The notes beneath the pieces are model-generated. The model was given only the letters and a program-made list of their open reading frames with translations. It ran no database searches and was not told the DNA's origin. From NCBI GenBank assembly GCA_024640785.1, contig JAHEEI010000008.1, positions 1 to 34,452 on the forward strand: a stretch of 34,452 nt of DNA, given 5' to 3'. Source of the DNA: Pseudomonadota bacterium (GTDB lineage: Bacteria > Desulfobacterota > WTBG01 > CAIYCZ01 > CAIRTM01). The translations under genes were made by a program, and so were the position numbers. The first letter of the stretch is position 1. Every line of letters begins with the position of its first letter. Shown one piece after another: positions 1 through 34,452 of this stretch.

Positions 1-350
1 TGTGCTATCCGGTCGCCCCTTTTAACAGAAAACAGTTCGTCACCCAGGTTGATTAGTATGATCTTAATCTCTCCTCTGTAGTCGGCATCAAAGGTTCCGG
101 GTGAATTCAGAAGTCCGATTCCATTTTTTATGGCCAGTCCGCTTCGTGGTCTTATCTGGGCTTCTATTCCCGGCGGCAATGCAATTGCAATGCCGGTTGG
201 GAGGAGAGCTCTTTTCCCCGGCGCGATTACAACCTCTTCTTCAACGGCGGCAAAAATATCCATGCCGGCTGAATGGGGAGTCATATGTTTTGGAAGAGGG
301 ATATCTTCACAGCCTTCCAGATTTTTTACCATGATCTCAATTTTTCTCAA
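1..350 (-). CDS. dut: dUTP diphosphatase (dUTPase), 3' end truncated by window edge
   Basis: Reverse-strand translation (absent from the ORF track because it runs off the edge): (M)[115 protein letters not shown], with dUTPase motifs AGMD, RPRSGLA and G.-D-DYRGE. Start is ATG at 332 or, with a better-placed AAGGA RBS, TTG at 350. Confidence 0.93.
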
Positions 351-452
351 CTTACTTTTCCTTTATAAAATTGATTATTTAACAAATTTAAATACTTTCG
401 GAATCAGAAATCCTTTATACTTTTTAAACGCCAAAATCCGCTTCCCGAATTC

Positions 453-1013
453 TCACCTGTACTTTTTCATCAGTCTAAGAACCTTGACGATATAATTCTG
501 CGTCTCTTCAAAGGGAGGAACGCCGTTGCTTATTTCAACAGCGCTTTCTCCCGCATTGTATGCTGCCAGGGCAAGCTTAACATTTCCTTCATATTTTTTA
601 ATCAGATAACTCACATGGCGTATACCCCCATCAAGGTTCTGCTTTGGATCGAAGGAATCCTTAACAGAAAGATCTTTTGCTTTTTCCGGCATCAGCTGCA
701 TCAGCCCTATTGCCCCTTTTTTTGAGACAGCATAGGGATCAAAATTTGATTCTGTTTTGACCATTGCTTTTATAAATGAAGTTTCAACACCATATTTTTC
801 ACACAGCGCATTTATGATGCCGTCATATTTTCTTTCCTGTGACTGAGCTTTACTTTCTTTTCTCAATAATCTATATTTTGCACTGGTAGGCATATTGGTA
901 AAGTGAACAACACCTTTCTCATCAACATACTTATAGATATCTGCGCCCGTTTTCCCAACAATGGTAAAAAATAAGGTTATGCTGCTTAGAACAATAATGG
1001 CCGATTTTATCAT
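453..1013 (-). CDS. Lytic transglycosylase, SLT domain, with N-terminal DUF4124-like region
   Basis: 186 aa; DIYKYVDEKGVVHFTNMPT (DUF4124-like) followed by VETSFIKAMVKTESNFDPYAVSKKGAIGLMQLMP and LALAAYNAGESAV (SLT motifs). Confidence 0.9.
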   Translation of the reverse strand: MIKSAIIVLSSITLFFTIVGKTGADIYKYVDEKGVVHFTNMPTSAKYRLLRKESKAQSQERKYDGIINALCEKYGVETSFIKAMVKTESNFDPYAVSKKGAIGLMQLMPEKAKDLSVKDSFDPKQNLDGGIRHVSYLIKKYEGNVKLALAAYNAGESAVEISNGVPPFEETQNYIVKVLRLMKKYR

Positions 1014-1807
1014 CCTTTAAAGGACCCCTTTCTGATAACATTGATCATTTCATCATGGATTAAAAAATTTGAAGCAAGCACATCGCCCCTTTTAAGATTA
1101 AGCTGTTTGCCGTCAAATCCGGTTGCTCTTCCGCCTGCTTCCTGAACGATTAAAGCACCCGCAGCAATATCCCAGGGCTTCAACTTCATCTCCCAAAAAC
1201 CGTCAAAACGTCCCATGGCCACATAACAGAGGTCCAGAGCTGCAGAACCATCCCGCCTTACAGCCTGTGCTGTTTTTAAAAAGCCCACCAGAAAGGTCAA
1301 AATATCATCCGAACTTTTCCGAACATCATAAGGAAACCCGGTGCAGACCATCGCTTTGTCAAGCCTTGCTGTTGACGATGTTTTTATTCTCTCATTGTTA
1401 AGAAAAGCACCTTTGTTTCGTTCTGCTGAAAAAAGCTCCTCATGCATGGGGTCATAAACCGCGCCCCAGACAATTTTTCTATCATATTCAAGAGCTAGAG
1501 AAACACAGAAAACCGGGTACCCGTGGGCATAATTTGTGGTACCATCCAAAGGATCAAGGATCCACCTCCAGGCTGAACCCGAATCACAGCTACCGCCCTC
1601 TTCTGCAAGAATATCATAATTCGGCAGTTTTTCTTTTAGAAAACCAACGATTATATTTTCAGAAAGACGGTCCATTTCTGTAACAAGGTCTATTTCACCC
1701 TTAAACGAGATATTTTTAACCCTTCCAAAGCCCTGTTTAAGGACATCACCGCCCTTTCTTACTGCCAGGATACCTGCCTCGATTACTTTTTTATCTACTA
1801 TTTTAAT
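1010..1807 (-). CDS. Inositol monophosphatase family protein
   Basis: IMPase motifs GEIDLVTEMD, WILDPLDGTTNYAHGYP and KPWDIAAGALIVQEAGG. The first ATG is at 1675, but the conserved reading frame continues 44 codons upstream to an ATT at 1807-1805 preceded by AAAGGAG. Confidence 0.88.
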   Translation of the reverse strand: MKIVDKKVIEAGILAVRKGGDVLKQGFGRVKNISFKGEIDLVTEMDRLSENIIVGFLKEKLPNYDILAEEGGSCDSGSAWRWILDPLDGTTNYAHGYPVFCVSLALEYDRKIVWGAVYDPMHEELFSAERNKGAFLNNERIKTSSTARLDKAMVCTGFPYDVRKSSDDILTFLVGFLKTAQAVRRDGSAALDLCYVAMGRFDGFWEMKLKPWDIAAGALIVQEAGGRATGFDGKQLNLKRGDVLASNFLIHDEMINVIRKGSFKG

Positions 1808-1997
1808 GTGCTCCTTTAATTTTTTTGAAGTGAATTAGTAGTATCACAAATCCGGCAATTAATAAAGGTTTGCGATTATCAGCTTTAACCATATAAAAAA
1901 TGAACTAATGTTATATTGAATATAAATTGACTTCCAGAAGAACTTGTTTTATAAATAATTTTAATCCGTTCAATTTTTTAGAAAGGCAGGACATATT

Positions 1998-3161
1998 ATG
2001 TCAATGACAAATTATTTATTCTCCTCTGAATCAATCACAGAAGGACATCCTGACAAAATAGCCGATCGTATCTCCGATTCCGTGCTTGACGCGATAATGG
2101 CTCAGGACACAAAATGCCGGGTTGCCTGCGAAACGCTGGTAACAACAGGTATGGCATTAATAGCCGGAGAAATAACCACAGACTGCTACGTGCATCTTCC
2201 TGACATTGTAAGGTCGGCAATAAAGGATATCGGTTACTGCGACTCATCTATGGGTTTTGACTGGGAAACCTGCGCGGTCTTGAATTCTCTGGATAAGCAG
2301 TCTCCTGATATCGCCATGGGCGTTGATAGTTCAGAAGCTCATGAGCAGGGTGCGGGTGATCAGGGCCTGATGTTCGGTTTCGCCTGTAATGAGACCCCGG
2401 AACTGATGCCCATGCCGATCCACTACGCACATGGTCTGACAAAAAAACTGGCTGAGGTGAGAAAGAACGGAACACTGGGTTTTCTCCGCCCTGATGGAAA
2501 ATCCCAGGTAACTATAGAATATCAGGAGAAAAAACCGATTCGTATTGATACCGTTGTTATTGCATCACAGCACTCTCCTGAGGTTACAAATGAGACTATC
2601 CGGGAAGGGATTATTGAAGAAGTCATTAAAAAAATAATTCCTGCAGACCTGATGGACGACAAAACAAAGTTTCACATCAACGCAACCGGACGTTTTGTCG
2701 TCGGTGGACCCCAGGGAGACTGCGGACTGACCGGACGTAAAATAATAGCTGATACCTACGGCGGACAGGGCAGCCATGGCGGCGGCGCTTTTTCAGGAAA
2801 AGATCCGTCAAAGGTTGACCGATCAGCATCATATATGGCACGCTATGCAGCCAAAAACATCGTTGCTGCAGGACTGGCTACCCACTGTGAAGTCCAGCTG
2901 GCATACGCTATCGGTGTTGCACAGCCTGTTTCTGTAATGATCAACACCTATGGAACCAGCGTCATTGAACCTGACCGGATTGCTGAAATCACAAATGAAA
3001 TTTTTGATTTCAGGCCGGCAGAAATAATCAAAAAACTTGATCTGTTACGTCCTATTTATACGCCGACTTCAGCCTACGGTCATTTCGGGCGTGAAGGAGA
3101 CGGCTTTACTTGGGAGAAAACAGACATGGCTGATACTCTGAGACAAAAAGCAGGTATTTAG
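1998..3161 (+). CDS. metK: S-adenosylmethionine synthetase
   Basis: 387 aa; [79 protein letters not shown]. Confidence 0.98.
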
Positions 3162-3196
3162 TTCTTCTTGCAAGTTAAATTTAGTTAAGCTATTTC

Positions 3197-3232
3197 ATAA
3201 GGGACTCAAAAATTAATTTTTGAGTCCCTTAT
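3197..3232. terminator. Intrinsic terminator / 36-bp perfect palindrome after metK
   Basis: ATAAGGGACTCAAAAATTAATTTTTGAGTCCCTTAT is perfectly self-complementary and lies 35 nt after the metK stop. Confidence 0.75.
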
Positions 3233-3312
3233 TATTTAAAAACAAAACTTTCTTCGCTTTACAGGGGAATGGAAAGGCTAAAAAAACAGTTGCTTAGCTG
3301 TAGCTGAAAATC

Positions 3313-5223
3313 ATGTGCGGAATTTGCGGAAAAATCCATTTTGAAAAAACAAGAAAACCAGACCCTGATCTTTTAAGGAAGATGACTTCTGTGCTTAACC
3401 ACCGAGGGCCGGATGACAGCGGCATTTACACAGACGGCAGGGTGGGTTTGGGTCATCAACGCCTCAGTATTATTGATCTTTCCGCCGCAGGTCATCAACC
3501 CATGGCGAATGAAGACAATTCCATCCATATCATATTTAATGGTGAAATATATAATTTTGAAGAGCTGCGAAAAGATTTGGGGGGAAAGGGTCACCTATTC
3601 AAATCATACACAGACACAGAAGTCATCCTTCACCTTTATGAAGAAGAAGGAACAGCCTGTGTTAAAAACCTAAGGGGGATGTTTGCCTTTGCCATCTGGG
3701 ACAGCAACAGGGATATGCTTTTTATATCCCGTGACAGAGCTGGGAAAAAACCGCTGGTCTATACAACCGCGGATAACAGTCTGATTTTTGCTTCCGAAAT
3801 AAAATCACTGCTTCAGGATCCGGCCGTTATCCCTGAGGTAGAAAATGAAGCCTTGCATCACTTCCTTACCTACCAGTATGTGCCCGGTCCCCTGACCATC
3901 TTTAAGAATATTAAAAAACTACCGCCTGCCCACTCCCTGATATTAAAAAACGGGAATATTACCCTGGAACGCTACTGGAATCTTTCATACCAAAAAGACC
4001 CGGACTGCAAAAACATAGAAGCCTGCTGTGAAAAACTGCTACATGTTTTTACAGATGCGGTCAAAACAAGGCTCAGAAGCGATGTGCCTCTTGGCGCGTT
4101 CTTAAGCGGCGGGATCGACTCAAGTGCTACTGTCGCTGTTATGAGTAATCTCATGGACAGACCGGTTAAAACCTTTACTATCGGCTTTGAAGAATCTGAC
4201 TATAATGAACTGCCCTATGCAAAGCGTATTGCTGAAAGATATAAGACTGAGCATACGGAATTTGTGGTAAAACCGGATGCAGTTAAAATACTTCCAAAAC
4301 TTGTATGGCATTATGATGAACCCTATGCTGATCCTTCGGCAATACCCACCTATTATGTGTCAAAACTCACGCGCGAACATGTAACTGTTGCTTTAAGCGG
4401 AGACGGGGCAGACGAATCCTTTGCCGGATATGAAAGATATGCGGCAAACCAGCTGGCCGCATATTATGAAAAAATCCCTAAAACATTCCGTGAAAATATC
4501 ATAAAGAAAATTGCCAACCTTTTTCCATACCGGGAGAACCGCTGGAGCATTACCCGGCGTTTAAAAAGGTTTATAAATGGTGTTCGGGACACCAAGGAAA
4601 GAAGGTATATCCAGTGGTTCTGCTATTTTAACAACGAGATGAAAAACACCCTTTATACTGACAGCTTCAGAAACAGCGTAGCATCTTTTGATTCCATTAA
4701 CTTTACAGCAGACCTTTATTCGCAGAGCGATGCGCAGAACCTGGTAGACAAGACTCTCTTTGTGGACGTAAACTCTTATCTTCCCTATGATCTTCTTGCA
4801 AAGATGGATATTGCAAGCATGGCAAACTCCCTTGAAGCCCGGTCTCCCTTTCTGGATCACAAGGTAATGGAATTTGCAGCATCAATACCGGCAAATTTTA
4901 AGCTTCACGGCATACAGACAAAATATCTCCTGAAAAAAGCTTTTGAACCCCTGCTTCCAAAGAAGATCTTATCCCGTAAAAAAATGGGTTTTGGGGTTCC
5001 CCTTAACAGATGGTTTTGCCAGGACTTAAAGCAGCCGGCCTATGATATCCTTTTAGACAAAAAAACTTTGGAACGCGGCTATTTTAAAAGAAATGAAGTA
5101 AAAAAACTCCTTGACGAACATGTCGCCCTGAAGGAAGATAACAGTTACAGGATATGGGCACTTTTCTGGCTCGAGCTCTGGCACAGGACGTTTATTGACA
5201 AGAGAGAAACAATTGGAGTTTAA
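3313..5223 (+). CDS. asnB: Asparagine synthetase (glutamine-hydrolysing)
   Basis: 636 aa; N-terminal MCGICGKI (Cys2 glutaminase), FNGEIYNFEELR, synthetase PP-loop FLSGGIDSS, SGDGADESFAGYERY. Confidence 0.97.
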   Translation: MCGICGKIHFEKTRKPDPDLLRKMTSVLNHRGPDDSGIYTDGRVGLGHQRLSIIDLSAAGHQPMANEDNSIHIIFNGEIYNFEELRKDLGGKGHLFKSYTDTEVILHLYEEEGTACVKNLRGMFAFAIWDSNRDMLFISRDRAGKKPLVYTTADNSLIFASEIKSLLQDPAVIPEVENEALHHFLTYQYVPGPLTIFKNIKKLPPAHSLILKNGNITLERYWNLSYQKDPDCKNIEACCEKLLHVFTDAVKTRLRSDVPLGAFLSGGIDSSATVAVMSNLMDRPVKTFTIGFEESDYNELPYAKRIAERYKTEHTEFVVKPDAVKILPKLVWHYDEPYADPSAIPTYYVSKLTREHVTVALSGDGADESFAGYERYAANQLAAYYEKIPKTFRENIIKKIANLFPYRENRWSITRRLKRFINGVRDTKERRYIQWFCYFNNEMKNTLYTDSFRNSVASFDSINFTADLYSQSDAQNLVDKTLFVDVNSYLPYDLLAKMDIASMANSLEARSPFLDHKVMEFAASIPANFKLHGIQTKYLLKKAFEPLLPKKILSRKKMGFGVPLNRWFCQDLKQPAYDILLDKKTLERGYFKRNEVKKLLDEHVALKEDNSYRIWALFWLELWHRTFIDKRETIGV

Positions 5224-5301
5224 TAATTGCATCAGGTTAAAAAATTCAGGAACTTTAGGCAAATAAATAATTTTTATTAATAACAATATTTGGAGGTCAA
5301 C

Positions 5302-5952
5302 ATGAAAAAAACCATATTACTACTTTGTATGATTTTTGCTCTGGCACTCTCAGGCTGTGCGACAGACACACAGCAGAAAAAAGGAAGAGTTGTGGGTGCC
5401 GCCCTTGGAACCGTTGTTGGCGCCGGCGTGGGTTATGCCATCGGTGGCGGCAAGGGAGCAGCTATTGGGGCTGGTTCCGGTTTGTTAGTGGGAGGGCTGA
5501 CCGGCGATCGAATCGGCAAGTATATGGATAACCAGGAAGCAGAAATGCGTCAGGCTCTGGCAGAGGTCGAATCCGCAAGCATCCAGAGGGAGCAGGATAT
5601 TTTAGCAATAACTTTTAAAAGTGATTTTTCTTTTGGTTTTGATTCCGCAATCATAAAACCGGGCGCCGAAGATGAGATTGCCCGTGTCGCCGAAGTTCTG
5701 ATAAAATACCCCCAGACCAACATCAGCATTGAAGGACATACGGACAGCAAGGGCACAGAAGAATATAATATGGATCTTTCCAGGAGGCGGGCTGAAGCAG
5801 TCAAAGACTCCCTTATCAGCCGGGGCATTTCATCTTCCCGTCTTCAAACAATTGGTTTTGGCGAATCAAAACCCGTGGCAACCAATGATACGGAAGCAGG
5901 AAGACAACAAAACAGGCGGGTGAGAATAGTTATTGCGCCGATCACCGCATAG
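5302..5952 (+). CDS. OmpA-family lipoprotein with glycine-zipper segment (Pal-like C-terminus)
   Basis: Lipobox ALSGC; Gly-rich VVGAALGTVVGAGVGYAIGGGKGAAIGAGSG; OmpA C-terminal ISIEGHTDSKGTEEYNMDLSRRRAEAVKDSLISRGISSSRLQTIGFGESKPVATNDTEAGRQQNRRVRI. ATG at 5302 fits the TGGAGG RBS better than the listed TTG at 5290. Confidence 0.93.
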   Translation: MKKTILLLCMIFALALSGCATDTQQKKGRVVGAALGTVVGAGVGYAIGGGKGAAIGAGSGLLVGGLTGDRIGKYMDNQEAEMRQALAEVESASIQREQDILAITFKSDFSFGFDSAIIKPGAEDEIARVAEVLIKYPQTNISIEGHTDSKGTEEYNMDLSRRRAEAVKDSLISRGISSSRLQTIGFGESKPVATNDTEAGRQQNRRVRIVIAPITA

Positions 5953-6032
5953 CTGATAAAAGTTGATAATGCTGTACGCTTTAAGTATGCCATTACAACT
6001 TTAAGCAACTTTAAGAACGTTAGGCGCTTAAG

Positions 6033-6449
6033 GTGAAAAAGTACGAGCAAACAGATCACACTGCAGACATCGGGCTTAGGATTTTCGGAAACAGCCTGCC
6101 GGCTCTGTTTGCAAATGCAGGTTATGCCTTATTTGACACTTTGACAGATATATTAAAGGTCAGCCCTGCCACAAAACAGGTTTTCCGTTTTCAGCGAGAT
6201 TCAGCAGAAGAACTGCTGGTTGAATGGATGGGAGCCCTGCTCTACACCTTTGAAACAGAAGACCTGCTTTTTAACAGATTTAACATTATATCCATTAATA
6301 AAAACTCTCTTTCTGCGGAAGCAGAAGGAGAGTTTTTTAATTCAGCTGTCCATACCATTAAAAACAGCGTTAAGGCCGTCACCTATCACAAGCTTAAAAT
6401 AGAAGAAAAAAACGGACGATGGCAGGCGGAGGTTGTGCTTGACATATAA
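6033..6449 (+). CDS. Archease family protein (RtcB ligase cofactor)
   Basis: 138 aa; YEQTDHTADIGLRIFGNSLPALFANAGYALFDTLTD and EELLVEWMGALLYTFETEDLLF are archease-like; GTG start; directly upstream of rtcB. Confidence 0.92.
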   Translation: MKKYEQTDHTADIGLRIFGNSLPALFANAGYALFDTLTDILKVSPATKQVFRFQRDSAEELLVEWMGALLYTFETEDLLFNRFNIISINKNSLSAEAEGEFFNSAVHTIKNSVKAVTYHKLKIEEKNGRWQAEVVLDI

Positions 6450-6480
6450 TGCTTTAACCACCCAAAACAATGGGTAAAAA

Positions 6481-7932
6481 ATGTCTGACAAACCAATTTC
6501 TCTTGAAAAAATAGACGACACAAAATGGCGCATTGAAAAGTGCCGCGATATGAAAACCCACGGTATAATCTATGCCGATGAAAAAATGATTCCCTCGATA
6601 AAACAGGACGATAGTCTTTCACAGGTAACAAATGTTGCCTGTCTGCCGGGTATTGTGGGCCCGTCAATGGCCATGCCGGACATCCACTGCGGATATGGGT
6701 TCCCCATCGGCGGGGTGGCAGCTTTTGACCTGGATGAAGGCATCGTCTCTCCCGGCGGGGTTGGATACGATATCAACTGCGGGGTCAGGCTCTTTAAAAC
6801 AGCTCTTCAAAAAGAAGATATCTCGGAACACTTAAAAACCCTTGTTGACGGACTCTTCCTTAATATCCCTTCCGGTATCGGCTCAAAAAGAAAGGACCTA
6901 AAGCTCAGCAGCAAAGAGCTTGAAGAGGTCCTTGAAAACGGCGCTGCCTGGGCTGTAAAAAACGGGTTTGGCTCATACAACGATATCCTTCATATAGAGG
7001 ACCATGGAAAAATTGAAAAAGCAGACCCCTCTCTGGTTTCTGAAAAAGCCTATAAAAGAGGGCAGCCGCAGCTCGGCACCCTGGGTTCAGGTAACCATTT
7101 TGTTGAAATCGCTTTTATCGATGAAATATATGACGAAGAGACAGCTACTCAGCTGGGACTGAAGCAGGGACAGATCACCGTATCCGTCCATACCGGCTCA
7201 AGGGGACTCGGCTATCAGGTCTGTGACGACTCCATCAAAAAAATGCTGAAGGCCGCCCAAAAATATAATATCAACCTTCCGGACAGACAGCTGTGCTGCG
7301 CACCAGTCAATTCAAAAGAAGGGCAAAACTATCTTGCCGCAATGGCTTGCGCTGCAAATTATGCCTTTGCCAACCGGCAGATTATTGGACACTGGATAAG
7401 AGAAACCTTTGAGCAGGTCCTTGCAACAAATCCCCGCGACCTGAAAATGGAACTGATCTATGACGTCTGCCACAACATCGCAAAGATAGAAGAGCACCGG
7501 GTTGAAGGTAAAAAGAAAAAGGTCTGTGTCCACAGAAAAGGCGCTACCCGGGCCTTCCCCCCTGACCACTCCCAGATTCCGGATGACTACAAAAAAATCG
7601 GCCAGCCGATTTTGATCCCGGGAGACATGGGCAGATACTCACACTTGCTTATAGGCACTGAAAAAGCAATGGAAGAAACCTTCGGCAGCACCTGCCACGG
7701 GGCAGGAAGGTTAATGAGCAGAAATCAGGCCAAAAAAGCAGCCCGGGGAAGAGCCATATACCGGGAACTGGAAGACAGGGGCATTATTGTAAGTGCGGCC
7801 GGAAGATTCACCCTGGTTGAAGAAATGCCGGATGCCTACAAAGATGTGAACATGGTGGTTGATGTGGTTGCCAAAGCCGGTATCGCAAAAAAAGTCGCGC
7901 GCATGAAACCGCTGGGTGTGATTAAGGGATAA
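6481..7932 (+). CDS. rtcB: RNA-splicing ligase RtcB
   Basis: 483 aa; MPDIHCGYGFPIGGVAAFD, GGVGYDINCGVRL, LGSGNHFVEI, HTGSRGLGYQV, VHRKGATRAFPP, GDMGRYSHLLIGTEKAMEETFGSTCHGAGR. Confidence 0.98.
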   Translation: MSDKPISLEKIDDTKWRIEKCRDMKTHGIIYADEKMIPSIKQDDSLSQVTNVACLPGIVGPSMAMPDIHCGYGFPIGGVAAFDLDEGIVSPGGVGYDINCGVRLFKTALQKEDISEHLKTLVDGLFLNIPSGIGSKRKDLKLSSKELEEVLENGAAWAVKNGFGSYNDILHIEDHGKIEKADPSLVSEKAYKRGQPQLGTLGSGNHFVEIAFIDEIYDEETATQLGLKQGQITVSVHTGSRGLGYQVCDDSIKKMLKAAQKYNINLPDRQLCCAPVNSKEGQNYLAAMACAANYAFANRQIIGHWIRETFEQVLATNPRDLKMELIYDVCHNIAKIEEHRVEGKKKKVCVHRKGATRAFPPDHSQIPDDYKKIGQPILIPGDMGRYSHLLIGTEKAMEETFGSTCHGAGRLMSRNQAKKAARGRAIYRELEDRGIIVSAAGRFTLVEEMPDAYKDVNMVVDVVAKAGIAKKVARMKPLGVIKG

Positions 7933-8066
7933 ATCAGCAGCAAAAAACCCCAATTCCTTTCAAAATCCTCGTTTACCTCTCAAAAAAGAAAAGATGAGAA
8001 ACAAACAATAAATAAAATTAAACGCAGTTTTTGTTTTTAATAGTGATTTAATTATTGTTTGTTGTA

Positions 8067-8095
8067 TTGACACAGCTAATAATATAGGCTAATTT
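8067..8095 (+). promoter_or_regulatory. Possible sigma70-type promoter upstream of the SlyB-like lipoprotein gene
   Basis: TTGACA (8067-8072), 17-nt spacer, TAATTT (8090-8095). Confidence 0.4.
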
Positions 8096-8174
8096 TATAG
8101 TTCTTACAGGCCTTTAACCCTTTTTCAATCCATAACAAAACTGGAACACCCTTTTTATATTCAAAGGAGGCATT

Positions 8175-8648
8175 ATGAAAAAAAGAGGACTTGCTTTAAT
8201 GTGTATATTTATTCTGAGTATCATCACTGTTTTTACAGGCTGTACTTCAACCAGCCAGGGAAGCAAAACTTATACGAGAACTCAGGCACAGTCTGCGTTA
8301 TCTGTTTACTATGGAACCGTTCTCAACGTAGCGGATGTGAAGATTCAGACTGAAACCAAAGGTGTGGTGGGTGGAATTGCCGGGGCCGTATTGGGCGGTG
8401 TTGTCGGATCAACGATCGGTGGTGGAAGCGGCAGGACTGTTGCGACCACTGTTGGTGCCCTTGGGGGTGCTGCTGCAGGGTCTAAAATTGAAGAAAAAAC
8501 AAAGATAAAACCAGGTGTTGAGCTTGAGGTGGAACTTGACGACGGACGTATAAGAGTAATTGTTCAGGAAAAGGATGATGAGTATGCTGTTGGTGACCGC
8601 ATTCGCGTTGTTGAAGCACCAGATGGTACGCTAAGGGTTAGGCAGTAA
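8175..8648 (+). CDS. SlyB-like glycine-zipper outer-membrane lipoprotein
   Basis: 157 aa; signal with lipobox VFTGC; YYGTVLNVADVKIQ..., glycine zipper GGIAGAVLGGVVGSTIGGGSGRTVATTVGALGGAAAGSKIEE, C-terminal basic/acidic beta segment; AAAGGAGG RBS. Confidence 0.82.
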   Translation: MKKRGLALMCIFILSIITVFTGCTSTSQGSKTYTRTQAQSALSVYYGTVLNVADVKIQTETKGVVGGIAGAVLGGVVGSTIGGGSGRTVATTVGALGGAAAGSKIEEKTKIKPGVELEVELDDGRIRVIVQEKDDEYAVGDRIRVVEAPDGTLRVRQ

Positions 8649-8675
8649 ATAAAAAGGCTCAAGAAGAGAGAGGAA

Positions 8676-9434
8676 ATGAAGACAGGCGGACGGGCGCACA
8701 GTATAAAAGATGCGGAGCAGATAGCTAGGATGGGTTTTCCTTTTGCCGAAATAAGTGTCCTTGATTCTTTAAAGTTCTGTAAGGAAGAAATCGAGTCCCT
8801 CAAAAGAATAAAGGATGAGTACGGGATTTACTTTCTGGCTCATGGGCCTGAAGAGGGTAATGCCTTCGAACCGAAAGTATTAAAAAAGGAGTTCTTGCCG
8901 GAGTTAAAATCGATCATTGACTGTCTTCCCCGGCTTTCAATTAAGCTTTTTACCATTCATTTTTGGATGGACAACAGGTTTATTGATAAAGCTATTATCA
9001 AAGATAAGCTTTTGCTGATAGGAGAATTGAATTCTTATGCATTAGATAAAGGAGTGCTTCTTTGTATTGAAAACCTTAGTGAGTCCTGGTCTGACTTTTT
9101 CCCGATTTTTGAGGAAATAGACACTCTTGGAATGACGCTTGACGTTGGACATGGAGAGCTTCTTTCAAAGAAAAACAGGTCTTATGGTTTTATCGCCAAC
9201 TGTTTTGACAATATAAAACACTTACATATCCATGATAATTTAGGAGGGGACAGCCCGGAAGATGATCTGCATCTTCCTCTTGGGGAGGGGAAAATAGATT
9301 TTTCTTCAATTTTACTTGATTTGAAGGGGAAAGGGTACGATAATAATATAACCCTTGAAGTTAAGACGAATCATCTGGTGAACGGCAAAAAAATTATTGA
9401 GGAAACACTATTGAGGAAAAGTGCTGAAAAATGA
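8676..9434 (+). CDS. Sugar phosphate isomerase/epimerase-like TIM-barrel protein (xylose isomerase-like / AP endonuclease 2 fold)
   Basis: 252 aa; LLCIENLSESW, LGMTLDVGHGEL, IKHLHIHDNLGGDSPEDDLHLPLGEGKIDF, ITLEVK are typical metal-site strands of this fold. Confidence 0.8.
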   Translation: MKTGGRAHSIKDAEQIARMGFPFAEISVLDSLKFCKEEIESLKRIKDEYGIYFLAHGPEEGNAFEPKVLKKEFLPELKSIIDCLPRLSIKLFTIHFWMDNRFIDKAIIKDKLLLIGELNSYALDKGVLLCIENLSESWSDFFPIFEEIDTLGMTLDVGHGELLSKKNRSYGFIANCFDNIKHLHIHDNLGGDSPEDDLHLPLGEGKIDFSSILLDLKGKGYDNNITLEVKTNHLVNGKKIIEETLLRKSAEK

Positions 9435-9733
9435 AAGAATCCTTGGTTTTAGAACAGCTCGAAACTATCGCTGACAACCTTGCAATAAAAATATGCGGCG
9501 TAAGTATGAAAAAGGCAGCCTATAATGTTAAGGGCGGTTTGTGTAAGGTGCGGGGAGAATACAGGGTTATTTTTGATAAGAATCTTCACCTCTCCGAGAA
9601 AATCGATGTTTTTGTTGATGCTCTCCAGGAGTTTGATATAGAAAATCTTACTGTAGATCCTTATGTGAAAAAGATTATTGAAAGAGAAGGCTGGAAACAG
9701 AAAAATATGTTTTCAGAAGCTGAAAAAAATTAG
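9431..9733 (+). CDS. Conserved hypothetical protein, about 100 aa
   Basis: Overlaps the preceding stop codon by 4 nt (ATGA), consistent with translational coupling; compact charged sequence with GGLCKVRGEYRVIFDK core; no named family assigned. Confidence 0.7.
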   Translation: MKESLVLEQLETIADNLAIKICGVSMKKAAYNVKGGLCKVRGEYRVIFDKNLHLSEKIDVFVDALQEFDIENLTVDPYVKKIIEREGWKQKNMFSEAEKN

Positions 9734-9736
9734 CTA

Positions 9737-10066
9737 TCATTCTTCCCTTTTTTCTAAAAAAGCCCTTTTAATTGTTTCGTATTCAAACCTTAACCTGCTT
9801 AGTAACTCCTCAACATTGTCAAACTTTCCAGTACGCAATATATCGTCCATTGATTTAGCAATTTTATGAATTGGGTCAAGCATAAGGCTTCCAGAGGATC
9901 CCTTGATGGAGTGAGATGCTCGGTGCGCTTTTTCCGCGTCAGATTCTTTTATTGCTGTCTCAAGGTTTTTAAGGTCTTCTCCGCCAGATTCAAAAAAGAT
10001 TTCTAGCATTTCAAGGTATTCCTCTTTATTAAGGCCTATGCTTTCACCTATCTCTTTAAAATTCAT
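9737..10066 (-). CDS. Hpt (histidine phosphotransfer) domain protein
   Basis: 109 aa; HRASHSIKGSSGSLMLDPIHKIAKSMDDILRTG contains the Hpt H-x-x-K-G-S phosphoacceptor motif. Confidence 0.9.
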   Translation of the reverse strand: MNFKEIGESIGLNKEEYLEMLEIFFESGGEDLKNLETAIKESDAEKAHRASHSIKGSSGSLMLDPIHKIAKSMDDILRTGKFDNVEELLSRLRFEYETIKRAFLEKREE

Positions 10067-10239
10067 TTTGTTTTAGGCTCCTTTACGTCTTTGGCGGTTT
10101 CTGAAAACAAAACCTTTTCGCTGTTAAAAATAGGGCTGTTTTGTTAATATGGATAAAAAAATGTGTTTAAAGACAATGTTAGATTATTTATTTATAATAG
10201 CATTATTAGATAATTGTTTAAAATAAATTATATAAAATA

Positions 10240-11604
10240 ATGAAGAAAAAAAATCAAAAAAAATATTATTTCACAGGTATTGGGGGAAGCGGAATGAGTG
10301 CCCTTGCCCAAGTGCTAAAATATCAGGGGCACTGGGTTGGCGGGTCTGACAGAAGTTTTGATAGAAAAATAAACAGAAGGCTTTTTAGCAAACTAAAGAA
10401 ACAGGGGATCTCTCTTTTTCCTCAAAACGGTGATTTGATATCAAAAGAGCTGGACTTTATGGTGGTGTCTACTGCAATAGAGGCAGACAGTCCCGAACTT
10501 AAAAAAGCAAAAGCTCTTGATATTCCGATTCTTCATCGGGCAGAGCTTCTTTCTCGTATTTTTAACAGACTTTTTGGTATTGGAATAGCTGGCACCAGCG
10601 GTAAGAGTACGGTTTGCGGAATGGCGGCATCGGTTATGGACTGTGCCGGTATGGCGCCTGCGGTAATAAACGGGGGCATAATAAGTCAGTATGTGTCCGG
10701 GATATCAATCGGAAATGCAAAGGGTGGAAATTCTCAATTTATGATTTCAGAAGTCGATGAAAGCGACGGAAGTATTGTCCGTTTTGTTCCCAGCATCGGT
10801 GTTATCACAAATATTTCCAGAGATCACAAAGAGGTAAAAGAGCTTAATAAACTTTTTAAAATTTTTGCTTCAAATACAAAAACATGTCTAATTATTAATG
10901 GGGACTGCAAAGAAACTTCGAAAATAAAAGCTGCTAATGTGGTCAGCTTTGGACTATCAAGAAAAAACCATATCTATGCGGAGAATATTAAATTTTCAGC
11001 ATGGAAAACAAAATTTGATTGCATGGGAACCGCTTTTTCACTTAAGGTTCCAGGCAAACACAATGTCTGTAATGCTCTTGCAGCAATTGCGGTCTGTTCA
11101 TTTCTTGATATCCCTGCAGAAAAAATAAAAAAAGGGCTTGCCTCTTTTAAAGGAATTAAGCGCAGGCTAGAAATTGCGGGAAGGAAAAACAACATTACTG
11201 TTGTTGATGACTTTGCCCATAATCCGGATAAAATAGAAGCTTCTTTGGCTGCGCTTAAGAATAAATGCAAAAGGCTTATAGTTGTTTTTCAGCCTCATGG
11301 CTACGGGCCGACCCGGTTTCTGTTAGATGACCTGGCAAAAGTTTTCAGTTTAAAATTAGATAAAAAAGATTGCTTGATGTGTCTTCCGATCTATGATGTA
11401 GGCGGAACCGCTGACAGGAGCATCTCTTCAAAAGATCTTATAAATAAGGTTGCGGGACCTGAATGTATCTGTTCTGAAAGCAGGAAAGATGTCCTTGTTC
11501 GTATAAAGAAAATGGCAAGATCGGGAGATCTTTACACAGTGATGGGTGCCAGGGATGACACCTTAAGTGTCTTTGCAAAAAGAATATTAAGAGAGATAAC
11601 CTGA
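10240..11604 (+). CDS. Mur ligase family protein, MurC-like but with divergent motifs
   Basis: 454 aa; N-terminal YYFTGIGGSGMSALAQVLKYQGHWVGGSD (MurC-like), ATP loop GIAGTSGKSTVCGM, EVDESDGSI, GKHNVCNALAAIA, DDFAHNPDKI. Confidence 0.85.
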   Translation: MKKKNQKKYYFTGIGGSGMSALAQVLKYQGHWVGGSDRSFDRKINRRLFSKLKKQGISLFPQNGDLISKELDFMVVSTAIEADSPELKKAKALDIPILHRAELLSRIFNRLFGIGIAGTSGKSTVCGMAASVMDCAGMAPAVINGGIISQYVSGISIGNAKGGNSQFMISEVDESDGSIVRFVPSIGVITNISRDHKEVKELNKLFKIFASNTKTCLIINGDCKETSKIKAANVVSFGLSRKNHIYAENIKFSAWKTKFDCMGTAFSLKVPGKHNVCNALAAIAVCSFLDIPAEKIKKGLASFKGIKRRLEIAGRKNNITVVDDFAHNPDKIEASLAALKNKCKRLIVVFQPHGYGPTRFLLDDLAKVFSLKLDKKDCLMCLPIYDVGGTADRSISSKDLINKVAGPECICSESRKDVLVRIKKMARSGDLYTVMGARDDTLSVFAKRILREIT

Positions 11605-11788
11605 AACTTTTCCACTATTTCACTTTGGCTTACCAGAACACATGTTTAATCATTTCTAGATAATTTCAATTTGCATGTCTGATACGTATTGTTGCTTTTA
11701 GGGCTTTTCAAGATTACTTAAGGTTATGTAAAAAGGGTGGCTTGCCCCACTTAGTTGTGCCAATATTTGTGAGAGAAAGAATCAACTG

Positions 11789-12901
11789 CTATTTGCGGAG
11801 TTGTTTTTTTACAAAACAAGCAAGTCCAATCCCCACACCAAGGCCTGTCGTATCTATTAACAGGTCAAAAAAGCTCGGGGTTCTATCAAGGGTGAAAAAC
11901 TGTAATGATTCTGTTAAGGATGCAAAAAGAACTAATCCCGCAAAAACAGGAAAAGAATATGGCGGAAATAAAGATTTAGTGGTGCGAACGGGTACCCTTG
12001 TACCTAACTGACAAATTGACACGACTCCGAATATGAAAAACAATAAGAAGTGACCAAAACTTTTTAAATGGACTGATTCTATGTTAAACATATTGGCAAG
12101 CATTTTCAGGTAACTGTTTGAACATACAACACCTATAATAATAACTGCAGCAATAGCCAGGGGTATCCAGCCACCCCTTTTCCATAAACGAAATGTGATT
12201 ATCACAACAAGACTAAGCACAACTCCGATAACAGTGCTGAAAATGAAAAATATATTTTTATAGAGAAGGTGTCTGGTGTTAAGTTTAACAGGCATCAATA
12301 AAATGTCATCACACCAGACAGCTCCCGATTCGCCTTTGTTTTCAATAACGACATGTGCCTCTTCTGCAAAAGCTGGAACCGGGAATGTTTTTATAAATTC
12401 TTTCCAGTCGGATGTCCCTGTCAGCCCTCCTGCTACATGAGGAATGTCCCACTGCTCCTCACCCTCTTTTGTAAAACAAACCAGGAACCGGGCTGTATGC
12501 CATTCTTCTTCACCACGGATTATTTTTTCCGAGCGCATCTTGCCGCAGAACTTCAAAAATGAAAAACTCTGAGGATTTGAAAGCACCCATTCTACAGAGG
12601 GTTTATTTTGAGTATTTGCTTCAAGCTTAATGCCTGCACTTCCTGAAAAACCATTGCCTGGTTCCCAGGTAACACCTTGTGAAACGTGATGCCAGGGCTT
12701 AAGAACTAACTGGATCGAGCGATTATCTTTTTTTTGGGCTGATTCAAAATCACTATGTAATAAGGCTTTGGTATACGGGACATATTGCGGGCCGGAATAG
12801 ATCAATAAAGCTAAAGCGCACAGCCAGATAGTTAGACTACTAATAGCCAATGTTAGCTTTAAAGGTGAAAGTGCTAGGCTGAAGGAATTATTTTTAATCA
12901 T
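11789..12901 (-). CDS. VanZ-domain membrane protein with large extracytoplasmic N-terminal domain
   Basis: 370 aa; C-terminal VanZ-like helices (HLKSFGHFLLFFIFGVVS...ASLTESLQFFTLDRTPSFFDLLIDTTGLGVGIGLACF); N-terminal TM then about 170-aa domain ending DWKEFIKTFPVPAFAEEAHVVIENKGESGAVWCDDILLMPV. Confidence 0.8.
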   Translation of the reverse strand: MIKNNSFSLALSPLKLTLAISSLTIWLCALALLIYSGPQYVPYTKALLHSDFESAQKKDNRSIQLVLKPWHHVSQGVTWEPGNGFSGSAGIKLEANTQNKPSVEWVLSNPQSFSFLKFCGKMRSEKIIRGEEEWHTARFLVCFTKEGEEQWDIPHVAGGLTGTSDWKEFIKTFPVPAFAEEAHVVIENKGESGAVWCDDILLMPVKLNTRHLLYKNIFFIFSTVIGVVLSLVVIITFRLWKRGGWIPLAIAAVIIIGVVCSNSYLKMLANMFNIESVHLKSFGHFLLFFIFGVVSICQLGTRVPVRTTKSLFPPYSFPVFAGLVLFASLTESLQFFTLDRTPSFFDLLIDTTGLGVGIGLACFVKKQLRK

Positions 12902-13259
12902 GGGTATAAATTGTTTCTAATGAAACAAATGTCAGCGTTCTTGTTTTTTTTGTCTGTATTTTAATAGTGTGCTTGTGCGGAAAAACTTTCCCCTCAGATT
13001 TCTTGGTTGTTTTAACTGTACTTCTTGTGTCAAGATTAAGTATTGTATTTTTAGACAGTCACTTAATAAGTTCTTTCAATTACACTATTAACTAAAATAT
13101 ACTGTGGAGAATTATTATATACCCTTTATGTTTGAGAATCTGGAAGCGCACTATGCGCGTGAGACAGATGAAAAGGCAGTCTTTAATGAAAAAAACAGCG
13201 CAGTTACTTGGCCTGACTTATTATGCGTACGGGTATAAGAGAAAAAATAAAATGGGCTG

Positions 13260-13847
13260 TTATTTTGAATTGATACGATTCTCTGTTCCTGAAGTGAGCC
13301 GTTTTATATTATCGAGATGTTTAGTGAAAATAAGGATGGCCATAACCACGCTCAGAAGGATAACAGGAGATGGACAGGAGAACGCAAGCGTCAGCAACGG
13401 TATGGTTGCGGAGGCAGTTAACGAGGCAAGAGAAACATAACGCCACAGAAATACAACCAGCACAAAGATTAAAAGCTCAACAAGAATGACTGTGGGTGCA
13501 AGGCATAAAAATATACCGAATGCGGTTGCAACCCCTTTTCCTCCTTTAAATTTCAAATATACAGGAAAAAGATGTCCCAGGAACGCAGCCAGTCCGATGA
13601 CTGCAAACAATAAAGGCGAATCAAAAATGAGAGTACCTGCCCATACCGGCAGAAAGCCTTTAAGCGTATCACCCAGCAAGGTAAGTGCTCCAAACTTTTT
13701 TCCATGTATCCGGGAGGCATTGGTAGCGCCGATGTTGCCGCTCCCTGATTTTCGAATATCATCCTTTGAGAAAAGCTTTGCAAGGACTATTGAAGTCGGA
13801 ATAGATCCAACCAGATAAGCAACTATGCTGAAGAGTATTATTTCCAT
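13260..13847 (-). CDS. plsY: Glycerol-3-phosphate acyltransferase PlsY
   Basis: 195 aa; YLVGSIPTSIVLAKLF, SGSGNIGATNASRIHGKKFGALTLLGDTLKGFLPV, GHLFPVYLKFKGGKGVATAFG. Confidence 0.96.
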   Translation of the reverse strand: MEIILFSIVAYLVGSIPTSIVLAKLFSKDDIRKSGSGNIGATNASRIHGKKFGALTLLGDTLKGFLPVWAGTLIFDSPLLFAVIGLAAFLGHLFPVYLKFKGGKGVATAFGIFLCLAPTVILVELLIFVLVVFLWRYVSLASLTASATIPLLTLAFSCPSPVILLSVVMAILIFTKHLDNIKRLTSGTENRINSK

Positions 13848-13953
13848 ATTATAAGTATCTGAAATCGTTAGCGTTATTAAAGCAAGCGCTTAATACCGAG
13901 TGCTATGCTCTAAAAGTGTTAGTGTTCGTTATAACGATTTAATCCGTGCTTTT

Positions 13954-15384
13954 TTAGTATCTGTAATGATCCGGCTTGTACGGGCCTTCTATAGGTATGT
14001 CGAGGTAGTCTGCCTGTTCTTTAGTCAGTGTTGTTAATTTGACCCCGAGCCGGTCAAGGTGAAGACGAGCCACTTCTTCATCCAGCTTCTTTGAAAGAGT
14101 ATACACCTTGTTTTCAAGTTCTTTTTCAGCAAGCTCTATCTGTGCCAGAACCTGGTTGGTAAAACTGTTACTCATGACAAAACTCGGATGCCCAGTTGCA
14201 CATCCAAGGTTAACCAGTCTTCCTTCGGCAAGAACGATAATTGAACGGCCTGATTTCAAAATCCATTTGTCCACCTGCGGCTTTACAGCTTCTTTCGTGC
14301 AGCCTGATTTTTCAAGGTATGACATGTCTATTTCACTGTCAAAATGGCCAATGTTACAGACGATGGCTTCGTTTTTCATGTTTTCCATATGCTTGCCTGT
14401 GATAACATGAAAGTTGCCGGTTGTGGTTATGAAGATGTCTGCTTGTCCTACTACGTCTTCCATGGTTTTTACTTCATAGCCGCTCATTGAAGCTTGCAAA
14501 GCGCAGATCGGGTCTATTTCTGTGACAATTACCCGTGCACCGTAACTCCGCATGGATTCAGCACAACCCTTTCCCACATCACCGTATCCAAGTACAACGC
14601 AAACTTTTCCAGCAATCATAATATCTGTTGCACGCTTGATTCCGTCAGCCAGGGACTCCCGGCAGCCGTACAGGTTGTCAAACTTTGATTTGGTGACAGA
14701 GTCATTGACATTAATTGCGGGGAAAAGAAGTTCCCCTGCTTCCATCATTTGATAAAGTCTGTGGACGCCGGTTGTTGTTTCCTCTGATACACCCTTTACC
14801 TTTGATCCTATTTTTGTCCACTTGTCAGGGTTGTTTTTAACACTTTCTTTCAGGCGGGCCATAATGATTTCCATTTCATGGTGGTCAAATGACTGTTCAG
14901 TCAGTGAGGGGTCTTTTTCAACTTTTATGCCCTGATGAATTAGAAGGGTTGCGTCTCCACCGTCATCAACTATCAGATCGGGCCCTGATCCATCAGGCCA
15001 GGTCAAAGCCTGTTCTGTGCACCACCAGTATTCTTCTAAAGTTTCGCCTTTCCAGGCAAAAACTTTCGCAGTTCCTTTTTTTGCGATTGCAGCAGCAGCA
15101 TGGTCCTGAGTTGAAAAAATGTTGCATGATGCCCATCGTAGATCAGCGCCAAGCTCATATAGCGTGTCAATGAGCATGGCAGTTTGAATGGTCATGTGCA
15201 GGCTGCCCATGACCTTAAGGCCTTTTAAGGGTTTTGACGGACCATATTTTTCACGCACAGCCATAAGACCAGGCATTTCGTTTTCAGATAGCTGCATTTC
15301 TTTTAATCCCCATTCGGCAAGAGAAATGTCTTTTACTTTATAGGACTGATCAAGATCAAGCGGCATTACATACTCTTTTGACAT
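13954..15384 (-). CDS. ahcY: Adenosylhomocysteinase (S-adenosylhomocysteine hydrolase)
   Basis: 476 aa; NAD-binding [63 protein letters not shown]-terminal [13 protein letters not shown]. Confidence 0.98.
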
Positions 15385-15688
15385 TTTTTATCTCCTGAAA
15401 AGTGTTCGTTCAAAAAATATTTACCAGTCTGTTATTTTAGATACGAATGTAACGCTATAACAAACCGTATATTCTGGGTATAACTTCTTTAATGGGTTAT
15501 TTAATAATAGTATCTTTTAATTATAAATTGTCAAACATTTTCAGTTAGAGCTTGCTTTTGTTAAGGCATAATGTTAATTAAATTATTTAATGTGAAGTAT
15601 ATACAAACATCCATTTTTCAAATACTTAGACGGTAAATTCTCGTTTTAAGGACTTAACTGATCTCACGGTTAAAACGGAATTCATGAA

Positions 15689-17044
15689 ATGAAAAAAATA
15701 TATGAATATAAAGACGCTCTTGAAAAGCTGATTGATAAAGGTCAGGAAATTAAAATTCTTACGCTTATATCAAAGTTGTATCCGGATGATATAGCGGAGC
15801 TTCTGGAAAATATTGAGGAGGAGAAAAAATCAAAGCTTTTCCGTATCCTTGATGTTGAGACAGCTTCAGATGTTATTATGGAGCTCAATGATCTCTCCCG
15901 TGAGCTCCTTGTTGAAGACATGTCCTCTGAAGAGCTTTATGAAATCGTTGAGGACATGCCCTCTGATGATGCTGCCGACTTTATCGGGGAACTCTCCGAA
16001 AAGCAGGCAAAGGAGATCCTGAGCCATATTGACCGGGAAAAATCAGAAGATGTTCAGAAACTTCTGGAGTATCCGGAAGACTCTGCCGGCGGCATCATGC
16101 AGACAGAGCTTATTTCTGTTGAGCAGCATTCCACGGTAGCAGAGGCCATTGACCTTATCCGGTCCATTTCAGACGACGTAGAAGATTTCCATAATGTTTT
16201 CGCAACAGACGAAGATAAAAAGCTTGTGGGGGTTCTGCCTCTTAGAAAGCTTATTCTGTCAAAGGCGGAAACTAAAATTTCAAGTATCATGGAAAAATCG
16301 GTTATTTACGCAACCGCAGATATGGATCAGGAAGAGGTTGCCAACACGGTTAAAAAGTATAACCTGATAGCCCTTCCTGTTGTTGATGGTGATATGCACC
16401 TGCTCGGGCGTATCATGGTTGATGATGTTATTGATGTTATTCAGGAAGAGGATTCTGAAGACATCTTCAGAATGGCTGGTATTTCTGAAGAAGAAGATGT
16501 AGTGTACAGCGGCTCAACCTACAAGGTGTGCATGACAAGACTGCCATGGCTGGTATTTATTCTTTTCGGAACTCTTTTAAGCGGTTATTTCTTGTGGGTT
16601 TATGAATCGACCTTAAAAGAACTTCTGGCTCTTGTGACGTTTGTGCCGGTAATCTGCGCAATGAGCGGTAACGTGGGAGTCCAGTCTTCCTCGATTGTTG
16701 TCCGCGGGCTCGCGACCGGGAAGATTGATTTTCTAAATCTTAGAAAGATGGTTTTAAAAGAACTTGTTGTGGGAATCGTGATAGGACTGATCTGTGCCTT
16801 TATCGGAACCTTTATCGGGATGGTGTGGCACGGCAATATGGTCCTGGGTATTTCAATATTTCTTGCAATGTTTATAACCATAACTTTTGCCGCTTTTACA
16901 GGTGTTCTTATTCCGATATTTTTTAAAAAGATGAGAATTGACCCAGCTGTTGCCTCCGGAGCGCTTGTTACCACCTCCAACGATCTTATTGCGATAAATA
17001 TATATTTTTTGCTGGCATCAGTGCTAATGAAGACGATTGTATGA
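15689..17044 (+). CDS. mgtE: Magnesium transporter MgtE
   Basis: 451 aa; N-domain repeats (LYPDDIAELLENI, MPSDDAADFIGEL), tandem CBS domains, five-TM domain with GNVGVQSSSIVVRGLATG. Confidence 0.95.
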   Translation: MKKIYEYKDALEKLIDKGQEIKILTLISKLYPDDIAELLENIEEEKKSKLFRILDVETASDVIMELNDLSRELLVEDMSSEELYEIVEDMPSDDAADFIGELSEKQAKEILSHIDREKSEDVQKLLEYPEDSAGGIMQTELISVEQHSTVAEAIDLIRSISDDVEDFHNVFATDEDKKLVGVLPLRKLILSKAETKISSIMEKSVIYATADMDQEEVANTVKKYNLIALPVVDGDMHLLGRIMVDDVIDVIQEEDSEDIFRMAGISEEEDVVYSGSTYKVCMTRLPWLVFILFGTLLSGYFLWVYESTLKELLALVTFVPVICAMSGNVGVQSSSIVVRGLATGKIDFLNLRKMVLKELVVGIVIGLICAFIGTFIGMVWHGNMVLGISIFLAMFITITFAAFTGVLIPIFFKKMRIDPAVASGALVTTSNDLIAINIYFLLASVLMKTIV

Positions 17045-17120
17045 AGCAGAAAGTTGATTTTTTTATGCACAGAGATTAGGGCTAAGGTTATTATTTTAAA
17101 GATAGAAGTGATATTTTTAA

Positions 17121-17873
17121 ATGCTCCATCTTTCAACAGAAGCCATTATACTGCAAACAACAGATTTTGCTGAGTGGGACAGGATTGTTTCTGTTTACAC
17201 AAAAGATTTTGGAAAGATAAGAGGTATTGCAAAGGGCGCGAAAAGGAGCCGAAAAAGATTCGGGAACGCTTTAGAGCCTTTTACCCATAACGAGATTTTC
17301 TTTGTTGAAAAAGAGACTCAGGGGCTTGTAAGGTTTGAAAGATGTCATATTATTAACATGTTTACAGAGATGGCCCATAACCTGCGAAAGGTTATTTATG
17401 GGAGCTATTTTCTGGAGCTTGTAAATACAATGACTCCTGAAAGAGAAAAAAATTCGGAAATATTTTCTCTGCTGCTCTTTTTTTTAAACCTTTTAAAAGA
17501 AGATGGCTTTCGAGAAGACCTGATGAGGATATTTGAGCTCCGTCTTTTTTCGCTGCTTGGATATCAGCCGCAGTTTTTAAGCTGTACAACCTGCGGACAT
17601 GAGTTCAGGGTTGAGGAAAGGTACCGGTTCTCGGTTAAACGCGGAGGAATTGTCTGTTCAAAATGTCTGAATAAGCATCCTAATCTTCTGCCGCTGTCAA
17701 ACGGTACCATAAGGATTTTTCAGCAGGCACAGAACCTAACCCTTTTAAAGATAAAAAGGATATTTTTTTCTCCCTCGGCAAACGAGGAAGGGAAGATGAT
17801 TTTTGGTAAGTTTCTGGAATATCACGTTGGGAGAAGACCGAAATCGCTGGATTTGCTTGACCAGCTTAGGTAG
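17121..17873 (+). CDS. recO: DNA repair protein RecO
   Basis: 250 aa; N-terminal OB-like ATEAIILQTTDFAEWDRIVSVYTKDFGKIRGIAKGAKRSRKRFG; zinc motif CTTCGHEF...CSKC. Confidence 0.92.
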   Translation: MLHLSTEAIILQTTDFAEWDRIVSVYTKDFGKIRGIAKGAKRSRKRFGNALEPFTHNEIFFVEKETQGLVRFERCHIINMFTEMAHNLRKVIYGSYFLELVNTMTPEREKNSEIFSLLLFFLNLLKEDGFREDLMRIFELRLFSLLGYQPQFLSCTTCGHEFRVEERYRFSVKRGGIVCSKCLNKHPNLLPLSNGTIRIFQQAQNLTLLKIKRIFFSPSANEEGKMIFGKFLEYHVGRRPKSLDLLDQLR

Positions 17874-18012
17874 GCGACTACATCGTAAAAAGACTATCTG
17901 CTGTGTTCAGTTTCGTCTTCAGTTTTGCGTGACGTGCAGCTGAAACCTTTTACAAATCTGTTAGATTTTTGATATAGAGTTTTAATTTATTTTTAAATTG
18001 GAGGATGATGTT

Positions 18013-18882
18013 TTGACTTTTCAGGATCTTGTACTGGGTCTGCAGAACTACTGGGCTTCAAAAAATTGTATCATTCAGCAGCCGTACGATATTGAGGTTG
18101 GCGCAGGAACGTTTAATCCCGCAACTTTTTTAAGGTGCCTTGGTCCGGAGCCGTGGAATGTTGCTTATGTTGAACCGTCAAGACGTCCTACTGACGGAAG
18201 GTACGGTGAAAACCCTAACCGTTTGCAGCATTATTACCAGTTTCAGGTAATCATGAAGCCATCACCTATGGATATTCAGGAACTTTATCTTGACAGTTTA
18301 AAAACTCTGGGAATAGGTCCGCTTGAGCATGATATCCGTTTTGTAGAAGATGACTGGGAATCTCCAACCCTGGGGGCCTGGGGGCTTGGCTGGGAGGTCT
18401 GGCTTGATGGAATGGAAATAACCCAGTTTACTTATTTCCAGCAGGCCGGAGGGCTTGATCTTAAGCCGGTATCTGTTGAGATAACCTACGGTATTGAGAG
18501 AATTGCCATGTATTTACAGCAGAAAGACAATGTTTACAATCTGGAATGGACAAAAGGCATAAGTTATGGAGATATCCATCATCAGGGTGAGGTAGAGTTT
18601 TCGAAGTATAACTTTGAAGTATCAGACCAGGAAATGCTTTTTAACCTTTTTAGAACATATGAAAAAGAATCTCTTTCAATTCTTGAAAGGGGGCTGGTGC
18701 TGCCGGCCTATGATTATTGTTTAAAGTGTTCTCACGCTTTTAACCTGCTTGATGCAAGGGGTGCGATAAGCGTTACTGAGAGAACCGGCTATATTGCAAG
18801 GGTAAGAAATCTTGCACGCAAAGTGGCTGAAGCATATTTGAACCAGCGTGAAGAGATGGGTTTCCCTCTGATTAAGAAATAG
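18013..18882 (+). CDS. glyQ: Glycyl-tRNA synthetase alpha subunit
   Basis: [88 protein letters not shown] at 18013 is well placed relative to the GGAGG at 18000-18004; the listed start at 17998 overlaps that RBS. Confidence 0.97.
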
Positions 18883-18919
18883 ACTATAATAATTATTTTT
18901 ACAGATAAGGACTTTGTCA

Positions 18920-21010
18920 ATGGCCGAAGAACTTCTTCTTGAGGTTGGAACCGAAGAAATACCTGCCGCGTTTATGCCAGGGATACTTTCATCCCTTAAG
19001 GAGCTGATGGAAAAGGAATTTGTTTCAAAAAGGATAGGGGTTGAAGAGTTAAAAACCTTTGGTACTCCGCGCAGGCTTGTCCTTCTGGCATCCGGAGTGT
19101 CCGAAAAACAGGAGGATCTCAAATTTACAAAACTGGGGCCGGCAAAAAATATTGCCTATGATGCTGAAGGCAACCCGACAAAGGCAGCCATTGGTTTTGC
19201 CAGAGGTCAGGGCATTGATGCAGGCGATCTTGTAATAGTTAAAACAGAGAAAGGTGAATATGTCTCTGTAGAGAAAAAAGAGCTTGGCGTGGGAACGGAA
19301 ACTTTGCTTCCTGGGATGCTTGAAAAAGTAATGACATCAATACCCTGCCCTAAATCTATGCGATGGGCAGATTTTGATGTGCGGTTTGCAAGACCTGTTC
19401 ACTGGATTGTTTCTCTTTTTGGAGGCAAAAAAATATCTTTTTCCATGGGCAATATAAAGTCCGGAGATGAAACCCGCGGGCACAGGTTTATGTCTCCTGC
19501 CAGCATTAAAGTTACTGGGATTTCATCTTATCTTAAGGAGATAAAAAAAGCTTATGTAATCATTGATCCGGATGAAAGAAAAAAGATAATCCGGCAGAAG
19601 ATACTTGAACTGGCGGCTGAAGCCGGGGGCGTTCCTGACGCAGATGAGGACCTGTTAAATGAAGTGTCACAAATCATCGAATCGCCTTTTCCGGTTTTGT
19701 GCCGGTTTGATGATGAATATTTAAAGTTGCCTAAAGAAGTTATTCTCACCCCGATGAAAAAGCATCAGAAATATTTTCCGGTTCTTGATAAAGAAGGAAA
19801 ACCTCTCTCCGCTTTTATCGCGGTAAATAATACCGACACAAAAAACCCAAAGGTAGTGATAAGCGGACACGAACGCGTGTTAAGGGCTCGCCTGGCTGAC
19901 GCAGAGTTTTTCTATGTGGAGGATCAGAAAAAATCGCTTGTTAAAATGGCAGAAGAACTTAAAAATGTCCTGTTTCAGGCAAAACTTGGAACCTCCTATG
20001 AAAAGGTTCTTCGTTTTCAGGCGCTGGGTCTTTTTATCGCAGACCTGCTTGGAAAGACCGGTCAGAAAGAAATGATTGAAAGAGCCGCATTCCTGTGCAA
20101 GGCAGATCTTGTCTCTGAGATGGTGGGAGAGTTTGCAACCCTGCAGGGTGTTATGGGTCGGGAATATGCCAGAATTTCTGGTGAACCCAAAGAAGTATCA
20201 GAAGCAATATTTGAGCATTACCTTCCCAGATTTGCCGAAGACAAACTGCCGTTATCGGACATTGGCGCAGTGGTCAGTATCGCGGACAAGCTGGATACTA
20301 TTACGGGTTGTTTCAGTATTGGAATTATTCCCACAGGAACCGCAGACCCTTACGCCTTAAGACGCCAGTGTTTGGGAATTATAAATATCATCCTTGATAA
20401 AAAGTACGTGCTTTCGCTTAAAGAAAGTATAGAAAGGTCTGTTTCCCTTCTCGGGAAAAAGATCGAAAGACCCGCCGAAGAGATAACTCAGGATGTGCTG
20501 GGTTTCTTCAGGGGCAGACTCATAAACCTGTTTATTTCAAAAGGGTTTTCCCATGACGTGGTGGAATCGATCCTCTGTCTTGGAGTGGATGATGTGGCTG
20601 ACATTGCTAGCAGAATCGAGGCTCTCCAGCAGATGAAAAAGGAGCCTGATTTTGAACCCCTTGCATCGGCATTTAAAAGAGTGGTAAATATAATTACAGG
20701 CAAGTCCTCTGAGCTTATAGACCCGGATCGAAATCCAGACAGCGTTCTTTTTGAACAACCTGAAGAAAACAGACTGTTTGACAAGTATACTGAGATCAAA
20801 GATCAGGTGAAAGATCTTATGGCAAAGAAATCCTATGTCGAAGCTTTAAAAATGATCGCGTCCATTCGTGAAACAGTGGACGGTTTTTTTGATAATGTTC
20901 TGGTCATGGCAGAGGACAAGAAGGTTATGCAGAACAGGCTTGCGCTTTTGTGCGGAGTGAACTCTCTTTTTACTGATTTTGCAGACTTCTCAAAGATATC
21001 TTCAGAATAA
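18920..21010 (+). CDS. glyS: Glycyl-tRNA synthetase beta subunit
   Basis: MAEELLLEVGTEEIPAAFMPG, FGTPRRLVL, FMSPASI, EVILTPMKKHQKYFPV; directly downstream of glyQ. Confidence 0.97.
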   Translation: MAEELLLEVGTEEIPAAFMPGILSSLKELMEKEFVSKRIGVEELKTFGTPRRLVLLASGVSEKQEDLKFTKLGPAKNIAYDAEGNPTKAAIGFARGQGIDAGDLVIVKTEKGEYVSVEKKELGVGTETLLPGMLEKVMTSIPCPKSMRWADFDVRFARPVHWIVSLFGGKKISFSMGNIKSGDETRGHRFMSPASIKVTGISSYLKEIKKAYVIIDPDERKKIIRQKILELAAEAGGVPDADEDLLNEVSQIIESPFPVLCRFDDEYLKLPKEVILTPMKKHQKYFPVLDKEGKPLSAFIAVNNTDTKNPKVVISGHERVLRARLADAEFFYVEDQKKSLVKMAEELKNVLFQAKLGTSYEKVLRFQALGLFIADLLGKTGQKEMIERAAFLCKADLVSEMVGEFATLQGVMGREYARISGEPKEVSEAIFEHYLPRFAEDKLPLSDIGAVVSIADKLDTITGCFSIGIIPTGTADPYALRRQCLGIINIILDKKYVLSLKESIERSVSLLGKKIERPAEEITQDVLGFFRGRLINLFISKGFSHDVVESILCLGVDDVADIASRIEALQQMKKEPDFEPLASAFKRVVNIITGKSSELIDPDRNPDSVLFEQPEENRLFDKYTEIKDQVKDLMAKKSYVEALKMIASIRETVDGFFDNVLVMAEDKKVMQNRLALLCGVNSLFTDFADFSKISSE

Positions 21011-21033
21011 AAATTTTCAGGAGGAAAAAAGTT

Positions 21034-23691
21034 ATGGCAAAGTTTGTTTATTTTTTCGGAGGCGAAAAAACAGAAGCAAGGGCTGACATGAAGGAAATCG
21101 TCGGTGGCAAAGGTGCTAACCTTGCTGAAATGTGCAATCTTGGCATGCCGGTTCCCGCAGGATTTACCATTGCCACAACAGCATGTGACCATTTTTACAA
21201 AAATAAGAAAAAATGGCCTAAAGGGTTGAAAGAAGAAATTCAGAAGAATCTGAAAAAACTCGAAAGTGTGATGAAGACAAAACTGGGCGACCCAAACAAG
21301 ACTCTTCTGGTATCAGTGCGTTCGGGAGCAGCAGCGTCCATGCCTGGGATGATGGACACAGTTTTGAATCTCGGTTTAAATGAAAAGGTTATCGAAGGCT
21401 TGGTGAAGAAGACCGGAAATGAACGTTTTGCTTGGGATGCCTATCGCCGCTTCATTCAGATGTTTGGAGATGTGGTGATGAATGTTCCCCATTATGCTTT
21501 TGAGGAAATACTTGAAAAAAAGAAAAAAGCGGCTAAGGCTAAAAGTGATACGGATCTGTCCACACAGGACCTTAAGGACGTGGTTAAACAGTATAAAGCA
21601 ATTTACAAGAAGGTGACAAAGGAAAATTTTCCAGACGATGCGTGGACACAGCTTGAAAAGTCCATCAACGCAGTTTTTATATCATGGAATAATGACCGCG
21701 CCATCACTTACCGCAAGCTCAATGATATCAAGGGCCTCATCGGTACCGCGGTGAATATACAGTCCATGGTATTCGGGAACATGGGCGAAACCTCGGGAAC
21801 GGGTGTCTGCTTCAGCCGTGATCCTTCAACCGGTGAAAACAAGTTTTACGGTGAATACCTGATGAATGCACAGGGCGAAGATGTGGTTGCCGGAATCAGG
21901 ACGCCGCTTCCGATTGCAACCCTTGCCCGTCAGGATAAAAAACAGTACGAGGAACTGGTGGGGCTTAAGGACAAACTGGAAAAACATTATGCGGATATGC
22001 AGGACATGGAGTTTACCATCCAGGAAGGAAATCTCTACATTCTTCAGACCCGTTCAGGGAAAAGAACCGCAGCCGCAGCGGTTAAGATCGCGGTTGATAT
22101 GGTCAAGGAAAAACTGATCACCAAAGAAGAAGCCCTGATGCGGATAGAGCCTGAACAGCTGGATCAGTTACTTCATCCCATGTTTGATGCAAAGGCTGAA
22201 AAAAATGCGGAAACGATTGCAAAGGGTCTTCCGGCTTCACCGGGCGCGGCAACCGGCAGGATCGTTTTTAATGCCCATGACGCTGAAGTCTGGGCCGAAA
22301 GGGGAGAGAAGGTAGTCCTGGCTCGGATAGAGACATCTCCAGAAGATATCTCGGGAATGAACGCGGCAGTGGGTGTTCTGACCTCACGCGGCGGTATGAC
22401 CTCTCATGCGGCGGTTGTTGCCCGTGGAATGGGAACCTGCTGTGTTGCAGGTGTGGGTGAGATAAAGATCGACTATAAATCAAAGACCATTAAGGTGGGT
22501 AAGCTCACCTTGAAACAAGGCGATTATCTTTCTCTTAACGGATCAACCGGTGCTGTGTATAAGGGTCAGATCAAGACCGTTGAAGCAAGACTGTCCGGTA
22601 ATTTTCAGACCCTTATGAAATGGGCGGATGAAGCTCGCAGGCTTAATGTGCGCACCAACGCGGACACCCCGGGTGATTCGGCAACTGCGGTTAAGTTCGG
22701 AGCGGAAGGTATCGGTCTTTGCCGCACCGAGCATATGTTCTTTGAAGAAGACAGAATTATATCTGTTCGCAAGATGATTCTGGCTGATGATACTGGGGGC
22801 AGGGTTAAGGCGTTAAAGGAACTGCTTCCCCTTCAGAGAAAAGATTTTGAGGGAATTTTCAAAGCAATGGGAAACCGTCCGGTAACTATCCGTCTGATCG
22901 ATCCGCCGCTCCATGAGTTTGTTCCCCAGGATGAGGCTTCCCAGAAAAAAATGGCAAAGGTGCTTAAAGTCTCACCTGCAGTTGTAAAAGCAAAAGTGGC
23001 AGACCTCCATGAGTTTAATCCCATGCTGGGTCACCGTGGATGCAGGCTTGGAATAACTTATCCGGAAATTATCAAGATGCAGGCCCAGGCGATTATTGAA
23101 GCGGCTATCAATGTGAAGAAGCTGAAGATAGATGTTCATCCTGAAATCATGATTCCTCTGGTAGGTGAGCTGGGCGAGCTGGAATTCTGCAAACAAATTA
23201 TCGAAAAAACCATTAAAGAAGTCTTCGCAAAGAAAAAAACAAAGGTGAATTACATGATCGGTACGATGATCGAGGTTCCAAGGGCGGCTCTCATTGCTGA
23301 TGAGATCGCAAAAGAGGCCGAGTTCTTCTCTTTTGGAACAAACGACCTTACCCAGATGACCTGCGGGTTCAGCCGTGATGATGCCGGCAAGTTCTTAAAA
23401 GAGTATGTAGAGAAGGGTATCTTTGAAAAAGATCCGTTCCAGGTTCTTGATCAGGAAGGCGTGGGACAGCTGGTTAAGATGGGGATTCAAAAAGGGCGCA
23501 GCACCCGGAAGAACCTGAAAGTGGGCATCTGCGGTGAACATGGCGGTGAGCCGTCTTCTGTTGCTTTCTGCCACCGGGCCGGTATGAGCTATGTGAGCTG
23601 TTCACCTTTCAGGGTTCCGATCGCAAGACTTGCTGCTGCTCAGGCTGCTATTGCGGAAAAACAGGCAAACCGTAAAATGAAAAAGAAATAA
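21034..23691 (+). CDS. ppdK: Pyruvate, phosphate dikinase
   Basis: 885 aa; GGKGANLAEMCNLGMPVPAGFTI, SVRSGAAASMPGMMDTVLNLG, catalytic-His region GGMTSHAAVVARGMGTCCVAG, PEP domain GICGEHGGEPSSVAFCHRAGMSYVSCSPFRVPIARLAAAQA. Confidence 0.98.
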   Translation: MAKFVYFFGGEKTEARADMKEIVGGKGANLAEMCNLGMPVPAGFTIATTACDHFYKNKKKWPKGLKEEIQKNLKKLESVMKTKLGDPNKTLLVSVRSGAAASMPGMMDTVLNLGLNEKVIEGLVKKTGNERFAWDAYRRFIQMFGDVVMNVPHYAFEEILEKKKKAAKAKSDTDLSTQDLKDVVKQYKAIYKKVTKENFPDDAWTQLEKSINAVFISWNNDRAITYRKLNDIKGLIGTAVNIQSMVFGNMGETSGTGVCFSRDPSTGENKFYGEYLMNAQGEDVVAGIRTPLPIATLARQDKKQYEELVGLKDKLEKHYADMQDMEFTIQEGNLYILQTRSGKRTAAAAVKIAVDMVKEKLITKEEALMRIEPEQLDQLLHPMFDAKAEKNAETIAKGLPASPGAATGRIVFNAHDAEVWAERGEKVVLARIETSPEDISGMNAAVGVLTSRGGMTSHAAVVARGMGTCCVAGVGEIKIDYKSKTIKVGKLTLKQGDYLSLNGSTGAVYKGQIKTVEARLSGNFQTLMKWADEARRLNVRTNADTPGDSATAVKFGAEGIGLCRTEHMFFEEDRIISVRKMILADDTGGRVKALKELLPLQRKDFEGIFKAMGNRPVTIRLIDPPLHEFVPQDEASQKKMAKVLKVSPAVVKAKVADLHEFNPMLGHRGCRLGITYPEIIKMQAQAIIEAAINVKKLKIDVHPEIMIPLVGELGELEFCKQIIEKTIKEVFAKKKTKVNYMIGTMIEVPRAALIADEIAKEAEFFSFGTNDLTQMTCGFSRDDAGKFLKEYVEKGIFEKDPFQVLDQEGVGQLVKMGIQKGRSTRKNLKVGICGEHGGEPSSVAFCHRAGMSYVSCSPFRVPIARLAAAQAAIAEKQANRKMKKK

Positions 23692-23712
23692 AAAGGCAGT
23701 TCCCGCCTTTTT
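23691..23712 (+). terminator. Intrinsic terminator after ppdK
   Basis: AAAAGGC AGTTCCC GCCTTTT followed by T, immediately after the ppdK stop. Confidence 0.75.
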
Positions 23713-23777
23713 AATAAAGGGAACAAATTATACAGTTTCCACTTAGCAATTAAACAAGAATGAAAGGAGAATGTATT

Positions 23778-24239
23778 ATGAAAAAAATTTTACTGATTAA
23801 CGTGGTGCTTTTGTTTACGGTTTCAGGAGTGGCTTTTGCCGCTGGTGCGCCGAGGGACAATTGCGGCTGTGGACTGGGAACCCTTCTTTTTGAAGGAAAA
23901 GGCGGATTGGTGCAGCAAATTTTAGCCGCAACTACAAACGGCAGTTTTGGTACACAGACCTTTGGCATCAGCTCAGGAACCCTGGAATGTAATCAGCCCT
24001 CAAAGTTTGCTTCAAACGAACAGCTGAACAATTTTGTTGCTGAAAACATGGATAACCTGGCCAAAGATGCGGCTATGGGCCAGGGTGAATATGTGGATAC
24101 CCTGGCAGTGCTGATGGGGGTTTCCAGTTCAAGTCGGGCTGAGTTTTCACAGATGCTTCAGGATAATTTTTCAAATATTTTTACGGAAGCATCTGTCAGT
24201 CATGTGGATGTTATTGAAAACATAGCAAACCTTATGTAG
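23778..24239 (+). CDS. DUF3015-like secreted protein, paralog 1
   Basis: Signal peptide MKKILLINVVLLFTVSGVAFA; NCGCGLGTLLFEG, QQILAATTNGSFGTQTFGISSGTLEC, DNLAKDAAMGQGEYVDTLAVLMG. AAAGGAG RBS overlaps the listed 23760 start, so ATG 23778 is preferred. Confidence 0.85.
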   Translation: MKKILLINVVLLFTVSGVAFAAGAPRDNCGCGLGTLLFEGKGGLVQQILAATTNGSFGTQTFGISSGTLECNQPSKFASNEQLNNFVAENMDNLAKDAAMGQGEYVDTLAVLMGVSSSSRAEFSQMLQDNFSNIFTEASVSHVDVIENIANLM

Positions 24240-24334
24240 CTTGATCAGGAGTATGTTATTTGTGGGCGGCTCCTGAACCTGATGTGAGGGGCAGGATAAA
24301 AATTTTTTTTGATGGGGTTTTAAGCACGGTAAAG

Positions 24335-24373
24335 AAACAGCCTGACCGCTTTTCACGGGCAGTCAGGCTGTTT
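24335..24373. terminator. Bidirectional intrinsic terminator between the convergent DUF3015-like and TRL-like genes
   Basis: AAACAGCCTGAC (24335-24346) pairs with GTCAGGCTGTTT (24362-24373), with a T-run on the plus side and oligo-A on the other. Confidence 0.85.
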
Positions 24374-24396
24374 TTAATTATCTTAAAACACAATGA

Positions 24397-24744
24397 TTAC
24401 TTGATTGGAATACCGCGTACGGTTGTTGTATATTCGGCAACAATTCCGAGAACATTTTTAACATGATGGTCAACGATGATGTTTTTTAATCCCTTTGCTC
24501 CGGAACGTTTCAAGGCATCCTGCAGGGCTGTTTCATAACTGGCGTCACCCCATACAACGCCTAAAATACCCTTTGCAGTGGCTGATCCGTCAACCATTTG
24601 ACCCTTTACTTCGGAAAGGTTTACATCGGCTTCACTGGGTACGGTTACATCCGTAACAAGAATACCCATGATTGGAGACCTGGTAATACAGCAGGATGAA
24701 AGTAAAAAAACGGCTAGTGCAGCAATACATAAATTTTTAATCAT
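24397..24744 (-). CDS. TRL-like family lipoprotein
   Basis: 115 aa; lipobox LLSSCC, RSPIMGILVTDV, KGILGVVWGDASYETALQDALKRSGAKGLKNIIVDHHVKNVLGIVAEYTTTVRGIPI resembles the TRL-like family. Confidence 0.75.
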   Translation of the reverse strand: MIKNLCIAALAVFLLSSCCITRSPIMGILVTDVTVPSEADVNLSEVKGQMVDGSATAKGILGVVWGDASYETALQDALKRSGAKGLKNIIVDHHVKNVLGIVAEYTTTVRGIPIK

Positions 24745-25162
24745 TGTTTTCTCCTTAAATTATAATCGGTTATTAATCTTAGATCGAAAAGAGATTAACC
24801 TCGTGTAAAGGTAGCTGTCTTCCTTTCAACTTCCCTCCTTTCTAGTTATAGTAAAGTTAATCCAATTGGGTTTATTAAATTTATTAATAATAAAAAATTG
24901 CTTTAATTTAAAAAAGTATATGAAAACAATAAATTCATGTCAATATTATAATTTTCAGATATTTTTCGAGTAGAAATATGGCGATTAATGTCAAAACAGT
25001 TGTGGAAAAAGCACCATATACTTTCATTAGAGTTAAAAAGGCTTAAGAATTAAGGCTCTTCATGAAGAGCCTCATCGATATCACTAGCCTTGACCTTGAA
25101 AACGTTCTTTTGGAACCGAGAGATTTTAAAGATTTTACAACCGGAAGCGGTTCAGCAAAAAC

Positions 25163-25193
25163 TTGACAAAAAAATACAGACTGTGGTTATATT
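25163..25193 (+). promoter_or_regulatory. Possible promoter for the second DUF3015-like gene
   Basis: TTGACA (25163-25168), TATATT (25188-25193); the 19-nt spacer is longer than optimal. Confidence 0.3.
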
Positions 25194-25276
25194 TCGAATA
25201 AACTCGAACAGACAGTTTTCAGGATAAAATCAGAGCACTTTTTTACTTATACAACAACATAAAAGGAGAAGTTGAT

Positions 25277-25735
25277 ATGAAAAAAGTTTTACAGATAAGC
25301 ACAGTACTTTTTTTTATGGCCTCAGGAATTGCCTTTGCCGGTGGGACGAGGGAAAACTGCGGCTGCGGATTGGGGACAATGCTTTTTGACGGAGCAGATG
25401 GGCTGGCACAGCAGGTTCTAGCAGCAACCACAAACGGTACCTCTGGTACACAGACCTTTGGAATCAGTTCAGGCACCTTGGATTGTAACCTGCCATCAAA
25501 ATATGTGTCAAATGAAAAGCTTAACAGGTTTGTTGCTGATAATATGGATAATCTGGCAAAGGATGTCGCAATGGGTCAGGGTGAATATGTGGATACTTTG
25601 GCAGAAATTATGGATGTTCCGGGCTCAGAGAGAATTGAATTTTCACAGATGCTTCAGGAGAATTTCTCAAACATTTTTACTGATGGGTCAGTCAGCCATG
25701 TGGAGGTCATTGAAAATATAGCACATCTCATGTAA
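25277..25735 (+). CDS. DUF3015-like secreted protein, paralog 2
   Basis: 152 aa; nearly colinear with paralog 1 (ENCGCGLGTMLFDG, QQVLAATTNGTSGTQTFGISSGTLDC, NMDNLAKDVAMGQGEYVDTLAEIM, ENIAHLM); AAAGGAG RBS. Confidence 0.85.
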   Translation: MKKVLQISTVLFFMASGIAFAGGTRENCGCGLGTMLFDGADGLAQQVLAATTNGTSGTQTFGISSGTLDCNLPSKYVSNEKLNRFVADNMDNLAKDVAMGQGEYVDTLAEIMDVPGSERIEFSQMLQENFSNIFTDGSVSHVEVIENIAHLM

Positions 25736-25757
25736 TTAAATCAGGAAAGTGTTGCCG

Positions 25758-27695
25758 ATGTCTACTAAGGGAAGATACGGATATTTTAAAAATGCCGTAT
25801 CTTCTTTTATTTTTTTTACAATTTTTCTTTTACCCTGTTTTTGTTTTGCCAGAGAACTTTCCAGGGTTGATTTACTGGTCGAACAGGCGGTAAAAGATAA
25901 GCTTCACGAAGATAATTACTGGCATATTCTCCTTCATTACAAAAAAGGGCTGTCAGGCATAAACAGCCTGATTGATGACGCTGAATTTTTTCTTTCAAAA
26001 AACGGAAAGAATGATCCCTTATCCGAACTTGAATCAACTATCCGTTCTTTTTTCCAGAAAGATAAAGAAAAAGCAAAAGAAACACTTTGCAGGTTTTCAG
26101 CAAGATATTTCTGGCTTAAAGAGAAACTTAAATTTGATATATCCTCTCTTCCATATGATGGCTGTGCTGAATTTGATGCTACCTTGAAAAGGATAAATCC
26201 CGAATCTGCAGTCCTTGTCTTTCCCTCGGGCTACATTAACAGTCCGGCATCAATGTTTGGTCACACCCTGATCCGTATCGATTCAGCTGAAAACAGCAGT
26301 CTTCTTTCCTATGCAGTTAACTACTCTGCAACCGGCAATGATATAAACGGTATTCTTTTCGCGTTTAAGGGTATTTTCGGGTTTTACAAAGGTTATTTTT
26401 CAATCCTTCCCTATTATGAAAAGGTCAAAGAATACGGAGATATTGATCACAGAGACATGTGGGAATATCGGCTCGACCTTACCAAAGAAGAAATAAATTT
26501 AATGCTTCTACATCTCTGGGAGCTCCAGAAAATATATTCAGACTATTTTTTCTTTGATGAGAACTGCTCCTATACGCTTCTTTTTCTGCTTGATGCGGCA
26601 AGGCCGTCACTTAAACTCACTGACAGTTTTGGTTTGTGGGTAATGCCGAGTGACACCATAAGAATGATGGTTGAAAAAAATTTAGTAAAAGATGTAATTT
26701 ACAGGCCGTCAAAATCCGCAAAGATAAAACATCTTATTTCAGCCACAGAAGAAGAGCTGCATGATCTTGCGCTTAAAATATATAATGGGGATATTGGCTC
26801 AGGTGATGTTTTAAAACAGAATTTTTCAAAAAAAGAGAAAGCAAGAGTCCTTGATCTGGTGATGGAGTACTCCCAGTACAAATATTCAAGAAAAGAGCTT
26901 ACAAAGGAAAAATACTTTGATGTTTTTTTAAGTGCTTCAAAAGCGCGAAGCAGACTTAAGAATGTTGAGTCATATATAAAAGATATTGATTCTCCTATCC
27001 CACCTGAAAAAGGGCATAAACCGAACCGGCTGGGTATTGGTTTTGGGTTATTGAAGGGCGCTGACAGGAGTGATGATAATGCTTTTTTTCAGGAGATTAG
27101 AATAAGGCCGACATATCATGATCTTCTTTCAGATGACAGTGGGTACGTTAAAGGTTCTCAAATTGAGTTTACCAACCTGGTTTTTCGCTACTTTCCGTCA
27201 AGGGAAAGGGTTATGCTTGAAAAGCTTGATATTATAAATATTATTTCGATTTCAGAACGGGACAAGTTTTTTAAGCCTTATTCATGGAAGGTGGATACGG
27301 GCTTTTCTCGGAAGAGCCTTCCTGGGGGAAAGAGAGCGCTTTATTACAAGCTTTCTTTTGGCGGCGGTTATGCGTGGAATGAAAAAATTTTCGGGACCAT
27401 TTATTTAATGGCAGACTCAGAACTTGATGTAAGCGGCAGAATTAACAACTCTTTCTGTTTTGGTTTAGGAGGGACAGCAGGTATTCTAAAAGAGGTTTCA
27501 AGCAGATATAAAATTCATCTTTTTGTCAGGCCCTTATATTTTATGCTGGGAGATACTCATACCGGATTTGAGTGGAAAGCAAGCCAGCAGTTTTCAATTT
27601 CCGAAAATACAGCCGTGTCTCTTGATTTTTCAGGGAAAGATTCCTTTAGTCACTATGAATCAGAGTCAATGTTCTGTTTTCATGTGTATTTTTAA
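25758..27695 (+). CDS. DUF4105 / Lnb N-terminal periplasmic domain-like envelope protein
   Basis: About 645 aa; signal/TM segment, VLVFPSGYINSPASMFGHTLIRIDS, LLSYAVNYSAT, GFYKGYFSILPYYEKVKEYGDIDHRDMWEYRLDLTKEEINLMLLHLWEL, YFFFDENCSYTLLFLLDAARP. C-terminal third looks beta-rich. Confidence 0.85.
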   Translation: MSTKGRYGYFKNAVSSFIFFTIFLLPCFCFARELSRVDLLVEQAVKDKLHEDNYWHILLHYKKGLSGINSLIDDAEFFLSKNGKNDPLSELESTIRSFFQKDKEKAKETLCRFSARYFWLKEKLKFDISSLPYDGCAEFDATLKRINPESAVLVFPSGYINSPASMFGHTLIRIDSAENSSLLSYAVNYSATGNDINGILFAFKGIFGFYKGYFSILPYYEKVKEYGDIDHRDMWEYRLDLTKEEINLMLLHLWELQKIYSDYFFFDENCSYTLLFLLDAARPSLKLTDSFGLWVMPSDTIRMMVEKNLVKDVIYRPSKSAKIKHLISATEEELHDLALKIYNGDIGSGDVLKQNFSKKEKARVLDLVMEYSQYKYSRKELTKEKYFDVFLSASKARSRLKNVESYIKDIDSPIPPEKGHKPNRLGIGFGLLKGADRSDDNAFFQEIRIRPTYHDLLSDDSGYVKGSQIEFTNLVFRYFPSRERVMLEKLDIINIISISERDKFFKPYSWKVDTGFSRKSLPGGKRALYYKLSFGGGYAWNEKIFGTIYLMADSELDVSGRINNSFCFGLGGTAGILKEVSSRYKIHLFVRPLYFMLGDTHTGFEWKASQQFSISENTAVSLDFSGKDSFSHYESESMFCFHVYF

Positions 27696-27900
27696 TTGGA
27701 GATACCTGTTCCGTGAATCAAGGGGTTTTAGTTCCAATAGAATGGTGTTTTTTATCGCTCTCTGATAAAAGCCCATAACTATTTAATATTTGATAGGTAT
27801 TTATGATTTATTGTTCTTTGTTCATTCCTGTGTCTATGATATAATAAGAATATTGTTTCGAATATATTAAACAATTGCTGATGGAGATAGTTGTTCTGCT

Positions 27901-30006
27901 ATGAGTAAAAGATTCTGCTTAGGCAAGGTTTTCTTTTTATTTATGGTTTCGTTTCTTCTGCCGGCGTCTGTTTTCGCATATGTGGGCCCTGGAGCCGGCT
28001 TTGCGGTGGCAGGCTCTTTTTTTGTGATGTTTATTGCGATCATATCGGCTTTTTTTGTCCTTCTGACCTGGCCTGCCCGTTACCTTATAAGAACAATTCG
28101 CTACCGAAAAGTAGCTGCCCGCAGCAGAATCAAAAAAACGGTCGTGCTTGGACTTGACGGACTTGACTATTCCTTAATTAATAAGTTTATGGATGAGGGA
28201 AAGCTTCCTAACTTTACCAAGCTTAAAGACTCCGGCAGTTTTAAACCTCTTGCATCGACCGTGCCCCCCATATCTCCTGTGGCCTGGTCAACTTTTCAAA
28301 CCGGCTCAAATCCGGGAAAACACAATATCTTCGATTTTTTAACCCGGGACAAAAAAACATACGCTGCCATTTTAAGCTCTACCTCAATAAAAGGTCCTTC
28401 ACGATATTTTTCTCTGGGCAAATATAGAATACCCTTGGGGACGTCTGACATCCGCCTGCTAAGAAAAAGCATCCCGTTTTGGAAGATTCTTGGTGATAAC
28501 GGTGTTTTTAGCAGTATTATTCGGGTGCCCATAACTTTTCCTCCTGAAAAATTTTATGGGATACAGCTTTCCGCCATGTGCGCTCCTGATCTGCGCGGAA
28601 CACAGGGAATGTTCTCCTTCTATAGTACCGGACAAAAAGACGGGGAAGAACCTACTGGCGGAGAATACTTTAAGGTTGAAAACAGGAACGGTTTTATAAG
28701 CTCCGTTCTTGTTGGGCCGGAAGATCCAATGCTTGAAAAAGGCGGAACGCTTAAATGTCCGTTTAAAGTTAAAACGGTTTCAGATGAAAGTGTTGATTTA
28801 ACGGTTTCTGGTGAAAAGTATGTCCTGAAAAAAGGCGAGTATAGCGACTGGATAAAAGTTGAATTTAAGGCTTCTCTTGGAGTAAGGATTTCAGGGGTGT
28901 GTATGTTTTTAGTGAAAGACATTTCACCGGAGTTTAAACTTTATGTTTCGCCCATTAATCTTGATCCTGCAAAGCCGGCCATGCCCATAAGTCATCCGAA
29001 AGTTTATTCAGCCTATCTTTCAAAAAGGCAGGGTTCTTATGCTACGCTAGGTCTTGCAGAAGACAGCTGGGCATTAAATGAAAAGATACTCAGTGACGAA
29101 GATTTTTTTAAGCAGTGTACTCAGATGGATAGTGAAAGAGAAAAAATGTTTTTTGATTCCCTTGAAAACATAAAACAGGGGCTCTGTGTTTGTGTGTTTG
29201 ACGGGACAGACCGGGTTCAGCATTCATTCTGGCGTGAGATTGACAAAGAGCACCCTTCACACGATGGTGCTTTTAAACAAAAGGAAAGTCCTGCCATTGA
29301 ACAGATCTATAAACGCGCAGACACTCTTCTTGGAAAAACGGTTGAAAAATGTTTGGATAAGGATACCCTGCTGATGGTTATTTCTGATCACGGGTTTAAT
29401 ACTTTCAGGCGCGGTGTTGACCTTAACCGGTGGCTGAAGGAAAATGGCTACCTGAAGCTAAAAGACAGCAAGCGGTATGTAAGTAACCTTGCAAATGTGG
29501 ACTGGTCCTGTACTAAGGCCTTTGCCATAGGTTTAACAGGGATATACTTAAACCTTAAGGGACGCGAAGCCGAAGGAATCGTCGATAAAGGTGAAGAAGC
29601 TGCAAACTTAAGGCAGGAGATTGCTGAAAAGCTGTGTAAGCTTAATGACCCTCAGCATCAGGCTTCCGCTGTAAAACATGTTTACGATGCAACAAAAATT
29701 TATATGGGCCCCTATAAGAATGAGGCGCCGGACCTTATTGTGGGATACCACAAGGGTTATCGGGCCTCCTGGGACACTGCTGTGGGAAAGGTAACGGACA
29801 ATGTGTTTCATGATAATTGTAAAGCCTGGAGTGGGGATCACTGTATTGACCGGTCCCTTGTTCCGGGAGTGCTGTTCTGTAACAGAAAAATAGAGGACGA
29901 ACAACCCAGGCTTATGGATATAGGCCCGACAGTTCTTGATATGTTCGGTGTTTCAATGCCTTCCCATATGGATGGTAAGCCGCTTAAGGTAGCAGACAGG
30001 AGATAA
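27901..30006 (+). CDS. AlkP-superfamily phosphohydrolase/phosphomutase-like protein, membrane-anchored (paralog 1)
   Basis: 701 aa; VVLGLDGLDYSLINKFMDEGKLPNFTKLK, PPISPVAWSTFQTGSNPGKHNIFDF, VFDGTDRVQHSFW, MVISDHGFNTFRRGVDLNRWLKENGYL, WSGDHCIDRSLVPGVLF. Confidence 0.9.
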   Translation: MSKRFCLGKVFFLFMVSFLLPASVFAYVGPGAGFAVAGSFFVMFIAIISAFFVLLTWPARYLIRTIRYRKVAARSRIKKTVVLGLDGLDYSLINKFMDEGKLPNFTKLKDSGSFKPLASTVPPISPVAWSTFQTGSNPGKHNIFDFLTRDKKTYAAILSSTSIKGPSRYFSLGKYRIPLGTSDIRLLRKSIPFWKILGDNGVFSSIIRVPITFPPEKFYGIQLSAMCAPDLRGTQGMFSFYSTGQKDGEEPTGGEYFKVENRNGFISSVLVGPEDPMLEKGGTLKCPFKVKTVSDESVDLTVSGEKYVLKKGEYSDWIKVEFKASLGVRISGVCMFLVKDISPEFKLYVSPINLDPAKPAMPISHPKVYSAYLSKRQGSYATLGLAEDSWALNEKILSDEDFFKQCTQMDSEREKMFFDSLENIKQGLCVCVFDGTDRVQHSFWREIDKEHPSHDGAFKQKESPAIEQIYKRADTLLGKTVEKCLDKDTLLMVISDHGFNTFRRGVDLNRWLKENGYLKLKDSKRYVSNLANVDWSCTKAFAIGLTGIYLNLKGREAEGIVDKGEEAANLRQEIAEKLCKLNDPQHQASAVKHVYDATKIYMGPYKNEAPDLIVGYHKGYRASWDTAVGKVTDNVFHDNCKAWSGDHCIDRSLVPGVLFCNRKIEDEQPRLMDIGPTVLDMFGVSMPSHMDGKPLKVADRR

Positions 30007-30008
30007 TT

Positions 30009-32021
30009 ATGAAAAAAATTACAAGGCGAGATTTTATTAAACAGTCATCTGTTGCAGCGGCGTCTTTAACCGCAGGGGTTAATGCGAAAAAGGTTTTTGC
30101 TGCGAACAGGGGGCAAGGGAAGAAAGTCATAGTGATAGGTTTTGATGGTATGGATCCGCGTCTTTGTCAGAAAATGATGGATCAGGGAAGACTTCCAAAT
30201 CTTGACGGGCTTAGAAAACAGAATGGATACCGGGTGCTGGGTACGAGCAACCCGCCTCAAAGCCCGGTTGCCTGGGCCAATTTCATTAATGGCGCGGGTC
30301 CGGGTTCACACGGGATTTTTGACTTTATTCATCGGGACCCCGAAAGACAGGCCTACCCGTTTTTTGCTGCGGCAGAAACAATTCCGGGAGAGGGCTATGT
30401 GGAATTTGGGGACCACAAGCTTCAGTTTGATTTCTGGCCGTTTAATCATAAGCCTTCAAAAACAATTCTAAAAAGGGCGGGCACCCCTTTCTGGGACTAC
30501 CTGGATAAGGCAGGAATAAAATCGACTTTTTATGACCTTCCTTCAAACTATCCGCCCAGTCCTTCAAAGAAGGGTAATCACAGGTGTCTGTCAGGCATGG
30601 GTACGCCTGACATGCTCGGGACCTATGGTACATATCAGCATTTTTCTGAAGAGGGGAAAGACATGTCTGAAGGCGGGGGGAAGCGTTCGAGGCTCACCTT
30701 TAACAATGATGTCTCAGCGCCAATTAAACTGATCGGGCCTAAAAATACCCTGCTTAAAGAGCCCAAGGACTGCTCAGTTGAGTTTGTTGTTCAGCGTGAC
30801 CCAAAGGCAAAGTCTGCTGTTATTGAAATACAGGGACACACCATTATTCTGAAGGAAAAAGAATGGAGCAAGTGGATACCGGTAAGTTTTGAGCTGTCAA
30901 CACCGGCTATCATGCCGGACAAGGAAGTGAAAGGTATCTGCAGGTTTTATGTTCAGGAAATATCTCCCAATTTCAGGCTTTATGCAACTCCGATTAATGC
31001 AGATCCGGCAAACCCTGACATTCAGATAACAGAACCTCCTGAGTTCAGCGAGATGATTTCTCAGAAACTGGACCGGTTTTACACCACCGGTTTTCAGGAG
31101 GATCATAAGGCGCTTTCAAACGGAATTTTTACAGATGATGAATTTGTGAAACAGGCGGAATATGTATTATGGGAGCGGATCAACTTGCTAAACTATGCGC
31201 TCGAGCAGTATGATGACGGCCTTTTGTTCTTCTATTTCTCAAGTACTGATATGCAGGCACATATGCTCTGGTGGGACTCCGATGCCAAGCACCCCCTGCG
31301 GTCTGATACTGAGGCAAAAAAATACTTTAACCATCTGCAGGACCTTTATGTCAGGATGGACAAGCTGGTCGGCAAACTTTTGAAGCAGTATGGTGACAAG
31401 GCTCACCTCATGATAATGAGTGACCACGGGTTCGCCAACTTTAAACGCCAGTTTAATCTTAATACCTGGCTCCGTGAAAACGGTTACCTTGGACCGGATA
31501 ATGCAAAATCCGTTCTCAGTGATGTGGACTGGTCTCAAACAAGGGCTTTTGCCCTTGGCATAAACGGACTTTATCTGAATCTTAAGGGGAGAGAAAGATA
31601 TGGCATTGTCAATTCCGGTAAAGAGAGTCAAGACCTGCTTGAAGAGTTGGTAAAAAAACTGGAAGCGGTCCGGGACAAGGATGGTCGCCGGGTTATAAGC
31701 AGGGTGCGCAGAGCTGACAAGACTTACTCTGGTTCTGAACTGAAATATGCGCCTGATTTAATTGTCGGGTACGCGCGCGATTTCAGGTCCTCCTGGAAGA
31801 ACTGTCTTGGTGATATTGAGAAAGACATCATGAGTGATAATGGCTCGGCATGGGCAGCTGATCACTGTATGGATTCTTCAGAAGTGCCGGGTGTGCTTTT
31901 CAGTAACAGGCCGGTTCTGGTTCCTGACCCGAGGCTTGTTGATCTTGGCCCGTCGATTTTAACTGAATTCGGGCTGAAAATCCCATCCACGATGACGGGG
32001 AAGAATATTTTTAAGGTTTAA
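30009..32021 (+). CDS. AlkP-superfamily phosphohydrolase/phosphomutase-like protein with Tat signal (paralog 2)
   Basis: 670 aa; N-terminal TRRDFIKQSSVAAASLTAG twin-arginine motif; VIVIGFDGMDPRLCQKMMDQGRLPNLDGL, PQSPVAWANFINGAGPGSHGIFDFIHRD, STDMQAHMLWW, MIMSDHGFANFKRQFNLNTWLRENGYL, ADHCMDSSEVPGVLFSN. Confidence 0.92.
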   Translation: MKKITRRDFIKQSSVAAASLTAGVNAKKVFAANRGQGKKVIVIGFDGMDPRLCQKMMDQGRLPNLDGLRKQNGYRVLGTSNPPQSPVAWANFINGAGPGSHGIFDFIHRDPERQAYPFFAAAETIPGEGYVEFGDHKLQFDFWPFNHKPSKTILKRAGTPFWDYLDKAGIKSTFYDLPSNYPPSPSKKGNHRCLSGMGTPDMLGTYGTYQHFSEEGKDMSEGGGKRSRLTFNNDVSAPIKLIGPKNTLLKEPKDCSVEFVVQRDPKAKSAVIEIQGHTIILKEKEWSKWIPVSFELSTPAIMPDKEVKGICRFYVQEISPNFRLYATPINADPANPDIQITEPPEFSEMISQKLDRFYTTGFQEDHKALSNGIFTDDEFVKQAEYVLWERINLLNYALEQYDDGLLFFYFSSTDMQAHMLWWDSDAKHPLRSDTEAKKYFNHLQDLYVRMDKLVGKLLKQYGDKAHLMIMSDHGFANFKRQFNLNTWLRENGYLGPDNAKSVLSDVDWSQTRAFALGINGLYLNLKGRERYGIVNSGKESQDLLEELVKKLEAVRDKDGRRVISRVRRADKTYSGSELKYAPDLIVGYARDFRSSWKNCLGDIEKDIMSDNGSAWAADHCMDSSEVPGVLFSNRPVLVPDPRLVDLGPSILTEFGLKIPSTMTGKNIFKV

Positions 32022-32117
32022 TGTTGTCATCCCGGGTTTGTCTTGTTTGATAAATAAGGGAGACGGAATCTGTTATTATAAACGTGTTTTATTAAAAGTT
32101 GTTAAGGGAGAGATTTA

Positions 32118-32303
32118 ATGGCAAAGATCAAGATTGATTCAAACCTTTATGACCGTGCGAAAAAGGCTTCGGAAAAAGCGGGGTATACCAGCTTTGAAGA
32201 ATTTATAACGGCTGTTATTGAGAAGGAGCTTTCACAGCTCGAATCTTCCTCCGGGAGTGATGAGGTAAATGATCAGCTCCGGGGACTGGGATATATAGAA
32301 TAA
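32118..32303 (+). CDS. Small ribbon-helix-helix-like protein with C-terminal LRGLGYIE
   Basis: 61 aa; KIKIDSNLYDRAKKASEKAGYTSFEEFITAVIEKEL resembles an RHH/CopG-type strand-helix-helix; AGGGAGAG RBS. Confidence 0.75.
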   Translation: MAKIKIDSNLYDRAKKASEKAGYTSFEEFITAVIEKELSQLESSSGSDEVNDQLRGLGYIE

Positions 32304-32304
32304 A

Positions 32305-33147
32305 ATGGATCTTATTGTTTCACTTCTCACGGTTTTAAACAGATTAATGAATGCGGCTTCAGGTGCTCTTTTTGCATTTGTCGCTGTTTTGCCGGGCTGG
32401 CTTTCAATAACCATAATTTCCGCGGTTCTGGGTGTGCTTTTTCTGCTTATTTTCAAGTATACTTCTAACCAGAAAGCCATCGGCAGTGTCAGAGATGAGG
32501 TCAATGCCAACCTGATTGCCGCATGGCTTTTTAAAGACAGTATTTCTGTTACCATTAAATCTCAGGCTAGGGTTTTTATTGCTTCGTTTAAACTTCTTTA
32601 TTTTGCTGTAATTCCGCTGCTTGTGATGATTGTTCCGGTCAGTCTTATCCTTGCGCAGATGGGATTATGGTATCAGGCCAGGCCGCTAAGTGTTTCTGAT
32701 GAGCCGGTGGTTGTAAGGCTGAGCCTAAATGAAAGCCTTCAAAGTTTTCCATCTGTCAGGCTTGAACCCTCAGAGGTATTTCAGAAGACAACCGGCCCTG
32801 TCAAAATCGTGACCAAAGGAGAGGTCCTGTGGGAGTTGAAACCCCTGAAGAACGGTAGGCATGAACTAAACTTTGATGTTGACGGTAATAAAATTACCAA
32901 ACAGTTTGTTGTTGGTGAGGGTTTTATGAAGGTCAGTCTGATGCGGCCCGGAAGAAGTTTTGAAGATATTCTTCTTCATCCGCTTGAAAAGCCGTTTTCA
33001 AAGGACAGCCCTGTTTATTCAATAAATGTTGAATATCCTGAAAGAAACTCAAAAGTGTGTGGAACAGACTGGTGGATACTTTATTTCTTTATTTGTTCAA
33101 TGGTTTTTGCGTTTGCATTCAAACCTTTTCTTAATGTGAGGATATAA
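32305..33147 (+). CDS. Polytopic membrane protein of unknown function (possible Oxa1/EMC3-like core)
   Basis: 280 aa; hydrophobic segments near residues 15-50, 90-120 and 255-275; charged intervening SNQKAIGSVRDEVNANLIAAWLFKDSISVTIKSQAR; starts 2 nt after the preceding stop. Confidence 0.8.
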   Translation: MDLIVSLLTVLNRLMNAASGALFAFVAVLPGWLSITIISAVLGVLFLLIFKYTSNQKAIGSVRDEVNANLIAAWLFKDSISVTIKSQARVFIASFKLLYFAVIPLLVMIVPVSLILAQMGLWYQARPLSVSDEPVVVRLSLNESLQSFPSVRLEPSEVFQKTTGPVKIVTKGEVLWELKPLKNGRHELNFDVDGNKITKQFVVGEGFMKVSLMRPGRSFEDILLHPLEKPFSKDSPVYSINVEYPERNSKVCGTDWWILYFFICSMVFAFAFKPFLNVRI

Positions 33148-33152
33148 AAAAT

Positions 33153-33725
33153 ATGGAGAAATCCTTTATAACAATTGTGGCTGGACTTCCCCGTTCAGGA
33201 ACCTCAATGATGATGCAGGCGATAGAAGCAGGCGGTATCCCCGCCTTAACTGACGGGATCAGAGAAAAAGATGTGGACAATCCCAAAGGCTATTATGAGT
33301 TTGAAGCTGTGAAAAAAACCAAAGCAGATCCTTCCTGGGTAAAAGAGGCGGAAGGAAAAGTTGTCAAGATGGTCTATAGCCTTTTGTATGACTTGCCGGA
33401 TGATCATGAGTACAGAGTTGTTTTTTTGCAGAGAGAGATGAAAGAAGTTCTGGCTTCGCAAAGGAAGATGCTTGAAAGGACCGGGAAAAAGGGCGCAAGT
33501 GTTGGAGATGAAAAGCTTTCAGAACTTTTTAAGGCACAGCTTAAAAAATTTCATAAATGGATCTCGGACAAGGATAATTTTTCAATTGTTGTAATCGATT
33601 ACAAAAATATGATAAAATCCCCGGCTGATCAGGCAGAGAAAGTAGACAAACTGCTTGGAAATATTCTTGATAAAGATGGTTTTGTTTCAGCAGTCGATCC
33701 GTCGCTTTACCGTAACCGTTCTTAA
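33153..33725 (+). CDS. Small sulfotransferase-family-like P-loop protein
   Basis: 190 aa; ITIVAGLPRSGTSMMMQAIEAGG (PAPS 5'-phosphosulfate-type loop), YRVVFLQREMKEVLASQRKML (R...S-type 3'-phosphate region). Confidence 0.75.
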   Translation: MEKSFITIVAGLPRSGTSMMMQAIEAGGIPALTDGIREKDVDNPKGYYEFEAVKKTKADPSWVKEAEGKVVKMVYSLLYDLPDDHEYRVVFLQREMKEVLASQRKMLERTGKKGASVGDEKLSELFKAQLKKFHKWISDKDNFSIVVIDYKNMIKSPADQAEKVDKLLGNILDKDGFVSAVDPSLYRNRS

Positions 33726-33748
33726 AAACAGTATGCGGGGCTTAAAAC

Positions 33749-34444
33749 ATGAAGCTTTCCATAGTTATACCGGTTTATAATGAAAAAGACACGTTTTTAC
33801 CTTTGCTTGACCGGGTGAGACAGACCCCTTTTGATAAAGAGATCATCCTTGTTGAAGACTGCTCCACAGACGGCACCCGGGATATTTTGAAGAAACTGGC
33901 AGAAGAAGACACTTCATTAAAATGCATTTTTCATGAAAAAAACATGGGCAAAGGTGCGGCCCTTGCAACTGGTTTTAAGCATGTTGAGGGGGATATTGTA
34001 ATTATTCAGGATGCGGACCTTGAATACAATCCTGAAGAGTATCCGGTAATCCTCGCACCCATTCTTGACGGCAGAGCGGATGTTGTTTATGGATCCAGAT
34101 TCCTCGGCAGTCCTCAGCGGGTACACCTTTTCTGGCATTATGTGGGGAACAAGGCCTTTACGCTTTTTTCAAATATTTTTACCAACATTAATCTGACCGA
34201 TATGGAGACCTGCTATAAAGCCTTCAGGGCAACACTTCTAACACGGTTTACCATCCGTTCAAAACGTTTCGGAATTGAGCCTGAAATTACAGCCAAGTTT
34301 GCGCGACTGAAATGTAAGATTTATGAGGTGCCGGTTTCCTATAGCGGACGGGACTATGCAGAAGGTAAAAAGATTGGCTGGAAGGACGGGGTGGCGGCAT
34401 TCTTCTGGATTGTTTACTACAACCTGAACCGGAGTATGCACTAA
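33749..34444 (+). CDS. Family 2 glycosyltransferase, polyprenyl-phosphate hexosyltransferase-like
   Basis: 231 aa; MKLSIVIPVYNEKDTF, EIILVEDCSTDGTRDIL, NMGKGAALATGFKHVEGDIVIIQDADLEYNPEEYP, VVYGSRFLG. Confidence 0.93.
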   Translation: MKLSIVIPVYNEKDTFLPLLDRVRQTPFDKEIILVEDCSTDGTRDILKKLAEEDTSLKCIFHEKNMGKGAALATGFKHVEGDIVIIQDADLEYNPEEYPVILAPILDGRADVVYGSRFLGSPQRVHLFWHYVGNKAFTLFSNIFTNINLTDMETCYKAFRATLLTRFTIRSKRFGIEPEITAKFARLKCKIYEVPVSYSGRDYAEGKKIGWKDGVAAFFWIVYYNLNRSMH

Positions 34445-34452
34445 AAAGAGCT

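Follow-up and report, generated by a model that had tools for sequence, protein, structure and literature searches.

Paired phosphohydrolases predicted on opposite faces of the bacterial inner membrane are encoded together with an Oxa1-superfamily protein

Two paralogous phosphohydrolases, P1 and P2, and a three-TM membrane protein of the Oxa1 superfamily, P3, are encoded by neighboring genes in the window (the whole stretch of 34,452 nucleotides analyzed here, contig C64 of a 2.84 Mb draft genome). The best explanation for this arrangement, to which we assign a probability of roughly 0.55, is that the opposite-facing P1 and P2 together with P3 constitute a membrane module that handles one substrate on both leaflets and has a link to sulfate. 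P1 and P2 would be ancient paralogs, each held permanently to its own side of the inner membrane. One firm TM helix, preceded by a signal-like one, would tether P1 in an N-out/C-in orientation, leaving its catalytic domain in the cytoplasm, and P2 would be exported to the periplasm. P3, with a helical hairpin directed toward the cytoplasm and an Ig-like domain directed toward the periplasm, would form a module with both enzymes, either as its membrane core or as a dedicated insertase or scramblase. A substrate associated with the membrane would then have its anionic head group processed by P1 on the inner leaflet and by P2 on the outer, in a pathway that would include sulfate activation or sulfotransfer via a fourth protein, P4. 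The reading builds on computed results for fold family, active-site conservation, topology and export signals, ancient pairing, gene linkage and the homology of P3, which are set out below together with the coordinates of the features (Table 1).

Table 1. Location of the module's features in the window, with strand and the basis of each assignment.
Feature	Position	Strand	Basis
P1, membrane-anchored phosphohydrolase of the alkaline-phosphatase superfamily (PF01663), 701 aa, with a predicted cytoplasmic catalytic domain	27901..30006	+	PF01663 E=2.1e-31; fold; conserved site
P1 helix 1, signal-peptide-like, AxA-like site at its end before Tyr27	27925..27978	+	hydrophobic stretch in 75/79; small -3/-1 residues in 78/79
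P1 loop YVGPGAG, predicted periplasmic	27979..27999	+	Y, G, P, G, A, G same in 79/79; uncharged in window
P1 transmembrane helix 2 (TM2), N-out/C-in (predicted)	28000..28071	+	insertion energy in all 79; AF2 helix 30-74
P1 basic stretch right behind TM2, 9 K/R, 0 D/E	28072..28137	+	K/R charge pattern in 79 orthologs
P2, P1 paralog, 670 aa, exported (predicted)	30009..32021	+	PF01663 E=9.3e-32; metal-site and nucleophile residues in 68/68
P2 twin-arginine signal TRRDFIK...	30018..30080	+	TIGR01409 21.4 bits, cut-off 16.7
P3, three-TM Oxa1-superfamily (archaeal DUF106/EMC3-type) membrane protein, inserted predicted periplasmic Ig-like domain	32305..33147	+	profile similarity; AF2 layout
P4, sulfotransferase-like, 190 aa, no TM, PAPS-type P-loop GLPRSGTS, R-x7-S motif	33153..33725	+	borderline PF00685 match; motifs

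P1 and P2 exceed the curated PF01663 cut-off of 23 bits with scores of 110 and 111 bits, respectively, and thereby share a Pfam family with NPP and phosphonoacetate hydrolase (PhnA). They also share the fold: in a Foldseek search with the AF2 model of P1 the best matches were XaNPP (7n1s) and phosphonoacetate hydrolase (1ei6), at E of about 1e-10. The two-metal ligands and the Ser nucleophile, which were assigned from alignment order, are like those of NPP and PhnA and stand in the expected order. Among the P1 orthologs (79 near-complete sequences, window included) the candidate ligands D86, D437, H441, D496, H497 and H647 are present without exception and the candidate nucleophile S125 is present in 75; in P2 the metal-site and nucleophile residues D46, S85, D414, H418, D472, H473 and H619 are invariant across 68 orthologs. 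Judged by this conservation, both proteins are likely to be active enzymes. They differ from solved PF01663 relatives in showing only about 10-12% identity to them and in carrying a beta-sandwich insert around residues 255-349. Because identity is so low, the fold does not reveal the substrate; a single-sequence PDB search with P1 gave chance-level matches to iPGM only. The Asn of NPP and PhnA at position +21 from the nucleophile is absent from P1 and P2, where the Phe of an invariant FDF motif is found instead.

In a tree of 151 catalytic domains P1 (83 tips) and P2 (68 tips) are completely separate, each clade being monophyletic with respect to the other, which indicates that the duplication and the division of labor had taken place before the operon spread to several phyla. 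Enzymes with the fold of the alkaline-phosphatase superfamily function on both sides of the membrane, iPGM and PhnA being cytoplasmic and PafA and XaNPP periplasmic. P1 and P2 share this fold; unlike those enzymes, they are sister paralogs encoded side by side and, by prediction, sent to opposite faces, in an arrangement that is conserved.

The sequence-only reading had described the N-terminus of P1 as a signal-like helix, a YVGPGAG loop, a second helix and a basic stretch. The order in the window is indeed MSKRFCLGKVFFLFMVSFLLPASVFA-YVGPGAG-FAVAGSFFVMFIAIISAFFVLLTW-PARYLIRTIRYRKVAARSRIKK-TVVLGLDG, and the pattern is kept in all 79 orthologs: the loop reads AY(V/I)GPGAG throughout, and residues Y27, G29, P30, G31, A32, G33, P58 and R60 are identical in every aligned sequence, that of the window included. 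This conservation is far beyond what chance would give. The loop has no K/R in 66 orthologs and a single one in 13; the 22 residues behind TM2 have a median of eight K/R (minimum five) and at most one D/E, so that the K/R count behind TM2 exceeds that of the loop in 79 of 79 cases. For the window the corresponding numbers are nine K/R and no D/E in residues 58-79, and no K/R in the loop. The best 19-residue summed insertion energy of TM2 is at most 1.1 in all orthologs, with a median of -1.3.

Helix 1 has a hydrophobic stretch in 75 of the 79 orthologs and may be cleaved by signal peptidase, since the residues at -3 and -1 of Tyr27 are small in 78. Whether it is cleaved or not, the catalytic domain is predicted to end up in the cytoplasm, and this domain together with its TM anchor distinguishes P1 from NPP and PhnA. 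Helix 1 is weak or missing in five orthologs (L061, L062, L065, L066 and L068; for example, MTIHTVDQLIDNMSLAYIGPGAG), which have a net charge of 0 to +1 before TM2 and 9-10 K/R behind it. For orthologs of this kind, without a convincing helix 1, the positive-inside rule predicts the same N-out/C-in orientation with a single TM. These data bear on the reading that helix 1 is cleaved off as a signal peptide, that helix 2 fails to stop transfer, and that both catalytic domains consequently lie in the periplasm. We regard this as very improbable: the AxA-like signal-peptidase site at the end of helix 1 (78 of 79 orthologs) and the low AF2 confidence over residues 1-30 of P1 (in a model with a pLDDT of 89.6) would be in keeping with it, whereas helix 2 is strongly hydrophobic in every ortholog and is followed by at least five K/R and no more than one acid, the charge pattern is retained where helix 1 is lacking, and at one locus (L147) P1 pairs alone with a cytosolic-looking sulfotransferase-like protein. 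In order to see if the anchor is a general module, YIGPGAG was sought elsewhere in the genome of the window; P1 was its only carrier.

A Tat signal had also been read in P2, and it is borne out by a TIGR01409 score above the cut-off and by a TatC encoded in the same genome. All 68 P2 orthologs possess an export signal, which is variously Tat, Tat-lipoprotein, Sec-lipoprotein or Sec: the twin-arginine motif is found in 50, ten of these with a lipobox, and the remainder are Sec-lipoprotein or plain Sec (lipoboxes were called by script, with four more assigned by eye). Because the route changes among orthologs while export stays, these signals provide good evidence that the outside location of P2 is what is selected. 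The cysteine content of the catalytic domains is as expected for a cytoplasmic and a periplasmic enzyme, being higher in P1 than in P2 in 61 of 66 pairs (P=4e-12, for a comparison of two clades whose pairs are not phylogenetically independent). Prediction, and conservation in 79 P1 and 68 P2 orthologs, give good support to the proposal that the two catalytic domains lie on opposite sides of the membrane, and on the basis of hydrophobicity, charge and conservation we hold with high confidence that the domain of P1 is cytoplasmic and that of P2 periplasmic.

A scan of GTDB species genomes uncovered 80 loci whose relatives reach 51-68% identity in their best segment; they come from Thermodesulfobacteriota, Planctomycetota, Calditrichota, KSB1, Omnitrophota, Eisenbacteria and other phyla. 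The P1-P2-P3 trio is present in 59 loci, and most loci, in several phyla, have P2 immediately between the other two genes. Within the phylum of the window, P3 occurs in 10 of 198 genomes. In nine of these its contig also carries a full P1-type gene (Fisher P=2e-12), and in the tenth there is a P2-type fragment truncated at a contig end. P3 is a frequent, non-obligate partner of P1: it is not strictly required, because P1-type genes also occur without it (G051, G047 and G083). In one such case (L149 in G047, 6437-8617) the loop of the P1 relative is YIDPGTTG in place of YIGPGAG, the membrane region differs and there is no P3 nearby. Literature searches for the operon, COG3379 and YIGPGAG found nothing relevant, and the main text of a planctomycete fractionation proteome makes no mention of P1/P2-type enzymes. 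P1-P2-P3 is a conserved membrane module that has apparently not been described.

Most surprising in this arrangement is that a bacterial operon should contain an EMC3-type protein. In the Oxa1 superfamily the bacterial form is YidC, with five conserved TMs and an H4-H5 membrane hairpin, and archaea and eukaryotes have the three-TM proteins DUF106, EMC3, GET1 and TMCO1 (PMC8675477, PMC8887752). P3 falls within the same superfamily as YidC and differs from it in having three TMs; canonical YidC matches are encoded elsewhere in the window's genome, separate from P3. A profile of 63 P3 orthologs compared to the whole PDB had a sole match, the archaeal Oxa1-superfamily member MJ0480 (5c8j, E=8e-7); at the last TM there was an additional colinear match, a weak one. 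Aligned to the MJ0480 fragment by hhalign, P3 scored 82.6%, with E about 1e-5 for a single sequence. Taken singly, P3 sequences rarely match PF01956 (EMC3_TMCO1): 3 of 63 members do so, the best at E 1.6e-4. The window's P3 has no PF01956 match, a single-sequence Pfam scan of it was empty, and a PF01956 search of its own genome did not find it.

The AF2 model of P3 (pLDDT 96) has helices at residues 2-22, 31-53, 56-75, 80-123 and 256-276, in the layout H1 - cytoplasmic hairpin - H4 - H5. As in MJ0480 and the EMC3, TMCO1 and GET1 proteins of PF01956, there are three TMs, a cytoplasmic hairpin between the first two and an extra N-terminal helix; the second TM contains P-x6-P, formed by the invariant P104 and P111, which are spaced as in MJ0480 (RPMIYTWVP). 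By profile and layout P3 belongs to the Oxa1 superfamily; the window's own P3 stays below the curated PF01956 cut-off. It is unlike the archaeal and eukaryotic members in its bacterial host and in the linkage of its gene to phosphohydrolases, and between its second and third TM an Ig-like domain is predicted where DUF106/EMC3 types have a short loop. Foldseek searches with the P3 model matched this Ig-like domain only and no insertase, with nothing below 0.001.

If P3 were an ordinary insertase, then the module could be explained more simply: the opposite faces would be real, the substrates of P1 and P2 unrelated, P3 devoted solely to inserting the unusual N-out anchor of P1, and the gene cluster no more than a case of co-transcription. 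This is a serious rival to the reading we favor, if an unlikely one. EMC/YidC-type insertases handle short N-out tails, such tails are found in four P1 orthologs (L061, L062, L065 and L068), and the P1-P3 linkage is kept where P2 is not between them, being on another contig or not adjacent (L084, G042 and G091). Against this must be set the usual position of P2 between P1 and P3, the ancient pairing of P1 and P2 as sisters, the canonical YidC already in the genome, and the conserved periplasmic domain of P3, which would be superfluous for inserting P1.

Under the favored reading, a two-leaflet module, P1, P2 and P3 may form a physical complex acting on a shared substrate, which we infer to be lipid-linked or sulfated. 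That the substrate is flipped across the membrane between P1 and P2, as was suggested from sequence at the outset, is plausible. The conserved neighbor P3 lends the idea some indirect support and makes it mechanistically reasonable, since lipid scrambling has been reported for insertases of the Oxa1 family both in vitro and in simulation (PMC10491306). A more elaborate version, which we consider quite improbable as a whole, is that P3 has left protein insertion for a new task, ferrying between leaflets the head group of an intermediate that is lipid-linked and probably sulfated. P1 and P2 would dock on its cytoplasmic hairpin and periplasmic Ig-like domain and trim the substrate on each side, with the membrane segment of P1 in the partner role of archaeal/eukaryotic EMC6 or GET2. 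If the two-leaflet reading is true, then a three-TM Oxa1 type in bacteria, tied genetically to two opposite-facing enzymes, extends the picture of the superfamily; the proposed lipid-scrambling role of insertases becomes testable by a dedicated enzymatic readout; and a widespread uncharacterized operon of Planctomycetota and Desulfobacterota-like bacteria gains a function.

The neighborhood of the module contains hints of sulfation chemistry and sulfate activation. P4 scores 23.3 bits against Sulfotransfer_1 (PF00685), which is borderline for a cut-off of 22; GLPR(S/A)GTS is present in 18 of 18 listed P4 sequences, and R-x7-S in those inspected. Of 79 loci, 21 have a P4 gene after P3, in every case on the same strand and 4.9-6.2 kb downstream of the P1 start, and at L147 (G051, 6482-9782) a P1-type gene is directly followed by P4, with neither P2 nor P3. 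Sulfate-activation genes lie near eight other loci, all without P4 (the ATP-sulfurylase genes CysN in six and CysD in five, and CysC, the APS kinase, in two); an arylsulfotransferase-like gene is directly upstream in nine; and the window's genome encodes APS kinase and CysD/CysN. These observations speak for a reading in which the module serves sulfation: cytoplasmic P1 would work with P4 as a PAPS-dependent sulfotransferase, for instance on nucleotide by-products or on a phosphorylated compound from which a sulfated lipid or glycan is made, while a related step outside would fall to P2. It overlaps the explanation we prefer, differing in that the core is sulfation instead of lipid head-group shuttling, and we view it as possible but doubtful; such neighbors are absent from most loci, those with CysD/CysN belong mainly to related planctomycete lineages, and the neighbor counts are raw numbers, to be read against the wide occurrence of sulfatases and ASST-like propellers in planctomycetes.

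Several neighboring genes were rejected as parts of the module. The position of the Lnb_N/DUF7840/DUF7843 gene directly upstream of P1 (25749-27695) is not conserved, nor are those of nearby sulfatases; a GT2 gene after P4 (33749-34444), similar to polyprenyl-phosphate hexose transferases, is rarely seen next to the module at other loci. At five loci (L012, L013, L015, L030 and L078) there is a smaller, soluble and signal-less gene of the alkaline-phosphatase superfamily, of about 420-460 aa, adjoined in several relatives by CysD/CysN or CysC; a relative of this gene is present in the window's genome (G000:C221:8451-9803). The window also contains two DUF3015 genes (23760-24239 and 25277-25735), close together and on the same strand.
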